Shown piece after piece: positions 1 to 64,000 of a DNA stretch of 64,000 nucleotides. The stretch is from Microtetraspora malaysiensis. Lineage in GTDB: Bacteria; Actinomycetota; Actinomycetes; Streptosporangiales; Streptosporangiaceae. The notes beneath the pieces were generated by a model, which searched no databases, was not told the DNA's origin, and worked only from the letters and a program-made list of their open reading frames with translations. Location of the stretch: positions 310,001 through 374,000 of the forward strand of contig NZ_BBYJ01000008.1 in NCBI RefSeq assembly GCF_001528665.1, written 5' to 3'. The translations under genes and the position numbers were made by a program. How positions within the stretch are numbered: the first letter of the stretch is position 1; every line of letters starts with the position of its first letter.

Positions 1-621
1 GACTGTGACGGGGTGTTGGTGGACAGTGAGCCCATCGCCGTCCGTACGCATTCCGCGGTGCTGACGGAGCTGGGCTGGCCGATCGACGAGGCCGAGGTGA
101 CCTCGTTGTTCGTCGGGCGGTCGACGGCTTCCATCAACGAGCTGGTCGAGGAGCGACTCGGGCCTGAGCTCACGAAGGAGGCAGAGAGTCGTTTCCGGCG
201 GCTGCACCACGAGGCGGTGGAGGCCGGGCTGACCCCCGTGGACGGGATCGTCGAGGCGCTGGACGCCATCACGTCGCCGACATGCGTGGCGTCCAGCGGC
301 AGTCACGACAAGATGCGGCACACTCTCGGTCACACCGGCCTGTATCACCGGTTCGACGGGCGGATCTTCAGTGCGACCGAGGTCGCCAGGGGCAAGCCCG
401 CGCCCGACCTGTTCCTGTTCGCCGCGGCACGGATGGGCGTGGCGCCGTCCCACTGTGTGGTCGTCGAGGACAGCCGCTACGGCGTCCAGGCCGCTCGGGC
501 GGCAGGTATGCGCGCCTTCGGTTACGCCGGTGGGCTCACCCCCGCCGCCTGGCTCGACGGACCCGGCACCACCGTCTTCGACGACATGCGCAAGCTGCCC
601 GCGCTCCTGGAGGAGCAGTGA
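1..621 (+). CDS. HAD-superfamily hydrolase, beta-phosphoglucomutase/phosphatase-like (5' truncated)
   Basis: The reading frame is open from base 1, so the start lies outside the window. The first visible residues DCDGVLVDSEP are HAD motif I with the nucleophilic and acid Asp. The Ser of motif II (CVASSGS), the Lys of motif III (ARGKPAPD) and the acidic motif IV (VVVEDSRYG) follow in order, with an alpha-helical cap between motifs I and II. About 207 residues are visible, close to full length for the beta-phosphoglucomutase / phosphoglycolate phosphatase subfamily. It should be a cytosolic Mg-dependent phosphatase or phosphomutase acting on a small phosphate ester; the substrate cannot be told from sequence. 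The next gene overlaps its stop by four bases. Confidence 0.88.
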   Translation, partial: DCDGVLVDSEPIAVRTHSAVLTELGWPIDEAEVTSLFVGRSTASINELVEERLGPELTKEAESRFRRLHHEAVEAGLTPVDGIVEALDAITSPTCVASSGSHDKMRHTLGHTGLYHRFDGRIFSATEVARGKPAPDLFLFAAARMGVAPSHCVVVEDSRYGVQAARAAGMRAFGYAGGLTPAAWLDGPGTTVFDDMRKLPALLEEQ

Positions 622-1229
622 GCGGGCGGCAGATCCCGGGAATCGCGGGGTATCACAACGAGGCGGACGCCCTCGCCGAACAGTACGAAAGCGTCCCGTT
701 CTCCGACGTGCATGGGGACACGATCCAGCTGTTTCCCGCCCAGACCAGCCGCATTCTGGACATCGGGGCCGGGACCGGACGTGACGCGGCCGCGCTCGCC
801 GCGCTGGGTCACCGGGTCGTGGCCGTCGAGCCGACCCCGGAAATGCGCGGGCACGGGCAGCGGCTCCACGCGGACCAGCCCATCGAATGGATCGATGACC
901 ACCTCCCGGACCTGGCGCGACTCGGTGGCTCCGACCGCGAGTTCGACCTCGTCCTGCTCACCGCCGTCTGGATGCACCTCGACCGCCCGGAACGGGAACG
1001 GGCGATGGCGAGGATCGCCGATCTTCTCGCCCCCGACGGCATCGTGATCATAATCCTGCGGCACGGGCCGATCCCGGCGGGACGGCACATGTTCGACGTC
1101 ACCGCCGAGGAGACCGTCACGCTCGCCGAAAGCATCGGCCTGCGCACCGTTCACCGGGGCAGCCGCCCGGATCTCCATGGCCGGCGAGGAGTGCACATGA
1201 GCACCCTCGGCTTCCGGGCCGTGCCGTGA
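618..1229 (+). CDS. Class I SAM-dependent methyltransferase
   Basis: A 203-aa protein starting at a GTG inside the GTGA overlap with the HAD stop, which implies translational coupling. The SAM-binding motif I is clear (ILDIGAGTGRDAAALA), followed by the acidic end of strand 2 (VVAVEP) and a motif IV-like segment (FDLVLLTAVWMHL). This fits the Rossmann-fold Methyltransf_11/25 type. The C-terminal part is short and gives no hint of the substrate. An in-frame longer reading upstream would run through the HAD gene and is unlikely. Pairing with a HAD phosphatase suggests small-molecule modification, but that is inference. Confidence 0.8.
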   Translation: MSGRQIPGIAGYHNEADALAEQYESVPFSDVHGDTIQLFPAQTSRILDIGAGTGRDAAALAALGHRVVAVEPTPEMRGHGQRLHADQPIEWIDDHLPDLARLGGSDREFDLVLLTAVWMHLDRPERERAMARIADLLAPDGIVIIILRHGPIPAGRHMFDVTAEETVTLAESIGLRTVHRGSRPDLHGRRGVHMSTLGFRAVP

Positions 1230-1274
1230 CCGGCAGGGTTTGCCCGGGCAAAAACTGACGGGAGGGGCACTGGC

Positions 1275-1280
1275 TAGCAT
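1275..1280 (+). promoter_or_regulatory. -10 hexamer TAGCAT of a probable leaderless promoter
   Basis: TAGCAT lies six bases before the GTG start at 1287, where transcription would begin at or next to the start codon. No usable Shine-Dalgarno sequence is present. The -35 is weak. Confidence 0.4.
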
Positions 1281-1286
1281 CGGAGG

Positions 1287-1835
1287 GTGCCTCCCGTTCC
1301 GCCGCCCACGCCCGCCGATCTCGAAGCGGCGCGGGACGCCGTGATCGACGACGTGCTCGGGCCCGATCTCGACGTGCTCTTCTGCGGGATCAACCCCAGC
1401 CTCTACTCGGCCGCGACGGGACACCACTTCGCCCGGCCGGGAAACCGGTTCTGGCCCGCGCTCCACCTGTCCGGCCTCGTGCCGCGCAGGCTGGCGCCGT
1501 ACGAGCAGCACCTGCTCCCCGGTTACGGCCTCGGCATCACCAACCTGGCGCCCCGGGCGACCGCACGCGCCGAGGAGCTCACGGCCGAGGAGCTGCGCGA
1601 GGGCGCCGAGCGGCTCGCCCACCTGGTCGCGGAGATCCGCCCGAGGGTCCTGGCCGTCGCCGGGGTCTCCGCGTACCGGCTCGCGTTCGGGCGGCGCAGG
1701 GCCGCGATCGGCCCGCAGGACGAGGAGATCGCGGGCAGCGAGGTGTGGGTGCTGCCCAACCCGAGCGGGCTGAACGCGCGCTGGACCCTGGACGGCATCG
1801 CGGCCCAGATGCGCCTACTGCGCCGGCCTTCCTGA
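1287..1835 (+). CDS. mug: G/U mismatch-specific DNA glycosylase (Mug/TDG family)
   Basis: A 182-aa protein with the uracil-DNA glycosylase fold of the Mug/TDG family. The catalytic loop reads LFCGINPSLYSAATGHHFARPGNRFW: the GINPS motif carries the water-positioning Asn, and the HHFARPGNRFW stretch is characteristic of this family. Near the C-terminus VWVLPNPSGLNARW matches the intercalating and DNA-binding motif. It would excise uracil or thymine opposite guanine, starting base-excision repair after cytosine deamination, a useful role in a GC-rich genome. The start is the GTG six bases downstream of a TAGCAT hexamer. The gene ends in a strong terminator shared with the convergent DUF5996 gene. 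Confidence 0.9.
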   Translation: MPPVPPPTPADLEAARDAVIDDVLGPDLDVLFCGINPSLYSAATGHHFARPGNRFWPALHLSGLVPRRLAPYEQHLLPGYGLGITNLAPRATARAEELTAEELREGAERLAHLVAEIRPRVLAVAGVSAYRLAFGRRRAAIGPQDEEIAGSEVWVLPNPSGLNARWTLDGIAAQMRLLRRPS

Positions 1836-1899
1836 CCGGCGCGCGCCGGGACTGAACCACTCATCGGTGGGAACGCGTGCCCGCCGCGGCCGGGACACG

Positions 1900-1940
1900 G
1901 CCCCTGTCACCTCTGCTCGGGGAGGTGGCAGGGGCTTTCG
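1900..1940. terminator. Bidirectional intrinsic terminator between mug and the DUF5996 gene
   Basis: A 14-bp stem (1900-1913 with 1922-1935, one wobble pair) encloses an 8-base loop and is followed by TTTCGTC on the plus strand. It sits between two convergent genes and can serve both. Confidence 0.75.
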
Positions 1941-2906
1941 TCATGCCGGGCGTTCCGCCGGGGCCTGACCTTCAGCGCGCAGCGCGACCGGATCGGTGAC
2001 GCCTCCGGGGCAGTAGGTGGCCGCGACGTCCCATCCGGCCCGCCGGGCGCCCGCCTCGTACGCGCTGCGCAGGAAGTCGAGCACGGTCCCGCGCGGATCG
2101 GCGGCGGCACGGGCGTCCGCGTAGCGCAGGATCGCCAGATGGCTGCCCCGCAGCGGCTTCCACCGGGCCTCGGGAGGGCGGAGCGGCTCCTTCTCCAACC
2201 CCGGCGGTTCCGGCGCCGTATAGGAGTAGAAAGCCGGTTCGGGCACGTCGGGGTCGCCGAACCAGAACCCCGCGCTGATCACCTCTCGTGAGTACGCCTC
2301 GCGGGTCACCACGTCGACCTGCGGCTCCTGGTCCACGCGGCGCTCGGAGAATCGGGTGACCGCGATGTCGAAGGTGTGCCAGAAATGGTGGACCGGGCTG
2401 ATCTTCCCGGAGAAGCCCGCCGCATAGAGTTCGAGCACCTGGGCGACCTGGCTGAGCACCTGCCAGTAGCGGGTCACCATGGTCGTGTCGTACGCCCGGT
2501 GGACGGTGTCCTCGGCGAAGGGGATGTGGTCTTCAAGATCGAACGGCGTCGCCCGGATGGGCACGTCGATGCCGAGCCGGTTCAACTCGCCGAACAGCTC
2601 GTGGTAGAACGACGCGACCGAGTGGCCGGGCATGGAGAACGAGGCGGTGCGTCCGTCGATGACGTTCACCACGAGCCGGTGATCGACGAAGTCGAAGTCG
2701 ATGGCGAAAACGGGCGTCCGGTCATCCAGTCCGCCCATCGGGCGCGTGGTGGTGCCCCGCCCGGTCAGGTGGAAGGGCACGTTCCACCAGTGGTTGCGGC
2801 GGACGCCCGCGGCCAGCCGTACCTTGCCCACGATCTGGGCGAACCTGTGGACCGTCGCCTTGCTGTCGGCCCAGGCCTCCAGCGGGATGTCCGGGAAGAT
2901 CTCCAT
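1941..2906 (-). CDS. DUF5996 family protein
   Basis: A 321-aa soluble protein beginning MEIFPDIPLEAWADSKATVHRFAQIVGKVRL, with the conserved features of DUF5996: the NHWWNVPFHLTGRG segment, a central VDQEPQVDV stretch, and a C-terminal FYSYTAPEP plus W-rich motif. Family function is unknown. I chose the ATG at 2906 because AAGGAG sits 8 bases upstream; the in-frame GTG nine bases earlier would overlap that ribosome binding site. No signal peptide or membrane segment is seen. It is monocistronic, converging on mug. Confidence 0.8.
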   Translation of the reverse strand: MEIFPDIPLEAWADSKATVHRFAQIVGKVRLAAGVRRNHWWNVPFHLTGRGTTTRPMGGLDDRTPVFAIDFDFVDHRLVVNVIDGRTASFSMPGHSVASFYHELFGELNRLGIDVPIRATPFDLEDHIPFAEDTVHRAYDTTMVTRYWQVLSQVAQVLELYAAGFSGKISPVHHFWHTFDIAVTRFSERRVDQEPQVDVVTREAYSREVISAGFWFGDPDVPEPAFYSYTAPEPPGLEKEPLRPPEARWKPLRGSHLAILRYADARAAADPRGTVLDFLRSAYEAGARRAGWDVAATYCPGGVTDPVALRAEGQAPAERPA

Positions 2907-2933
2907 GGGGCGCACTCCTTCACGCGGTTAAAC

Positions 2934-2960
2934 CACACTCGGGGCATCCCCCGGAGTGTG
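2934..2960 (-). terminator. Hairpin downstream of the PadR-SGNH operon
   Basis: CACACTC and GAGTGTG arms flank GGGG/CCCC with a two-base bulge. It lies about 105 bases past the SGNH hydrolase stop and just upstream of the DUF5996 start. No T-run is visible, so factor-independent termination is uncertain. Confidence 0.35.
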
Positions 2961-3065
2961 TCACGGCAAGGCCATCGCAGGGGACCGCGATGTCCTACCG
3001 CTGTGGGTTTCCGCCTCGTGCCGGTGACCGAGCGGGGTGAGGTGGTACGAAACGACCGACTTACC

Positions 3066-3842
3066 TCACACGTTCGCGCTGGTGACGGGCCGCATCTCGG
3101 GGCGCTTGGCGGTGCGGCCGTCGCCGGAGGAGCGGCCTTGGATGCGGCGGAGGATCCACGGCCCCAGGAAGGCGCCGGCCCAGGCGAGTTCGACCCCCGC
3201 GCGTCGCCATATCGGCATGGGCGGGAGCGGTGGGAGGGGATCGGCCCAATTCGGGTCGGCGCCGGGGACCTTCAGGGCGTCCGCGACGGCCGCGGCTATG
3301 CGCGCGTGACCGAGTGAGGTCGCGTGAATGCGGTCGTCGCTCCACAGGCGCGGATCTGTGGTGATCGGCTGGTGGAAGGTGTCGACCAGGGTGGCGCCGT
3401 GCCGTTCGGCCATGACGCGAATGCGGTCGTTGAAGTCGAGGACCTTGGGACGCAGGTGGCGGGCCAGCGGCGCGATTTTGGCGACGTCGGGAAAGGTGAA
3501 GGTGACCACGGTCGCGCCGGAGGCCGTCAACGCCTTCAACATGGCCTCCAGGTCGGCCGCCACGGCGGTGGCGTCGAAGCCGGGGCGGACCAGGTCGTTC
3601 ATGCCCGCCATGACGGTGACCAGGTCGGGGTTCAGCGCGAGGGCGGCCTCGGCCTGTTCGGCTCTGATCTGGGCGGCGAGGCGCCCCCGGACGGCGAGGT
3701 TGGCGTACCGGAAGTCCGGGTGGTGGGTGGCGAGGGTCTCGGCCAGGCGGTCGGCCCAGCCCCGGTAACCGGTCCTTTCGGCGCCGTCGTTGAGACCCTC
3801 GGTCTGGCTGTCGCCGATTGCGACATAACGCTGGTACGGCAT
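3066..3842 (-). CDS. SGNH/GDSL-type esterase/lipase
   Basis: A 258-aa protein with the SGNH blocks in order: block I GDSQTEG (nucleophilic Ser), block II Gly in LAVRGRLA, block III GMND (oxyanion Asn), and block V DRIHATSLGH with the catalytic Asp and His. No signal peptide is present, so it is probably cytosolic; a hydrophobic patch near the C-terminus (VELAWAGAFLGPWIL) may be membrane-associated. It starts two bases after the PadR stop, so the two are one operon. Substrate is unknown: lipid, acyl-thioester or acyl-sugar are all possible. Confidence 0.85.
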   Translation of the reverse strand: MPYQRYVAIGDSQTEGLNDGAERTGYRGWADRLAETLATHHPDFRYANLAVRGRLAAQIRAEQAEAALALNPDLVTVMAGMNDLVRPGFDATAVAADLEAMLKALTASGATVVTFTFPDVAKIAPLARHLRPKVLDFNDRIRVMAERHGATLVDTFHQPITTDPRLWSDDRIHATSLGHARIAAAVADALKVPGADPNWADPLPPLPPMPIWRRAGVELAWAGAFLGPWILRRIQGRSSGDGRTAKRPEMRPVTSANV

Positions 3843-3844
3843 GG

Positions 3845-4411
3845 CTACTCCGCGGGGATGTTGGTGCGGTGATCGAGGATGGCCACGGCCCGGCGGATCC
3901 AGCGGACGTTCTCGCGTTCGAAGGCCAGGCCGCGGAGCAGGGTCAGGTACGGGCCGATGCGGTCGGCCTGCGTGAGGTGTTCCTCCTCGGTGCGGCCGTT
4001 CAGGAGGCGTGCGCGGAGGCGTTCGAAGCGGGCGATCTTGGCTTCGGCCCAGCTCATGCGTTCACGGAGGGCGTTCTTGACGGCTTCGATGTCACCCGCG
4101 TCGACCGCCTGGACCTGCACCATGAGCTCGTCGCGGATCGCGCCGGGGTGTGGCGGCGCGGCGGTGAACTCGTGCAGGGCGCGGCGGCCGGCCTCGGTCA
4201 GGGAGAACAACCGCTTGTTGGGACGGCGGTCCTGCTGAACGACCCGGCCCCGGATCAGCCCGTCGGCCGCCATCTTCTCCAGCTCCCGGTAGAGCTGCTG
4301 GGGGGTGGCCATCCAGAAATTGGCCACCGACGCATCGAAGCTCTTGGCCAGGTCGTACCCGGATGCCTCACCCTCCAGGAGTACGGCCAAGACGGCATTG
4401 CGCAACGACAT
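3845..4411 (-). CDS. PadR-family transcriptional regulator
   Basis: A 188-aa protein with an N-terminal PadR winged helix (MSLRNAVLAVLLEGEASGYDLAKSF, then the wing ending PNKRLFSLTEAGRRAL) and a C-terminal helical dimerisation domain of the Vir_act_alpha_C type (residues about 95-180, ELMVQVQAVDAGD onward). It likely represses itself and the downstream SGNH hydrolase. I placed the start at the ATG at 4411, where the conserved PadR fold begins; an upstream in-frame ATG at 4456 would place the promoter region inside the gene. A TACGTT hexamer six bases upstream suggests a leaderless transcript. A perfect palindrome lies 34 bases upstream. Confidence 0.85.
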   Translation of the reverse strand: MSLRNAVLAVLLEGEASGYDLAKSFDASVANFWMATPQQLYRELEKMAADGLIRGRVVQQDRRPNKRLFSLTEAGRRALHEFTAAPPHPGAIRDELMVQVQAVDAGDIEAVKNALRERMSWAEAKIARFERLRARLLNGRTEEEHLTQADRIGPYLTLLRGLAFERENVRWIRRAVAILDHRTNIPAE

Positions 4412-4444
4412 GCCCTGAACGTAGCACCTGATGTACCCATATAT

Positions 4445-4472
4445 GCGAATAGTCAACTAAGTGACTATTCGC
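4445..4472. promoter_or_regulatory. Perfect 11-6-11 inverted repeat, candidate PadR operator
   Basis: GCGAATAGTCA (4445-4455) and TGACTATTCGC (4462-4472) are exact reverse complements separated by ACTAAG. On the minus strand the spacer and right arm create TTGACT, a possible -35 for the PadR-SGNH operon, so a bound dimer would block RNA polymerase. The AT-rich palindrome stands out against its GC-rich surroundings. Confidence 0.6.
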
Positions 4473-4652
4473 GGGGGCTTGCCAGGCCGGACATGACCGG
4501 TGACGACTACGCCTCGAAGCCGAGCCCTACCTGACCGCTACGCCGCGGCGCTCCGGAGCTTCGGGAGCCCCGGGCCGTCCCGGGCGCCGGACCCTACTTT
4601 CGTCAGGGGTGGTTGTGGCGGATCGCCGGATCTTTCGGAGGCGGCCGATTTC

Positions 4653-4658
4653 TAGCGT
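4653..4658 (+). promoter_or_regulatory. -10 hexamer TAGCGT, probable leaderless promoter of the serine hydrolase operon
   Basis: TAGCGT ends 8 bases before the GTG at 4667 and there is no Shine-Dalgarno. The matching -35 is weak. Confidence 0.4.
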
Positions 4659-4666
4659 GTCCTTCC

Positions 4667-6172
4667 GTGAAACGAAAGCTCATCACCTTCGCCCGGCGGA
4701 CCGGCCTGGCCGCGTCCCTCGCTGTGTCCCTCGTGTCCCCCTTGACCTTGTCCCTCGCGGTGGCCCCCACCGCGGCCACCGCCGTATCTGGGCTGACCGC
4801 GCCCGTGGGCGGTGAGCCGTCCCCGGCCGCCATCGACGCCTACCTCGCCGAGGCCATGGAATCCACGGCTCTGCCCGGGATGTCCGTCGTCGTGACCCAC
4901 AACGGGAAGATCGTGCACGCCGCCGGGTACGGTCACGACTCAGCGGGCCGGCCCGTCACCGAGAGCACCCCGATGCGCGTCGCCTCGCTCAGCAAGTCGT
5001 TCACCGCCATGGCCGTCATGACCCTGGTCGACGACGGCAGGCTCTCACTGGACAAGCCGGTCGCCGAGCAGCTGCCCGAGTTCCGCCTGGCCGACCCGCG
5101 AGCCCGCGGCATCACGCTGCGGCACCTGCTGAACCAGACCTCGGGCATCTCCGACGGCACCGTCGACATCCGCGCGGCGGAGTCCGCGACGACCCTCGCC
5201 GGCTACGTGGCCGCGCTGCGCGGCGGCACCCTGGCCGCCGACCCCGGCACCCGCTGGGCGTACTGCAACGTCAACTACGAGGTGGCCGCCCGGCTGGTCG
5301 AGGTCGCGGGCGGCATGAGCTTCGGCGCGTACATGAAGCAGCGCGTCTTCGGGCCGCTCGGCATGACCGGCAGCGCCGTCGGCGATCAGAAGGTCAGGCC
5401 GTCCAAGGGGTTCAACTCACTGTTCGGGGCCTGGGTGCCGCGGCCGGAGCTGCGCGACTTCCTCTACGGCGGCGGCGCGGGCGGCGTCATCACCGACGCG
5501 GCCGACATGGGCAAATGGCTGATCAGTCAGAACGGCGCCGGCGCACAGCTGGTGCGGCCGGAGAGCCTGACGACCATGCACACCTCCTCCGGCGTACGCG
5601 ACTACGGCATGGGCTGGGGCCGGGAGACAGTGGACGGCGCCGACCTGCTCGTGCACTCGGGCAACCTGTTCACGTACACCGCCGTGGAGGCGATCGCTCC
5701 GGACACGGGGTACGGCTTCGCCGTCATGACCAACGGCGCCGGCCTCTACGACGACGTCTACGACGTGCTCACCGGGCTTGTGGCGATGAGCCGGGGCAGG
5801 ACCCCGGAGGTGCCGGGCGGCGGCCGGCAGCAGGCCGAGCTGGTCCTGGGCCTGATCGCGCTGGCCGCGGCGGGGCTGGGCGTGCTCGGCGTGCTGCGGT
5901 CGCGCCGCTGGGCGAGCCGGCGCACGGGGAGTCCCGCGTGGCGGGTCGGGCTGCGCCTGGTCCCGGCGCTGCTGCCGGTGCTGCTGTTCGCGCTGTACCG
6001 GGACCTGATCTCGTTCCTGATGAACGGCCGGACCGTCACCTGGGAGCAGCTCACCTACTCCGCCGCGCCCATGACGATCACCTTCGCCGTCGCGGCCGCG
6101 GCGGGCGCGGCCACCGTCGTGACGCGGCTGCTCAGACTGCGCGAATCGCGATCGGTAGTCTCATCGCGGTGA
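4667..6172 (+). CDS. Serine hydrolase, class C beta-lactamase/penicillin-binding-protein fold, with C-terminal membrane segments
   Basis: A 501-aa protein with a signal peptide (positive MKRKLITFARR then a hydrophobic stretch ending near residue 40). The catalytic SxxK is S107-L-S-K110. The YxN motif is Y-C-N in RWAYCNVNYEV, and HSG in LLVHSGNLF replaces KTG. Residues from about 390 onward hold four hydrophobic helices, so the hydrolase domain faces outside and is anchored at its C-terminus. Families of this kind include D-aminopeptidases, esterases and PBP-like enzymes; beta-lactam hydrolysis is not implied. It overlaps the histidine kinase start by four bases, linking it to an envelope-sensing two-component system. 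Start chosen at GTG 4667 because it begins the signal peptide. Confidence 0.85.
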   Translation: MKRKLITFARRTGLAASLAVSLVSPLTLSLAVAPTAATAVSGLTAPVGGEPSPAAIDAYLAEAMESTALPGMSVVVTHNGKIVHAAGYGHDSAGRPVTESTPMRVASLSKSFTAMAVMTLVDDGRLSLDKPVAEQLPEFRLADPRARGITLRHLLNQTSGISDGTVDIRAAESATTLAGYVAALRGGTLAADPGTRWAYCNVNYEVAARLVEVAGGMSFGAYMKQRVFGPLGMTGSAVGDQKVRPSKGFNSLFGAWVPRPELRDFLYGGGAGGVITDAADMGKWLISQNGAGAQLVRPESLTTMHTSSGVRDYGMGWGRETVDGADLLVHSGNLFTYTAVEAIAPDTGYGFAVMTNGAGLYDDVYDVLTGLVAMSRGRTPEVPGGGRQQAELVLGLIALAAAGLGVLGVLRSRRWASRRTGSPAWRVGLRLVPALLPVLLFALYRDLISFLMNGRTVTWEQLTYSAAPMTITFAVAAAAGAATVVTRLLRLRESRSVVSSR

Positions 6173-7200
6173 GAAACCGTGTGATCCTGGCGGTGATCGC
6201 CGAGATCAGCGTCGTCAACGGGCTGCGCCTCGACGACGTCCCGCCGTGGCGGCAGCTTCTGTTCGCCGTGCTGGCCGTCGCCGCCTACCTCCATGGACGT
6301 CACCTGCCCGAACGGCGCGACGGGCTGCTGCTCGCCGTCGCCGCGACGCCCGGGGCGGTCTTCGTCGTGCCGGACTTCTGGGAGGGCGTCACGGCACTGA
6401 TGGCCCTCGGCCTCTTCGTGGTGCTGCCGTGGCTCGCCGGACGCTTCCGGCGGCAGCAGGCCGAACTGGTGCTGGCGGGCCGGGAACGGGTGGCCCGGCT
6501 CGAACGCGAGCAGGAGCTGATCGCCGAACGCGCCCGGCTCCGGGAACGCGCCCGCATCGCCGCCGACATGCACGACTCGCTCGGTCACGAGCTGGCACTG
6601 ATCGCGCTGCGCGCCGGAGCGCTGGAACTCGCCGCCGACATGACCGAGCCGAACCGGGAGGCGGTGGCGCGACTGCGGGCGTGCGCGGTCACCGCGACCG
6701 ACCGGCTCCGCCGTACGGTCGGAGTGCTGCGGGAGACCGGCGCCGCCCCCGCGGACGTGACCGGAGGGGTGGGCGACGTGGCGAGCCGGACGCCGACTCA
6801 GCCGCCGGACGAGACCGTCGAGGCGCTGGTGGATCGCGCCCGCGACGCCGGGATGGCGGTCGAGTTCCGGCACGACGGAGAGCCGGCGGCGCTGCCTCCC
6901 CTGGTGGACAGGGCCGTCCACCGGGTGGTGCAGGAGTCGCTGACCAACGCCGCCCGGCACGCGCCCGGCGCGGACGTGCTCGTCCACGTCGAGCGGTCCG
7001 CCCGGGCGGTCGCGGTCACGGTGCGCAACTCCGCGGCTCGCCACGAGCCCGGGCCGCCCGGCGGCGGCAGCGGCCTGGCGGGTCTGCGCGAGCGGGTACG
7101 GCTGCTCGGCGGCACGCTGCGCGCCGGACCGCACGAGAGTGGGTTCGCCGTGACGGCACGGTTTCCAAGCGGCCAGGGAGAAAGCGAGGTGAGCCGGTGA
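6169..7200 (+). CDS. NarL-type sensor histidine kinase (HisKA_3)
   Basis: A 343-aa protein starting at a GTG within the GTGA overlap with the serine hydrolase. Four hydrophobic segments span about residues 1-100, followed by a coiled-coil linker rich in Arg/Glu. The HisKA_3 phosphoacceptor is MHDSLGHEL. The N box is ESLTNAARHAPG and the G box GGGSGLAGLRERV. This is the architecture of actinobacterial kinases such as DesK/VraS-like sensors with no extracytoplasmic domain, which sense the membrane directly. Its partner regulator overlaps it by four bases. Confidence 0.88.
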   Translation: MRNRVILAVIAEISVVNGLRLDDVPPWRQLLFAVLAVAAYLHGRHLPERRDGLLLAVAATPGAVFVVPDFWEGVTALMALGLFVVLPWLAGRFRRQQAELVLAGRERVARLEREQELIAERARLRERARIAADMHDSLGHELALIALRAGALELAADMTEPNREAVARLRACAVTATDRLRRTVGVLRETGAAPADVTGGVGDVASRTPTQPPDETVEALVDRARDAGMAVEFRHDGEPAALPPLVDRAVHRVVQESLTNAARHAPGADVLVHVERSARAVAVTVRNSAARHEPGPPGGGSGLAGLRERVRLLGGTLRAGPHESGFAVTARFPSGQGESEVSR

Positions 7201-7859
7201 TCCGGGTGGTGCTGGCCGACGACGAGCCCATGATCCGGGTAGGGGTGCGGTCGATCCTGACCACGGACCCGGAGATCGAGGTGGTCGCCGAGGCCGCGGA
7301 CGGGCGCGAGGCGGTCGAGCTGGTGCGCGCGCACCGGCCCGACATCGCGATGCTCGACATCCGCATGCCCCGGCTCGACGGCCTGTCCGCCGTCACTGAG
7401 CTGCGCGCCGCCGTACCCGACGTCGCGATCATCGTGCTGACCACGTTCGACGAGGACGAGTACGTCTCCCGAGCGCTCGCCGAGGGGGCCGCCGGTTTCC
7501 TGCTCAAGGCCGCCGACCCGCGCGAGCTGATCATCGGGGTGCGGGCGGTCGCCGACGGCGCGGCGTACCTGTCGCCGAGGATCGCGCAGAAGGTCATCGC
7601 GCGCCTGGGCGGCGGCCGGCTCTCCAGAGCGGACACCGCACGCAGGCACGTGGAGACGCTGACGCCGCGCGAGCGCGAGGTGCTCGCCCTCGTCGGCCGG
7701 GGCCTGTCCAACCAGGACATCGGCCGCGAGCTCTTCCTCTCGGAGGGCACCGTCAAGTCCCACGTCAGCGCGATCCTGCTCCGGCTCGGTCTGAACAACC
7801 GCGTCCAGGCCGCGATCGTCGCCTACGAGGCCGGCCTGGCACACGCCGACCCGGGCTGA
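7197..7859 (+). CDS. NarL/LuxR-type response regulator
   Basis: A 220-aa two-domain regulator. The receiver domain holds the acidic pair in VVLADDEP, the phosphoacceptor Asp in IAMLDIRMP, the Thr in VLTTFD and the conserved Lys in FLLKAADP. The C-terminal LuxR helix-turn-helix is LTPREREVLALVGRGLSNQDIGRELFLSEGTVKSHV (shown in part by LTPREREVL and EGTVKSHV). The GTG start overlaps the kinase stop (GTGA). It probably activates this operon and envelope genes elsewhere. The neighbouring DUF1707/PadR genes are convergent and may be unrelated. Confidence 0.9.
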   Translation: MIRVVLADDEPMIRVGVRSILTTDPEIEVVAEAADGREAVELVRAHRPDIAMLDIRMPRLDGLSAVTELRAAVPDVAIIVLTTFDEDEYVSRALAEGAAGFLLKAADPRELIIGVRAVADGAAYLSPRIAQKVIARLGGGRLSRADTARRHVETLTPREREVLALVGRGLSNQDIGRELFLSEGTVKSHVSAILLRLGLNNRVQAAIVAYEAGLAHADPG

Positions 7860-7889
7860 CCGCCGCGACGATCAAGCGACCTGATCGGT

Positions 7890-8606
7890 TCAGGATCGGC
7901 CGCTGTGCCGGTGATTCCGGGGGAAGCGGCGGTGGTGGGCGAAGCCGAGCACGGCCATCGCGATCCAGGCGAAGAAGAGCAGCTTGAGCGCGGCGAACAG
8001 CGGCCAGGTCACCCCGGACACCAGCGCCGCGGTGACGAGGCCCGCGACGATCAGGAAGGCGACCGGCGGCGGGCCGCCGCGGCGCCTGCCGTACGGTCCG
8101 CGTCGTGCCTCGGCCGCGTGGCGGCTCCACAAGGCGGGGCCGAGGCCCCACGGGCCGGGCCGGTGTCCCGGTCCACGGGCCGCCCACGGGGCGAGGCCGG
8201 GGCCGACCGCGGTCCACGGGCGGTGGCCGGTCCCGGCGTCCCGCGGGCCGTGTTCCGGCTGGTCGGCGGCCCAGGGAAGGTGACCCGCCCCGCCGGGGTG
8301 CCCCCGGTGGCCCGGAGCCCAGCGGGCTCCCTCCTGTCCGCCGCCCGGCTCCCGGCCGTACCCGCCGGGCAGGTCGGCGGTCACCCGGCGCAGGTCGCCC
8401 TCGGTCTTCGCGGCGAGCGTGGCGTCGAGGCGCTCGTCCAGCTCCTCGCGGGTGATGCGGCCCTGGGCGAACGCGTCGTGCAGCGCCGCGGTCACCTCGT
8501 CGCGCTCGCGGTCCCCGATGCGGAGCCCGTCACGCGGTGCCGGTTCCGGCCGGGACGTCGAAGGCCTTTCCGGCCGCGAAGAAGACGGCTGCTCGGAGGA
8601 AGACAT
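7890..8606 (-). CDS. DUF1707 (SHOCT-like) protein with two C-terminal membrane helices
   Basis: A 238-aa protein. Residues about 28-80 (RIGDRERDEVTAALHDAFAQGRITREELDERLD) are a DUF1707 domain, which is common at the N-terminus of actinobacterial membrane-associated proteins. A long Gly/Pro/Arg/His-rich linker follows, then two hydrophobic helices (VAFLIVAGLVTAALVSGV and LKLLFFAWIAMAVLGFA) and a basic tail. It likely lies in the cytoplasmic membrane. The start at ATG 8606 has GAGGTGAT upstream. The PadR gene ends 68 bases upstream on the same strand, so they are probably co-transcribed. Function unknown. Confidence 0.8.
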   Translation of the reverse strand: MSSSEQPSSSRPERPSTSRPEPAPRDGLRIGDRERDEVTAALHDAFAQGRITREELDERLDATLAAKTEGDLRRVTADLPGGYGREPGGGQEGARWAPGHRGHPGGAGHLPWAADQPEHGPRDAGTGHRPWTAVGPGLAPWAARGPGHRPGPWGLGPALWSRHAAEARRGPYGRRRGGPPPVAFLIVAGLVTAALVSGVTWPLFAALKLLFFAWIAMAVLGFAHHRRFPRNHRHSGRS

Positions 8607-8674
8607 GTCGATCACCTCACCTCGTCGTGCGGGAAACCCGCGGTGCGGTCGTGGGAGGAAGGGGACACCGCGCG

Positions 8675-9400
8675 TCACTCGTCCTCGGTGTCGCCGTCGG
8701 CCAGGATGTGGTAGAGCTTGCGGCGGGTCTCGGCGAGCACCTGCCGGGCCTTGCTGACCTGGCTCTCGCTGCCGCTGTGCGCGATCTGGAACAGCGCGGA
8801 CGCGGCCTGGCGGGACATGTCGAACAGCTCGTGCACGTTCTCGCCGATGTCCGGCGTCATCTCCTCCCAGGGGGCGCGGACCTCGTCCGGGTGCTCGGCG
8901 ATGTAGGTCTGTCCGGCCTCGGTCAGGCGGAAGGTCTTGCGCCCCTCGGCCTCGTCGGAGCGGACCAGTCCCTCGTCGGTGAGCTGCTGGAGCGCGGGGT
9001 AGACCGCGCCGGGGCTGGGCTTCCAGCCGCCCTGGCTGCGCTGGGCGATCTCCTGGATGATCTGGTATCCGTTGCGGGGCTCCTCCGCGAGCAGGGCGAG
9101 GATCGCGGCGCGGACGTCGCCGCGCTTGGCCTTGCGCCCCCGGCCGAAGCCGCGCCCGCCGAACGGGAAGCCCGGGCCGCCGAAGGGGCCGCCGGGACCG
9201 AAGCCGCCGCCGAAGGGGCCGCGCCCCCACGGTCCTCCGCGGTGCCGGCGCTCGTGCGCCCCTCCCTCGTCGTGCGGGCCGTGGTGGCCGGGGTTCCAGG
9301 TCGCGGCGCCGTGGCGCGCGGCCTCGCGGAGGGCTTCCCGCATCCCGTGGCCGATGTGGTGGAGGGCCCATGGCCCCCTCATGGCATACGCGTGGTTCAC
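8675..9400 (-). CDS. PadR-family regulator with Gly/His-rich N-terminal extension
   Basis: A 241-aa protein. Residues 1-90 are low complexity, rich in Gly, His, Pro and Arg (repeated GPGGPFGGPGF-like units), followed by a PadR winged helix (KRGDVRAAILALLAEEPRNGYQIIQEI ... ALQQLTDEGLV ... KTFRLTEAGQTY) and a helical C-terminus. It starts at GTG 9400 with AGGAG 7 bases upstream. The extension is known in actinobacterial PadR proteins; His clusters might bind metal, which is inference. It lies upstream of the DUF1707 gene and divergent from the MFS transporter, and a CGATATATCG palindrome occurs in the shared intergenic region. Confidence 0.85.
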   Translation of the reverse strand: MNHAYAMRGPWALHHIGHGMREALREAARHGAATWNPGHHGPHDEGGAHERRHRGGPWGRGPFGGGFGPGGPFGGPGFPFGGRGFGRGRKAKRGDVRAAILALLAEEPRNGYQIIQEIAQRSQGGWKPSPGAVYPALQQLTDEGLVRSDEAEGRKTFRLTEAGQTYIAEHPDEVRAPWEEMTPDIGENVHELFDMSRQAASALFQIAHSGSESQVSKARQVLAETRRKLYHILADGDTEDE

Positions 9401-9443
9401 GTTCGTCTCCTGACGTTCCTTCGATTGTTCTTCGATGCTTCAA

Positions 9444-9453
9444 CGATATATCG
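9444..9453. promoter_or_regulatory. CGATATATCG palindrome, candidate PadR operator
   Basis: A perfect 10-bp AT-rich palindrome 44 bases upstream of the PadR GTG in an otherwise GC-rich region. Position and symmetry suit autoregulation, and possibly control of the divergent MFS gene. Confidence 0.5.
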
Positions 9454-9519
9454 AGAACATTACTGGAGCAATCCCCTAAATGCGACAGGCCGGTCCCCGG
9501 TGGTGGGGGCTGGAGTGGA

Positions 9520-9548
9520 TCGACCCGGCGGGGTGAGGTCGCTATGCT
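9520..9548 (+). promoter_or_regulatory. Promoter of the MFS gene
   Basis: TCGACC (9520-9525), a 17-base spacer and TATGCT (9543-9548). Transcription would start about five bases before the ATG at 9561, giving a near-leaderless mRNA. Confidence 0.55.
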
Positions 9549-9560
9549 GACACCATCTAA

Positions 9561-10925
9561 ATGATTTTGGTGGTGTTGATGATCGAGGATGGCGCGGTTG
9601 CCACCGGCACGGACGAAGCCGGGGCATCCGGCACGGGGAACGGCGGCGCGGACCGGGCGCGCTCCGAGGCGCCGGAGCCGGTCGCCGGACCGGGCGGACC
9701 GTCCCGGGCCCGCAGGAACGAGGTCGTGCTCGTCGCGTTCACCGCGATGACCAACCTGGCGGACGGGGTCCTGAAGATCGTGTTGCCGCTGCTCGCCGTG
9801 GGGCTGGGCGGCTCGCCGGGCCAGGTCGCGCTGGTCGGTCTCACGCTCACGCTTCCGTGGCTGGTCGTGTCGCTGCCGGTGGGCGTGCTCGCCGACCGCG
9901 CGGACCGGCGCGCACTCGTCATCGGGGCCGACCTCGTCCGGCTGGCGGCCGCGGCGGGCCTGCTCGCCGCCGTCGCGGCGCAGGCGTCCTCCCTGCCCGT
10001 CCTGTACGCGTGCGGGCTGGTCGTCGGGCTCGCCGAGGTCGTCGCCAACACCGCCGGCGGCGCCCTCGTGCCCGCCGCCGTCCCGCCGGAGCGGCGGGCG
10101 CGGACGAACGCCTGGATCGCCGGGGCCGAGACGCTGGCCAACGAGTTCTGCGGTCCCGCGGTGGGCGGGCTCCTCGTGGGGCTGGGCACGGCGGTCGCGC
10201 TGGGCTCCGTCGTGGCCGCGTTCGCCGTGGGCGCCGTGCTCATCGTCATGCTGGCCGGCCGGTTCCGACCCGCTCCCGCCGCGTGTACCGGCGAAGGCGC
10301 CGGGACGGGCGGCGTGGTCGCGGAGATCCGGGAGGGGCTCGGCTTCGTGTGGCGGCACCGCCTGCTGCGCACCCTCACGTTGACGATCGCCGTGCTCGCC
10401 GCCTCATGGAGCGCGTGGCTGGCGCTGCTGCCGTCCTACGCCGCCTCGGTGCTGGAGACGGACGCCGCCGGGTACGGATTCCTGATCAGCGCGATCGGGC
10501 TGGGCGGGCTGGCGGGGGCGGGGCTGGTCACCGCGATCAACCGCCTGCTGGGTGTCAGGTGGGCGCTCTTCGCCGACCTCGTCGGGACGTTCCTCATGAT
10601 GGGCGTGCCCGCGATCTTCCCGGCGGCCTGGGCGGTGGCGGCCGCGGCCTTCGCCGGGGGCATGGGCGGCACGCTCTGGACGGTCAACTCCCGCACGATC
10701 GCGCAGGCGCTCGTTCCCGACCGGCTCCTCGGAAGGTACGGCGCGGCCTCCCGGCTGCTCGGCTGGGGGACACTTCCGGTCGGCGCGGGCCTCGGCGGAC
10801 TGCTCGCCGAGATCTTCGGGATCCGGACGGCGTTCGCGCTGTTCGCCGTGATGGTGGTGATGCTCCCGATTCCGTTCTTGCGGACCGTAACCACGGCGGA
10901 ACTGGCCAGGTCAGCGGGGTCGTGA
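9561..10925 (+). CDS. MFS transporter, MFS_3/EntS-like exporter
   Basis: A 454-aa protein with a polar N-terminus of about 50 residues and twelve predicted membrane helices. The loop between helices 2 and 3 reads GVLADRADRRALVIGADL, the MFS signature GxLaDRxxRR. Sequence style (TNLADGVLKIVLPLLAV at helix 1, AAVPPERRARTNAWIAGAETLANEFCGPAVGG in helix 5) is that of the EntS/MFS_3 branch, which exports siderophores, macrolides and other small molecules. Start at ATG 9561 fits the promoter; ATG 9579 is an in-frame alternative. Divergent from the PadR gene, which may control it. Substrate unknown. Confidence 0.85.
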   Translation: MILVVLMIEDGAVATGTDEAGASGTGNGGADRARSEAPEPVAGPGGPSRARRNEVVLVAFTAMTNLADGVLKIVLPLLAVGLGGSPGQVALVGLTLTLPWLVVSLPVGVLADRADRRALVIGADLVRLAAAAGLLAAVAAQASSLPVLYACGLVVGLAEVVANTAGGALVPAAVPPERRARTNAWIAGAETLANEFCGPAVGGLLVGLGTAVALGSVVAAFAVGAVLIVMLAGRFRPAPAACTGEGAGTGGVVAEIREGLGFVWRHRLLRTLTLTIAVLAASWSAWLALLPSYAASVLETDAAGYGFLISAIGLGGLAGAGLVTAINRLLGVRWALFADLVGTFLMMGVPAIFPAAWAVAAAAFAGGMGGTLWTVNSRTIAQALVPDRLLGRYGAASRLLGWGTLPVGAGLGGLLAEIFGIRTAFALFAVMVVMLPIPFLRTVTTAELARSAGS

Positions 10926-10935
10926 CCTAGATCAC
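10922..10935. promoter_or_regulatory. CRP-like palindrome GTGA-N6-TCAC
   Basis: GTGACCTAGATCAC matches the core of CRP/GlxR-type sites. It overlaps the MFS stop codon and lies about 310 bases upstream of the next gene, so its role is doubtful. Confidence 0.25.
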
Positions 10936-10991
10936 AAGAAATCAGTGCAAAACGCGGGAACAGGTCCCGAGACCAAAGCGTTGCCACCCAT

Positions 10992-11062
10992 AGACGGGGT
11001 TGTTCTGCTCTGAGAGGGCTGGGGGGTGCTCTTGGAGCGGAACGATCCCGTCTTTATTTTTG
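10992..11062 (+). terminator. Long-stem terminator or small-RNA 3' end after the MFS gene
   Basis: Bases 10992-11016 can pair without bulges with 11029-11053, a 25-bp stem containing five G-U pairs, followed immediately by TTATTTTTG. The wobble pairs work only for RNA copied from the plus strand, so the structure is directional. The whole gap 10926-11245 otherwise contains no gene that I can support. Confidence 0.6.
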
Positions 11063-11220
11063 CCCCGTTCTGACCGGTCACGCCCGATCTCCAGGCCGCG
11101 CCGTTCCGGGGTCAGGGGGAGCGAAGAACACGACGCGTGATCCGTCCTGCCGCTCCGTCCATGGAACGCGCCACGCATGAGCCACGCACGGTAAAGATCG
11201 ATTTTGTCGACCCTTTCCCG

Positions 11221-11226
11221 TAGCAT
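11221..11226 (+). promoter_or_regulatory. -10 hexamer TAGCAT upstream of the ydjM-like gene
   Basis: Ends 19 bases before the ATG at 11246, predicting a leader of about 13 bases. No good -35 is visible. Confidence 0.35.
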
Positions 11227-11245
11227 TACCAGGCGTGATCTGGAC

Positions 11246-11965
11246 ATGATGGGACACTCGCACTCACTGAGCGGGGCGGTCGTTTGGCTCGGGGTCGCGC
11301 CCGGCCTGGCCGCGCTCCCGGCCGTCGTCGCGCCGGAACTCGCCTCCGTGACCACCAACATGCTCAGCCCGACGGAGCTGATCGCCGGAGCGCTGGTCTG
11401 CGCGGGCGCCGCCATGTTGCCGGACCTCGACCATCCCAGCGCCACGATCGCGCAGACCTTCGGGCCGGTCACCTACTGGCTGAGCAAGGGGGTCAACGTC
11501 ATCAGCGGCGGGCACCGGCACGCCACGCACTCGTTGTTGTTCGCCATCCTGATGGGCCTTGGAACGTACTTCCTGGCCGACAACTATCCGATCGGGCGCG
11601 ACGTCATCGTCGTTCTCATGATCGGTCTGTCGCTGCGCGCCATCGGCATCGGGGTGCCGGGGAAGACGCTCACGTCCGCGGTGGTCAACATCTTCCTCAC
11701 CGCCGGGGTCTTCGCCACCTTCCTTCTGCTGGGCGTGGGCTACGCCTGGCTCGGGCTGGCCATCGCCGTCGGCTGCCTGACCCACATCGTCGGCGACTGC
11801 CTGACCGAGCACGGTTGCCCCGTGTTGTGGCCGATCAAGGGCCGGTGGGTCCTGCCGTACAAGATCGGGTTCAAGACGGGCAAGGCGTTCGAGCAGAAGG
11901 TGCTCGCGCCCGCGCTCTCGCTGGCCGTCGTCGCCCTGCTCTGTCTGCGGCTCATGCCCGCCTGA
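11246..11965 (+). CDS. YdjM-like membrane-bound metal-dependent hydrolase (DUF457)
   Basis: A 239-aa integral membrane protein beginning MMGHSHSLSGAVVWLG. The family motifs are GHSHSLSG near the start, MLPDLDHPSATIAQ and GGHRHATHSLLF, all His/Asp-rich and likely metal ligands. About five to six membrane helices follow. E. coli YdjM is LexA-controlled and of unknown substrate; this is an actinobacterial relative. I placed the start at ATG 11246 (ATG 11249 is possible): a TAGCAT hexamer at 11221-11226 would otherwise lie inside the gene. No LexA box is visible. Confidence 0.8.
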   Translation: MMGHSHSLSGAVVWLGVAPGLAALPAVVAPELASVTTNMLSPTELIAGALVCAGAAMLPDLDHPSATIAQTFGPVTYWLSKGVNVISGGHRHATHSLLFAILMGLGTYFLADNYPIGRDVIVVLMIGLSLRAIGIGVPGKTLTSAVVNIFLTAGVFATFLLLGVGYAWLGLAIAVGCLTHIVGDCLTEHGCPVLWPIKGRWVLPYKIGFKTGKAFEQKVLAPALSLAVVALLCLRLMPA

Positions 11966-12053
11966 CCGTCCCGTCGAGGAAGCGCCGGCGGGGCGGGTGG
12001 GGCGAGCGTCCGCCCGTACGAGCGACGGGATTTCCCCGAAAAACCGGATAATC

Positions 12054-12070
12054 CGCCGACACAGTCGGCG
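12054..12070 (+). repeat. Small hairpin ahead of the Ntn-hydrolase lipoprotein gene
   Basis: CGCCGAC-ACA-GTCGGCG, a perfect 7-bp stem, 22 bases before the ATG at 12093. GATAAT at 12047-12052 could be a -10, which would put the hairpin near the 5' end of the mRNA. Confidence 0.3.
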
Positions 12071-12092
12071 CGCGGCGGGAGATCATGGCGGC

Positions 12093-13175
12093 ATGGGCAA
12101 CGCCTCCAGGACCACGGTCACGCTCGTGCTCGCCGTCGCGGCGCTCGCCGCCTGTGGGACCGGAGGCGCTCCTCCGGCCGGGCGGTCCGCGCCGTCGCTC
12201 GCGGCCGACGGCGGCGCCCTGTCACCGTCGCCGGGAGTTGGGAGGAGCATGAACGGAGCGTCCCCGGGGCGGGAGGCCCTGTCCCGCGAGCAGGCCGCCA
12301 CGCTGGCGAGCCTGCGCAAGGTGGACGACCACCCCTTGTGGACGATGACCTTCCAGGGCGGATACGACCGCCTGGCGACGGTCACGCCCACACTGACACC
12401 GGACACGTTCGGCTGCTCGCTGTTCGCCGCGCACGGTGACCCGGCGGCGCCGGTGTTCGGCCGGAACTTCGACTTCGACCACCAGCCCGCGCTGCTGCTG
12501 TTCACCTCGCCGCCGGACGGCTACGCCTCGGTCTCCATGGTGGACGTGTCCTACCTCGGGCTGAGGTCGGACGCCGACTTCACCACCGACGCCGGGCGGC
12601 GGGCCCTGCTCCGCGCTCCGCTGCTGCCGTTCGACGGGATGAACGCGAAGGGCCTGGCCGTGGGCATGGCCACCGTGCCCGAGGCGAAGCCGACCTTCGA
12701 CGGCAAGCGGCGCACCGTCGGCAGCCTGCGCGTCCAGCGCCTCGTGCTCGACCAGGCGGCGACCGTGGACGAGGCGATCGCCGTCTTCAGCCGGTACAAC
12801 GTCGATTTCAGCGACAGCCCGCCGCTGCACTACATGTTCGCCGACGCGCAGGGGCGGTCGGCGGTCGTCGAGTTCTCCGGCGGCGAGATGGTGGTGCGGC
12901 GCGGCGAGGGCCCGTGGCAGGCCATGACGAACTTCACCCTGGCGACGTCCACGGAGGAGAGCCGCCGGGCCGATCAGCGCTACCGGACGCTGAGCGAGGC
13001 CCTGGAGAGCAGCGGAGGCAAGGCGTCGGACGACCGGGCCATGGATCTGCTCGCCGACGTCCGGCAGGGCCACACGCAGTGGTCGATCGTGTACGGCCAG
13101 AAGAGCGGAGAGGTGCGGCTGGCCACCGGCCAGAGGTACGGCACCGTGCACCGGTTCCACCTTCCCGCCGGCTGA
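12093..13175 (+). CDS. Lipoprotein of the choloylglycine hydrolase / linear amide C-N hydrolase (Ntn) family
   Basis: A 360-aa exported lipoprotein: the signal peptide ends in a lipobox (VAALAACG). After a Ser/Pro/Gly-rich linker and about 100 residues the putative N-terminal-nucleophile cysteine appears in FGCSLFAA, followed by the family motif VFGRNFDFDHQPALLLF. The Asn/Arg-rich core continues with FDGMNAKGLAVGMATV and YMFADAQGRSAVVEF. The family includes bile-salt and penicillin V acylases, acyl-homoserine-lactone acylases and C45-type acyltransferases. Here the nucleophile sits deep in the chain, so activation would need internal cleavage. It likely hydrolyses an amide bond outside the membrane; the substrate is unknown. 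Confidence 0.8.
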   Translation: MGNASRTTVTLVLAVAALAACGTGGAPPAGRSAPSLAADGGALSPSPGVGRSMNGASPGREALSREQAATLASLRKVDDHPLWTMTFQGGYDRLATVTPTLTPDTFGCSLFAAHGDPAAPVFGRNFDFDHQPALLLFTSPPDGYASVSMVDVSYLGLRSDADFTTDAGRRALLRAPLLPFDGMNAKGLAVGMATVPEAKPTFDGKRRTVGSLRVQRLVLDQAATVDEAIAVFSRYNVDFSDSPPLHYMFADAQGRSAVVEFSGGEMVVRRGEGPWQAMTNFTLATSTEESRRADQRYRTLSEALESSGGKASDDRAMDLLADVRQGHTQWSIVYGQKSGEVRLATGQRYGTVHRFHLPAG

Positions 13176-13239
13176 CGCGCCCGCGAGCACCGGGACGCCG
13201 CGGACGGTCCGGTTCGGGAGGCGATCGGGGATTTAATTT

Positions 13240-13273
13240 GATATCAAGATATCTACCGAGATATCTTGATATC
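13240..13273. promoter_or_regulatory. Perfect 15-4-15 inverted repeat upstream of aconitase
   Basis: GATATCAAGATATCT (13240-13254) and AGATATCTTGATATC (13259-13273) are exact reverse complements around ACCG. Each arm is itself built on TTGATATCAA / TCTTGATATC palindromes, so two regulator dimers could bind. The Streptomyces MarR-family regulator TamR is reported to control aconitase and related genes from palindromes of this general kind; assignment here is inference. Confidence 0.6.
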
Positions 13274-13291
13274 GAGAGACTCCCAAGCCGG

Positions 13292-13305
13292 TTAGGTGAA
13301 CCTAA
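13292..13305. promoter_or_regulatory. Iron-box-like palindrome TTAGG-TGAA-CCTAA
   Basis: TTAGGTGAACCTAA resembles the core of DtxR/IdeR/DmdR iron boxes but is shorter than the 19-bp consensus (about 13 of 19 positions match the best alignment). It lies about 80 bases upstream of the aconitase start. Confidence 0.35.
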
Positions 13306-13383
13306 CTGTCGGATGCGATCCGAGGGTGCGGGAGGATGCGAAAGCGAACTTTGACAGCCCGGAACCTGGGGAGGCGAAACGTC

Positions 13384-16158
<2,775 letters not shown>

Positions 16159-16174
16159 GCGGCCGGACGCGGAA

Positions 16175-16199
16175 CCCGGCCGCCTTCCCGGCGGCCGGG
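16175..16199 (+). terminator. GC-rich hairpin after acnA
   Basis: A perfect 10-bp stem (16175-16184 with 16190-16199) and a 5-base loop, 17 bases after the stop; no T-run. Confidence 0.4.
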
Positions 16200-16260
16200 G
16201 CGTGTCCCCAGGCCATCTCCGCCGGGCACGCACCGGGGTCGTGAACCTCGAACAGGCCGC

Positions 16261-16310
16261 GGAGCCGTCCGGGCAGGGACACCCTCCTTCCCCGGACGGC
16301 TCCGGTGTTT
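16261..16310 (+). terminator. Intrinsic terminator for acnA, convergent with mazF
   Basis: Arms 16261-16272 and 16292-16303 form a 12-bp stem followed by GGTGTTTT. The T-run reaches the mazF stop codon. Confidence 0.65.
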
Positions 16311-16311
16311 T

Positions 16312-16650
16312 CTAGAGCATCTCGCGAACCCACTCGGCGATCTCCGACACCACGTCAAGGGAGACGCCGCCGATCCTTGACCCGAATCGTGCGGGAGAGA
16401 TCGCTCGCACCTGCTCAACCATCGCCCAACTGGACTTCGGCAGACCGGTTCCTTCCGGCTCTATCTCGACGTGCGTCTCCCAGCCCCGGAACCGCGTGGT
16501 GAGGGGCACGGCGAGCACCGGATCCCAGACGGTTCTGATAGTGCGATCGTTGCTGATCACGAGCGCGGGCCGGACGTATCCCTGTTCCCGGCCCGCAGGC
16601 TCACCGAGGTCGGCCCACCAGATGTCACCCTGCCTGATCTGCACGGCCAC
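16312..16650 (-). CDS. mazF: MazF/PemK-type endoribonuclease toxin
   Basis: A 112-aa protein with the PemK/MazF fold. The N-terminal strand is IRQGDIWWADLGEP with the usual Gly-Asp-W, followed by the conserved RPALVISND with the catalytic Arg region and VLAVPLTT with the Thr/Ser. It would cleave single-stranded RNA at short motifs when free of its antitoxin. The start overlaps the end of the antitoxin gene by 26 bases, the usual arrangement for a coupled toxin-antitoxin operon. Confidence 0.9.
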   Translation of the reverse strand: MAVQIRQGDIWWADLGEPAGREQGYVRPALVISNDRTIRTVWDPVLAVPLTTRFRGWETHVEIEPEGTGLPKSSWAMVEQVRAISPARFGSRIGGVSLDVVSEIAEWVREML

Positions 16651-16945
16651 CCTCCGGGGGTGTGATCACGCCCTCCCACTCGGGGGCTATGCGCCCGGTC
16701 GGAGAAGGGCCACCGAGCCATAGGTCTTGCTCGGCGAGATACTCGGCCCAGCCTTCGGGGTCTTCCCGTCGGGTTCGTTCCATCTGCTCCGCGACCTTCT
16801 GCCAGCGGAGGTTCTTCTCCCGTTCTCTGATGGCGTCGTCAATCACTGCCGTCATGGACGTTCCTTCCTGTTCGGCGAGTTTCGCGATCTTGTCGCGTGT
16901 GACGAAGCTGACCCGGATCGTCGTCGTCTTGGGTTCGGTGCTCAT
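16625..16945 (-). CDS. Ribbon-helix-helix antitoxin of the MazF pair
   Basis: A 106-aa protein. Residues 1-45 (TTTIRVSFVTRDKIAKLAEQEGTSMTAVIDDAIRE) have the ribbon-helix-helix pattern: a beta strand with alternating residues, then two helices. The acidic C-terminal half with DPEGWAEYLAEQDLW should wrap the toxin. It begins at ATG 16945, seven bases after a TAGCCT hexamer, so the mRNA is probably leaderless. Like other antitoxins it probably represses its own promoter, which shares a 187-base region with the divergent TauE gene. Confidence 0.8.
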   Translation of the reverse strand: MSTEPKTTTIRVSFVTRDKIAKLAEQEGTSMTAVIDDAIREREKNLRWQKVAEQMERTRREDPEGWAEYLAEQDLWLGGPSPTGRIAPEWEGVITPPEGGRADQAG

Positions 16946-16952
16946 ACCGCTG

Positions 16953-16958
16953 AGGCTA
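16953..16958 (-). promoter_or_regulatory. -10 hexamer TAGCCT, leaderless promoter of the antitoxin-mazF operon
   Basis: Seven bases before the antitoxin ATG. The same hexamer serves the divergent TauE gene at 17119-17124. Confidence 0.45.
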
Positions 16959-17118
16959 CGGCGATATCTACATAGCGGGCTACCACTCCGTCTCAAGACG
17001 ATTTTAGTGACCGTCCGATTACTCTCGCAAGAGGATTCGATTACTGTCAGTGATTGTCCGGGTGTGTCACCTATGGCGGTGGAGGCACGGCGGGCAAAGC
17101 CGGGTTTCGGGCGGTGGT

Positions 17119-17124
17119 TAGCCT
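17119..17124 (+). promoter_or_regulatory. -10 hexamer TAGCCT, leaderless promoter of the TauE-like gene
   Basis: Eight bases before the ATG at 17133; no Shine-Dalgarno. Confidence 0.45.
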
Positions 17125-17132
17125 CGGCTGGC

Positions 17133-17867
17133 ATGGATCACGATGTTCATTTCCTGCTCGTCGCGGGCCTGGCGGTCTGCGTCGGGGCGATCGTCCAGGG
17201 CGGCGTGGGTTTCGGTCTGGGGCTGGTCGCCGCGCCGCTGCTGACGCTGCTCGACCCGTCGGTCATGCCCGGGGCCGTCCAGGTGGTCAACGTCACGCTG
17301 CCGCTGTTCACGCTGGCCGCCGAGTGGCGCAGGGTGGACTGGCGCGGGCTCGGGTTCGGCGTGCTCGGCCGCCTGCCCGGCACGCTCGTGGGAGCGCTGG
17401 TGGTCGTCCACGTCAGCACCGGAACCCTGGGCGTGCTCGTCGGGGTGATGGTCGTGGTCGCGATCGGGCTCAGCGCGCGGTCGGTCAGCGTGCCGCGCAA
17501 CGCGGCGACCCTGGTCGGCGCGGGCTTCTGCTCGGGGGTCACCGGCACCGCCACCGGCATCGGCGGCCCGCCGATGGCCCTGGTCTACCAGAGCGCCAAG
17601 GGGCCGCAGATCCGGGCGACCCTCGCCATGTTCTTCTTCCTGAGCGCCGCGCAATCCCTGGTCGTCCTGCGCGTGGTCGGCAAGCTGCCCGACCGGGCCG
17701 TCGTCGCCGGGCTCTCGCTGATCCCGTTCCTGATCGTGGGGTTCCTCGTCTCGCGACCGCTGCGGCGCTACCTCGACGGCGGGCGGACCCGCGCCGCCGT
17801 CCTCGCCGTGGCGGCCGTGTCGGCCGGAGCCCTCATCGTGCAGAGCCTGGCCGGCCAGGCCGGTTGA
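17133..17867 (+). CDS. TauE/SafE-family anion exporter
   Basis: A 244-aa integral membrane protein with about eight helices in two similar halves. The first half carries GAIVQGGVGFGLGLVAAPLL and the second GFCSGVTGTATGIGGPPMALVY, the paired Gly-rich motifs of TauE/SafE (DUF81) permeases. These proteins export sulfite, sulfonates or related organic anions. Nothing in the immediate neighbourhood indicates the substrate, and the sulfur genes of the window are 40 kb away. The ATG at 17133 is chosen because it directly follows a -10 hexamer and opens the first hydrophobic helix. Confidence 0.85.
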   Translation: MDHDVHFLLVAGLAVCVGAIVQGGVGFGLGLVAAPLLTLLDPSVMPGAVQVVNVTLPLFTLAAEWRRVDWRGLGFGVLGRLPGTLVGALVVVHVSTGTLGVLVGVMVVVAIGLSARSVSVPRNAATLVGAGFCSGVTGTATGIGGPPMALVYQSAKGPQIRATLAMFFFLSAAQSLVVLRVVGKLPDRAVVAGLSLIPFLIVGFLVSRPLRRYLDGGRTRAAVLAVAAVSAGALIVQSLAGQAG

Positions 17868-17882
17868 CGACACATTTCTTGA

Positions 17883-17901
17883 TTGTTACTGCGGACAACA
17901 A
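17883..17901. promoter_or_regulatory. TTGTT-N9-AACAA inverted repeat, candidate ROK operator 1
   Basis: Upstream of the xylF-like gene. Half-sites resemble those bound by ROK sugar regulators. Confidence 0.4.
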
Positions 17902-17920
17902 ACGTTACATTCCTGTGTCT

Positions 17921-17960
17921 TTCAACAGCATCGGCCCTGGATTACGTTGTGCCAGACAAC
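17921..17960 (+). promoter_or_regulatory. Promoter of the xylFGH-like operon with candidate ROK operator 2
   Basis: TTCAAC (17921-17926), 16-base spacer, TACGTT (17943-17948). The inverted repeat GTTGT-N5-ACAAC (17946-17960) overlaps the -10 and start point, where a repressor would act. The mRNA leader would be about 110 bases. Confidence 0.45.
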
Positions 17961-18064
17961 ATTCACCGGTGTGGTGACCGCCGTGACCCGGCGGTGCCGT
18001 ACCGGCTCGGCGCAGAGCTCGGCCACGTCCAGACCCCCAGTGTCAGAGAAAGGACCCAGGCAGT

Positions 18065-19183
18065 ATGCGCAAGGGGATCCTCAGCATCGCCGCCGCGAGT
18101 GCGGCGCTTTCCCTCGGTCTCACCGCCTGCGGGGGCGAGAGCGGTGAAACCACCACGGCGCAGGCCGGCGACGCGCCCTCCGCGTCGGCGGCCGCGAGCG
18201 GCAAGATCGGCGTCATCCTCCCCGACAGCAAGTCCTCGGCCCGATGGGAGACCGCCGACCGCAAGTACCTCGAAGAGGCGTTCAAGGCCGCGGGTGTCGC
18301 CTACGACATCCAGAACGCGCAGGGGGACAAGAACTCGTTCCAGACCATCGCCGAGCAGATGATCACCGGGGGTGTGACCGTCCTGGCGATCGTCAACCTG
18401 GACAGCGGCACCGGCAAGGCCGTCCTCGACAAGGCGAAGTCGCAGGGTGTGGCCACCATCGACTACGACCGCCTCACGCTGGGAGGCAACGCCGACTACT
18501 ACGTGAGCTTCGACAACACCGCCGTCGGCAAGCTCCAGGGCGAGGGCCTGGCCAAGTGCCTCACCGACAAGAAGGCCGACAAGCCGATCGTCGCCGAGCT
18601 GAACGGCTCGCCCACCGACAACAACGCCACCCTGTTCAAAGAGGGCTACGACAGCGTGCTCAAGCCCAAGTACGACGCCGGCGAGTACGTCAAGGGCCCC
18701 GACCAGTCGGTGCCCGAGTGGGACAACACCCAGGCCGGAACCATCTTCGAGCAGATGCTGACCAGCACGCCCAAGATCGCCGGCGTCCTCGCGGCCAACG
18801 ACGGCCTCGGCAACGCCGCCATCTCCGTGCTGAAGAAGAACAAGCTCAACGGCAAGGTGCCGGTCACCGGCCAGGACGCCACCGTCCAGGGCCTGCAGAA
18901 CATCCTCGTCGGCGACCAGTGCATGACGGTCTACAAGGCCGTCAAGCAGGAGGCGGACGCCACCGCGGGGCTCGCGATCGCCCTCGCCCAGGGCCAGAAG
19001 CCGCCCGCGAACGGCAGCGTCAAGGACACCGAGACCGGCAAGGACGTCGCCGCGGTCCTGCTCTCCCCGAAGGCCATCTACTTCGACAGCGTCAAGGACG
19101 TCGTGGCCGACGGATACGTCAGCAAGGACGAGCTGTGCACCGGCGACTTCGCCGACAAGTGCGCCGAAGCCGGAATCAGCTAA
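18065..19183 (+). CDS. xylF: Sugar ABC transporter substrate-binding lipoprotein, XylF-like
   Basis: A 372-aa lipoprotein: signal peptide with lipobox GLTACG, a Ser/Ala/Thr linker, then a periplasmic-binding-protein type I domain starting GKIGVILPDSKSSARWETADRKYL. The D-xylose-binding relatives share ATIDYDRLTLGGNADYYVSFDN and VLAANDGLGNAAISVL, which line the sugar cleft and hinge. It should capture an aldopentose or related sugar outside the membrane and pass it to the permease encoded two genes on. AGAAAGGACC about 10 bases upstream provides the ribosome binding site. Confidence 0.88.
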   Translation: MRKGILSIAAASAALSLGLTACGGESGETTTAQAGDAPSASAAASGKIGVILPDSKSSARWETADRKYLEEAFKAAGVAYDIQNAQGDKNSFQTIAEQMITGGVTVLAIVNLDSGTGKAVLDKAKSQGVATIDYDRLTLGGNADYYVSFDNTAVGKLQGEGLAKCLTDKKADKPIVAELNGSPTDNNATLFKEGYDSVLKPKYDAGEYVKGPDQSVPEWDNTQAGTIFEQMLTSTPKIAGVLAANDGLGNAAISVLKKNKLNGKVPVTGQDATVQGLQNILVGDQCMTVYKAVKQEADATAGLAIALAQGQKPPANGSVKDTETGKDVAAVLLSPKAIYFDSVKDVVADGYVSKDELCTGDFADKCAEAGIS

Positions 19184-19220
19184 CCCCCGTCCCGGCCGCG
19201 TACGGCTCGCGCTCCGTCGG

Positions 19221-19260
19221 CCGGGCGCGGGACACGCCGTGTGGCGCGTCCCGCGCCCGG
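19221..19260 (+). repeat. 40-base stem-loop between the binding-protein and ATPase genes
   Basis: A 13-bp GC stem, one mismatch, four more pairs and a GTGT loop, perfectly symmetrical. Such intercistronic hairpins in ABC operons protect the binding-protein mRNA from decay or attenuate downstream expression, giving excess binding protein. No T-run follows, so it is not a complete terminator. Confidence 0.65.
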
Positions 19261-19302
19261 CCCGCGAGCGGTGCCGGCCCCCGAACAACGGAGTAGTCCA
19301 TC

Positions 19303-20079
19303 GTGTCCCAGGCACCTGTCCTGGACCTGCGCGGGATCCACAAGAGCTTCGGTCCCGTGCAGGTCCTTCACGACGTCGCCTTCTCGGTGTATCCCGGCGA
19401 GGTGACCGCGCTCGTCGGCGACAACGGGGCGGGCAAGTCCACGCTGGTGAAGTGCATCGGCGGCATCTATCCGATCGACTCCGGCGAGTACTTCTTCGAG
19501 GGCGAGAAGGTCCAGGTCGGCGGGCCCAGGGACGCGGCCGCCCTGGGGGTGGAGATCGTCTACCAGGACCTCGCGCTGTGCGACAACCTCGACATCGTGC
19601 AGAACATGTTCCTCGGACGGGAACGCAGGAGCGGCCTGATCCTGGACGAGGCCACGATGGAGGAGTTGGCGGCCAGGACCCTGGACGGCCTCGCGGTCCG
19701 TACGGTGACGTCGCTCCGCCAGCGGGTCTCCAGCCTCTCGGGAGGTCAGCGGCAGACCGTCGCGATCGCCAAGGCCGTCCTGTGGAACAGCAAGGTCGTC
19801 ATCCTCGACGAGCCGACCGCCGCCCTCGGCGTCGCCCAGACGGCGCAGGTCCTCGACCTGGTGCGCCGTCTCGCCGACCGTGGGCTCGCCGTGGTGCTCA
19901 TCTCGCACAACATGAACGACGTGTTCGCCGTGTCCGACCGGGTCGCGGCGCTCTACCTCGGCCGGATGGCCGCCCAGGTGAAGACCTCCGAGGTCACGCA
20001 CTCCCAGGTCGTGGAGCTCATCACGGCCGGACGCAGCGGCGAGCTCGGCCTGCAGAACGGCAACGGAGCTACGTCATGA
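19303..20079 (+). CDS. xylG: Sugar ABC transporter ATP-binding protein, XylG-like (single ATPase domain)
   Basis: A 258-aa ATPase with Walker A GDNGAGKST, Q-loop VYQDLALC, signature LSGGQRQ, Walker B VVILDEPTA and switch His in LISHNMND. E. coli XylG is about twice this size, with two fused ATPase domains; this protein has one and must act as a homodimer, which is common in actinobacterial CUT2 transporters. It energises uptake of the sugar bound by the XylF-like protein. Starts at GTG 19303 and overlaps the permease by four bases (ATGA). Confidence 0.9.
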   Translation: MSQAPVLDLRGIHKSFGPVQVLHDVAFSVYPGEVTALVGDNGAGKSTLVKCIGGIYPIDSGEYFFEGEKVQVGGPRDAAALGVEIVYQDLALCDNLDIVQNMFLGRERRSGLILDEATMEELAARTLDGLAVRTVTSLRQRVSSLSGGQRQTVAIAKAVLWNSKVVILDEPTAALGVAQTAQVLDLVRRLADRGLAVVLISHNMNDVFAVSDRVAALYLGRMAAQVKTSEVTHSQVVELITAGRSGELGLQNGNGATS

Positions 20080-21326
20080 CGACCACCATGGTTCCGGAGA
20101 AGGGCGCCGCCGGCGCTCCGGCCATCGCCCCGCACGTCCGCGGCTACGTGGAGCGTGTCCGGGGCGGGGACCTCGGCGCGCTGCCGGCGGTGACCGGGCT
20201 GGTCGTGCTCTGCGCGGTCTTCTCCGTCCTGCGCCCGGCGTTCTTGTCGCCCATCAACTTCGCCAACCTGTTCACCCAGGGCGCGGCGGTCGCGATCATC
20301 GCGATGGGCCTGATCTTCGTGCTGCTGCTCGGCGAGATCGACCTGTCGGCGGGCTTCGCCAGCGGCGTCTGCGCGGCGGTCCTCGGGGTGCTGCTCACCA
20401 ACGAGGGCTGGCCCTGGTACGCGGCCGTGCTCGCCGCGATGGCGACCGGCGCCGCCATCGGCCTGGTGCTCGGCACGCTGGTCGCCAAGCTCGGCATCCC
20501 CTCCTTCGTGGTCACGCTGGCCGCGTTCCTGGCCTTCCAGGGCGTCGTCCTGCTGCTGCTCAAGGAGGGCACCAACATCTCGATCCGGGACCAGACGATC
20601 CTGGCGATCGCCAACAAGAACATGCCGCCCGTGCTCGGGTGGGTGTGCGTGGCGGCCGGCGTGCTGGCCTACGCGGCGCTTCAGATCATGCAGGCCCGCA
20701 GGCGGACGGCGCGGGGACTGTCCGCCGTCCCGACGTCGCTGATCGCCTTCCGGGTGGGCACGCTCGCGGTGATCTCGGGCGTCGCCGTCTTCCTGCTCAA
20801 CCTGGAGCGCAGCCGCAACGCGGCCATCGTCTCGCTCAAGGGCGTGCCCATCGTGGTGCCGGTGATCGTCGTCCTGCTCGTCGTGCTGACGTTCGTGCTG
20901 CAGCGCACCGCGTACGGCCGGCACATCTATGCGGTGGGCGGCAACGCGGAGGCGGCGCGCCGCGCCGGTATCAACGTGGACCGCATCCGCATCTCGGCGT
21001 TCGTCATCTGCTCGTTCATGGCGTCGGCCGGCGGCGTCATCGCGGCCTCCCGGGCCAACTCGGTCGACCCGAACACGGGCGGCAGCAACGTGCTGCTGTT
21101 CGCCGTGGGTGCCGCGGTGATCGGCGGCACCAGCCTCTTCGGCGGCAAGGGCCGGGCGCTGGACGCCCTCCTGGGCGGCGCCGTGGTGGCGGTGATCGAG
21201 AACGGCATGGGCCTGATGGGCTACACCTCGGGCGTCAAATACGCGGTCACCGGCTGTGTGCTGCTGCTCGCCGCGGGTGTGGACGCCCTGTCCCGTAAGA
21301 GGGCGGCGGCCACCGGCAGGAGATGA
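20076..21326 (+). CDS. xylH: Sugar ABC transporter permease, XylH-like
   Basis: A 416-aa inner-membrane protein of the BPD_transp_2 family with about ten helices. GLIFVLLLGEIDLSAGFASG and AVGGNAEAARRAGINVDRIRISAF are the CUT2 permease motifs; the latter is the cytoplasmic coupling loop contacting the ATPase. A large middle segment (LERSRNAAIVSLKGVPIVVPV) is typical of XylH rather than RbsC. ATG overlaps the ATPase stop. The ROK regulator gene overlaps its own stop, so all four genes form one operon. Confidence 0.9.
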   Translation: MTTTMVPEKGAAGAPAIAPHVRGYVERVRGGDLGALPAVTGLVVLCAVFSVLRPAFLSPINFANLFTQGAAVAIIAMGLIFVLLLGEIDLSAGFASGVCAAVLGVLLTNEGWPWYAAVLAAMATGAAIGLVLGTLVAKLGIPSFVVTLAAFLAFQGVVLLLLKEGTNISIRDQTILAIANKNMPPVLGWVCVAAGVLAYAALQIMQARRRTARGLSAVPTSLIAFRVGTLAVISGVAVFLLNLERSRNAAIVSLKGVPIVVPVIVVLLVVLTFVLQRTAYGRHIYAVGGNAEAARRAGINVDRIRISAFVICSFMASAGGVIAASRANSVDPNTGGSNVLLFAVGAAVIGGTSLFGGKGRALDALLGGAVVAVIENGMGLMGYTSGVKYAVTGCVLLLAAGVDALSRKRAAATGRR

Positions 21327-22579
21327 CCCCGCTAAGGTGGTCCCCGAACCATGAATCCCCGACGAAGCCCGGACGGATGATGCGCGCAGGTCCCTCACAG
21401 GAGGAGATCCGCAGGCACAACCTGGGCACCCTGCTCCGCCACGTGCACCTGAGCGGGCCGACGTCCCGGGCCGAGTTGGCGGGCCGCATGGGGTTGAACC
21501 GCAGCACCATCATGGCGCTCACCGCCGACCTGACGACGGCGGGGCTGGTGCGCGAGGAGCTGCCGCGGGAGACCGGGCGGGCCGGGCGGCCCTCACTGGT
21601 CGTGCGGCCCGAGTCCGCCCGGGTCTACGTGCTCGCCTTCGACGTGGGCGTCGACCGGCTGGTCGCCGCCCGGGTCGGCCTCGGCGGGGTGATCCTCGAC
21701 CGCCGCGAGACGGTGCGGCCGCGCGAAGGCTTCGAGATGCCGGAGGTCGCCGCCGCGCTGGCGGGTTTCGCGCGGCAGATGCACCGCAAGACCCGCCCGG
21801 ACACGGTCTGCGTCGGCGCCGCGGCGGCGGTCTGCGGCTCGGTCGGCCGGACGGACGGCGTCGTCAGGTTCGGTCCCAACATCGGGTTCAAGGACGCGCC
21901 GTTCGGCGAGGAGCTGTCGAAGAGGCTGGCTCTGGGTCTGCCGGTCACCGTCGGCAACGACGGCAACGTGGGCGCGATCGCCGAGCAGTCGCGCGGTGTC
22001 GGTCTCGGCTGCCGGGACCTGATCTATCTGCACGGCGACGTGGGCATCGGCGGCGGCATCATGGTGAACGGCCAGCTCCTCGGGGGCCTGGCCGGCTACG
22101 GCGGCGAGGTCGGCCACATGGTCGTCAACCCGGGCGGACGCCCCTGCGCCTGCGGCTCCCGCGGCTGCCTGGAGGCCGAGGTCGGGGAAGGCGCGCTCAT
22201 GGAGCTGGCCGGCCACAGCACCGAGGTCACCGGCCGGGCGGCGGTGCGCGCGGTCGTCGACGCGGCCGGCCGGGGCGACGTGCGGGCGCAGGACGCGCTG
22301 CACCGGGTCGGCGACTGGCTCGGTCTCGGCGTGGCCAACCTGGTCAACATCTTCAACCCGGAGATGGTCATCTTCGGGGGCGTGCTGAGGGAGCTCTATC
22401 TCGGCGCGGCCGCCCAGGTCAGGAGCCGGATCAACACCTCGACGCTGGTCGCGTCGCGGGAGGACCTGCGGCTGCGCATCTCGGCGTTCAGCGACGACGC
22501 GACGGTAGTGGGGGCCGCCGAGCTGGCTTTCGCCCAGGTGCTCGCCGACCCCCTTGAGGTCCTTTCACGCCTCGCTTGA
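21323..22579 (+). CDS. ROK-family transcriptional regulator of the xylFGH operon
   Basis: A 418-aa regulator. Residues about 25-85 are a winged helix (NLGTLLRHVHLSGPTSRAELAGRMGLNRSTIMALTADL). The sugar-kinase-like ROK domain follows, with GNDGNVGAIAEQ, the ROK signature around GDVGIGGGIMVNGQLLGG and the zinc motif CACGSRGCLE. In Streptomyces coelicolor the orthologously placed Rok7B7 controls xylFGH and affects carbon catabolite control and antibiotic production. The ATG start overlaps the permease stop (ATGA), though AGGAG lies directly against it; ATG 21377 is a possible alternative. Confidence 0.88.
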   Translation: MTPLRWSPNHESPTKPGRMMRAGPSQEEIRRHNLGTLLRHVHLSGPTSRAELAGRMGLNRSTIMALTADLTTAGLVREELPRETGRAGRPSLVVRPESARVYVLAFDVGVDRLVAARVGLGGVILDRRETVRPREGFEMPEVAAALAGFARQMHRKTRPDTVCVGAAAAVCGSVGRTDGVVRFGPNIGFKDAPFGEELSKRLALGLPVTVGNDGNVGAIAEQSRGVGLGCRDLIYLHGDVGIGGGIMVNGQLLGGLAGYGGEVGHMVVNPGGRPCACGSRGCLEAEVGEGALMELAGHSTEVTGRAAVRAVVDAAGRGDVRAQDALHRVGDWLGLGVANLVNIFNPEMVIFGGVLRELYLGAAAQVRSRINTSTLVASREDLRLRISAFSDDATVVGAAELAFAQVLADPLEVLSRLA

Positions 22580-22589
22580 GGCCGCGGGG

Positions 22590-23387
22590 TCAGGCCACCC
22601 GTGCGTTCGGCGCCACCCAGGTGTTGCAGGCGCCGGGGGAGGCGGAGTTGAAGCCGCGCTCCAGCCACCAGGCCTGGTTGCGGCCCTTGCCGTGCGCCTT
22701 GTCCGTGGCGTTCTTGGCAGCCCAGTCCACCACGTAGTCGTACTCGCGCTGGTCCACGGGCAGGTAGTCCTCCGCGGCGCGGAGGAAGACGCCGGCGAAG
22801 CACTCCGCCTGCTGCTCCAGGCGGCTGCTCATCAGGTTCCGGGCGGTGGCGTTCCGCGTCCGGTTGTAGTTGCTCCAGTAGGCGCCGATGATCCCGCTGC
22901 GCTGCTGCACGTGGTGGCCGTACTCGTGCGCCATGGTCTTGGCCAGGACGAGCGCGAACGGGTCCTTGATCTGCGACTTGAGCAGGCGGACGTAGATCGT
23001 CCGGGAGTCAGGGCAGTAGTGCGCGGGGGACCAGCTCGTGAGCGTGCCGCACGGCGACTTCGTGCCGCTGGTCATGATCACGAGGCGGGGCCGGCTGAAC
23101 CCCATGCCGACGGCCTTGAACTGCCGGGACCACAGGATGTCGTTGCACTTCGCGACGTACTGCAGGTAGCGCTTGATCGAGGCGGCGCTGCCCTTGCGCG
23201 GTTCCGTGGGGGAGCAGGCCACCTGCTTCGCCATGCCGGAGCGGTAGAGCTTGTTTCTGGTCTGGGCCGTGGGCGCCGAACTCGCGCTCTTGGCCGTATC
23301 GGTCGTGGCCGAGGCAGGCGCCGCCGTGCCGGTGACGATGAGACCGGCGAGCAGTCCTGGGACCACTGCGATGAGGGGGATTCGCAT
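22590..23387 (-). CDS. Secreted neutral zinc metallopeptidase (YpfJ-like)
   Basis: A 265-aa exported protein with a signal peptide (LIAVVPGLLAGLIVTGTAAPASA). The active site is HEYGHHVQQ, with two His ligands and the catalytic Glu; the third ligand is Glu in RLEQQAECFAG, an ExxxE gluzincin-type motif. Several cysteines (CSPTEP, KCND, PCGTLT, HYCPD, ACNTW) suggest disulfides. Peptide substrate unknown. No Shine-Dalgarno is visible; a TAAGCT hexamer 9 bases before the ATG suggests a leaderless mRNA. An in-frame GTG lies six bases upstream. Next gene upstream is a paralogue. Confidence 0.82.
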   Translation of the reverse strand: MRIPLIAVVPGLLAGLIVTGTAAPASATTDTAKSASSAPTAQTRNKLYRSGMAKQVACSPTEPRKGSAASIKRYLQYVAKCNDILWSRQFKAVGMGFSRPRLVIMTSGTKSPCGTLTSWSPAHYCPDSRTIYVRLLKSQIKDPFALVLAKTMAHEYGHHVQQRSGIIGAYWSNYNRTRNATARNLMSSRLEQQAECFAGVFLRAAEDYLPVDQREYDYVVDWAAKNATDKAHGKGRNQAWWLERGFNSASPGACNTWVAPNARVA

Positions 23388-23396
23388 GGTCACGTG

Positions 23397-23402
23397 AGCT
23401 TA
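23397..23402 (-). promoter_or_regulatory. -10 hexamer TAAGCT before the first peptidase gene
   Basis: Nine bases before the ATG at 23387; no ribosome binding site is visible. Confidence 0.35.
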
Positions 23403-23505
23403 TTGCACCAGACTGCCACTTCATGACCATCATCACGATTTGTTCGACGTTTTGTGACACGACCGGTACGGCCGGCCAGGGCGGTCGGCCGTACGTCGCC
23501 CCAGA

Positions 23506-24282
23506 TCAGGCGACCTTCGACGCGGGCGCGGAGAAGGTGTTGCACACGGCCGGCGCGTTGCCGTTCCAGCCGCGCTTGAGCCAGTAGCGGATGTTCTTGG
23601 CCTTGCCGTGCAGCACGTCGCCGAGCGTGCGCTCCAGCAGGTCGTCCCAGTCGAACTGGTCGCGGCCCAGCGAGTGCCACACGCTGCCGATGAAGGCGCC
23701 GGAGAAGCACGCTGCCTGCAGCTCGATGCGCCGGCTCCAGGCGTAGCTCGTGGCCTTGCTCGCTTTGCGCGTCGCCCGGTCCGCGGCGGCGAGGATGCCG
23801 GCCCGGTCCTGGACGTAGTGTCCGTACTCGTGCGCGATCACCGCGAACAGCTCGAACTCGGACGGGTCCTTGAGCTGGTGCTTGTCGATGAGGATCCACA
23901 TCGTCTTGTCCACCTGGCAGTACATGCCGGCCGCGTAGCCCGCCGGGTACCGGCCGCAGCCCGTACGCGCGGCCCCGGTGATGAATCGCACCTTGGGCTT
24001 GTTGAACGGCAGCTTCGCCTGCCCGAACTCCTCGCCCCAGGAGAGGTTGAGGCAGTCCATCAGGTGGTCGAGATAGATCTTGTACGAGTCGATGTCGTCG
24101 GGCTGGCGGTTCAGCTCCTTGCACTCGGTGAAGTCGAACTCGCCCGTCGCATAGATCGGGTTCTTGGTCAGCGCGGTCTTGCCGGTGGGTACAGGTCGTG
24201 CAGAACCGGAGGCGACGGCCGTGCCGGAAAGGAGAAGGCTTACGATCAGCCCCATGAGCAGCGCGATAAAGGATTTCCGCAT
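23506..24282 (-). CDS. Secreted neutral zinc metallopeptidase paralogue with altered third motif
   Basis: A 258-aa exported paralogue of the preceding gene with the same layout: signal peptide ([19 protein letters not shown]), [12 protein letters not shown] active site, and a closing [12 protein letters not shown] tail like CNTWVAPNARVA next door. The third motif reads [11 protein letters not shown]: the ligand Glu remains, but the second-shell acidic residue of ExxxD/E is Ala. Activity may be reduced or altered. It has its own promoter (TTTACC, 18-base spacer, TACGCT), so it is probably a separate unit. Confidence 0.82.
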
Positions 24283-24291
24283 GGAGTCAGG

Positions 24292-24321
24292 AGCGTAGGG
24301 GAAAGGTCAAGTTCCGGTAAA
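24292..24321 (-). promoter_or_regulatory. Promoter of the second peptidase gene
   Basis: On the minus strand TTTACC (24321-24316), 18-base spacer, TACGCT (24297-24292), then 9 bases to the ATG; leaderless type. Confidence 0.5.
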
Positions 24322-24438
24322 GCGGAAATATGTCGATTCTGCTTGAAATACTGTGACGCTTCAGTGCCACCCAGGGAAGCGTCACGATGTTCTCGAACTA
24401 GACTCAGCCTGTTCGACGGCGAGCGGGAAGGATGTTTC

Positions 24439-26340
24439 GTGGGGATTCTGGACACGGTGAAGGGTCCACAGGACGTCAAGCGCATAGACGCCGGCGACCT
24501 GCCGCGGCTCGCCGAGGAGATCCGCGAACTGCTGGTCTCGTCCTGTGCCAAGACGGGCGGCCACCTCGGCCCCAACCTCGGCGTCGTCGAGCTCACCATC
24601 GCCCTGCATCGGGTCTTCGAGTCGCCGCGCGACCCCATCCTCTTCGACACCGGACATCAGGCGTACGTGCACAAGATGCTCACCGGCCGGGCCGGCGACT
24701 TCGGCACGCTGCGCCAGGAGGGCGGCCTGTCGGGATATCCGAGCCAGGCCGAGTCCGAGCACGACCTGATCGAGAACTCGCACGCCTCCACCGCCCTGTC
24801 CTACGCCGACGGCCTCGCCAAGGCGTTCACGGTGCGCCGCGAGACCGGCCGCACGGCCGTCGCGGTCATCGGCGACGGCGCGCTGACCGGCGGCATGGCG
24901 TGGGAGGCGCTCAACAACATCGCGGGCCGCAAGGACCTCCCGCTGATCATCGTGGTCAACGACAACGGCCGGTCGTACTCCCCGACCATCGGCGGTCTCT
25001 CCAACCACCTGGCGTCGCTGCGGATGACGCAGAAGTACGAGGACGCGCTGGGGTTCGTCAAGGAGAACCTGGCCAAGGTCCCGGTGGTGGGCGCGCCCTT
25101 CTACGACGCCCTGCACGGCATGAAGAAGGGCATCAAGGACATCCTCGCGCCGCAGGTGATGTTCGAAGACCTCGGCCTCAAGTACGTCGGCCCGATCGAC
25201 GGCCACGACCTGGAGGCGCTGGAGGCCGCCCTGCGCAGGGCCAAGGGCTTCGGCGGGCCGGTCATCGTCCACGTCCTCACCCGCAAGGGCCAGGGCTACT
25301 CGCCCGCGGAGAACCACGACGAGGACAACTTCCACAGTCCAGGCGCGTTCGACCCTGTCACGGGCGAGGAGCGTCCCAAGCCGCACAGCTGGACGAACGT
25401 GTTCAGCGAGGAGATCGTCCGGCTCGGCGCCGAGCGCCCGGACATCGTCGCGATCACCGCGGCGATGCTGTACCCGGTCGGGCTCGCCCCCTTCGCCGAG
25501 GCCTACCCCGACCGCATCTACGACGTCGGCATCGCCGAGCAGCACGCCCTCACCTCCGCCGCCGGGCTGGCGCTGGGCGGGCTGCGCCCCGTGGTCGCGC
25601 TCTACGCCACCTTCCTCAACCGGGCCTTCGACCAGCTCCTGATGGACGTCGCCCTGCACCGGCTGCCCGTCGTGGTCACGCTGGACCGGTCGGGCGTCAC
25701 GGGCGACGACGGCGCCAGCCACAACGGCATGTGGGACCTGTCGATCCTCCAGGTCATCCCCGGCCTGTCGCTGGCCGCGCCCCGCGACGCCGTACGGCTG
25801 CGCGAGCTGCTCCGAGAGGCGGTCGCGATCGAGGGCGGCCCGTCCGTGGTCCGCTACCCCAAGGGCGCGGTCGCCGCCGACATCGCGCCCATCGGCAAGA
25901 TCGGCGCGATGGACGTGCTGCGCTCCGGAGAGCCCGACGTGCTCCTGGTGGCGGTCGGCTCGATGGCCGAGACGTGCCTGGACGCGGCGGCTCTGCTGGA
26001 CGCCCAGGGCATCTCCGCCACCGTGGTGGACCCGCGCTGGGTCAAGCCGCTCGATGAGGCGCTGGTCCCGCTCGCCGCCGAGCACAAGCTCGTGGTGGTC
26101 GTCGAGGACAACGGCCGGGTCGGCGGCGTGGGCGACGCGGTCGCCCGGATGCTGCGCGACGCCGACGTGGACGTGCCGGTGCGCACCTATGGCATCCCGC
26201 AGCGCTTCCTCGACCACGCGAAGCGGCCGAAGATCCTCGCCGAGATCGGCCTCACCGGGCAGGACCTCGCCCGGGAGATCACCGAGGCGGTGGCGCGGCG
26301 CTCGCCCGCACTCGAGGACGACCCGGCCGGCCAGGTCTGA
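24439..26340 (+). CDS. dxs: 1-deoxy-D-xylulose-5-phosphate synthase
   Basis: A 633-aa thiamine-diphosphate enzyme that condenses pyruvate and glyceraldehyde-3-phosphate in the first step of the MEP isoprenoid pathway. The ThDP motif begins [16 protein letters not shown] and ends IIVVNDNG. The catalytic His lies in [16 protein letters not shown], and the transketolase pyrimidine domain carries [20 protein letters not shown] with the catalytic Glu. [21 protein letters not shown] is diagnostic of Dxs. Start at GTG 24439 with GAAGGA upstream; length is normal. Convergent with no partner; the APC permease follows on the same strand. Confidence 0.97.
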
Positions 26341-26417
26341 CACCCCCTCCCGGAAACGCGCGTGAACCGCGCGTTTCCGGGAACCTTGCAGGTCATCGCC
26401 AGTTGGGGGGCCTGCGT

Positions 26418-28469
26418 ATGAGCCGGATGGCCATTTTTCGGACAAAGTCGGTCGAGCAATCGCTCCAAGACACCCAACTTGGGCACCGGCTCGTCCGCAC
26501 CCTGAACGCCCTCGATCTCACCGTTTTCGGGGTCGGTGTCATCATCGGCACCGGCATCTTCGTGTTGACCGGCGTCGCGGCCAAGACCACCGCGGGCCCC
26601 GCCGTCGCGGTCTCCTTCGTCGTCGCGGCGATCGCCTGCGGTCTGGCCGCCCTCTGCTACGCCGAGTTCGCCGCCACCGTACCGGTCGCCGGCTCCGCCT
26701 ACACCTTCGCGTACGCGACGATCGGCGAGTTCCCCGCCTGGATCATCGGCTGGGACCTGACGCTCGAACTCACCCTCGCCGCCGCCGTGGTCGCCTCCGG
26801 CTGGTCGGGCTACTTCACCTCGCTGCTGCGGAGCGTCGGCGTCAACCTGCCCCCCTCCATCGCGGGGGACACCGCCGTGGTGAACGTCCCCGCCGCGGCC
26901 ATCGTGCTGTTGCTCACCGCCATCCTGATCGCGGGCATCAAAACGTCCGCCCGGTTCAACGCCGTCATGGTGACGATCAAGATCAGCGTCGTGCTGCTCG
27001 TCATCGTGGCCGGCCTGTTCTTTCTCAAGGCGGAGAACTACCAGCCGTTCATCCCCCCGTCCCAGGAGATCGCGACCAGGGGAGGGCTCGCCGCGCCGCT
27101 CATCCAGGTGCTGTTCGGGGTGCCGCCGGTCGCGTTCGGCGTCTTCGGCGTCTTCACCGCCGCCGCGCTGGTCTTCTTCGCCTACATCGGATTCGACGTG
27201 GTCGCCACCGCCGCCGAGGAGACCCGCGACCCGCAGCGCAACCTGCCGATCGGCATCCTCGCCTCCCTGGGGATCTGCACGTTCCTGTACGTCGCGGTCT
27301 CCCTGGTGGTCGTCGGCATGCAGCCGTACACGGAGCTGAGCGAGTCGGCGCCGCTCGCCGACGCGTTCCTCTCGGTCGGGCAGGCGTGGCTGGCCACGGT
27401 GATCAGCCTCGGGGGCATCGCCGGGCTCACCACCGTGGTGATGATCCTCATGCTCGGCCAGAGCCGGGTCCTGTTCGCCATGTGCCGCGACAGCCTGCTG
27501 CCGCACGGGCTCGCCCGCGTCCACCAGCGGTTCCACACGCCGTACGTGATCACGGTGATCATCGGGGTGGCCACCGCGACGCTCGCCGCGCTGATCCCGC
27601 TGGCCGCGATCGCCCAGCTGGTCAACATAGGGACGCTCTTCGCGTTCGTGGTCGTGTCCATCGGGGTGGTCATCCTGCGGCGGACGCGGCCCGACCTGCC
27701 CCGGGGGTTCCGCGCGCCGTGGGTCCCGGTGCTGCCGATCCTTTCCGTGCTGGCCTGCCTGTACCTGATGCTCAACCTGCCGGTGGAGACCTGGCTGCGG
27801 TTCGTCGTGTGGATGGCCGCCGGGATCATCGTCTACTTCGCGTACGGCGCCCGCCACAGCAGGGCGCGGCTAGCCGGCGACGCCCCGGATGAGCAGCAGC
27901 AGCCCGGTGACGGTCAGCAGCAGGGCGCTCCCTGCGAGCAGGACGCGATAGCCGCGCACCCCGAGGCGGTGCCGTCCCGCGCCGATCAGCGCCGCCAGCG
28001 CCGCCTTGGAACCGACCAGCAGCAGGTAGAAGCCGCCGGTGAACGCCAGCGAGGAGGCCGGGGAGCGGTCCCAGGCGGTGGCGAAGATCGGAGCGCCGAC
28101 GGCGATCCAGAAGAGCCACGGGTGTGGGTTGAGCATGTTGACCGTGACGCCGCGCAGCAGCTCCCGGACGGAGGAGGGCGCGACGACGCCGGGCTCGGGC
28201 GGCAGGGCGGTACGGGCCTCACGGGCCGAGGAGACCCCCAGGTAGACGACGTAGAGGCCGCCCACGACGGACAGCGCGCGCAGGAACGCCCCGGGCAGCG
28301 CGCCGACGGCGGTGACCGAGAGCAGCACGGCGGGCAGGTCGGAGAGGAGGGGAACGCAGGCCAGCCCGAGCCCGGCCCGGAAGCCGCCCCGCAGGCTCGC
28401 CGTGATCACCAGGCCGAGCAGCGCCCCCGGCGTGACCCCGGCGCCCAGCCCGAGGCTCAGCCCCAATAA
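26418..28469 (+). CDS. APC-family amino acid permease with aberrant antisense C-terminal extension
   Basis: The first 485 residues are a complete basic amino acid/polyamine permease: twelve helices, with GVGVIIGTGIFVLTG in helix 1 (substrate backbone binding), YAEFAATVPVAGSAYTFAY in helix 3 and FFAYIGFDVVATAAEETRDPQRNLPIGI at helices 6-7. The family normally ends near ...YFAYGARHSR. Here no stop occurs, and the frame continues about 200 residues to 28469, exactly antisense to the whole lysE gene. That tail is Gln/Asp/Gly-rich and looks like the complement of hydrophobic codons. TAG (27871) and TGA stops in the other frames near the junction suggest stop loss or a one-base indel. Start at ATG 26418. 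Confidence 0.8.
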   Translation: MSRMAIFRTKSVEQSLQDTQLGHRLVRTLNALDLTVFGVGVIIGTGIFVLTGVAAKTTAGPAVAVSFVVAAIACGLAALCYAEFAATVPVAGSAYTFAYATIGEFPAWIIGWDLTLELTLAAAVVASGWSGYFTSLLRSVGVNLPPSIAGDTAVVNVPAAAIVLLLTAILIAGIKTSARFNAVMVTIKISVVLLVIVAGLFFLKAENYQPFIPPSQEIATRGGLAAPLIQVLFGVPPVAFGVFGVFTAAALVFFAYIGFDVVATAAEETRDPQRNLPIGILASLGICTFLYVAVSLVVVGMQPYTELSESAPLADAFLSVGQAWLATVISLGGIAGLTTVVMILMLGQSRVLFAMCRDSLLPHGLARVHQRFHTPYVITVIIGVATATLAALIPLAAIAQLVNIGTLFAFVVVSIGVVILRRTRPDLPRGFRAPWVPVLPILSVLACLYLMLNLPVETWLRFVVWMAAGIIVYFAYGARHSRARLAGDAPDEQQQPGDGQQQGAPCEQDAIAAHPEAVPSRADQRRQRRLGTDQQQVEAAGERQRGGRGAVPGGGEDRSADGDPEEPRVWVEHVDRDAAQQLPDGGGRDDAGLGRQGGTGLTGRGDPQVDDVEAAHDGQRAQERPGQRADGGDREQHGGQVGEEGNAGQPEPGPEAAPQARRDHQAEQRPRRDPGAQPEAQPQ

Positions 28470-28481
28470 CAACTCCCGCAC
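27870..28481 (-). CDS. LysE/RhtB-family translocator
   Basis: A 203-aa membrane protein with six helices. The N-terminal motif GLSLGLGAGVTPGALLGLVI corresponds to the LysE family GxxPGPxxxx motif, and VNMLNPHPWLFWI is the conserved N-NPK/NP segment of helix 4. Members export amino acids such as lysine, homoserine or threonine, or their derivatives. Starts at GTG 28481 with GGGAGG 5-6 bases upstream. The entire gene lies on the opposite strand within the extended permease frame. Confidence 0.82.
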   Translation of the reverse strand: MRELLLGLSLGLGAGVTPGALLGLVITASLRGGFRAGLGLACVPLLSDLPAVLLSVTAVGALPGAFLRALSVVGGLYVVYLGVSSAREARTALPPEPGVVAPSSVRELLRGVTVNMLNPHPWLFWIAVGAPIFATAWDRSPASSLAFTGGFYLLLVGSKAALAALIGAGRHRLGVRGYRVLLAGSALLLTVTGLLLLIRGVAG

Positions 28482-28530
28482 CCGGAACCTCCCGCTTCGA
28501 AGGCTATCGAGCGGCCGTCCGCGCGCGGGA

Positions 28531-28566
28531 GTCCCCCGGAGCCGCCGATCCGCGGCTCCGGGGGAC
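28531..28566 (-). terminator. Hairpin terminating the fad operon
   Basis: A perfect 14-bp stem (28531-28544 with 28553-28566) and 8-base loop, 25 bases past the fadB stop on the minus strand and 50 bases before lysE. No T-run. Confidence 0.5.
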
Positions 28567-28590
28567 CAGGTGTACTTCTCGGCCGGTTTC

Positions 28591-30693
28591 CTAGGCCGGT
28601 ACGGACGCCACGCCAGGGGCGAGGAATCGGGACCCGGTCACCGCCTCCGAGACGCCCGCACGGTCCAGGTACGGCGTGATGCCGCCGGTGTGGAACGGCC
28701 ATCCGGCGCCGAGGATCATGCACAGGTCGATGTCCTGGGCCGCCGCGACGACGCCCTCGTCGAGCATCAGGCGGACCTCCTGGGCCAGCGCCTTCAGCGC
28801 GCGCAGCCGCACCTCCTCGCCGGTGGACGGTGACGAGCCGCCCTCGAAGAAGGCCCGCGCCTCCGGGTCGATCTGGAGGTCGGCGCCGTACACGCCGGGC
28901 TTGCCCGCGGCGACCAGCGCGGCCAGGTTGGCCGACACGCCGAACCGGTCCGGGAAGGCGGTGTGCATGGTCTCCGCGACGTGCAGCGCCACGGCCGGGC
29001 CGACGAGCTGGAGCAGCGTGAACGGCGTCATGGGCAGGCCGAGGCCGTCCAGCGCGTGGTCGGCGACCTCCAGTGGCGTGCCCTCGTCCACGGCCGCGAT
29101 GACCTCGCCCATGAACCGGGTCAGCAGCCGGTTCACCACGAACGCGGGCGCGTCCTTGACGAGCACGGACGACTTCTTCAGCGTCTTGGCGACCGAGAAG
29201 GCCGTGGCCAGCGTGGCGTCGTCGGTGGCGTCGCCCCGGACGATCTCCAGGAGCGGCATCACCGCCACCGGGTTGAAGAAGTGGAAGCCCACCACCCGCT
29301 CCGGACGCCGAAGGCCGGAGGCCATCGCGGTGATCGAGAGCGAGGAGGTGTTGGTGGCCAGCACGCACTCGTCCGAGACGACCGCCTCGACCTCGGCCAG
29401 CACCTTGCGCTTCACGTCCAGGTCCTCGAAGACCGCCTCGATCACGAAGTCGGCGTCCGCGAACGCGTCCTTGGAGAGCGACCCGGTCACCAGGGCCTTG
29501 ATCCGGCCGGCCTGGTCGGCGGAGACGCGGCCCTTGGCGCGCAGCTTGTCCACCTCGGCGTGGACGTAGCCCACGCCCTTGTCCAGGCGGGCCTGGTCGA
29601 GGTCGGTCAGCACGACCGGCACCTCCAGCCGCCGCGCGAACAGCAGCGCGAGCTGCGAGGCCATCAGCCCGGCGCCCACCACGCCGACCTTGGTGACCTT
29701 GCGGGCCAGCGCCTTGTCCGGCGCGCCGGCCGGCTTCTTCGCCCGGCGCTGCACCAGGTCGAACGCGTACAGCCCGGCGCGCAGCTCGTCGCTCATCAGC
29801 CGGTCGGCGAGCGCCTCGTCCTCGGCGGCGAAGCCCTCGTCCCTGGAGGCGGTCTTCGCCAGCGCGATCAGGTCGAGCGCGCGGTAGGGCGCGGGGGAGG
29901 CGCCCCGCAGCTTCATGTCCACCAGGAAGCGCGCGTCGGCGACCGCCTTGTCCCAGTCCCCCTCGTACGGCGCGCGGGTCACGGTCTCCTCACCGCGCAG
30001 CACCCGGGCCGCCCAGCGCAGCGACTCCTCCAGGAAGTCGGCCGGCTCGAACATCGCGTCGGCGACGCCCAGCTCGTACGCGTCCCGCCCCTTGATCATG
30101 CGGTTCTGCGAGAGCGGGTTCTCGATGATCAGCTTGATCGCCTTCTCCGGGCCGATCAGCCGGGGCAGGAGCTGCGTGCCGCCCCAGCCGGGCACCAGGC
30201 CGAGGAAGCACTCCGGCAGCGCGATGGCCGGCACCCCGGACGACACCGTCCGGTACGCGCAGTGCAGCGCGATCTCCAGCCCGCCGCCCATGGCCGCGCC
30301 GTTCACGAACGCGAACGTCGGCACGCCCAGCTCGCCGAGACGGCGGAAGACGTGGTGGCCGAGGGCGCCGATGGCGGCGGCCTCCTCGCGCGTCGCCACC
30401 GTGGCGGCGCCCTTGAGGTCGGCGCCGACGGCGAAGATGAACGGCTTCCCGGTGAGGCCGACCGCCGCCACGTCGCCGCGCGCCTCGATCGCGTCCAGGG
30501 CGTCGTTCAGCGAGAGCAACCCCTGGGGCCCGAACGTGTTGGGCTTGGTGTGGTCGTGCCCGTTGTCCAAGGTGATCAGGGCCATGGTGCCCGCGCCGTA
30601 CGGCAGGTCCACGTCGCGGACCAGGGCCCGGGTGACGACCTCGCCGGTCTCCTTGCCCGCGAGCAGGCTCTTGTACGTCTCGATGTCGCTCAT
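28591..30693 (-). CDS. fadB: Fatty-acid oxidation multifunctional protein: enoyl-CoA hydratase / 3-hydroxyacyl-CoA dehydrogenase
   Basis: A 700-aa two-domain enzyme. The N-terminal crotonase domain has FIFAVGADLKG, the oxyanion-hole NGAAMGGGLEIALH and LPECFLGLVPGWGGTQ with both catalytic Glu. The NAD-binding fold begins VGVVGAGLMASQLALLFA, and the dehydrogenase His sits in VVGFHFFNPVAVMPLLEIVRG. It hydrates enoyl-CoA and oxidises 3-hydroxyacyl-CoA in beta-oxidation, forming a complex with the thiolase whose stop overlaps its ATG by four bases. ATG 30693 is chosen for that coupling. Confidence 0.95.
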   Translation of the reverse strand: MSDIETYKSLLAGKETGEVVTRALVRDVDLPYGAGTMALITLDNGHDHTKPNTFGPQGLLSLNDALDAIEARGDVAAVGLTGKPFIFAVGADLKGAATVATREEAAAIGALGHHVFRRLGELGVPTFAFVNGAAMGGGLEIALHCAYRTVSSGVPAIALPECFLGLVPGWGGTQLLPRLIGPEKAIKLIIENPLSQNRMIKGRDAYELGVADAMFEPADFLEESLRWAARVLRGEETVTRAPYEGDWDKAVADARFLVDMKLRGASPAPYRALDLIALAKTASRDEGFAAEDEALADRLMSDELRAGLYAFDLVQRRAKKPAGAPDKALARKVTKVGVVGAGLMASQLALLFARRLEVPVVLTDLDQARLDKGVGYVHAEVDKLRAKGRVSADQAGRIKALVTGSLSKDAFADADFVIEAVFEDLDVKRKVLAEVEAVVSDECVLATNTSSLSITAMASGLRRPERVVGFHFFNPVAVMPLLEIVRGDATDDATLATAFSVAKTLKKSSVLVKDAPAFVVNRLLTRFMGEVIAAVDEGTPLEVADHALDGLGLPMTPFTLLQLVGPAVALHVAETMHTAFPDRFGVSANLAALVAAGKPGVYGADLQIDPEARAFFEGGSSPSTGEEVRLRALKALAQEVRLMLDEGVVAAAQDIDLCMILGAGWPFHTGGITPYLDRAGVSEAVTGSRFLAPGVASVPA

Positions 30694-31874
30694 GCGAGGT
30701 TCTCCCAGATGACCGTGCCGCCCATGCCCATGCCCACGCACATGGTGGTGATGCCGTACCGGACGTCCGGCCGCTCGGCGAACTCACGGGCGAGCTGGAT
30801 CATGAGTCGTACTCCGGAGGAGGCGAGGGGGTGGCCGAAGGCGATCGCGCCGCCGTACGGGTTCACCCGGGGGTCGTCGTCGGCGATGCCGAAGTGCTCG
30901 AGGAACGCGAGCACCTGCACGGCGAACGCCTCGTTGATCTCGAAGAGGCCGATGTCGTCGATGGACAGCCCGGCCAGGCGCAGCGCCCGCTCGGTCGAGG
31001 GGATCGGGCCGATGCCCATGACCTCGGGGTCCACGCCCGCGAACGCGTAGGAGACCAGCCGCATCCGCGCGGGCAGCCCCAGCTCTTCGGCGATCTCCTG
31101 GGCGGCGACCAGGCACCCGGTCGCGCCGTCGTTGATGCCGGAGGCGTTCCCGGCGGTGACCCGGCCGTGCGGCCGGAACGGCGTCTTCAGGCCGCCCAGC
31201 GCCTCCAAGGTCGTCCCGGGGCGCGGGGCCTCGTCGGCGGTGGCCAGGCCCCAGCCCTCGGCCGCCTTGCGCGCCGCCATCGGGACCAGGTCCGGCTGGA
31301 TCTTGCCGTCGGCGTACGCCTTGGCCGCCTTCTCCTGGGACGCCACGGCGAACGCGTCGGCCCGCCCCTTGGTGATGGACGGGTAGCGGTCGTGGAGGTT
31401 CTCCGCCGTCATCCCCATGATCAGGGCGGAGCCGTCGACGAGCCGCTCGGACAGGAATCTGGGGTTGGGGTCGACGCCCTCGCCCATGGGGTGGCGGCCC
31501 ATGTGCTCGACGCCGCCGGCGATGGCGACGTCGTACGCGCCGAAGGAGATGCCGCCCGCCACCGTGGTGACGGCGGTCATCGCGCCGGCGCACATCCGGT
31601 CGATGGCGTAGCCGGGCACCGACTTGGGCAGACCGGCCAGCACGGCGGCCGAGCGGCCGATGGTCAGGCCCTGGTCGCCGATCTGGGTGGTGGCCGCGAT
31701 CGCGACCTCGTCCACCCGCTCGGGCGGGAGGCCGGGATTGCGGCGCATGAGCTCGCGGATGACGCGGACAACCATGTCGTCGGCACGCGTCTCGGCGTAC
31801 AGGCCCTTGGGGCCCGACCTGCCGAAAGGCGTGCGCACGCCGTCGACGAAGACGACTTCACGGGACGCAGGCAC
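30690..31874 (-). CDS. fadA: Acetyl-CoA acyltransferase (thiolase)
   Basis: A 394-aa thiolase performing the last step of beta-oxidation. The nucleophilic Cys is in IDRMCAGAMTAV, the substrate loop NEAFAVQVLAF, the catalytic His in AFGHPLASSGVR (Ala in place of the usual Gly) and the second Cys in TTMCVGMGMGG. GTG start with TAGGAG upstream. The promoter region holds two TACTKATCGGTA palindromes. Overlaps fadB by four bases. Confidence 0.94.
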   Translation of the reverse strand: MPASREVVFVDGVRTPFGRSGPKGLYAETRADDMVVRVIRELMRRNPGLPPERVDEVAIAATTQIGDQGLTIGRSAAVLAGLPKSVPGYAIDRMCAGAMTAVTTVAGGISFGAYDVAIAGGVEHMGRHPMGEGVDPNPRFLSERLVDGSALIMGMTAENLHDRYPSITKGRADAFAVASQEKAAKAYADGKIQPDLVPMAARKAAEGWGLATADEAPRPGTTLEALGGLKTPFRPHGRVTAGNASGINDGATGCLVAAQEIAEELGLPARMRLVSYAFAGVDPEVMGIGPIPSTERALRLAGLSIDDIGLFEINEAFAVQVLAFLEHFGIADDDPRVNPYGGAIAFGHPLASSGVRLMIQLAREFAERPDVRYGITTMCVGMGMGGTVIWENLA

Positions 31875-31886
31875 GAGGTTGGCTCC

Positions 31887-31927
31887 TACTGATCGGTAGC
31901 TTCTCGGACCAATGCTACTTATCGGTA
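31887..31927. promoter_or_regulatory. Two 12-bp operator-like repeats TACTKATCGGTA flanking the fadA -10
   Basis: TACTGATCGGTA (31887-31898) and TACTTATCGGTA (31916-31927) are near-palindromes 29 bases apart. Between and partly under the second lies TAGCAT on the minus strand (31917-31912), a likely -10. The layout suits repression by a TetR-type fatty-acid regulator; none is encoded nearby. Confidence 0.5.
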
Positions 31928-31928
31928 A

Positions 31929-32711
31929 CTACCCGTGGGAGCGGGGTGCCCGGCTCGGCGTGCCGCGCACGGCCACGACACAGGCCGCCAGCGCCACCGC
32001 GGCCAGCGCGAGCACCGTCAGTGTGTCCGGGGTCCACAGGTGCGCGCGGGCGCCGATCAGGGCGAGGAGCGGCAGGAGCGCCGCCGCCCCCGGCAGCCGC
32101 CGCGGCAGCGGCCGGGACGCCCCGGGGACGTCGTCCCACGGGTCGGACGGCGGCCGCCGCCGCGCCGCCGCCATGATCACATCCCTGCCCCACCACAGCA
32201 GGAACGCCATGCCGCTCATGTAACAGGTCATCGCCAGCGTCTCGGCGACGTCCGCCAGCCGGTCGGCCGCGCCGTACAGGCCGGCGTCGGTGAACAGGCG
32301 GGGCACGGTGAGGCCGAGCAGCACCAGCACCGCCCAGCAGACCGCGACCGACAGCCGCGCGAGCAGGCGCCGGATGTGAGGGCGGCTCCTGGTGGCGAAG
32401 ACCTCGCGCTCGCCGACCCGCGCCTCCTGCTCCCGCAGGCCCCACAGCACCTGGCTGGCGGTCATGGCGGGCAGTGTCGCGGCGAAGACCACGAGCGCCG
32501 CCACCGCGTACGGCGCGGCTGCCTGGCCGGTCTCGGTCCGCTCCGCCAGGAGCTGGACGGTCACGAGGAGGGTGGTGGAGATCCCGAGAACGAGGAGCGC
32601 GGCGCGCCGCGCTCCGGTCGCCCGCTCGCGCAGGTAGGCGAGCCGTACGGCTCCGGGGGACGCGGGCATCCCGTCGGGGGCGGGACGACGCCGCGGTGTG
32701 AGGGCGGACAT
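31929..32711 (-). CDS. Membrane protein of unknown function
   Basis: A 260-aa protein with a basic N-terminus (residues 1-37) and about six hydrophobic helices (AALLVLGISTTLLVTVQLL, PYAVAALVVFAATLPAM, LSVAVCWAVLVLLGLTV, LAMTCYMSGMAFLLWWG, LLPLLALIGA, LTVLALAAVALAACVVAV). A polar cytoplasmic stretch between helices 2 and 3 carries REQEARVGEREVFATRSRPH. I do not recognise the family. It ends just before the fadA promoter and is transcribed in the same direction as the fad operon. The ATG at 32711 lacks a clear ribosome binding site. Confidence 0.65.
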   Translation of the reverse strand: MSALTPRRRPAPDGMPASPGAVRLAYLRERATGARRAALLVLGISTTLLVTVQLLAERTETGQAAAPYAVAALVVFAATLPAMTASQVLWGLREQEARVGEREVFATRSRPHIRRLLARLSVAVCWAVLVLLGLTVPRLFTDAGLYGAADRLADVAETLAMTCYMSGMAFLLWWGRDVIMAAARRRPPSDPWDDVPGASRPLPRRLPGAAALLPLLALIGARAHLWTPDTLTVLALAAVALAACVVAVRGTPSRAPRSHG

Positions 32712-32804
32712 CTCGTAATCATGCCGTTACCGCACGCGATCGGGGGCCAAAACGCGGATATCTCCCGGAGATCCGGCGCCGTCCGTGGCCGCCTTCGTAC
32801 GGGC

Positions 32805-33617
32805 TCAGGTGATGTCGCGCCGCAGGGGGACGACGACGGCGATCACGGCGGCGACCACCGCGTACCCGAGGAGCACGGTGGCGCCCAGCGGGGCGGACAG
32901 CAGCGAGGCCGCGCCCCCGCCCGTCTGCTCGGCCAGCGCGTCGGCCAGGAAGGTGAACCCCGTGAGCGCCGCCGTCGCGCCGCCGGGCAGGTAGGGATAG
33001 AGCTCCTTGACGCCGGGGACGAGCAGCAGGGCCGTCTCGATCATGTAGAAATAGGCGCCCAGAATCGCGGCCGCGGCCACCTGGTTGGGGATCAGGGCGC
33101 CGACCGCCACGCCGACCAGGGTGTAGACGGCCATCGTCACCGCGATCCTGGAGAGCAGGGCCAGCACGGTGGCCGTCGGCAGGCCGAGCGCGACACCCTT
33201 GACCGCCGCCGCCCCGAAGAGGGCCGCCCCGGCCACGGTGACGGCGATCAGCCCGTAGGCGAGCCCGGCGATCGCGTACGCCGCGAGCTTGGCGGCCAGC
33301 ATGGTCCATCGCCGGGGCGCGAACAGCGCCGTCGTGGTGATCGTCCGGTGGCGGTACTCCGAGGCCACGGCGGTCGTGCCGAGCAGGGCGGGGATGAACG
33401 CGCACAGGCCGAGCAGGCCGAGCACCGCGCGCACGCCCGGCGCCGTATCCAGCCCGGGAGCCGGCGGATCGAAGTTCTCCGGGCCGACGAGGGCGAGCAG
33501 GCCGACGAAGCCGCCGCTGCCGAGCGCGGCGAGCGACCCCCACATGGAAAGCCGGGTGGCCGCCAGGCGGCGTGATTCCGCTGAAACGAGGGCACGCGGC
33601 GAGATTGACGCTGTCAT
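32805..33617 (-). CDS. ABC-2-type transporter permease
   Basis: A 270-aa six-helix permease. After an amphipathic start (SPRALVSAESRRLAATRLSMW), the first long extracellular loop and the motif ALLGTTAVASEYRHRTITTTALFAPRRW, with the ABC-2 coupling helix containing YRHRT, identify the family. Such permeases often export antibiotics or lipids, or serve drug immunity. ATG 33617 is preceded by AGGGGGA. It lies 11 bases after the ATPase stop and forms an ABC exporter with it. Confidence 0.82.
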   Translation of the reverse strand: MTASISPRALVSAESRRLAATRLSMWGSLAALGSGGFVGLLALVGPENFDPPAPGLDTAPGVRAVLGLLGLCAFIPALLGTTAVASEYRHRTITTTALFAPRRWTMLAAKLAAYAIAGLAYGLIAVTVAGAALFGAAAVKGVALGLPTATVLALLSRIAVTMAVYTLVGVAVGALIPNQVAAAAILGAYFYMIETALLLVPGVKELYPYLPGGATAALTGFTFLADALAEQTGGGAASLLSAPLGATVLLGYAVVAAVIAVVVPLRRDIT

Positions 33618-33628
33618 GAAATATCCCC

Positions 33629-34531
33629 CTAGTGGTGTCCGGTGAGGTGGAGGAAGGCCTGTTCGAGCGTGGGCCGCTCGGGAGTGATCTCGTGTAGCGG
33701 AATGGCGTGCGCGGCGGCGGCCGACGCGATGTCGGCGGTCGTCAGGCCGTGGATCCGCACCGTGTCCGGCCCGAGGTCTGTCACGTGGACCGCGCCGCCG
33801 TGGGCGGCCAGGAGGACATCGGTCAGCGACCCGGCCCGCGGTGAGCGGACCCGCACGGCGGCCTCGCCGTACAGGTCGGCGACCGCGCCGGCCGCGACCA
33901 GCCGCCCGCGGTCGATCACCACGACCTGCTCGGCCGACTGCTCCACCTCGCTGAGGACGTGGCTGGAGATCAGAACCGTGCGGCCCTCGGCGGCGAGCCG
34001 GCGCAGGAAGCCGCGCAGCCACGCGACGCCCTCGGGGTCCAGCCCGTTGCCGGGCTCGTCCAGCAGCAGCACGTGGGGATCGCCGAGCAGTGCCGTCGCC
34101 AGGTGCAGCCGCCGCCGCATCCCGGTGGACAGGGCCCGGGTCCTCCGCCCGGCGAACGGCGTCACCCCCGTCAGGTCCATGACCTCGTCCACCCGTGACC
34201 GGGCGAAGCCGCCCAGGCGGGCGTACACGCCGAGATGGTCGCGGGCGGTGTGGTCGGGGTGGAACCCCGACGTGTCCAGCACGGCTCCGACCGTCGCGGC
34301 CGGACGGGGCAGCTCCGTGTAGCGCAGGCCGCCGATGGTGGCGCGGCCGGAGGTGGGCGTGACCAGGCCGAGCAGCATCCGCATGGTGGTCGTCTTGCCC
34401 GCCCCGTTCGGGCCGAGGAAGGCGGTCACCGTGCCCGGGGAGACGGTGAAGCCGAGGTCGCTGACCGCCGCCACGGACCCGAAGACCTTGGTCAGGCCGT
34501 GCACCTCGATGTCCCAGGATCCCGTGTTCAC
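33629..34531 (-). CDS. ABC transporter ATP-binding protein (exporter/bacitracin-type)
   Basis: A 300-aa ATPase: Walker A GPNGAGKTTT, Q-loop AVLDTSGFHPDHTARDHL, signature LSTGMRRRL, Walker B VLLLDEPGNGLDPEG and switch His in LISSHVLSE. The C-terminal 80 residues form the accessory domain typical of BcrA/DrrA-like ATPases. GTG 34531 overlaps the stop of the preceding small gene (GTGA), and the permease follows, so three genes are coupled. Role in export of, or resistance to, a toxic compound is plausible but not shown. Confidence 0.88.
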   Translation of the reverse strand: MNTGSWDIEVHGLTKVFGSVAAVSDLGFTVSPGTVTAFLGPNGAGKTTTMRMLLGLVTPTSGRATIGGLRYTELPRPAATVGAVLDTSGFHPDHTARDHLGVYARLGGFARSRVDEVMDLTGVTPFAGRRTRALSTGMRRRLHLATALLGDPHVLLLDEPGNGLDPEGVAWLRGFLRRLAAEGRTVLISSHVLSEVEQSAEQVVVIDRGRLVAAGAVADLYGEAAVRVRSPRAGSLTDVLLAAHGGAVHVTDLGPDTVRIHGLTTADIASAAAAHAIPLHEITPERPTLEQAFLHLTGHH

Positions 34532-34884
34532 GCGCTGGCCCCCATGACCTGCGCCTGGAGCCCGGGCGCGTCCGGAACGCTGAGGACCAGCTCGTCGACG
34601 TTCTCGATACTGCCGGTCAGGACGATGCGCACACCGGCAAGGCCGCGGCGGGCGCAGACCAGCCGCCGGACGCCGCCCCGGCCGGTCCATGTGCCGACCT
34701 TGAGGAACCCGCTGACGAGCAGGCCCGCGTGCGTCCCGGTGGCGACGGCCTGCGGGTTCGCCTCGAGACGCACCTCGCGGATCGCCTCCAGCGGCACTCT
34801 CATCTCGGCTCGCCGTACGAACGGCCGTGTCCATGGCGCGAAGGTCGCCACCAGCATTCCGTCGCGGATCTCTGTCTGGATCAC
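34528..34884 (-). CDS. Small PH-like-domain protein leading the ABC exporter operon
   Basis: A 118-aa soluble protein. Its pattern of short amphipathic beta strands (TEIRDGMLVATF, MRVPLEAIREVRL, GLLVSGFLKVGTWTG, RRLVCARR, VRIVLTGS) and one terminal helix suggests a bacterial PH-like fold. I could not assign a named family with certainty. GTG 34884 follows AGGGGG. It overlaps the ATPase gene by four bases and is divergent from the GntR gene, so it belongs to the GntR-controlled exporter system. Confidence 0.65.
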   Translation of the reverse strand: MIQTEIRDGMLVATFAPWTRPFVRRAEMRVPLEAIREVRLEANPQAVATGTHAGLLVSGFLKVGTWTGRGGVRRLVCARRGLAGVRIVLTGSIENVDELVLSVPDAPGLQAQVMGASA

Positions 34885-34914
34885 GTCGCCCCCTTCTGTC
34901 GCACCAGGTGTATC

Positions 34915-34943
34915 TGTTCTATAAGTTGTATAGCAGCTATACT
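34915..34943 (+). promoter_or_regulatory. Leaderless promoter of the gntR gene
   Basis: TGTTCT (weak -35), 17-base spacer, TATACT, then seven bases to the GTG at 34951; no Shine-Dalgarno. Confidence 0.5.
34928..34942. promoter_or_regulatory. Palindrome GTATAG-CAG-CTATAC, candidate GntR operator
   Basis: A 15-bp perfect palindrome over the -10 (TATACT, 34938-34943) of the gntR gene and facing the divergent exporter operon; one bound dimer could control both directions. Confidence 0.55.
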
Positions 34944-34950
34944 CCTGAAT

Positions 34951-35352
34951 GTGAACTTGACGCTGGATCTCGACAGCGAGGTCCCGATCTACCAGCAGAT
35001 CAGGGACCGGATCGTGGAGGCGGTCGCCCGCGGAGAGGCGGTGGAGGGCGACCCGCTGCCGTCCACGCGCCAGCTCGCCTCCGACTTCGGGATCAACTTC
35101 CACACGGTGAACAAGGCCTACGACCTGCTGCGGCAGGAGGGGGTCATCCGGGTCAACCGCAAGAGCGGCGCGGTGATCCGGCGCGACCCGAGCTCCGGGC
35201 CGCCCGAGCCCGGGTTCGCCGGCGACTGGGAGAACAGGATGCGCGTTCTGCTCGCGGAGGCCACCGTCCACGGACTCGACCGCGAGGACGTCGTACGGCG
35301 GTGCGCGGCGATGCTGTCGGGATTCCGGGCCGAGGAAAGGGCAACACCATGA
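34951..35352 (+). CDS. GntR-family regulator, YtrA-like
   Basis: A 133-aa short GntR protein. Residues 1-75 form the winged helix (LDSEVPIYQQIRDRIVEAVARGEAVEGDPLPSTRQLA, then NFHTVNKAYDLLRQEGVI), with only a short helical C-terminus. That is the YtrA subfamily, which usually controls neighbouring ABC transporters and responds to cell-wall stress. The GTG start lies seven bases after TATACT. Overlaps the DUF1648 gene by four bases. Confidence 0.88.
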   Translation: MNLTLDLDSEVPIYQQIRDRIVEAVARGEAVEGDPLPSTRQLASDFGINFHTVNKAYDLLRQEGVIRVNRKSGAVIRRDPSSGPPEPGFAGDWENRMRVLLAEATVHGLDREDVVRRCAAMLSGFRAEERATP

Positions 35353-36479
35353 CACCGTTGATCGCCGCCGACCTGACCGCCGTCGCGCTGGTCACCGGCT
35401 TGATGCTGGCCCTGCCCGCGATGACCGCGCCGACGACGCCGTTCGGCGTGCGCGTGTCCCACGCCCGGGCCGCCGACCCGGCCGTGATCGCCCAGCGGCG
35501 CGTCTACGCCAGGCTGGCGGCGGCCGCCGGCGTGTGCGCCGCGGTCGTCTCCGTGCCGCTCCTGGCGACGGGAGGGAGCGCGACCGTCGTCGGTGCGACC
35601 GCGACCGCCCTGATCGTGGCGGACCTGCTGCTCTACTGGCGCTCCGCGCGCCGGCTGCGCGCGGCCAAGGTGGCCGGAGCGTGGCGGGACGAGCAGCGCC
35701 AGGGCGTCACCGTCGACACCAGCTTCCGTACCGATCCGGTGCGGCTGCCCTGGTCCTGGGCGCTCCCGGCGGCGGTGATCCTCCTCCTCACCGCGGGCCT
35801 CGGCTGGTGGCGGTACGGCGACCTGCCCGCCGCGTTGCCGCGCTTCACCGGCTACGGCGTCGACGCCACCGGGCGGGAACCCGTCACCGTCTGGACCGCG
35901 TTCGCCCCGGTGCTGTACCAGCTCGTGATCACGCTGCTGTTCGTCGCCCTGACGCTGCTTCTGCTGCGCGCCCGCCCCGACCTCGACGCCGCCCGCCCCG
36001 TCGGCTCGGCCCGCAGATACCGCGTGTACCTCCGCGGTGTCGCCCGCCTCTCGCTGCTCGGCGCGACCTGCCTGAACCTCGGTCTGCTCGTCTCGGCGCT
36101 CCAGCTCTGGGCGGTCGTCGAACCCTCGGCGTTCTGGACCGTGGTCGTGTACCTGCCTCCGGCCGCCCCGGTGGTCGCCTGGCTGGTGTGGGAGAGCCGC
36201 GTCGGTCACGCGGGGCATCGCCTGCCGGCTCTCCCCGGGGAGGAGGACGAGGATTCCGGCGTCACCCAGCGCGACGACGACCGGCACTGGTTCCTGGCCG
36301 GAACGGTCTACATGAACCGCCGCGACCCGGCGATCCTGCTCCACGCCCGGATCGGGGCGTCCTGGACGCTCAACCTCGGGCATCCCGTCACGTGGGTTCT
36401 GCTCGCCGCCCTGGCCGCGGCAGGACTGCTTGCCGCCTTCGGCGTCATCGACCTGCCCCAGCGGCAGAACATCTTCTGA
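35349..36479 (+). CDS. DUF1648/DUF5808 integral membrane protein
   Basis: A 376-aa protein with about eight membrane helices. YGDLPAALPRFTGYGVDATGREPVTVW matches DUF1648, and the C-terminal DDRHWFLAGTVYMNRRDPAILLHARIGASWTLNLGHP is a clear DUF5808 motif. Related Bacillus and actinobacterial proteins are encoded beside YtrA-type regulators; their function is unproven. ATG overlaps the GntR stop. Together with the divergent PH-like/ATPase/permease genes it forms a six-gene GntR-centred locus counting the regulator. Confidence 0.8.
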   Translation: MTPLIAADLTAVALVTGLMLALPAMTAPTTPFGVRVSHARAADPAVIAQRRVYARLAAAAGVCAAVVSVPLLATGGSATVVGATATALIVADLLLYWRSARRLRAAKVAGAWRDEQRQGVTVDTSFRTDPVRLPWSWALPAAVILLLTAGLGWWRYGDLPAALPRFTGYGVDATGREPVTVWTAFAPVLYQLVITLLFVALTLLLLRARPDLDAARPVGSARRYRVYLRGVARLSLLGATCLNLGLLVSALQLWAVVEPSAFWTVVVYLPPAAPVVAWLVWESRVGHAGHRLPALPGEEDEDSGVTQRDDDRHWFLAGTVYMNRRDPAILLHARIGASWTLNLGHPVTWVLLAALAAAGLLAAFGVIDLPQRQNIF

Positions 36480-36483
36480 CGAG

Positions 36484-36532
36484 CGCCGGCGCCGGGCGCC
36501 GCCGGTGGTCCGGCGGGCGCCCCGCGCCGGCG
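36484..36532. terminator. GC-rich bidirectional hairpin between DUF1648 gene and rnd
   Basis: Outer arms CGCCGGCGC/GCGCCGGCG and inner arms GGCGCCGCCGG/CCGGCGGGCGCC (one bulge) around TGGT fill the 57-base convergent gap. Confidence 0.45.
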
Positions 36533-36536
36533 GTGG

Positions 36537-37760
36537 TCAGCTGGTGCTCTTGGCGTCCAGCCGCTGGAGCGCCTTCGCCATCGGGACCGCCGTCAGGGCG
36601 ATCTGCCACTGCCGGGCGCCCAGCTCGGCGAGCCGCGCCGCGATCGACTCCTCCGACAGGTCGGCGGGCGGCTCCCAGGTGAGCCGTCGTACCGCATCGG
36701 GTTGCAGGAGGTTCTCCGTCGGCATCCGGTGCTCGTCGGCGAGAGCGGCGATCACCGCTCGGGCGGCCGCCAGCCGCCGCGCCGCCGCCGGGTCGCGGTC
36801 GGCCCACCGGTTGGCCGGAGGCGGGCCGTCGCCCGGCCCCATCGGCTGGGGCAGATCGGGGTCCGGCAGCGTCCGGCCCCGGGTGACCGCGGTGAGCCAG
36901 GAGCGCAGATGACGGCGCGCGCTGCGGCCGGTGAACGGGGCGATCTCGGTCAGCGCCTTGGTGGTGCGCGGCAGGTCCAGCGCGGCCTGCACCATCGCGG
37001 AGTCCGGGAGCACCCGGCCGGGAGCGAGGTCGATCTCCCTGGCGATCTCGTCGCGCAGCGTCCACAGCTCGCGGACCACGGCCAGGCCGCGCAGCGACCG
37101 CACCCGATGGATGCCCGACGTGCGCCGCCAGGGGTCGCTGCGCGGAGAGGCGGCCGGAGCCGCGAGGATCGAGGAGAACTCCTCCATCGCCCACTCCAGC
37201 TTGCCGCTGGAGGTCAGCTCGGCGGACAGCGCGTCCCTGAGCTCGACCAGCACCTCGACGTCGAGCGCGGCGTAGCGCAGCCAGTCCATGGGGAGGGGCC
37301 GGTTCGACCAGTCGGCGGCCGAGTGGCCCTTCTCCAGCCGCAGCCCCAGCACGACCTCGACCATCGTGCCCAGTCCGACCCGCTCGTAGCCGAGCAGCCG
37401 GCCCGCGAGCTCGGTGTCGAACAGCCTGCGCGGCCGGAAGCCGAGCTCCGTCAGGCACGGAAGGTCCTGCGTGGCGGCGTGCAGGACGATCTCGTGGTCG
37501 GCGACGGCCTCGTGCAGGGCGGTCAGATCGGGGCAGGCGACCGGGTCGATCAGCGCGGTGCCTGATCCGTTGCGGCGTAGTTGTACGAGATAGGCGCGGC
37601 CGCTGTAGCGGTAGCCGGAGGCGCGCTCGGCGTCCACCGCGATCGGGCCGCTGCCGGAGGCGAAGGCGCGCACGACCGCCGCGAGCGCGGCATCATCCTC
37701 GATGACGGGCGGGATTCCCTCACGCGGCTCCAACAAGAGCTGAATTTCAGGTTCGGTCAC
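36537..37760 (-). CDS. rnd: Ribonuclease D / 3'-5' exonuclease with HRDC domain
   Basis: A 407-aa protein of the DEDDy exonuclease family: first Asp/Glu in IAVDAERASGYRYSG, the next Asp in LHAATQDLPCLTELG, and the Tyr-x3-Asp in DWLRYAALDVEVL. An HRDC nucleic-acid-binding domain (residues about 210-290, LRGLAVVRELWTLRDEIAREID) follows and a long C-terminal extension. It trims 3' ends of structured RNAs such as tRNA precursors. It starts three bases after the DUF3000 stop, an arrangement I recall as conserved in actinobacteria. Confidence 0.92.
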   Translation of the reverse strand: MTEPEIQLLLEPREGIPPVIEDDAALAAVVRAFASGSGPIAVDAERASGYRYSGRAYLVQLRRNGSGTALIDPVACPDLTALHEAVADHEIVLHAATQDLPCLTELGFRPRRLFDTELAGRLLGYERVGLGTMVEVVLGLRLEKGHSAADWSNRPLPMDWLRYAALDVEVLVELRDALSAELTSSGKLEWAMEEFSSILAAPAASPRSDPWRRTSGIHRVRSLRGLAVVRELWTLRDEIAREIDLAPGRVLPDSAMVQAALDLPRTTKALTEIAPFTGRSARRHLRSWLTAVTRGRTLPDPDLPQPMGPGDGPPPANRWADRDPAAARRLAAARAVIAALADEHRMPTENLLQPDAVRRLTWEPPADLSEESIAARLAELGARQWQIALTAVPMAKALQRLDAKSTS

Positions 37761-37763
37761 GAG

Positions 37764-38360
37764 TTACGGGGCTTTCGGATCTTCACGACGCGCCGGGCGG
37801 AGCCGCAGCGCCGCGACATCGGGTGGAAGGGGTGGGATGCCGGCGGCGAGGCACATCAGATCGCACCAGGCGGCGGCGTGGGCGGACAGGTCCTCCTCGA
37901 GGGGGGACCAGGAGGCCCGCAGCTCCAGCTCGGTGGTGACAGGATCGTCGGCTTTGTTACCAAAACCCTCGGAGACCGCTCGTGTCACCGTGCCACCGGC
38001 CGCCGCGTAGGCCGCGCCGTGCGCGTCGAGCGACTCGGTGAGCCAGCTCCAGGCCACCGGCCCGAGCAGTGGATCGCTGGTGATCTCCGGCTCCATGTCG
38101 GCGCGGACGTACGCGACCAGGCGGAAGCGCCCTTCCCAGCCGCGCTGGCCGTCCGGGTCGAACAGCATGATCAGCCGGCCGACGGCCAGCTCGTCGTCAT
38201 CCCGGTAGACCGAGGCCCCGACCGCCCCCGAATAGGGCGCGAGGCGCTGCGGCGCGGGGATGTCCTCCAGCTCGATCTCCGGCCTGACCTTGGCGGGCCG
38301 CAACGTCTCCAGCGCCCGCCGGAAGGCGGCCGGAGGCACGGGCGCGTCACCGAGGGTCAT
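37764..38360 (-). CDS. DUF3000 family protein
   Basis: A 198-aa soluble protein matching the actinobacterial DUF3000 family: FRRALETLRPAKVRPEIELEDIPAPQRLAPYSGAV near the N-terminus and RLIMLFDPDGQRGWEGRFRLVAYVRAD in the middle. Function unknown, but it is typically found between rnd and hemE as here. I chose ATG 38360, six bases after a TACGCT hexamer (leaderless); an upstream in-frame ATG would include this promoter. Confidence 0.88.
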   Translation of the reverse strand: MTLGDAPVPPAAFRRALETLRPAKVRPEIELEDIPAPQRLAPYSGAVGASVYRDDDELAVGRLIMLFDPDGQRGWEGRFRLVAYVRADMEPEITSDPLLGPVAWSWLTESLDAHGAAYAAAGGTVTRAVSEGFGNKADDPVTTELELRASWSPLEEDLSAHAAAWCDLMCLAAGIPPLPPDVAALRLRPARREDPKAP

Positions 38361-38366
38361 AGCCGA

Positions 38367-38372
38367 AGCGTA
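38367..38372 (-). promoter_or_regulatory. -10 hexamer TACGCT, leaderless promoter of DUF3000-rnd
   Basis: Six bases before the ATG at 38360; TTCGCG lies 18 bases upstream as a possible -35. Confidence 0.5.
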
Positions 38373-38429
38373 GGCCGGATTCGGGAGTGCGCGAAGCAGG
38401 GGGATGGCTGTGGGGGGCATACGTACCGA

Positions 38430-38597
38430 TCAAACCGAGGCCGTCGCAAGCAACAGGGCGAATCCGCAGGTCGTGCACACCCGTTCGGGACAGTCGTCGT
38501 GAGCGTCGGGGCAGGGCGGCTGTTCGAACGCGCGCTCGGCGCCGCAAGCGGCACAGTGCTCAGTGCGGTGTTCGGAGGAACTCCACATCGACGTCAT
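38430..38597 (-). CDS. Small zinc-ribbon-like protein
   Basis: A 55-aa protein with [31 protein letters not shown]: a CxxC pair, then C, C and a second CxxC, suited to one or two structural zinc sites. Start at ATG 38597 (GGAG just upstream) or ATG 38588 in the same frame. It lies between DUF3000 and hemE on the DUF3000 strand. No catalytic features; a zinc-binding or nucleic-acid-binding role is possible. A longer in-frame start at 38678 has no supporting signal. Confidence 0.55.
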
Positions 38598-39018
38598 CGC
38601 TCCGGGGCCTCTCGTCGGATCCACGGTTGTGTCCCAAGTGATCGGGACTGATCTGACGTTGACATGTTCCGCCGACATTTCCCCGCAACGCGCTCGGCGT
38701 GTCTCGAAAGTGGCATTGGAATCGATGCTGGAACCCCGATTGCGAACACTTTGCCGAGCAAGGAGGCGAACCTCACGAAGCGGAGAACCTCACCTTACCG
38801 ATGCTTGGCGCGGAGTGTACCCTCGGCGCCCGCGACACGCGCGTGAGGGACCGTCCGGCGGGACCGGCGTACGAACATGGGCGGCCGGGCGGGCCGGTCC
38901 GGGGGCGGGCGTCCCGGGGCGCGGAGCGGCGCGACTCCCGGCGGGGGTAGGGGAGTCGCGCGCCGGCACGCGCGCGACCGGTGCGTGGACCGGGCCTGTG
39001 ACATGGGACGCTGGTGGC
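38598..39018. other. 421-base gene-free region upstream of hemE
   Basis: No convincing gene is seen. It holds an 11-bp-stem hairpin (38929-38939 with 38951-38961) about 60 bases before hemE, and an AT-richer section near 38730-38815 that probably contains promoters for hemE and the small zinc protein; I cannot place them with confidence. Confidence 0.4.
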
Positions 39019-40056
39019 GTGACTGCCCACCTTGCCGATTCAGCCTTCCTCCGCGCCTGCCGCCGCGAACCCGTCCCGCACACGCCCGTCTGGTTCATGC
39101 GCCAGGCCGGCCGGTCACTCCCGGAGTACCGCCGGGTGCGCGAGGGCACCTCGATGCTCGCCGCCTGCGCGACGCCGGACCTCGTCGTCGAGATCACGAT
39201 GCAGCCGGTCCGGCGGTACTCGACGGACGCCGCGATCTTCTTCAGCGACATCGTGGTCCCGCTCAAGGCCATCGGCATCGATCTCGACATCCAGCCCGGC
39301 GTCGGGCCCGTGGTGGGCAGCCCGATCCGGGACGCCTCCGGCGTCGCCGCGCTGCGGCCCCTCGAACCGAGTGACGTGCCGTACGTCACCGAGTCCATCC
39401 AGGCCCTGGTGAAGGAGCTCGACCGGGTCCCGCTCATCGGCTTCGCGGGCGGCCCGTTCACACTCGCGTCGTACCTCATCGAGGGCGGGCCCTCGAAGAA
39501 CCACGACCGGACCAAGGCGATGATGTACGGCGCGCCGGAGCTGTGGCACGAGCTGATGGACCGGCTCACCGCGATCACGCTCGCGTTCCTGCGCGTCCAG
39601 GTGGCCGCCGGCGCCTCCGCGGTCCAGCTCTTCGACTCGTGGGTGGGCGCGGTCGCCCCGGCGGACTACCGCACCTACGTGCTGCCGCACACGAGCAGGA
39701 TCTTCGCGGGGCTGGCGGACCTCGGTGTGCCGCGCATCCACTTCGGGGTGGGCACCGGCGAGCTGCTCGGCCTGATGGGGGAGGTCGGGGCCGACGTCGT
39801 GGGCGTCGACTGGCGGGTGCCGCTCGACGAGGCGGCGCTCCGGGTGGGCCCGGGCAAGGCGCTCCAGGGCAACCTCGACCCCGCCGTCCTGCTCGCCCCC
39901 TGGGACGTCGTGGAGCCCCGCGCCCGTGACGTGCTGGAGCGCGGACGGGTGGCCGAGGGGCACGTCTTCAACCTCGGCCACGGTGTCCTGCCCTCCACGG
40001 ACCCCGACCAGCTCGCGCGGCTGGCCGACTTCGTCCACGAGGCGTCCGCCCGCTGA
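39019..40056 (+). CDS. hemE: Uroporphyrinogen decarboxylase
   Basis: A 345-aa enzyme that removes four carboxyls from uroporphyrinogen III to give coproporphyrinogen III. The signature [15 protein letters not shown] with catalytic-site Arg residues is at the N-terminus, [15 protein letters not shown] carries the active-site Asp, and [20 protein letters not shown] and [13 protein letters not shown] with conserved His complete the pattern. GTG 39019 is chosen because the conserved N-terminus begins there. It supplies the substrate for the later heme enzymes encoded 2 kb downstream. Confidence 0.96.
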
Positions 40057-40071
40057 TCCCATCAGGGGGAG

Positions 40072-41121
40072 TTACGGCGCGTCCGGCTCCGACTCCTGCC
40101 CGGGCGTCGGCTCCGGTCCCCGCGGTGCGCCGGATTCGCTCTCCTGACGGGCGCTTTCGGCCTGGGGCCGCGCGCCGGCTTCGGCCCGCTGCCACTCACC
40201 CGGCGGCGGCACCCGGAGCGGCCGCGCCTCCGCCGTACGGCGCGCCGCGCGGCGCCGGGTGATCGCGATGAGGGGCAGGCCGATGACGGCGCCCAGGACG
40301 AGCCAGGGCAGCAGTACCCCCAGCACGACGAGGCCGACCTCGACCGACCCCACCAGCGCGTTCCAGCCGGCGTGGAGGCCGGCGAGGAACCCGGACTCCT
40401 TCGGCTTGGGCTTGGGCTTCGGGGCGGCCGGACCGGCCAGGCTCAGGGTGACGGTCGCCATGCCGGTCTGGGCGGCGAGCGCCTTCTGCCGCGCCTGGAG
40501 CGACTCCAGCTCGGCCTCGCGGTTGGAGATCTCCCGCTCGATCTCCAGGATCTCGCCGATCTTGTTCGCCTTACGCAGCAGCGTCCGGAACTGGTCGAGC
40601 GTGGACTCGGCGGACTTCACCCGGCTGGCCACGTCGGCGACCTCCTCGGTGACGTCCTGCGCGCCCTGGTGCAGCGACTCGCGCTTGCCGAGGTCGCGGC
40701 CGAGCTGGGTCAGCACGTCGGGGTACCGGGCCGGAGGGATCTTGAACGTGACGACGGCCTCGTCCCGGCTGGAGAAGGAGTTGCTCCGTTCCTCGGAGAC
40801 GTAGCCTCCGGCGACGGTCACGATCTGCTTGGCCTGGTCGGTGGCGGCGGGGACGTCCTTCACCCGGACGGTCAGCTGGGCCGTGTAGATCACCGCTCGG
40901 GCGTCGGGCACGACCGTCGTCTTCTCGGGGGAGCCCGCCGCTTCATCCGCCGAGCCGGCGTACGCCTCGCTGCTGGCCTGTGTGGCGGGACGGGCGGACC
41001 TGGGGGCGGAGGCGGCCTCGTCACGGGCCACCCCCGAGGAGGAGCCGCCCTCGGCGCCACACCCGGCGATCAGGAAGGCGGTCGCGATGATTACTGCCGT
41101 TCCGTACCGGAATCTGGTCAT
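40072..41121 (-). CDS. DUF4349 lipoprotein
   Basis: A 349-aa lipoprotein: lipobox LIAGCG, a Ser/Ala linker, then the DUF4349 domain from about residue 75 (RAVIYTAQLTVRVKDVPAATDQAKQIVTVAGGYVSEE). A coiled coil (KSAESTLDQFRTLLRKANKIGEILEIEREISNREAELESLQARQKAL) leads to a C-terminal helix (VGLVVLGVLLPWLVLGAVIGLPLIAI) and a polar tail. Relatives are envelope proteins of unknown function. Inserted on the opposite strand between hemE and hemY. Confidence 0.88.
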   Translation of the reverse strand: MTRFRYGTAVIIATAFLIAGCGAEGGSSSGVARDEAASAPRSARPATQASSEAYAGSADEAAGSPEKTTVVPDARAVIYTAQLTVRVKDVPAATDQAKQIVTVAGGYVSEERSNSFSSRDEAVVTFKIPPARYPDVLTQLGRDLGKRESLHQGAQDVTEEVADVASRVKSAESTLDQFRTLLRKANKIGEILEIEREISNREAELESLQARQKALAAQTGMATVTLSLAGPAAPKPKPKPKESGFLAGLHAGWNALVGSVEVGLVVLGVLLPWLVLGAVIGLPLIAITRRRAARRTAEARPLRVPPPGEWQRAEAGARPQAESARQESESGAPRGPEPTPGQESEPDAP

Positions 41122-41293
41122 GTTCGGAAAGACGGGGCGGGGAGGGCGCGGGTTCGGCGACCGGAGTCACGGTCCCGTCACAGGTCTCGCACTGGACGGT
41201 CACGCTCGCCAGGCCGCGCCGCCACGAGGATCACGCCGCTTCCGGCGTACGTCATGCGGTCACGCCGGTTCGGGGACCGCCCCAACCGAGGGG

Positions 41294-41299
41294 TAGCTT
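41294..41299 (+). promoter_or_regulatory. -10 hexamer TAGCTT, leaderless promoter of hemY-chdC
   Basis: Eight bases before the ATG at 41308; TTCGGG 19 bases further upstream is a weak -35. Confidence 0.45.
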
Positions 41300-41307
41300 T
41301 GACGTTT

Positions 41308-42762
41308 ATGGAAGGAACCCCAGCTCCACGCCATGTCGTGGTCGTCGGCGGTGGCATCGCCGGCCTGGCCGCCGCCCTTTACTTGCGGCGCGGCGCCGCG
41401 CACGAGATCCGGATCACCGTCCTGGAAGGGGCGCCGGGGATCGGCGGCAAGCTGCACGTCTCAGAGGTCGCCGGGCTGGAGGTGGACGCCGGGGCCGAGG
41501 CGATGCTGGCCCGCCGTCCCGAGGGCAAGGAACTGGCCCGGCTGGCCGGCCTCGACGACATGCTGGTCCATCCGGGCACGACGCACGCGTCCATCCTGTC
41601 CAGGGGGGCGCTCCGCCCGCTGCCCGCGGGCCAGGTGATGGGAGTGCCGTCCGACCTGGGCGCGCTCGCCTCCTCGCGCGTCCTGTCCCCGGCGGGGCTG
41701 GCCCGCGCCGCGCTCGACCGGGTTCTCCCGCCGAGCCCGGCCACCACGGACGTCTCCGTCGCGGCCTACGTCCGGGCCCGCGTCGGCTCCGAGGTCGTCG
41801 ACCGCCTCATCGAGCCGCTGCTCGGCGGCGTCTACGCCGGCCGTTCCGAGATGCTCTCCCTCCAGGCGACCATGCCGCAGATCGCGAAGATCGCGCGTAC
41901 GGAACGGTCCCTGACGAGGGCCGTCGCGGACATCGTCGCGGCGGCGCCCAAGGACGCCGGGCCGGTCTTCACCACGCTCAAGAACGGCATGGGCAGCCTC
42001 CCCGAGGCGGTCGCGAAGGCGTCCGGCGCCGACGTCAGGACCGGCGTGACGGTGCGCGAGCTGATCCGCATCCCGGGCGGCTGGCGGCTCGTCACCGGCC
42101 CCAACGGGGACGAGGAGGTCGTCGAGGCCGACGCCGTCGTGCTCGCCGTGCCCGCCACCGCGGCCTCCCGGCTGCTGCGGCGCGAGGTGCCCGGCGCGGC
42201 GGCCGAGCTGGCCGGGATCGAGTACGCCAGCATGGCGATCGTCACCCTGGCCTACGCGAGGGACGCCTTCCCCGCGCCGCCGTCCGGCAGCGGCTACCTG
42301 GTCCCGCCGGTCGAGGGCCGGCCGGTCAAGGCCGCGACCTTCAGTACGATCAAGTGGCCGCACCTGGCCGAGGCCGACCCCGGCGTGATCATGATCCGCT
42401 GCTCCATCGGACGCCTGGGGGAGGAGCACGTCCTCCAGCGGGACGACGCCGACCTGGTGGCGACGGCGGTGGCCGAGATGGCCGAGGTCACGGGGGTGGC
42501 GGCGTTCCCGCTCGACACGCGGGTCACCCGCTGGGGCGGCTCCCTGCCGCAGTACAACGTGGGGCATCTCGACCGGGTCGCCCGCATCCGCGCGGCGACG
42601 GCCATCCAGCCCGGCCTCGCGCTCTGCGGCGCGGCCTACGACGGCGTGGGCATTCCGGCGGTCGCCGCCAACGCCCGTACGGCGGCGGCCGAGATCCTGG
42701 CCCACCTGGCCGCCACCGACGCCCGGTACGCGGCCGGGGCGGCCGAAGACCCCGAAGTGTGA
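41308..42762 (+). CDS. hemY: Coproporphyrinogen III oxidase / protoporphyrinogen oxidase (HemY/CgoX)
   Basis: A 484-aa FAD enzyme. The dinucleotide motif VVVVGGGIAGLAAALYLRR opens the protein, with the GG doublet region GIGGKLHVSEVAGLEVDAGAEAM, and LEPLLGGVYAGRSEMLSL (I-E-P-LLGGVYAG) is the HemY family signature. The C-terminal FAD motif is GLALCGAAYDGVGIPA. In actinobacteria it oxidises coproporphyrinogen III to coproporphyrin III in the coproporphyrin-dependent heme route, consistent with chdC directly downstream. ATG 41308 follows a -10 hexamer by eight bases. Confidence 0.95.
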   Translation: MEGTPAPRHVVVVGGGIAGLAAALYLRRGAAHEIRITVLEGAPGIGGKLHVSEVAGLEVDAGAEAMLARRPEGKELARLAGLDDMLVHPGTTHASILSRGALRPLPAGQVMGVPSDLGALASSRVLSPAGLARAALDRVLPPSPATTDVSVAAYVRARVGSEVVDRLIEPLLGGVYAGRSEMLSLQATMPQIAKIARTERSLTRAVADIVAAAPKDAGPVFTTLKNGMGSLPEAVAKASGADVRTGVTVRELIRIPGGWRLVTGPNGDEEVVEADAVVLAVPATAASRLLRREVPGAAAELAGIEYASMAIVTLAYARDAFPAPPSGSGYLVPPVEGRPVKAATFSTIKWPHLAEADPGVIMIRCSIGRLGEEHVLQRDDADLVATAVAEMAEVTGVAAFPLDTRVTRWGGSLPQYNVGHLDRVARIRAATAIQPGLALCGAAYDGVGIPAVAANARTAAAEILAHLAATDARYAAGAAEDPEV

Positions 42763-42771
42763 GAAGGAAGA

Positions 42772-43482
42772 ATGGAACATATGACGGACGGCACGACGCG
42801 TCCCAAGGCGCGTGATCTCAACCAGGTGATCCGGTACACCATGTGGTCGGTCTTCCGGCTGCGTGATCAGCTTCCCCAGAGCCGCGACGGCGTCGCCGAC
42901 GAGGTCGACGAGTTGCTGGCGCAGGCGGGCGGCAAGGACGTTGTGACGCGGGGCTGCTACGACGTGTCCGGGTTCCGCGCCGACGCCGACTTCATGTTCT
43001 GGTGGCACGCGCCCACGGCGGAGGACCTGCAGGAGGTCTACTCGCGCTTCCGCCGCACCGCGCTGGGCCGCGCCAGTGAGCCGGTCTGGTCCGCGATGGC
43101 GCTGCACCGGCCGGCCGAGTTCAACAAGTCGCACATCCCGGCCTTCCTCGCGGATGAGGAGCCGAGGGGGTTCGTTTCGGTCTACCCGTTCGTCCGCTCC
43201 CTGGAGTGGTACCTGCTGGACGACGTCGAGCGCCGGACGATGCTCGCCGAGCACGGCAGGATGGCCCGCGACTTCCCGGACGTGCGGGCGAACACGGTGG
43301 CCTGCTTCGCGCTGAACGACTTCGAGTGGATGCTCGCTTTCGAGGCGGACGAGCTGCACCGCATCGTCGACCTCATGCGCCACCTGCGCGGGGCCGAGGC
43401 GCGGCGGCACACCCGGGTGGAGATCCCGTTCTTCACCGGGCGCAGGAAGCCCGTCAGCGAGCTGGTCGCGGAGCTGCCCTGA
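42772..43482 (+). CDS. chdC: Coproheme decarboxylase (HemQ/ChdC)
   Basis: A 236-aa chlorite-dismutase-like protein that converts iron-coproporphyrin to heme b with peroxide. [15 protein letters not shown] opens the first ferredoxin-like domain. [19 protein letters not shown] contains the conserved Tyr used as the radical site in ChdC enzymes, and [13 protein letters not shown] the conserved His region near the heme. It lacks the distal Arg context of true chlorite dismutases as far as I can see. GAAGGA precedes the ATG, nine bases after the hemY stop. Confidence 0.95.
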
Positions 43483-43503
43483 CCGCTGTGCCGCGTTCCA
43501 CCC

Positions 43504-43533
43504 GACGCCCGCCGGCCTCATCCGGCGGGCGTC
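43504..43533 (+). terminator. Hairpin after the hemY-chdC operon
   Basis: A perfect 12-bp stem (43504-43515 with 43522-43533) and a 6-base loop, 21 bases past the chdC stop; no T-run. Confidence 0.55.
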
Positions 43534-43684
43534 ACGCGTTTCCGGCCGCTCGGTGCGACCCCCGGAGATTCCGCGCGTACGGCGCCCGCCGCGGGGTAGG
43601 AATCGCGAAGATCGAGCGCGTCATGGGGAAAGATCTACCTCGCCGTACCAAATGCCGGGAACCACCGATATGATCTCGTTATCT

Positions 43685-43713
43685 TTGTCATACTCGGGCA
43701 AAGCCCCTAGGTC
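43685..43713 (+). promoter_or_regulatory. Possible promoter of the secreted protein gene
   Basis: TTGTCA (43685-43690), 17-base spacer, TAGGTC (43708-43713), 13 bases before the GTG. The -10 departs from TANNNT in its last base. Confidence 0.35.
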
Positions 43714-43726
43714 GTTGTGAGGCGAG

Positions 43727-44335
43727 GTGTTGAGCGTTCTGGCACGGTCCAAGGGTCGTCGGAGGAAGCGGCGGACCAAGGCGCGCGTGATCAAGGCGTC
43801 CGTCGGTCTGGCGGTCGTCGCCGCCGGCGTGGCCGTGTCGCGGCCGCTGCTCGCCGGGGCGGACGGGACGCCGGCGCCGGTCCGGGCGGCCGCCGTGGCC
43901 CCGGTGGCGAGCTCCGGCGCCGCCGCCTCCAGCGGTGATCTCACCGTGACCAGCGCGGGCGGCGCGGCGAGCTCCGGCCGGGTCGCGAGGTCCAAGGGCG
44001 AGGTGACCGCCTCCGGCCGCTCGAAGTACACGGACGACCAGGCGGTGGCCTATTTCACCAGCCGGTGGGACGACAAGACGACCAAGCGGGTGCGCGACAT
44101 CCGCACGACCGGCCGGTACCTGCGGATCTACACCAACCTGTCGGAGAACGCGAGCAACTCCAAGTCCGCGATCACTCTGTGCAAGAGGGGCCTGGAGTAC
44201 CTCAAGGAGATCGGCGAGTCCAACCCGGTCGTCTTCGTCCAGGCGAAGTACGGCCAGAACGGGAACCCCGTGCTGGCCAACATCCTCGGCCCGGACGACG
44301 ACACCTGCCGCGTCACCCACCCCAAGCCCAGGTGA
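43727..44335 (+). CDS. Exported or membrane-anchored protein of unknown function
   Basis: A 202-aa protein with a strongly basic N-terminus (GRRRKRRTKARVIKAS) followed by one hydrophobic segment (VGLAVVAAGVAVSRPLLAG), either a signal peptide or an anchor. A low-complexity Ala/Ser/Gly linker precedes a compact C-terminal domain of about 95 residues (YTDDQAVAYFTSRWDDKTTKRVRDIRTTGRYLRIYTNL, then AITLCKRGLEYLKEIG). Two cysteines could form a disulfide. I do not know a characterised member. Start GTG 43727. Confidence 0.7.
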   Translation: MLSVLARSKGRRRKRRTKARVIKASVGLAVVAAGVAVSRPLLAGADGTPAPVRAAAVAPVASSGAAASSGDLTVTSAGGAASSGRVARSKGEVTASGRSKYTDDQAVAYFTSRWDDKTTKRVRDIRTTGRYLRIYTNLSENASNSKSAITLCKRGLEYLKEIGESNPVVFVQAKYGQNGNPVLANILGPDDDTCRVTHPKPR

Positions 44336-44351
44336 CCGGCGCCGCCGGGGA

Positions 44352-44756
44352 TCACCCGGCGGCCGGCTCCAGGGTCAGGCAGACCGAGTTGATGCAATAG
44401 CGGTCGTCGGTGGGCGTCGAGTACCCCTCGCCGTGGAAGACGTGCCCGAGATGCGAGTCGCACCGGGCGCAGCGGACCTCCACCCGGGACATGCCCAGCG
44501 AGTCGTCCCGGATCAGGGTGACCGCGTCCGACTCCGACGGCTCGTAGAACGACGGCCAGCCGCAGTGCGACTCGAACTTGGCCCCGGAGCGGAACAGCTC
44601 GGCTCCGCAGGCGCGGCAGGAGTAGACGCCAACGGTCTTGGTGTCGACGTACTCCCCGGTGAAGGGCCGCTCGGTGCCGGCCTGGCGGAGCACGCGGTAC
44701 TCCTCGGGCGACAGCTCGGCGCGCCACTCGTCGTCGCTCTTGATGACCTTGTCCAT
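44352..44756 (-). CDS. msrB: Peptide-methionine (R)-S-oxide reductase
   Basis: A 134-aa enzyme reducing methionine-R-sulfoxide in proteins. Zinc cysteines are CRAC ([11 protein letters not shown]) and CARC ([14 protein letters not shown]), the substrate motif is [10 protein letters not shown], and the catalytic Cys is in [11 protein letters not shown]. The family sequence begins at [15 protein letters not shown], so I chose ATG 44756; an in-frame ATG at 44789 adds 11 residues and remains possible. Thioredoxin-recycled antioxidant repair. Confidence 0.94.
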
Positions 44757-45105
44757 GTTCGCCTGCCTGTGGATGATCGCGTCAGTCATGTGGTCATCGC
44801 GTAGAACCACGCGGAGCGCGGAGACCTTCCCGGCAGAGTTCTTTCCGGGCGAAGCATCCTTCGGAGGTCGTTTCGGCGTCTTCACTGGTGAGAGGGCCGA
44901 TCCTCCCGCCAGGGAGGCCCGGCCGTCCCGCCGTCGAGGCGGCGAAGCGCCCTACCCGTGCTGGACGCCGCCCGTGCGGCAGGAGAGGTGCCGCCCTGCG
45001 GGGCGGCACGCCGGGTCCGTCCCGTCCGACCTCCCGGACCGGCGCCAGGTGTCGCGCGCCGGTCGCCGAGAGTAGAGGTCCGGGACGGGCCCGTCTCCAC
45101 CCGGG

Positions 45106-45111
45106 TAAGGT
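45106..45111 (+). promoter_or_regulatory. -10 hexamer TAAGGT, leaderless promoter of the LigD-type polymerase gene
   Basis: Seven bases before the ATG at 45119; no Shine-Dalgarno. Confidence 0.45.
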
Positions 45112-45118
45112 CGCAGGC

Positions 45119-46117
45119 ATGGCTTCGCCGTACATCGAGATCGAGGCGGGCGGTCGGACCGTCAAAGTGACCAACCCCGACAAGATCTACTTTCCGGGCA
45201 TCGGGGCCACCAAGCGCGAGCTGGTGGAGTACTACGTCAGCGTGGGCGACGGCGTCATGCGCGCCCTGCGCGACCGCCCGACGCACCTCAAGCGGCACCC
45301 CGACGGCGTCGAGACCGAGGCGATCTACCAGAAGCGGATGCCGCGGCATCCCGACTGGATCGAGACCGTGCAGGTGCGCTTCCCCAGTGGGCGCACGGCG
45401 GACGTGTTCCGCCCGACCGAGATCGCCGCCGTCGCCTGGTGCGCCAACCTCGGGACGATCGACTTCCACCCCTGGGCGGTCCGGGCGGCGGACGTGGAGC
45501 ACCCCGACGAGCTGCGCGTCGACGTCGACCCGCAGCCGGGCACCGGCTTCGACGAGGCGCGCAAGGTCGCCTTCGTCGTCCGCGAGATCCTCGCCGAACT
45601 CGGCGTGCGCGCCTTCCCCAAGACCTCGGGCAGCCGCGGCATCCACATCGCCGTGCGCATCCGTCCCGAGTGGACCTTCACCGAGGTACGGCACGCGGGC
45701 ATCGCGCTGGCGCGGGAGGTGGAGCGGCGCGCTCCGGGCCTCGCCACCACCGCCTGGTGGAAGGAGGAGCGCGGCGAGCGGATCTTCATCGACTACAACC
45801 AGAACGCCAGGGACCGCACCGTGGTCGCCGCCTACTCGGTGCGCGCCCGTCCGGAGGCGCAGGTCTCCGCGCCGGTCACCTGGGACGAGCTGGCCGACTG
45901 CGATCCGCGCGACTTCGACGTCAAGACGATGCCTGAGCGCTTCGCCCGGCTTGGCGACGTCCACCGCGCCATCGACGACGAGGCGTTCGGCATCGGCGCG
46001 TTGCTGGAGTGGTACGCCGCCGACGAGCGCGGTGACCTGCCCTACCCGCCGAACTATCCGAAGATGCCCGGCGAGCCCAAGCGCGTCCAGCCGTCCAAGG
46101 CCCGAAGCGACGACTGA
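45119..46117 (+). CDS. LigD-type polymerase/primase domain protein (NHEJ polymerase)
   Basis: A 332-aa stand-alone archaeo-eukaryotic primase domain as in LigD PolDom. VKVTNPDKIYFPG starts the domain, the metal-binding DxD is in LRVDVDPQPG, the conserved His/Ser site is TSGSRGIHIAVRI, and IFIDYNQNARDRT contains the third acidic residue. It adds ribo- or deoxynucleotides at double-strand-break ends during non-homologous end joining. It has no ligase or nuclease domain; a separate LigC ligase is encoded 1.3 kb downstream. Confidence 0.92.
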   Translation: MASPYIEIEAGGRTVKVTNPDKIYFPGIGATKRELVEYYVSVGDGVMRALRDRPTHLKRHPDGVETEAIYQKRMPRHPDWIETVQVRFPSGRTADVFRPTEIAAVAWCANLGTIDFHPWAVRAADVEHPDELRVDVDPQPGTGFDEARKVAFVVREILAELGVRAFPKTSGSRGIHIAVRIRPEWTFTEVRHAGIALAREVERRAPGLATTAWWKEERGERIFIDYNQNARDRTVVAAYSVRARPEAQVSAPVTWDELADCDPRDFDVKTMPERFARLGDVHRAIDDEAFGIGALLEWYAADERGDLPYPPNYPKMPGEPKRVQPSKARSDD

Positions 46118-46128
46118 CCCCGGGAGGG

Positions 46129-46533
46129 TCACAGGCGATCCGCGGTCGAGGCGGCCAGCAGCACCAGGACGAACGTGGCGACCCCGACGATGCCGTGCAG
46201 GGCGACCGCGACCACCGGGAAGCGGCGCTCGGAGCCCCGGGCGTGACGACCGCCGCCGATCCAGCGGGTGAACAGCGTGAACCCGAGCAGCGCGACGGCG
46301 GTCAGCACGGCGAAGGCCGCCCAGGCGTACGAGCTGTCGCGGGTGCGCAGGAAGGCGACCCACAGGCCGAGGCCCGCGACCGCGAGCGCCGGGTGAGCGA
46401 TGATCAGCACGGCGGGGAACGCGGTGACCTTCGTCTCCTGCCGCCGCGGGCCGCCGCCCGCCAGCCACAGCACCAGCAGGCGGAGCCCTGCCAGCGAGGT
46501 GACGATCCAGACCGCGAGAGCGGCGTGTTCCAC
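46129..46533 (-). CDS. Small integral membrane protein of unknown function
   Basis: A 134-aa protein with four helices (ALAVWIVTSLAGLRLLVLWLA, AVLIIAHPALAVAGLGLWVAFL, AWAAFAVLTAVALLGFTLF, VVAVALHGIVGVATFVLVLLAA) joined by short charged loops. His in AHPALA and ALHGIVG recalls heme-binding four-helix membrane proteins, but this is only suggestive. GTG 46533 has GGAGGA upstream, supporting this start over longer readings. Confidence 0.65.
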   Translation of the reverse strand: MEHAALAVWIVTSLAGLRLLVLWLAGGGPRRQETKVTAFPAVLIIAHPALAVAGLGLWVAFLRTRDSSYAWAAFAVLTAVALLGFTLFTRWIGGGRHARGSERRFPVVAVALHGIVGVATFVLVLLAASTADRL

Positions 46534-46671
46534 GCGTCTCCTCCGGAGCGGACGGGAGACAGGTGTCCCGGCCTGTCGCGCCGCTGTGGCTCGATCCAAC
46601 ACCGTCCGTTCAGAGGTGGGAACAGGGGACATCGAAACGTTATGTCGGGGAGATGTGCCACTGTAGAGAGC

Positions 46672-47409
46672 GTGCGCCGCATACATCCCGACATTGAAGA
46701 CGACCCGGATCTTGTCGCCGCCTACGCCCAGCCCCCGGGCGAGTGGCTGCGGATCAACATGGTGGCCAGCGCGGACGGCGGCGCCTGGCTCAAGGGCCTG
46801 TCCGGTGGCCTGTCCAGCGAGGGCGACCGCCGGATCTTCGGCATTCTGCGCGGCCTCTCCGACGTGATCCTCGCCGGTGCCGCCACCGTGCGCACCGAGG
46901 GGTACGGCCCGGCCCGGCCGCGCGAGTCGTGGCGGGCACTGAGGGCGGGCCGCCCGCCCGCCCCTCCGGTCGCGGTGGTCACCCGGCGGCTCGACCTGGA
47001 CCTCGGCAGCCCGCTGTTCACCGAGACCGAGCCGTACGCGCGGACGATTGTGATCACGACCGAGTCGGCGCCCGCCGACCGGCGCGCGGAGGCGGCCAAG
47101 AACGCCGACGTCATCGTCGCGGGGGAGTACCGCGTCGATCTGACGCTGGCGGTGCGCGAGCTGCGTGACCGCGGCCTGGCCACGATCCTGTGCGAGGGCG
47201 GGCCGCGGCTGAACGCCCAGCTCGCCGCCGCGGGCCTGGTGGACGAGCTGTGCCTCACCCTCAGTCCGCTGCTGATCGGCGGCGACGCGGCCCGCATCCT
47301 GAACGGCAGCGCCTCGCAGACCCGGCTGGGGCTCGCCCAGGTCCTCCAGGAGGAGGGGTTCCTCTTCTGCCGATACGTGAGAGAGGTGTCGGATGAACTT
47401 GCCGGTTGA
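46672..47409 (+). CDS. RibD C-terminal-domain (pyrimidine reductase/DHFR-like) protein
   Basis: A 245-aa protein with the RibD_C/dihydrofolate-reductase fold: WLRINMVASADGGAWLKGLSGGLSSEGDRRIFGILRGLSDVILAGAATVRTEGYG and the NADPH motif ATILCEGGPRLNAQLAAAGLVDELCLTLSPLLIGG (CEGGPRLN shown). Stand-alone forms are common in actinobacteria and may reduce a pyrimidine or related substrate; the true reaction is unproven. The start is uncertain: GTG 46672 matches the family, ATG 46642 is in frame. The ligC start overlaps it by 17 bases. Confidence 0.82.
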   Translation: MRRIHPDIEDDPDLVAAYAQPPGEWLRINMVASADGGAWLKGLSGGLSSEGDRRIFGILRGLSDVILAGAATVRTEGYGPARPRESWRALRAGRPPAPPVAVVTRRLDLDLGSPLFTETEPYARTIVITTESAPADRRAEAAKNADVIVAGEYRVDLTLAVRELRDRGLATILCEGGPRLNAQLAAAGLVDELCLTLSPLLIGGDAARILNGSASQTRLGLAQVLQEEGFLFCRYVREVSDELAG

Positions 47410-48472
47410 GCCGCCCGTGGCCCCCATGCTGGCCAAGGCGGTGAAGCGGCTGCCGCCGCAGGACGGCTCGCTCTTCTACGAGCCGAAGTGGGACGGCTTC
47501 CGCTGCATCGTTTTCCGGGACGGCGACGAGGTCCATCTCGGCAGCAGGAACGAGCGCCCGTTCACCAGGTACTTCCCCGAGCTGGTCCAGGCGGTCCGCG
47601 AAGAGCTGCCCGAGCGGTGCGTCGTCGACGGGGAGATCGTGGTCATGAGCGGTCAGACGCTCGACTTCGACGCGCTCCAGCAGCGCATCCACCCGGCGGA
47701 GTCCCGGGTGCGGCTGCTCGCCGAGCGGACGCCCGCGTCGTTCGTCGCGTTCGACCTGCTCGCGCTCGGCGACGAGAACCTGATGGCCACGCCGTTCGCC
47801 GAGCGGCGGGCCCGGCTGGAGAAGGCGCTGGCCGACGCCGGCCGGTCGGTCCGGCTCACCCCGGTCACCCGGGACGAGGGCCGGGCCGCCGAGTGGTTCG
47901 ACGCGTTCGAGGGCGCCGGGCTCGACGGCATCGTCGTCAAGCCCGGCACGCTGCCGTACGAGCCGGACCGGCGGGTGATGTTCAAGGTCAAGCACGAGCG
48001 GACCGCCGACTGCGTCGTGGCCGGATACCGCGAGCACAAGACCGGCGACGTGGTCGGCTCGCTCCTGCTGGGCCTGTACGACGCCGAGGGGCGGCTGCAC
48101 CACGTGGGCGTGGTGGCGGCGTTCCCGATGAAGCGCCGCGCCGAGCTGGTGGGGGAGCTCGCGCCGTACCGGCTGGAGGAGCTGAGCGCGCACCCGTGGG
48201 GGGCGTGGGCGGCGCAGTCCGGCGAGACGGGCCCCGACGGCCAGCGGATGCCCGGCGCGGTCTCCCGGTGGAACGCCAAGAAGGACCTGTCGTTCATCCC
48301 GCTGCGGCCCGAGTTGGTGATCGAGGTCGCCTACGACCACATGGAGGGCGACCGGTTCCGGCACACCGCCCAGTTCCGCCGCTGGCGCCCCGACCGCGAG
48401 CCGTCCTCGTGCACGTACGAGCAGCTCGAACGGCCCGTCGCCTACGACCTGGGCGACATCCTGCCGCGCTGA
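47393..48472 (+). CDS. ligC: ATP-dependent DNA ligase LigC
   Basis: A 359-aa minimal ligase with nucleotidyltransferase and OB domains. The adenylated Lys is in EPKWDGFRCIV (motif I), motif III is FVAFDLLALGD, motif IV GLDGIVVKPG, motif V VMFKVKHERTADCVV. It seals nicks in repair, acting with the LigD-type polymerase in a split end-joining or base-excision system, as in mycobacterial LigC. It overlaps the preceding reductase gene by 17 bases, so the two are coupled. Confidence 0.94.
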   Translation: MNLPVEPPVAPMLAKAVKRLPPQDGSLFYEPKWDGFRCIVFRDGDEVHLGSRNERPFTRYFPELVQAVREELPERCVVDGEIVVMSGQTLDFDALQQRIHPAESRVRLLAERTPASFVAFDLLALGDENLMATPFAERRARLEKALADAGRSVRLTPVTRDEGRAAEWFDAFEGAGLDGIVVKPGTLPYEPDRRVMFKVKHERTADCVVAGYREHKTGDVVGSLLLGLYDAEGRLHHVGVVAAFPMKRRAELVGELAPYRLEELSAHPWGAWAAQSGETGPDGQRMPGAVSRWNAKKDLSFIPLRPELVIEVAYDHMEGDRFRHTAQFRRWRPDREPSSCTYEQLERPVAYDLGDILPR

Positions 48473-48493
48473 TCGGGCCGCTTCACCGGTGCC

Positions 48494-48802
48494 TCAGCCG
48501 GTGAGCGCGCGTACGGCGGCGGTCACGACGATGGCGGCGCCGACGACCACGAGGAACGGCGCCCGCAGCAGCAGCGCGACGGCCGCCGCGGCGAGCCCCG
48601 CGGCGCGCGCGTCCACGACCAGGTCCCGGCCGCTGCCGAAGGTCTGGATGGCGGTGAGCGCGGCCAGCATCGCGACCGGCACGAGGGCCGCGAGCCGGCG
48701 CACCAGGGGCCGCTCCAGCAGCCCGGCGGGCACCGACAGGCCGAGCAGCTTGACGGCGTAGCAGCCGAGCGCCGTGACGGCGACGGCGATCCAGACGGTC
48801 AT
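48494..48802 (-). CDS. azlD: Branched-chain amino acid exporter small subunit AzlD
   Basis: A 102-aa membrane protein with three to four helices (VWIAVAVTALGCYAVKLLGLSVPAGLLERPLVRRLAALVPVAMLAAL in part). The VPAGLLERP...LVPVAMLAALTA pattern is typical of AzlD. Overlaps azlC by four bases (ATGA). Together they form a two-subunit exporter of branched-chain amino acids or related compounds. Confidence 0.88.
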   Translation of the reverse strand: MTVWIAVAVTALGCYAVKLLGLSVPAGLLERPLVRRLAALVPVAMLAALTAIQTFGSGRDLVVDARAAGLAAAAVALLLRAPFLVVVGAAIVVTAAVRALTG

Positions 48803-49515
48803 GGGCGCGCCTCCTTGCGGCGGGTGACGATCAGAACGATCGGCGCGGCCAGCGCGGCGACCAGGACGGGGACACCGGCCGGCAGCAGCGGCAGGCAGGC
48901 CAGTGCCAGCACGACCGCGAGGACCGCGACCAGCGTCTCCTGCCGCCCCTTGAGCATGGACCCGAGCAGCGCCAGGAAGACGGCCGGGCCGGCGGCGTCC
49001 AGCCCCCAGGCCGACGGATCGCCGAGCGCCTCCGCTCCGAGCGCGCCGAGGAGCGTGGTCAGGTTCCACAGCGTGTACAGGGTGACCCCGGTGACGGTGA
49101 AGCCGAGCCGCGCGGAAGCCCGGTCCGGCTGCGCCATGGCGACGGCCGACGTCTCGTCGATGATCCAGTGCGCGGCGAGCGGGCGCACCGGGCCGGGCAG
49201 GCGCAGCAGGTGCGACAGCCGCAGGCCGTAGAAGGCGTTGCGCACCCCGAGGAACAGCGCTCCGGCCACCGCGGCGGCGGGGTTGCCGCCCGCCCCGAGC
49301 GCGCCCACGAGCGCGAACTGCGACGCGCCGGTGAACACGAAGAGGGAGAGGACACACGTCTGGGCCAGGCTCAGCCCGGCCCCGGCGGACGTCACGCCGA
49401 AGGCGAACCCGGACAGGCCGACGGCGACGCCCACACCCAGGGCGTCGCGCACGACCGCCGCCCGAGGGCGGCTACCTGTCTGTTCTCGCGGGATCTGTAT
49501 GGATTCCGTGGTCAC
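48799..49515 (-). CDS. azlC: Branched-chain amino acid exporter large subunit AzlC
   Basis: A 238-aa membrane protein with about seven helices. LSGFAFGVTSAGAGLSLAQT, VFTGASQFALVGALGAGGNP and LFLGVRNAFYGLRLSHLL are the conserved AzlC motifs, and WIIDETSAVAM follows. GTG start at 49515. The AraC-type regulator gene ends nine bases upstream on the same strand, so the three genes probably form an operon. Confidence 0.9.
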   Translation of the reverse strand: MTTESIQIPREQTGSRPRAAVVRDALGVGVAVGLSGFAFGVTSAGAGLSLAQTCVLSLFVFTGASQFALVGALGAGGNPAAAVAGALFLGVRNAFYGLRLSHLLRLPGPVRPLAAHWIIDETSAVAMAQPDRASARLGFTVTGVTLYTLWNLTTLLGALGAEALGDPSAWGLDAAGPAVFLALLGSMLKGRQETLVAVLAVVLALACLPLLPAGVPVLVAALAAPIVLIVTRRKEARP

Positions 49516-49524
49516 GGCCCGAGG

Positions 49525-50379
49525 TTACGCAGCCCCGCCAAAACGGTCTTGTACGTTCTTGCGCTCCCGCTGGTACGCCCCGGGTGGTACTCCGAGGACC
49601 CGACTGAAGTGCCGGTTCAGGTGAGGCTGGTCGGTGAAACCCACGGCGACGGCCGCGTCGGCGGGGCTGACCCCGGCGTCCAGCAGGTGGCGGGCCCGGC
49701 GGACCCGCGCGTCGGTGAGCCAGCTGTGCGGCGGCATGCCGTACGCGGCGCGGAACGCCCGCAGCAGTGCGAACGGGCCGGTGCCCACCTCGGCCGCGAG
49801 CCGCTCAAGGGAGGGAGGGTCGGACATCCGGGCCTCCAGGATGGCCCGGGCCGTCGCGGCCTTCCGTGCGCCGGCCCCGCGTGGCCGTGACGCGGGGAGC
49901 GCGGAACCGTGAAGGCGGAGCAGGCGGGCCACGGTGAGCCGCAGGAGCGTGTCGGCGGCGAGGTTGTTGCGCTCGTCCACGGCCCGCAGGACCTCGGTGA
50001 CGAGGCGCACGGCGGGCGGGTCGTGGGCCACGGGGACGGCGAACCCGGCGGTCCCCTTGATCGAGGTCGTCTCGGCGGCGATCGCCGCGACCAGCGCGGC
50101 CTCGGGATAGACGGCGCTGTAGGTCCACCCCTCCGGCACGCCCGGGCGGCCGGTGTGCGGCGTGTCAGGGTTGATCAGCGCGAGGCCGCCGGGCCCGGCG
50201 CGTTCGATGCTGTCGCGCACGTGGAACTCCTCGACGCCCCTCGTGATCGCGGCGATGACGAAGTTCTCGTGGGTGTGCCGGATGAAGGTCTTGCTGATGT
50301 AGCGGGCCCGGAGCAGGTCCACCCCCGGGAGTCCGGGGTGCCGCCAGTGCCGCGCCTCCTCTTCCTCGTCCGGGTTCAT
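49525..50379 (-). CDS. AraC-family transcriptional regulator
   Basis: A 284-aa regulator with an N-terminal cupin-like arabinose-binding domain (LLRARYISKTFIRHTHENFVIAAITRGVEEFHV and the HTGRPGVPEGWTYSAVYP strand) and a C-terminal double helix-turn-helix (SLERLAAEVGTGPFALLRAFRAAYGMPPHSWL then HLLDAGVSPADAAVAVGFTDQPHLNRHFSRVLGVPPGAYQ). It likely controls the downstream azlCD genes in response to an amino acid. ATG 50379 chosen at the start of the acidic MNPDEEEE stretch; an in-frame ATG at 50496 would run into the neighbouring promoter. Confidence 0.88.
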   Translation of the reverse strand: MNPDEEEEARHWRHPGLPGVDLLRARYISKTFIRHTHENFVIAAITRGVEEFHVRDSIERAGPGGLALINPDTPHTGRPGVPEGWTYSAVYPEAALVAAIAAETTSIKGTAGFAVPVAHDPPAVRLVTEVLRAVDERNNLAADTLLRLTVARLLRLHGSALPASRPRGAGARKAATARAILEARMSDPPSLERLAAEVGTGPFALLRAFRAAYGMPPHSWLTDARVRRARHLLDAGVSPADAAVAVGFTDQPHLNRHFSRVLGVPPGAYQRERKNVQDRFGGAA

Positions 50380-50490
50380 GTACCGATTGTCCGGGAAGCG
50401 CCCGGGGAATCCGGCAGCAGGTCCGGAACCCGGCGGGAACGGGGAGACGATCGCCGCCCTGTTCCCGGCGGAGGGCGGCCCGATTTTCGT

Positions 50491-50537
50491 CGTCAACTGA
50501 GGGTTGACGATTAGGTATCGTCAACCTACCGTTGACG
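50491..50537. promoter_or_regulatory. Twin 19-bp palindromes CGTCAAC-N5-GTTGACG over a leaderless promoter
   Basis: Perfect inverted repeats at 50491-50509 and 50519-50537, 28 bases apart. TTGACG (50504-50509) is the -35, a 17-base spacer follows, then TACCGT (50527-50532) as -10 and seven bases to the ATG. One repeat covers the -35 and the other the -10, an arrangement for tight repression. Confidence 0.8.
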
Positions 50538-50539
50538 AT

Positions 50540-51310
50540 ATGGAGAATCCCGTTTCCGTGACGAAGTCCGTCCGCCTCGACGACCTGATCGAGGCGATCA
50601 AGAGGGCGCACTCGGACGCCCTCGACCAGCTCTCCGACGCGGTCATCGCCGCCGACCACCTCGGCGAGGTCGCCGACCACCTGATCGGCCACTTCGTGGA
50701 CCAGGCGCGGCGTTCCGGCGCCTCGTGGACCGAGATCGGCCGGAGCATGGGGGTCACCAAGCAGGCCGCCCAGAAGCGGTTCGTGCCGAAGGCCTCCGCC
50801 GAACCCGCCGACCTCGACCCGAACCAGGGGTTCCAGCGGTTCACCCCGCGGGCGAGGAACGTCGTGGTGGCGGCGCACAACGAGGCCGGCGCGGCCGGCA
50901 GCGAGGAGGTCCGTCCCGCGCACCTGGCGCTGGGCCTGCTGAGCGAGCCGGAGGCCCTCGCCGCCAAGGCGATCGTCGCTCAGGGCGTGACGCTGGACGC
51001 CGTCCGGCAGGCCGTGACCGAGACGCTCCCGCCGCCCGCCGAGCGGGCGCCCGAGGTGATCCCGTACGACGCGCAGGCGCGCAAGGCGCTGGAGCTGACG
51101 TTCCGGGAGGCCCTGCTGATGGGCCACAACTACATCGGGACCGAGCACATCCTGCTGGCGCTGCTGGAGCTGGAGGACGGGACGGGCCCGCTCTCCGGGC
51201 TCGGCCTCGCCAAGCCGGCCGTCGAGGCGAACATCAAGGCCGCCCTCGCCGCCGTCGTGGCATCCCGGCAGGCGGTGGACCGAGCGGGCGAGGAGAGCCA
51301 GGAGGGCTGA
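50540..51310 (+). CDS. HTH plus Clp-N-domain protein, probable autoregulator
   Basis: A 256-aa protein. Residues about 10-82 are helical and end in a helix-turn-helix (ASWTEIGRSMGVTKQAAQKRF). Two Clp-N repeats follow (FTPRARNVVVAAHNEAGAAGSEEVRPAHLALGLLSEPEALAAKAI and YDAQARKALELTFREALLMGHNYIGTEHILLALLEL; cores HLALGLL and HILLALL). Clp-N modules in ClpA/ClpC bind degradation substrates or phospho-Arg; no AAA+ ATPase is attached here. A DNA-binding adapter that senses misfolded or tagged proteins is a reasonable hypothesis. The ATG is leaderless, at the end of its own candidate operator. Confidence 0.82.
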   Translation: MENPVSVTKSVRLDDLIEAIKRAHSDALDQLSDAVIAADHLGEVADHLIGHFVDQARRSGASWTEIGRSMGVTKQAAQKRFVPKASAEPADLDPNQGFQRFTPRARNVVVAAHNEAGAAGSEEVRPAHLALGLLSEPEALAAKAIVAQGVTLDAVRQAVTETLPPPAERAPEVIPYDAQARKALELTFREALLMGHNYIGTEHILLALLELEDGTGPLSGLGLAKPAVEANIKAALAAVVASRQAVDRAGEESQEG

Positions 51311-51381
51311 CCTCCGCGGATCGTCCCTTGGGACGCGCGGGCCGGGGCCGCCGAGCACGCGCCCGCCGCCGGACGCCTCTG

Positions 51382-53511
<2,130 letters not shown>

Positions 53512-53677
53512 GTGCCCCCATTCTCCTCTCGGCAGGGGGCTTCGTGTACCCCAAAAGATCTGCGAGATCCAGCCCAGTTTTGTCCGCCTTTATGCGGATT
53601 CATCACCTTATGTGAGGTTCGCTGTGCCGGATTCCTCCCGAGCCGGAGGCGGCAGGGAAGGCGGGGGGAACACACGC

Positions 53678-53719
53678 GCGGACCCCCGCCGGGCCGGGAC
53701 GGCCGCGACGGGGGTCCGC
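53678..53719 (-). terminator. Hairpin downstream of osmC
   Basis: Perfect 11-bp arms (53678-53688 and 53709-53719) around a 20-base GC loop, seven bases after the osmC stop on the minus strand; no T-run. Confidence 0.45.
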
Positions 53720-53725
53720 AGCGGT

Positions 53726-54154
53726 TCAGCCGACGAGCTCGGCGTTCAGCGTGATGGTGGTGCCCGCGAGCGCCTTGCTCACCGGGCAGTTGGCCTTGGC
53801 GCCCTCGGCCGCCTGCTGGAAGTCCTCGGCCGAGATGCCGGGGACCTGGCCGCGGACCGAGATCACGATGCCGGTGATGCCCTCACCCGGCTGGAAGGTG
53901 ACGTCCGCCCGGGTCTCCAGCGACTGCGGCGGCGTCCCGGCCTTGGCCAGGCCGTTCGACAGCGCCATCGAGAAGCAGGAGGAGTGGGCGGCCGCGATCA
54001 GCTCCTCGGGGCTCGTCTTGCCGTTCGCCTGCTCCGCCCTGGACGGCCAGGAGACGTCGAACGTGCCGACCCCGGAGGAGTCGAGCGAGACAGTGCCGGA
54101 GCCGTCAAGGAGCGCGCCCTTCCACTGGGTGGTCGCGGTACGGGTGGTCGCCAT
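53726..54154 (-). CDS. osmC: OsmC/Ohr-family peroxiredoxin
   Basis: A 142-aa protein of the OsmC family, which reduces organic hydroperoxides using two cysteines. The first Cys is in IAAAHSSCFSMALSNGL and the second in GAKANCPVSKALAG; the Glu/Arg partners are in RAEQANGKTSPEELI. SVRGQVPGISAEDFQ is typical of OsmC rather than Ohr. ATG 54154 with AAGGGATATC upstream. Monocistronic, between two hairpin-bounded genes. Confidence 0.93.
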   Translation of the reverse strand: MATTRTATTQWKGALLDGSGTVSLDSSGVGTFDVSWPSRAEQANGKTSPEELIAAAHSSCFSMALSNGLAKAGTPPQSLETRADVTFQPGEGITGIVISVRGQVPGISAEDFQQAAEGAKANCPVSKALAGTTITLNAELVG

Positions 54155-54273
54155 GGCGATATCCCTTCAGTCGTTCAGGTGCCCATCTTCAATGCCATCA
54201 GCGACCCTAACGCCGCCGGGTCCGCCGACGGAGGACCGGCCCGCGATCAGCGCTGCCCCGGGCCGGGCCCGCG

Positions 54274-55749
54274 TCAGCGGATGACGGTCTCGATCTCCAG
54301 GCCGAGCCGCGTCGCGCCCTCCAGGGCCAGGTCGCGCGCGTAGTCGTCGTCAGTCTCCGACAGCACCCGGTGGATCCCGCCGATCGCCCGCCGGTCGCCC
54401 CGTTGCGCCAGCCCGCGCGCGGCCTCGGCCACCGTCGAGATGTCGCGGTCGGCCAGCCGGGCGGCCAGGGCCTCCCGGATGCGCGGGGTGTCGGCGTCCA
54501 GGCCGGCCAGGCCCATGGTCGCCCAGTCGCGGACCTCGGCGTCGTCCTCCTCGGTGAGCCGTACCAGCCGGGCCAGGCCCTCCTCGTCGCCCGGCGGCAG
54601 CACGGCGGCGAGCGCCATGGCGTCCTTGCAGGACGGCCGGCGCCCCGGCCGGTCCAGGATCTCCAGCACCTCGGGCAGCGCCTCCGCGTCGGCGTGGTGC
54701 GCGATCGCGCTGAGGAGCGCGTCGACGACCTTGGGCTCGGTCTCGGTGGGGGCCATCCGCCGCAGGATCGCCAGGCTGCGCTCGCGGAAGGGCCGTACGT
54801 CCGCGTCGTAGCCGAACTGCGCGAGCACGTCCACCGCGAACTCGCGGTCCTGGGGGTCGCCGCTGTCGCACAGCTCCGCCGCGGCCTCGAACGTCTCCTC
54901 GTCATGGCGTTTCTGCAGTGCGTGCACCGCCGCCCACCAGGTCTCGCCGTCCTCGTCGAGGTCCAGGTACGGCGCGGCGCGGGCCACCAGCTCCTCGGCC
55001 GATGTGCGCAGGCCGAGCGCCTCCTCCAGCAGGATCGTGATCGCGGCGTGGCCGCGCTGGCGGGCGGTCCGGAAGCCGTCGCCCTTCGCGTCCCTGGCCT
55101 CGGCCATGATCAGCTCGGTGCCGTCGGCGGCGTGGTCCTTGGCCACCATGATCGCCCACCCGGGCTCGGCGTGCCGGGTGACCTCGTCGCGCAGCTCCGC
55201 CTCCAGGTCGATGGCCGACCAGCGGCGCGCGATGTCCAGCGCGGTGTCGCCCGCGCCGTCCGGCAGCGCCGGATCCGCCCCGTGCTCCAGGAGCGACCAG
55301 ACGACGCCGTACGCGCCGAACCGGGCGGCCGCGGTGAGCGGCGTGTTGCCCGCGTCGTCCGCGGTGTCAGGGGCCGCGCCCGCGTCGAGCAGGATGTCCG
55401 CGGATCTGAGATGGCCCTGGGTGGCGGCCCACAGCAGGGCGGTCCACCCGCCGGCCTCCGCGGCGTCGGGGTCGGCGCCCCCGTCCACCAGGGCCTGGAC
55501 GGCTTCCCAGTGGTTCCAGGAGGCGGCCGCGCAGAGGGGGAGCCCCTCGTCCTTCCCCCCGCTCGCCCGGTCCGGGTCGGCCCCGTATTCCAGCAGCAGC
55601 CGGACCATCTCGTGGTCGCCGTGGACGGCGGCGCGGTACAGCGGGGTGGTCCCGGGGGCGCGGTTCAGATCCGTGTCGGGATGGAGCATCCGCCGCACGC
55701 TGTCGACATCGCCCTCCGAGACCGCGTGCAGAAGCTCACGGTACGTCAC
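54274..55749 (-). CDS. Ankyrin-repeat plus HEAT-repeat protein
   Basis: A 491-aa protein built of two solenoids. Residues about 1-175 hold five ankyrin repeats (GTTPLYRAAVHGDHEMVRLLLEYGADPD, GWTALLWAATQGHLRSADILLDAGAAPD, GNTPLTAAARFGAYGVVWSLLEHGADPA). Residues about 260-490 have short helical HEAT-like repeats (DRPGRRPSCKDAMALAAVLPPGDEEGLARL, DDAEVRDWATMGLAGLD, EAARGLAQRGDRRAIGGI). No catalytic motif or signal peptide; a cytosolic scaffold or inhibitor role is likely. GTG 55749 follows GGAAGA. Divergent from the DUF1707/LiaF-like gene. Confidence 0.85.
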   Translation of the reverse strand: MTYRELLHAVSEGDVDSVRRMLHPDTDLNRAPGTTPLYRAAVHGDHEMVRLLLEYGADPDRASGGKDEGLPLCAAASWNHWEAVQALVDGGADPDAAEAGGWTALLWAATQGHLRSADILLDAGAAPDTADDAGNTPLTAAARFGAYGVVWSLLEHGADPALPDGAGDTALDIARRWSAIDLEAELRDEVTRHAEPGWAIMVAKDHAADGTELIMAEARDAKGDGFRTARQRGHAAITILLEEALGLRTSAEELVARAAPYLDLDEDGETWWAAVHALQKRHDEETFEAAAELCDSGDPQDREFAVDVLAQFGYDADVRPFRERSLAILRRMAPTETEPKVVDALLSAIAHHADAEALPEVLEILDRPGRRPSCKDAMALAAVLPPGDEEGLARLVRLTEEDDAEVRDWATMGLAGLDADTPRIREALAARLADRDISTVAEAARGLAQRGDRRAIGGIHRVLSETDDDYARDLALEGATRLGLEIETVIR

Positions 55750-55818
55750 TCTTCCATGGTCACACAGGTGGACAAATGCTTCCTTCCCAGGGAGGAGGGG
55801 CGGCCGCATTCCCCGGGA

Positions 55819-55824
55819 TAGGGT
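55819..55824 (+). promoter_or_regulatory. -10 hexamer TAGGGT, leaderless promoter
   Basis: Six bases before the GTG at 55831. Confidence 0.45.
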
Positions 55825-55830
55825 TGCCCC

Positions 55831-56706
55831 GTGAGTGATCTGGGTGGAATGCGGGCATCCGACGCCGAGCGGGAGGCAGTGGTCGAGCGGCTGCGTGAGG
55901 CGTCGGTGGACGGGCGGCTGACCCTCGCCGAGCTTACGGAGCGCACGGAGGCGGCCTACCTGGCCCGGACCCACGCTGAGCTCGCCCAACTCACCGCGGA
56001 CCTGCCCGGAGGCGCGCCCGCGCCCGCCTACCACCCGCCCGCGCCCGCGTCCGCCCCCGGCGGCGGCGGGAAGCTGCGCAAGTGGATCGTCGCGGTCATG
56101 GGCGACGCCAAGCGGCAGGGCACCTGGCGCATCGACCAGGAGATCGGCGCGGTCTGCGTCATGGGCGACGTCACGCTCGACCTGCGCGAGGCCGAGGTCC
56201 GCACCAACACGATCGACATCGTCGCGACGTGCGTGATGGGCGACCTGAAGATCATCGTGCCGGACGGCGTGGACGTGGAGCTCTCCGGTTTCACGTTCAT
56301 GGGGGACAAGAAGGTCGAGGTGGTCGAGGCCCCGCCCAACCGGAACGCCCCCGTGGTCCGGGTCAAGGCGTACGTCGTGATGGGCGACGTGAAGATCATC
56401 GGAGACTCGCGGGCCAAGCCGATCAAGCGCGGCTGGTTCGCGTGGAGCGAATGGTGGCAGGAGCGCCGCGTCGAAGCGGGCTACGGCCCCCGCCACGAGC
56501 TCGGGCACGATATGCGCCGGCTGCACCAGGAGGGCCGTCAGATGCTCGGTGAGGCGCGGGACGCGTTCCGCGACATGCGCCGCGAGGCCCGGGAGACCCA
56601 CAGGGAGATGCGCAGGGACGAGCGCGAGGCGCGGCGGGAGGCCCGGGACACCTGGCGCGCGGCCCGCGACGGCTACCCGCCGGAGTCTCCGGAGCGCTAC
56701 CGCTAG
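55831..56706 (+). CDS. DUF1707 plus LiaF-like (DUF2154-type) protein
   Basis: A 291-aa protein. Residues 5-60 are a DUF1707 domain (MRASDAEREAVVERLREASVDGRLTLAELTERTEAAY). A Pro/Ala linker leads to a right-handed beta-helix-like domain with repeated VMGD motifs (AVMGDAKRQG, CVMGDVTLDL, CVMGDLKIIV, FMGDKKVEVV, VMGDVKIIG), as in the C-terminal domain of LiaF/VraT-type sensors of cell-wall antibiotics. The last 70 residues are an Arg/Glu-rich helix (REARETHREMRRDEREARREARDTW region). No membrane helix is evident. Likely cell-envelope stress related. Confidence 0.85.
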   Translation: MSDLGGMRASDAEREAVVERLREASVDGRLTLAELTERTEAAYLARTHAELAQLTADLPGGAPAPAYHPPAPASAPGGGGKLRKWIVAVMGDAKRQGTWRIDQEIGAVCVMGDVTLDLREAEVRTNTIDIVATCVMGDLKIIVPDGVDVELSGFTFMGDKKVEVVEAPPNRNAPVVRVKAYVVMGDVKIIGDSRAKPIKRGWFAWSEWWQERRVEAGYGPRHELGHDMRRLHQEGRQMLGEARDAFRDMRREARETHREMRRDEREARREARDTWRAARDGYPPESPERYR

Positions 56707-56927
56707 TGGGGCGTCCGCGGGCCTGGGCCAGGGCGGTCACCGCGCCGTAGGGAACCTCCGGTCCTCGCGAAGCCCGCTCGCGCTGGGCCAACGCTTCGGT
56801 CCTCGCTCCCTTCCGCTCCGTTCCCTCGGCCAGCGCTGAGATCTTCGCGTTCGCGCCCGCGTGCAACACCTTGCCCCGGTTCGGGAGTAGTGATCGGTGA
56901 CGGTCTCACCGAACGAATGAGGGCTCC

Positions 56928-57428
56928 ATGCGGAATCGGGCGGATTTCGAACGCTACGTTGAGCAGCGGTCGGCTCGCCTGCTCCGTACGGCGTACCTGC
57001 TGTGCCGCGACTGGGCGACGGCCGAGGACCTGCTGCAGACCGCGCTCGCCCGGGCATGGCTGGCCTGGAGGAGGGTCGGCGACAACCCCGACCCGTACGT
57101 CTACCGCATCCTGACGAACACGCACGCCTCCTGGTGGCGGCGCAGATGGCGGGCCGAGGTCCCGGCCGCCGACCTGCCCGACACCGCGGTCGCCGACGAG
57201 GCCGACCTGGTCGGCGCGCGCGACGCCGTACGGCAGGCGGTTGACGGCCTCCCGCCCCGGCAGCGCGCCGTGATCGTGCTGCGGTACTTCGCCGACCTGC
57301 CGGACACGGAGATCGGCGAAATCCTCGGATGTTCGGTCGCGACCGTACGGAGCCAGGCGAGCAGGGCGCTGGCCAAGCTGCGCGTCGATCCCGCGGCACG
57401 CGCCGCGACCAACCTGGGGAGCCGATGA
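56928..57428 (+). CDS. SigE-family ECF RNA polymerase sigma factor
   Basis: A 166-aa ECF sigma factor of the actinobacterial SigE family. Region 2 reads FERYVEQRSARLLRTAYLLCRDWATAEDLLQTALARAWLAW (LLQTALARAWLAW core), and region 4 ends in LPPRQRAVIVLRYFADLPDTEIGEILGCSVATVRSQASRALAKLR (IGEILGCSVATVRSQ helix-turn-helix). ATG 56928 with GAGGG 5 bases upstream. The next gene overlaps the stop (ATGA) and encodes a membrane protein likely acting as its partner. Confidence 0.92.
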   Translation: MRNRADFERYVEQRSARLLRTAYLLCRDWATAEDLLQTALARAWLAWRRVGDNPDPYVYRILTNTHASWWRRRWRAEVPAADLPDTAVADEADLVGARDAVRQAVDGLPPRQRAVIVLRYFADLPDTEIGEILGCSVATVRSQASRALAKLRVDPAARAATNLGSR

Positions 57429-58108
57429 TGGCCATCACCGAATCCGACCTTCGCGACATCCTGGCCGCCGGCAGCGGGGACGGCCCCGGCCGCGGCGTGG
57501 CCGTGGCCGACGTTGAACGGCGGGCGCGGCGCATCAGGCGGCGCCGCTTGGCCGCCGTGACCGGCGTCCTCACCGCCGGTCTGGCGGTCGCCGGTGTCCT
57601 GACGGTCCCGCGCACCGTCACCGCCGAGGTCCCCGACGACATCTGGACCGCGGTCATGGCCCAGCCCGAGCCCTCGACGTCGCCGCGCGCGTCCATGTAC
57701 AGGTCGGTGGGGAAGCTCGCGGAGCGGAAGTACCAACGGGCCGGCGAGAAACAACGCTTCACCTACCGGAACGGGAAGGGCATCCCCGCCCTCCAGATCA
57801 GGTGCCCCGACGCCCCCTCGTACGCCATCGTCTGGATGAACGGGATCCGGGCGGATGACCAGCCCTGCGGCAGGTTCGAGGGGAAGCGGTTCGATGGCCA
57901 GGTCTTCGACCACTACTCCTCATGGGGGAAGAACGGGCTGAACACGGTCGAGGTGCTGGTGGTCCCGGCGAAAGATGTGCCCGGTGAGGTGTGGCCCAAA
58001 TGGACCAGACTCCGCCCGGAGGAGAGCGACGCCGTCGTGGCGAAGGCCAGGCCGTACCAGGCCGACTGGAGCGTGACCGTGTGGGACATGGTTCCCCGCT
58101 TCTCCTAG
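57425..58108 (+). CDS. Single-pass membrane protein coupled to the SigE-family sigma factor
   Basis: A 227-aa protein: a cytoplasmic N-terminus of about 40 residues (LRDILAAGSGDG, then Arg-rich ERRARRIRRRRL), one membrane helix (LAAVTGVLTAGLAVAGVLTV) and an extracytoplasmic domain with two cysteines (IRCPDAP, DQPCGRF). Such proteins are the usual partners encoded after SigE-family sigma genes and may act as anti-sigma factors, though no zinc anti-sigma motif is present. Starts at ATG 57425 within the sigma stop. Confidence 0.75.
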   Translation: MMAITESDLRDILAAGSGDGPGRGVAVADVERRARRIRRRRLAAVTGVLTAGLAVAGVLTVPRTVTAEVPDDIWTAVMAQPEPSTSPRASMYRSVGKLAERKYQRAGEKQRFTYRNGKGIPALQIRCPDAPSYAIVWMNGIRADDQPCGRFEGKRFDGQVFDHYSSWGKNGLNTVEVLVVPAKDVPGEVWPKWTRLRPEESDAVVAKARPYQADWSVTVWDMVPRFS

Positions 58109-58422
58109 AGCGCTGTCCGCAGACGCTCCTCCTCCCTCATGCGGATGAGCTCTTCCGCGGCGTTGACGTCGTCGTACGGCTCGGTGTCCACCTGCTCAAG
58201 GAACTCGCGCAGGTTCCCCGATCCCGGGGTGGCTCGGCCTTGGGCCACCCATTCGTCGAGGATCGTCGTCGGTCCAGGCACGGGAACCAGCCGCGCGACG
58301 GTGCGGCCGTCCTTGATCACCTCGATGGTCTCGCCCGCCAGGGCCTTGTCGAGGCAGTCCGCGGCGTGGTCGGCGAACTCGGTGACTCCGATGCGTTCCA
58401 TAGCTTCCATCATGCGTTTCAC
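58105..58422 (-). CDS. Phd/YefM-family antitoxin (no toxin gene adjacent)
   Basis: A 105-aa protein. GVTEFADHAADCLDKALAGETIEVIKDGRTVARLVPV is the Phd/YefM fold (DNA-binding N-terminus with the TVARLVPV strand), followed by an acidic, flexible toxin-binding tail. No VapC, Doc or RelE gene lies next to it, so it may be an orphan or act with a distant toxin. GTG 58422 lies six bases after TACGGT; ATG 58413, 58410 and 58401 are alternatives. Convergent with and overlapping the membrane protein gene by four bases. Confidence 0.8.
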   Translation of the reverse strand: MKRMMEAMERIGVTEFADHAADCLDKALAGETIEVIKDGRTVARLVPVPGPTTILDEWVAQGRATPGSGNLREFLEQVDTEPYDDVNAAEELIRMREEERLRTAL

Positions 58423-58428
58423 GAGGTC

Positions 58429-58434
58429 ACCGTA
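58429..58434 (-). promoter_or_regulatory. -10 hexamer TACGGT before the antitoxin gene
   Basis: Six bases before GTG 58422; leaderless type; -35 weak. Confidence 0.4.
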
Positions 58435-58501
58435 GAGCCGCGCACCCTGCTTTGTAGCCGAAACGACACGATGGGTAGTTGAAATATTGCTCTGGGTGGT
58501 T

Positions 58502-59251
58502 CTAGGCGGTCGCGGCGGGTTCCGGTCGGCGGACGGCCTGCTCGTAGCGTTCGAGCAGGAGCGTGACGAGCTCGGGGGCCGGGCCGAGGACATCGGCGAC
58601 CCGGTCCGCGCCGGCCGCCAGCGTGTCGCGGCGGACCTTGTCCGCGAAGTGGCCGGGGGCCAGCAGATAGGGGGCGACGACCACCCGGGGCGCTCCGGCG
58701 CGCGACAGCCGTACGACCTCGTCCGCGGGGGCCGGGGCGGCGGCCGAGGCGTAGGCGGCGGTCACCGACCACCAGGAGCGGCGCCGCGCCCAGGAGCGCG
58801 CCACCCGGGCCACCACGGCATTGGCGCGGGGGTCGCTCGAACCGGCGGAGACCAGCACGACCGCCGTCTCGGGGTCGCCCGCCTCGACCCTGGCCTCCGC
58901 CAGGCGGCGCTCCAGGGCGGCGACCAGCAGCGGGTGGGGGCCGAGCGTCGGCCCGAGCCGGGCCCGCAGGAGAGGGCGGCGGGCGGACGCCTCCCGCAGC
59001 GCGGCCGGAATGTCCACCCGGCTGTGGTAGGCCGCCGTGAGCAGCAGCGGCAGCACGACGGCCTCGTCCAGCCCCGAAAGGGCTCGGGCGAGGGTCGGCG
59101 GCGCGTGGTCCAGGTAGGCCGTCCGCACGTCCAGGTCGGGCCGCGCGAGCCGTACGCCGTCGAGCAGGGCCTCGACCGCCGTGGCGGCGCGCGGGTCGCG
59201 GGACCCGTGCGCCACGGCGATCAGCGGCGGTGCGGTCGGATGGGCGTTCAC
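58502..59251 (-). CDS. Sirohydrochlorin chelatase (CbiX/SirB family)
   Basis: A 249-aa protein with the class II chelatase fold in two halves. First half: LIAVAHGSRDPRAATAVEALLDGV with the metal His, and VVLPLLLTAAYHSRVDIP with the second His. Second half: VVLVSAGSSDPRANAVV and VVVAPYLLAPGHFADKV. It would insert Fe into sirohydrochlorin to make siroheme, the cofactor of the sulfite reductase encoded upstream in this operon; cobalt chelation is the alternative. GTG start at 59251, about 50 bases after cysH. Confidence 0.88.
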   Translation of the reverse strand: MNAHPTAPPLIAVAHGSRDPRAATAVEALLDGVRLARPDLDVRTAYLDHAPPTLARALSGLDEAVVLPLLLTAAYHSRVDIPAALREASARRPLLRARLGPTLGPHPLLVAALERRLAEARVEAGDPETAVVLVSAGSSDPRANAVVARVARSWARRRSWWSVTAAYASAAAPAPADEVVRLSRAGAPRVVVAPYLLAPGHFADKVRRDTLAAGADRVADVLGPAPELVTLLLERYEQAVRRPEPAATA

Positions 59252-59301
59252 GGGCGGCTCTTCCAGGTCTCCTCTGGCGCGGACGGGGCGGCGACGGGCG
59301 G

Positions 59302-60030
59302 TCAGAGGTGGATGCCGCACTCGATCTTGCCGAGCCCGGCCCACCGGCCGCTGCGCGGGTCCTCGCCGGGCGCGACCCGCCGGGTGCAGGGCGCGCACCC
59401 GATCGAGGGGTAGTCGTCGTAGTGCAGCGGGTTGATCAGCACCCCGTTGTCGGCGATGTAGTTGTCGACCTCCTCCTGGGTCCACCGCGTGATCGGGTTG
59501 ATCTTGACCATCTGGCGCTTGGCGTCCCACTCGACGACCTTGGTGTTCGCCCGGGTCGGCGACTCGTCGCGCCGGATGCCCGAGACCCAGGCGAGGTACG
59601 GTTCGAGCGCCCGGTTGAGCGGCTCCACCTTGCGCAGGTAGCAGCACAGGTCGGGGTTGCGGCCGTGCAGCCGGGGCCCGAGGTCGCGGTCCTGCTCCGC
59701 GACCGTGCGGGACGGCGTCACGTTGATCACGTTGACGTTGTAGACCGCCTCGACCGCGTCACGGGTGCCGATCGTCTCGGCGAAGTGGTAGCCGGTGTCG
59801 ATGAACAGCACGTCGACGCCGGGCTTGACCCGGCTCACCAGGTCGATCAGCAACGCGTCGCTCATCGAGGAGGTGAGACAGAGGCGGTCGCCGAACGTGG
59901 CCGCCGCCCACCGGATGATCTCGCGGGCGGGCGCGTCCTCAAGGAACCGCGCGGCGGACTCGACGATGCTCTGCAGGTCGAGCACGCCGCGCTGGCGTTC
60001 AAGACCTTCCTCTATCTCCACCAGGGTCAT
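59302..60030 (-). CDS. cysH: Adenylyl-sulfate (APS) reductase, CysH family
   Basis: A 242-aa enzyme reducing activated sulfate to sulfite. FGDRLCLTSSMSDALLIDLVSR begins the PP-loop fold, and VLFIDTGYHFAETIGTRDAV follows. The paired cysteines LCCYLRK and IGCAPCTRRV bind a [4Fe-4S] cluster, which marks the APS-using type rather than the PAPS-only type. The catalytic ECGIHL is at the C-terminus. GAGGAG precedes ATG 60030. In the operon leader peptide - sulfite reductase - small CxxC protein - cysH - chelatase. Confidence 0.95.
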   Translation of the reverse strand: MTLVEIEEGLERQRGVLDLQSIVESAARFLEDAPAREIIRWAAATFGDRLCLTSSMSDALLIDLVSRVKPGVDVLFIDTGYHFAETIGTRDAVEAVYNVNVINVTPSRTVAEQDRDLGPRLHGRNPDLCCYLRKVEPLNRALEPYLAWVSGIRRDESPTRANTKVVEWDAKRQMVKINPITRWTQEEVDNYIADNGVLINPLHYDDYPSIGCAPCTRRVAPGEDPRSGRWAGLGKIECGIHL

Positions 60031-60062
60031 GACTACTCCTCAAACGTCGTACTTCGAGGGGA

Positions 60063-60218
60063 CTAGCTGTGCCGTACGCCGATGCCGAGGAACTTCACCC
60101 GGAAGGCGCGGGCGCACGAGCGGCAGTACCAGCCGTAGCTCTCCTCTTCGGAGGCATACGGCTCAAGGTCTTCGTCGCCGCAGTAGGGGCAGTAGTAGGG
60201 AGCCGCGCGCTCGCTCAT
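60063..60218 (-). CDS. Small double-CxxC protein of the sulfate assimilation operon
   Basis: A 51-aa protein with YYCPYCGDEDLEPYASEEE and GWYCRSCARAFRVKF: two CxxC pairs forming a zinc ribbon or rubredoxin-like site. ATG 60218 has GAGGAGGGG 2-3 bases upstream; a longer in-frame start lacks one. Conserved between cysH and the sulfite reductase in many actinobacteria as I recall, function unknown; a sulfur or metal relay for this pathway is possible. Confidence 0.82.
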   Translation of the reverse strand: MSERAAPYYCPYCGDEDLEPYASEEESYGWYCRSCARAFRVKFLGIGVRHS

Positions 60219-60314
60219 GACCCCTCCTCGCCTGGCGGCTCGGAGTCGCATTCGCGAATCGCACTGCCCTTATGGATTCGCTCGCTCATGATCGGCTCCG
60301 CCCCGGGGTGGCCG

Positions 60315-61994
60315 TCACTTGAGGTCCGCCTCGTCGGCCCGGTGGACCCACTCGGAGAACGTCTCGCCGTCGTTCTTCTGCTTCTCGAAGTTGCGCACCA
60401 CGCGCTCCACGTAGTCGGGGAGCTCCTCCGCGGTGGCCTTCAGCCCGCGGACCTTGCGGCCGAAGTTGGGGTTCAGCCCGATCGAGCCGCCCAGGTGGAC
60501 CTGGAAGCCCTCGACCTGCTCGCCCTCGTCGTTCACCACGAGCTGGCCCTTGAGCCCGATGTCGGCCACCTGGATGCGGGCGCAGGAGTTCGGGCAGCCG
60601 TTGACGTTGATCGTGAGCGGCTCGGCGAAGTCCGGCAGCCGGGCCTCCAGCTCGTCGATCAGCCGGGACGCGGTCGCCTTGGTCTCGACGATCGCGAGCT
60701 TGCAGTACTCGATGCCGGTGCAGGCCATCGTCTGGCGGCGGAACGTGGACGGGGTGACCCGCAGGTCGGCCGCCTCCAGCTCGGCGACGATCGACTCGAC
60801 CCGGTCGGGCGCGACGTCGAGGATGACCATCTTCTGCTCGACCGTGGTGTGGACCCGGCGGGAGCCGTGCCGCTCGGCGATGTCGGCGATCCGGTGCAGC
60901 GTGTCGCCGTTCACCCGGCCCACCCTGGGCGCGAACCCGACGTAGAAGTTGCCGTCCTTCTGCGGGAAGACGCCGACGTGGTCGCGGCGGCCGCCGCGCG
61001 GCTCCTCGGGAGCGGGTCCGTCGGGCAGCCGGTAGCCGAGGTACTCGGTCTCCAGGATCTCGCGGAACCGCTCCGCGCCCCAGTCGTTGATCAGGAACTT
61101 GATCCGGGCGCGGTGGCGGAGCCGGCGGTAGCCGTAGTCGCGGAAGATCCCGCAGACTCCGGCCCACACCTCGTGCACCTGCTCGGGCCGGACGAACGCG
61201 CCGAGCCGCTTGGCGAACATCGGGTTGGTGGACAGCCCGCCGCCGACCCAGACGTCGAATCCGGCCTCGCCGTCGCGGACCACGCCGACGAACGCGATGT
61301 CGTTGATCTCGTGGACCGTGCACTGCGCGGTGCATCCGCTGATCGCGGTCTTGAACTTGCGCGGCAGGTTGGAGAACGCCGTGTCGCCGATGTACCGGGT
61401 GGCGATGTCGTCGATCTGGGCGGTGCCGTCGATCACCTCGCCGGCGTCGATCCCGGCGAGCGGGCAGCCCATGATCACGCGTGGCGTGTCGCCGCACGCC
61501 TCGGTCGTGGACAGGCCGACGGCCTCCAGGCGCTTCCAGATGTCCGGGACCGACTCGATCTCGACCCAGTGGAGCTGGATGTTCTGCCGGTCGGTGATGT
61601 CGGCCGTGCCCCTGGCGTACTCGTTGGAGATGTCGGCGATCGTCCGGAGCTGGTCCAGGTCGAGCCGACCGCCGTCGATGCGCACGCGGAGCATGAAGTA
61701 GCGGTCGTCGAGCTCCTCCGGGGGCAGGACCGCGGTCTTGCCCCCGTCGATCCCAGGCCTGCGCTGCGTGTAGAGGCCGTACCAGCGCATGCGGCCGCGC
61801 AGGTCGGCGGGGTCGATCGAGTCGAACCCGTGCTTGGAGTAGACGTCGATGATCCGCTGACGGACGTTGAGCCCGTCGTCGGCCTTCTTGTTCTCCTCGT
61901 TCTTGTTCAGCGGCTCACGGTAACCGAGAGCCCACTGGCCTTCGCCGCGCGGGCGCTTGTGGTGGCGGTTCGCCGGGCGGGCCGGGGTGCTCAT
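60315..61994 (-). CDS. Ferredoxin-dependent sulfite (nitrite/sulfite) reductase
   Basis: A 559-aa siroheme/[4Fe-4S] enzyme reducing sulfite to sulfide by six electrons. The cluster cysteines are TMACTGIEYCKLA and NGCPNSCAR; the two ferredoxin-like half domains and the nitrite/sulfite-reductase motif RTIADISNEYARGTADITDRQNIQLHW (GTADITDRQNIQLHW core) are present, as is KTAISGCTAQCTVHEIND. The N-terminal HHKRPRGEGQWALG start is typical of actinobacterial SirA/NirA proteins. AAAGGA precedes ATG 61994. Preceded by a cysteine leader peptide and attenuator. Confidence 0.94.
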   Translation of the reverse strand: MSTPARPANRHHKRPRGEGQWALGYREPLNKNEENKKADDGLNVRQRIIDVYSKHGFDSIDPADLRGRMRWYGLYTQRRPGIDGGKTAVLPPEELDDRYFMLRVRIDGGRLDLDQLRTIADISNEYARGTADITDRQNIQLHWVEIESVPDIWKRLEAVGLSTTEACGDTPRVIMGCPLAGIDAGEVIDGTAQIDDIATRYIGDTAFSNLPRKFKTAISGCTAQCTVHEINDIAFVGVVRDGEAGFDVWVGGGLSTNPMFAKRLGAFVRPEQVHEVWAGVCGIFRDYGYRRLRHRARIKFLINDWGAERFREILETEYLGYRLPDGPAPEEPRGGRRDHVGVFPQKDGNFYVGFAPRVGRVNGDTLHRIADIAERHGSRRVHTTVEQKMVILDVAPDRVESIVAELEAADLRVTPSTFRRQTMACTGIEYCKLAIVETKATASRLIDELEARLPDFAEPLTINVNGCPNSCARIQVADIGLKGQLVVNDEGEQVEGFQVHLGGSIGLNPNFGRKVRGLKATAEELPDYVERVVRNFEKQKNDGETFSEWVHRADEADLK

Positions 61995-62084
61995 GAGGGC
62001 GTCCTTTGATCCGAGGGATGCGAAACGGGCCGGGAGAAAAACCGGGCGAAGGTCACGCACGGCGCGACCCCGGACGCGTGCCTC

Positions 62085-62100
62085 AGGCGGCCGCCCGCCT
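62085..62100 (-). repeat. Second hairpin in the sulfite reductase leader
   Basis: AGGCGG-CCGC-CCGCCT, a 6-bp stem about 90 bases before the sulfite reductase start; it may add to leader folding, but no T-run follows. Confidence 0.35.
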
Positions 62101-62118
62101 CATCGTCGAGTGCGGGGG

Positions 62119-62151
62119 CGAAAACGAAAAAGGACGCCTGCTCACGCGCCC
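62119..62151 (-). terminator. Attenuator terminator of the sulfate assimilation operon
   Basis: On the minus-strand transcript GGGCGC (62151-62146) pairs with GCGUCC (62137-62132; one G-U) around an 8-base loop, followed by a U-rich UUUUUCGUUUUCG run. It lies 24 bases past the leader peptide stop and well before the sulfite reductase gene. Confidence 0.7.
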
Positions 62152-62171
62152 ACTGTCAGAAAAGATGGGCG
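62147..62171 (-). promoter_or_regulatory. Antiterminator hairpin competing with the attenuator
   Basis: CGCCCA (62171-62166) pairs with UGGGCG (62152-62147) around a 13-base loop. The right arm is shared with the terminator's left arm, so only one hairpin can form. A ribosome at the leader stop would cover CGCCCA and favour termination; a ribosome stalled at the Cys codon would leave it free. Confidence 0.6.
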
Positions 62172-62175
62172 ACGA

Positions 62176-62259
62176 TCAACGGGCGTCGATACAGATGGCG
62201 CTGCGGACACGCAGAAGGTCGACGTGGCGTCGCACGACGAGCAACGGGTCCGCTGGCAT
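62176..62259 (-). CDS. Cysteine-responsive leader peptide upstream of sulfite reductase
   Basis: A 27-aa peptide whose C-terminal part RRHVDLLRVRSAIC followed by four residues matches the actinobacterial 'putative leader peptide' consensus RHVDLxRVxSAxC found before sulfur-assimilation genes. The single Cys is codon 23 of 27 (UGU, 62193-62191), close to the stop. ATG 62259 lies seven bases after TATCGT and is leaderless. It likely couples cysteine supply (charged tRNA-Cys) to transcription of the operon via the hairpins just downstream. Confidence 0.85.
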   Translation of the reverse strand: MPADPLLVVRRHVDLLRVRSAICIDAR

Positions 62260-62266
62260 GGAGCAA

Positions 62267-62295
62267 ACGATACCCGGGGCGTCCGTGATGTCCAA
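62267..62295 (-). promoter_or_regulatory. Promoter of the sulfate assimilation operon
   Basis: TTGGAC (62295-62290), exactly 17-base spacer, TATCGT (62272-62267), then seven bases to the leader-peptide ATG, so the transcript starts at or beside the AUG. Confidence 0.75.
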
Positions 62296-62386
62296 GTTAG
62301 GTTTCACCATGTGGACGAAACGCGCATGACATCTGGACGACATGCGCCCATGTGAGCGGCCCGCGGGACGCCCGGCCGGGCGCGGG

Positions 62387-62521
62387 TCAGCCCTGGCTGA
62401 TCCAGTTCTGGGCGGGCTCGTTCGCGCCGGGCAGGGCGGGCGGTTCGTGGTGCTGGCAGTCGCACCAGGAGTCGCCGCGGCAGTTCTCGTGCCGCCGGTC
62501 CTTGCAGGCGTCGCAGATCAT
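62387..62521 (-). CDS. Small cysteine-rich protein (44 aa)
   Basis: A 44-aa protein with CDACKDRRHENCRGDSWCDCQHH: seven Cys/His-rich positions suited to a small zinc knuckle. GGGGGA lies 4-5 bases before the ATG. I recall very similar short proteins in many streptomycetes, annotated as hypothetical. It is transcribed toward the sulfur operon but separated from its promoter by about 90 bases, so it may belong to the same region without being part of the operon. Function unknown. Confidence 0.75.
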   Translation of the reverse strand: MICDACKDRRHENCRGDSWCDCQHHEPPALPGANEPAQNWISQG

Positions 62522-62579
62522 GATTTCCCCCGTTTTCAGTAGAAGAAGATTCGGTTACGCTCGCCGTCCAGGAGGTGTC

Positions 62580-63392
62580 ATGGCCGTTCCCACGTCCGAT
62601 CTGATGTCCGAACTGATCATCGACCTGAGCGCCGAGACGGCGGAGCTGCGTGAGATGGTCCGCGTTCTCGACCTTCCCGGCTGGGAGCTTCCCACTCCCT
62701 CCGAGGGCTGGGTCGTCCGCGACCAGATCAGCCATCTGGCCTGGTTCGACGACGCGGCCACCTCGGCGCTGACCGACCCGGACGGGTTCCGCGCCGCCCG
62801 CGCGGAGCTGATGGCGCGCGTGGAGTCCGCCATGGACGACCAGGTCGCCGCCGCGCGCGGGCTCGCCCCGGCGGCGCTCCTCGAATGGTTCGACACCGCC
62901 AGGGCCCGGATGATCCGGGCGTTGCGCGCGGCCGATCCCGCCACCCGGCTCCCGTGGTACGGCCCCGACATGTCGCCCGCCTCGTTCGCGACCGCCCGGC
63001 TGATGGAGACCTGGGCGCACGGCCAGGACGTCGCGGACACGCTCGGGATCGACCGCGCCCCCACCACGCGGCTGCGCCACGTGGCCCTGCTGGGCGTGCG
63101 CGCCATGCCGTACGGCTTCGCGGTGCGCGGGCGGCAGGCGCCCGCGCGGCCGGTCCGGGTGGAGCTCGCCATGCCGGACGGCACCCTGTGGGTCGCCGGA
63201 CCTGAGGGCGCCGCGGACGCGGTGCGCGGTCCGGTCCAGGACTTCTGCCTCGTCGTCACGCAGCGCTCCAACGTCGCCGACACCTCGCTGTCCGTGACCG
63301 GCGACATCGCCCGCGAGTGGATGTCCATCGCGCAGGCGTACGCCGGGCCGCCGGGACCGGGGCGGGAGCCCGGGACGCGGAAGACCGCCTAA
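62580..63392 (+). CDS. TIGR03084-family metal-binding protein (DinB/maleylpyruvate isomerase-like)
   Basis: A 270-aa protein with the DinB-like four-helix metal-binding fold: WVVRDQISHLAWFDDAA with the first His, and LMETWAHGQDVADTLG with the second His. The C-terminal domain (VRVELAMPDGTLWVAGPEG to VAREW-like end) is typical of the TIGR03084 family. These proteins are mycothiol-linked transferases or isomerases by homology, but this subfamily's reaction is unproven. AGGAGG lies 4 bases before the ATG. Confidence 0.85.
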   Translation: MAVPTSDLMSELIIDLSAETAELREMVRVLDLPGWELPTPSEGWVVRDQISHLAWFDDAATSALTDPDGFRAARAELMARVESAMDDQVAAARGLAPAALLEWFDTARARMIRALRAADPATRLPWYGPDMSPASFATARLMETWAHGQDVADTLGIDRAPTTRLRHVALLGVRAMPYGFAVRGRQAPARPVRVELAMPDGTLWVAGPEGAADAVRGPVQDFCLVVTQRSNVADTSLSVTGDIAREWMSIAQAYAGPPGPGREPGTRKTA

Positions 63393-63473
63393 GGCCGAAA
63401 AGTACCCAAAATCAGGGAGAAGTCCGGGAAGATCGCCAAACCGGCGGAAGGTGACGTGCGTCATGATTGAGAT

Positions 63474-63869
63474 ATGCGGACACTGCTGAACGTCATCTGG
63501 CTGGTCTTCGCCGGTGTGTGGCTCGCCCTGGGCTACGTGGTCGCCGGGATCATCTGCTGCATCTTGATCATCACCATCCCGTTCGGCATCGCGTCCTTCC
63601 GGATCGCGGCGTACGCGCTGTGGCCGTTCGGGCGCACCGTCGTGCGGGATCCCGATGCGGGCGTCATGTCCGCGATCGGGAACGTCATCTGGCTGGTCTT
63701 CGCCGGGATCTGGCTGGCGATCGGGCACGTCATCACGGCCATCCCGCTGTTCGTGTCGATCATCGGCATCCCGCTGGGCATCGCCAACCTCAAGATGATC
63801 CCGGTATCGCTCCTGCCGCTCGGCGCCCGTATCGTGGACGTCGACAGTCCGTACTATTCCGCCCGGTAA
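63474..63869 (+). CDS. YccF-domain inner membrane protein
   Basis: A 131-aa protein with two copies of the YccF (DUF307) domain: NVIWLVFAGVWLALGYVVAGIICCILIITIPFGIASFRIAAYALWPFGRTVV (NVIWLVFAGVWLALGY shown) and NVIWLVFAGIWLAIGHVITAIPLFVSIIGIPLGIANLKMIPVSLLPLGARIV. Each repeat has two helices and a conserved PxG-A turn. Length matches single-domain-pair family members; function unknown. A CATGAT hexamer six bases before the ATG may be its -10. Confidence 0.88.
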   Translation: MRTLLNVIWLVFAGVWLALGYVVAGIICCILIITIPFGIASFRIAAYALWPFGRTVVRDPDAGVMSAIGNVIWLVFAGIWLAIGHVITAIPLFVSIIGIPLGIANLKMIPVSLLPLGARIVDVDSPYYSAR

Positions 63870-63920
63870 CGGGTAGTCGCCGGTTCACTCATCGGTGTCA
63901 TGACACCCCGCCAGTACGAA

Positions 63921-63926
63921 TACGGT
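63921..63926 (+). promoter_or_regulatory. -10 hexamer TACGGT before the last gene
   Basis: Eight bases before the ATG at 63935, leaderless type. Confidence 0.35.
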
Positions 63927-63934
63927 TAGATGCC

Positions 63935-64000
63935 ATGACGTCCGCGGACGCGCACACACACCGGCCGAGACGCAACTCGCGCCGGGGCATGGCGCGCGCC
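63935..64000 (+). CDS. N-terminus of a protein running off the window
   Basis: Twenty-two codons are visible (MTSADAHTHRPRRNSRRGMA and two more), polar and Arg-rich, with no stop before the window edge. A TACGGT hexamer upstream supports a leaderless start. Nothing identifies the product; an Arg-rich start may precede a membrane helix. Confidence 0.4.
   Translation, partial: MTSADAHTHRPRRNSRRGMARA

Follow-up and report, generated by a model that had tools for sequence, protein, structure and literature searches.

Cysteine leaders are widespread in the class Actinomycetes. The closest described system is mycobacterial: a leaderless small ORF lies ahead of nirA/Msmeg_4527 (Shell 2015, PMC4633059), and the accessible text of Seliverstov 2005 (PMC1262725) describes the mycobacterial cys leaders as being without conserved terminator hairpins. 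These leaders are described as translational, and the work on them is cited in PMC9094748 and PMC9031893. A cysteine attenuator with a terminator has been predicted ahead of cysS in Rhodobacterales, as uORFC-8-2 (PMC8632094). In trp-type and actinobacterial ilvB attenuators (PMC1262725, PMC13236596, PMC10272879), a ribosome that stalls or reaches the stop codon is reported to select the anti-terminator or the terminator; an ilvB-II uORF attenuator has been described (PMC10272879), and the ORF of ilvB leaders overlaps the terminator hairpin (PMC1262725). None of eight Streptomyces lividans leaders is assigned to cysteine in the accessible text of PMC8079986, and no cysteine leader was found in the accessible parts of PMC4833913 and PMC2965389.

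We analysed a 64-kb stretch of Microtetraspora malaysiensis DNA (the window) in which a leader ORF on the minus strand lies ahead of a sulfite reductase gene, sir. The nirA/Msmeg_4527 leader, for which a leaderless start is reported, likewise lies ahead of a sulfite reductase gene. Two presumed mycobacterial leaders in our sample (L145 and L146) have RRH(V/I)D...C in common with the window leader, with the Cys at His+11. By contrast with the mycobacterial leaders, the window leader contains one Cys and lacks the run of Cys codons that marks a mycobacterial polycysteine attenuator; it scores 22.4 bits against the model of the Ms4527A Cys-rich leader (NF042936), under the cut-off of 45, and it is followed by an intrinsic terminator whose 3' arm can also pair with leader codons (helix 1:4). 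By its description, uORFC-8-2 resembles the window in having uORF Cys codons in the first stem, two stems, a U-run and presumed read-through on stalling, but it belongs to another phylum and another gene and has two tandem Cys codons, mostly UGC (PMC8632094). The proposed choice between anti-terminator and terminator by a ribosome at the stall site or at the stop is that of trp-type and ilvB attenuators. Unlike in those systems, the leader codons of the window would form the 5' arm of one terminator-like stem, a second stem would serve the stop state, there is one sensor codon, and the peptide is strongly conserved.

We consider it likely that the window contains a ribosome-mediated, cysteine-responsive transcription attenuator of the sulfite-reduction operon. 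A preliminary description of the locus had suggested that such an attenuator was new for this leader family. A literature search, with most subscription papers outside it, found no intrinsic-terminator attenuator reported for the family, but the Rhodobacterales cysS uORF is a predicted cysteine uORF with a terminator. The peptide family is known; a terminator-based attenuator with its switch strand inside the leader ORF looks new. Such a three-state RNA would allow transcription-translation coupling to be tested directly in high-GC actinomycetes, and the fixed geometry of the leader and its invariant UGU codon raise the question of whether cysteine is sensed by the codon alone or with the nascent chain.

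A leader ORF, a terminator and overlapping helices upstream of sir

The promoter, the 27-codon ORF, both hairpins and the U-run proposed in the preliminary description all lie where it had placed them. The features of the locus are as follows.

62267-62295, minus strand: promoter; -35 TTGGAC (62295-62290), 17-nt spacer, -10 TATCGT (62272-62267)
62176-62259, minus strand: leader ORF, 27 codons and stop; ATG at 62259, peptide MPADPLLVVRRHVDLLRVRSAICIDAR
62191-62193, minus strand: sensor Cys codon UGU (codon 23)
62182-62187, minus strand: region 1, GACGCC, leader codons 25-26; partner of region 4
62166-62171, minus strand: region 2, CGCCCA, 5' arm of the putative anti-terminator 2:3
62146-62152, minus strand: region 3, UGGGCGC, arm common to 2:3 and the putative terminator 3:4
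62132-62138, minus strand: region 4, GGCGUCC, 3' arm shared by the terminator-like stems 1:4 and 3:4
62127-62131, minus strand: U5 tract of the terminator
62094-62116, minus strand: hairpin H4, CCCGCACUC-GACGAU-GAGGCGGG, 3' of the terminator
62084-62089, minus strand: region 5, CGCCUG, also able to pair with region 4 (CAGGCG)
62002-62007, minus strand: Shine-Dalgarno AAAGGA of sir, from the sequence and alignment A1
60315-61994, minus strand: sir, ferredoxin-type sulfite/nitrite reductase, first structural gene (Pfam NIR_SIR, 203.7 bits)
59302-60030, minus strand: cysH-like PAPS/APS reductase, downstream of sir (Pfam PAPS_reduct, 159 bits)
58502-59335, minus strand: CbiX-type chelatase, downstream; the upper coordinate is not a fixed start (Pfam CbiX, 114.5 bits)

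The leader ATG lies only 7 nt past the -10 hexamer, making a leaderless start plausible. In a consensus scan of positions 61900-62500, a single promoter (shuffles 0.0, sd 0.1) and a single terminator (shuffles 0.3, sd 0.5) were found, the latter being the terminator listed above. The scan recovered the proposed TTGGAC-17-TATCGT promoter one base over, as TGGACA-16-TATCGT, and its columns are conserved over 81 loci, every one of which has T at -35 and G at -33 relative to the leader ATG. The peptide family is indeed a known one: the leader scores 30.8 bits against NCBIfam NF042934, "putative leader peptide" (cut-off 27), an entry of type cis_reg_atten that is a 19-position peptide model and holds no RNA element. 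No Rfam family matched the 64-kb window over its gathering score. A sulfite reductase, a PAPS/APS reductase and CbiX fit sulfite reduction with its sirohaem cofactor, and the three genes presumably form one operon.

The anti-terminator arms had been given as CGCCCA (62171-62166) and UGGGCG (62152-62147), and the terminator arms as GGGCGC (62151-62146) and GCGUCC (62137-62132) followed by U5 (62131-62127); we found both pairs. With 6 bp, one of them G-U, and -11.2 kcal/mol, the terminator stem is a short one. Folding of the 72-nt RNA 62190-62119 gave -28.1 kcal/mol (z -3.3; 1/200 shuffles as good), with a minimum-energy fold in which a 6-bp helix joining leader codons 25-26 to GGCGUC closes the 2:3 hairpin. 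The two-hairpin model was largely right, but it overlooked this 1:4 helix, whose region 1 lies within the ORF. Ahead of sir, cysH and CbiX, the locus has a leader codon, UGU23, for the amino acid that the operon would ultimately supply, an intrinsic terminator with a U-tract between leader and gene, as judged by sequence, and an exclusive anti-terminator that is predicted to be chosen by ribosome position, in a manner that depends on the footprint.

Two further observations concern the region 5' of the promoter hexamers. Over the 81 loci there is a conserved CC at -55/-54 and a GGACC-like sequence at -46 to -42 from the leader ATG. Just 5' of the leader promoter, inspection by eye found a small Cys-rich ORF, MICDACKDRRHENCRGDSWCDCQHHEPPALPGANEPAQNWISQG, at 62521-62387 on the minus strand.

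The leader is conserved ahead of sir

We compared the window with 80 of 540 sir relatives, giving 81 loci, and with a wider set of 80 loci, 40 hand-picked from 121 order genomes and 40 hand-picked from 112 matching class genomes. Microtetraspora and Nonomuraea were checked to be Streptosporangiaceae, order Streptosporangiales. Twenty-six of the 81 loci are Nonomuraea, told by a short distance from the leader stop to sir. Alignment A1 holds 54 of the 55 loci outside Nonomuraea (L071, with a shorter leader, was excluded), and alignment A2 holds 23 order leaders ending VG, VA or IG. The labels Nocardiopsis-like, Thermomonospora-like and mycobacterial are ones that we presume from peptide type.

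A leader lies ahead of sir at 81/81 loci, window included, and at 74/80 wider loci, for a total of 155/161 actinomycete loci. The search pattern found no leader at six wider loci (L136, L151, L152, L153, L155 and L163), which may be misses of the pattern. The presence of the leader at all 81 loci, the conserved promoter columns and the conservation of the U-run argue against chance, although the species are related and the locus counts are not independent.

We built a covariance model of the RNA element from 37 sequences with a U-run. The model has one match in the genome of the window and one in each of 61/121 order genomes, all 61 just upstream of sir (compared by eye). In the class sample, 9/148 genomes matched; six are in the family of the window, and the other three matches are weak (E 0.0016 to 0.009), one beside a sir match and two not. 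In these samples, the element therefore looks tied to sir and nearly confined to Streptosporangiales. NF042934 matched in 50/60 class genomes sampled, so that the peptide family is broader than the RNA element.

Leader codons can pair with the terminator arm in all 54 aligned relatives

We next consider the helices in A1, with controls in which the arms were slid out of register. The 1:4 helix (GACGCC/GGCGUC) is paired in 324/324 cells with 0 breaks (slid controls at most 68%), and the sir tree places 1 two-sided and 8 one-sided changes on it, i.e. 9 pairing-preserving events. It is the best-conserved helix and the sole one never broken in the 54 relatives. The terminator 3:4 is paired in 303/324 cells, with breaks on 10 branches (slid at most 77%). 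For 2:3, 242/301 cells are paired (80%), with breaks on 10 branches; a control slid by two columns reached 83%, so the value of 80% is not above control. In the 37 relatives with a U-run, by contrast, pairing was 100% for 1:4 and 98.5 and 99.0% for two 2:3 helices, and 2:3 is weakly conserved outside them. The pairs in the U-run group are conserved rather than covarying, and column shuffles within it add little because the pairs hardly vary.

Helices past the terminator, which had been overlooked along with the peptide selection and the invariant UGU described below, are also conserved in A1. Region 4 with region 5 (4:5) is paired in 243/283 cells with 17 breaks (slid at most 41%), and H4 in 390/423 cells with 30 breaks (slid at most 66%); the tree places 6 two-sided events on H4 and 0-3 on its slid versions. 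Some of the breaks in 2:3 and 4:5 may be due to alignment. Region 6 pairs with the Shine-Dalgarno in 236/293 cells (slid at most 64%), and region 4 pairs with the Shine-Dalgarno in 303/378 cells. The 4:5, H4 and Shine-Dalgarno pairings are not explained by termination. Most of the 54 relatives have a hairpin with a GACGAY-like loop between the terminator and sir.

A U-run, defined as four or more consecutive U no further than 9 nt from the terminator arm, is present in 37/54 aligned relatives outside Nonomuraea. The other 17/54, and 26/26 Nonomuraea, lack a 4-U run 3' of the arm and keep the leader and 1:4. Because 1:4 and the leader persist where the U-run is absent, termination cannot be the sole output in those groups. 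Eleven loci with the leader and 1:4 but without a 4-U run (L021, L023, L026, L031, L036, L037, L038, L040, L045, L046 and L079) are Streptosporangium, Planobispora and Planomonospora; there, either the terminator has been lost or the output is different.

Pairing of 1:4 extends beyond A1. In A2, the 23 Nocardiopsis-like leaders have 174/184 cells paired, against at most 86/162 in slid controls. In A1, region 1 reads GACGCC or a GACGUC-like sequence; most A2 leaders have AACGUCGG there, with matching changes in region 4. For the 77 leaders together, 454/462 cells are paired (arm-shuffle mean 424, maximum 435), and 4/6 pairs have changed on both sides. Most of the two-sided changes come from one between-group split, so the independent events are few; separate two-sided cases are L045 in A1 and L111 and the L090/L097/L099 type in A2. 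In Nonomuraea, where the arm (GCGUCGCA or GCGUCGCG) was located by motif, 26/26 loci retain 7 or 8 of the 8 pairs, counting G-U as paired. Taken singly, 1:4 was significant (p <= 0.05) at 35/81 Streptosporangiaceae loci and 30/40 loci of the wider order, and it was not detected in the class outside the order (0/34). Single-locus significance is poor because 6-bp matches are common in GC-rich RNA, and we therefore rely on the alignments and on the change between groups.

Ribosome position is predicted to select between three RNA states

We folded the RNA with the ribosome represented as a mask. In line with what toeprints generally show, the footprint edge was placed at nt 79 for UGU23 in the A site and at nt 94 for the stop codon in the A site. 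The ribosome is reported to cover up to 12 nt past the stop (PMC4833913); our mask extends 10 nt past it, near that value. In the window, 1:4 had a probability of 0.998 with no ribosome. With a ribosome stalled at Cys23, 2:3 had a probability of 0.986 and 3:4 of 0.002, whereas with the ribosome at the stop 3:4 had a probability of 0.996. These predictions agree with the mutual exclusivity that had been proposed for the two hairpins. Among the 37 U-run relatives, region 4 was paired without a ribosome in 37, open on stalling in 36 and paired at the stop in 35. All three states were obtained for 34/37 U-run relatives and 11/17 relatives without the run, compared with 116/1480 dinucleotide shuffles (maximum 9/40 for one leader). 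With the stall edge at nt 78, 80 and 82, region 4 was open in 37, 28 and 16 of 37, respectively, indicating that the logic works best if the footprint does not extend past about nt 80. The states are those of equilibrium folding, not of co-transcriptional kinetics.

From these sequences and folds we infer the transcription start, translation, stalling, termination and cysteine response of the attenuator. RNA polymerase would start at or beside the leader AUG, with a ribosome following. When charged tRNA-Cys is scarce, the ribosome would wait with UGU codon 23 in its A site, covering region 1 and leaving region 2 free; 2:3 would pair, region 4 would be largely single-stranded, no terminator would form, and sir would be transcribed. 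When cysteine is plentiful, the ribosome at the stop would cover regions 1 and 2, and 3:4 would form beside the U-tract, stopping transcription. Since the terminator arm also pairs with region 1, RNA with no ribosome, or from which the ribosome has gone, would close 1:4 over 2:3 in a terminator-like stem that ends at the U-tract, and transcription would again stop. The three states would amount to two alternative terminator-like stems with one common 3' arm, both of which only the Cys stall escapes.

Selection on the leader peptide ends at an invariant UGU codon

The number of Cys per leader among the 81 Streptosporangiaceae leaders is one in 46 and two in 35. By the standard of trp or his leaders, a single Cys codon is a weak sensor. 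The spacing from His to Cys is exactly 11 residues in 155/155 leaders, found with search patterns that did not require His+11, although the pattern for the wider set required a Cys within the last ten residues. UGU encodes the Cys at His+11 in 155/155 leaders (152/155 if the first Cys some residues past the motif is taken instead). The other Cys codons in these leaders are 69 UGC and 25 UGU, and those in 80 sir genes are 620 TGC and 37 TGT.

We counted codon changes by simple parsimony on a tree of 78/81 leaders (L058, L070 and L071 excluded). Over codons 10-23, synonymous events outnumber non-synonymous ones by 70 to 9 (dN/dS about 0.06). At codon 24 all 19 events are non-synonymous, and codons 25-26 show 1 synonymous and 3 non-synonymous events. 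These counts indicate that the amino acids are held through the sensor Cys, that codon 24 is free, and that the next six bases are held, which is what the 1:4 helix would require. The C-terminus of the leader varies by group: DAR, RNVG, or a stop directly after the Cys.

As in arrest peptides, conserved residues lie at a fixed distance from the putative stall site. The fixed His-Cys spacing and the invariant UGU suggest more than plain codon sensing; peptide conservation and codon choice are not obviously explained by a plain codon sensor, and the nascent chain might contribute. A tentative reading, which the sequences make possible though not probable, is that the leader is a nascent-chain-assisted single-codon cysteine sensor, with the same sensor wired to different outputs. 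HVDxxRxxSA would lie in the exit tunnel as UGU enters the A site, and the ribosome would pause unusually hard at UGU when Cys-tRNA is low; the output here would be a double terminator whose switch strand is the leader's own post-Cys codons. If true, this reading would account for three things: a single codon is enough, that codon is constantly UGU while most other leader Cys codons are UGC, and the peptide stays conserved from gene to gene and from family to family. For the groups compared here, the simplest view would be one sensor with different outputs.

Alternatives to transcription attenuation

The leader or region 4 might instead control access to the Shine-Dalgarno or start codon of sir, with the terminator secondary. 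Such translational attenuation has been reported for mycobacterial cysteine genes (PMC13236596, citing Canestrari 2020), and it would suit the 17/54 relatives and 26/26 Nonomuraea that keep 1:4 without a U-run, as well as the potential of regions 4, 5 and 6 and the Shine-Dalgarno to pair (4:5, 6:SD and 4:SD). In equilibrium folding with and without a stalled ribosome, however, stalling is not predicted to increase access to the Shine-Dalgarno, and we regard this alternative as improbable here. In the 54 leaders outside Nonomuraea, the median accessibility of the Shine-Dalgarno was 0.35 in both states (up in 3, down in 7), and the start codon opened on stalling in 3 and closed in 12. In 24 Nonomuraea leaders, Shine-Dalgarno access rose in 4 and fell in 9, but the start codon opened in 11 and closed in 1; in 23 Nocardiopsis-like leaders, start-codon access was up in 1 and down in 1 (the Thermomonospora-like group was left out of the start-codon folding). 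A translational layer received no support from this equilibrium folding beyond the partial start-codon effect in Nonomuraea. We think it very unlikely that termination in the leader depends on Rho, with ribosome position setting it and the hairpins only shaping access to the RNA. Rho has been proposed for the mycobacterial cys leaders, which are described as lacking terminators (PMC1262725), the loops of regions 2-3 look pyrimidine-rich by eye, and relatives without a U-run exist; against this, a U-run abuts the stem in 37/54 relatives, window included, and on general grounds a stalled ribosome should leave more RNA, rather than less, open to Rho.

The strong amino-acid selection on codons 10-23 (70 synonymous against 9 non-synonymous events) would fit a peptide that acts in trans after its release, with attenuation incidental, and a leader peptide with a trans function, peTrpL, has been reported (PMC7298713). 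However, that selection ends at the Cys codon, as the 0 synonymous and 19 non-synonymous events at codon 24 indicate, and the C-terminus differs between groups, so we give a released peptide scant credence. That a DNA-binding regulator acting at the promoter exerts most of the control, and the leader little, seems similarly remote: the conserved bases past the hexamers, at about -55 to -41 relative to the leader ATG, are possibly a regulator site, but such a site leaves the conserved leader, the invariant UGU and the 1:4 pairing unexplained.

Other leaders in the same genome

Three further NF042934 matches lie elsewhere in the M. malaysiensis genome, two over the cut-off and one under it. The second leader, KRRAVDFCRVATALC (L001:1480-2866; G000:C39), lies ahead of a DUF4395 gene and of a gene that by eye is sulfurtransferase-like; judged by eye, CCUGA at the end of this leader could form pairs with UCAGG at the Shine-Dalgarno downstream. 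The third, ERLHVDLCRVNGDLC (L003:1450-2950; G000:C11), lies ahead of a gene of the sodium:dicarboxylate symporter family (SDF), perhaps a cystine or dicarboxylate carrier. The fourth, ARLHVDLCRLAAGLC (L004:1480-3049; G000:C38), is the one under the family cut-off, and the gene downstream of it has 2-oxoacid:ferredoxin oxidoreductase domains, an unexpected neighbour for a cysteine leader.
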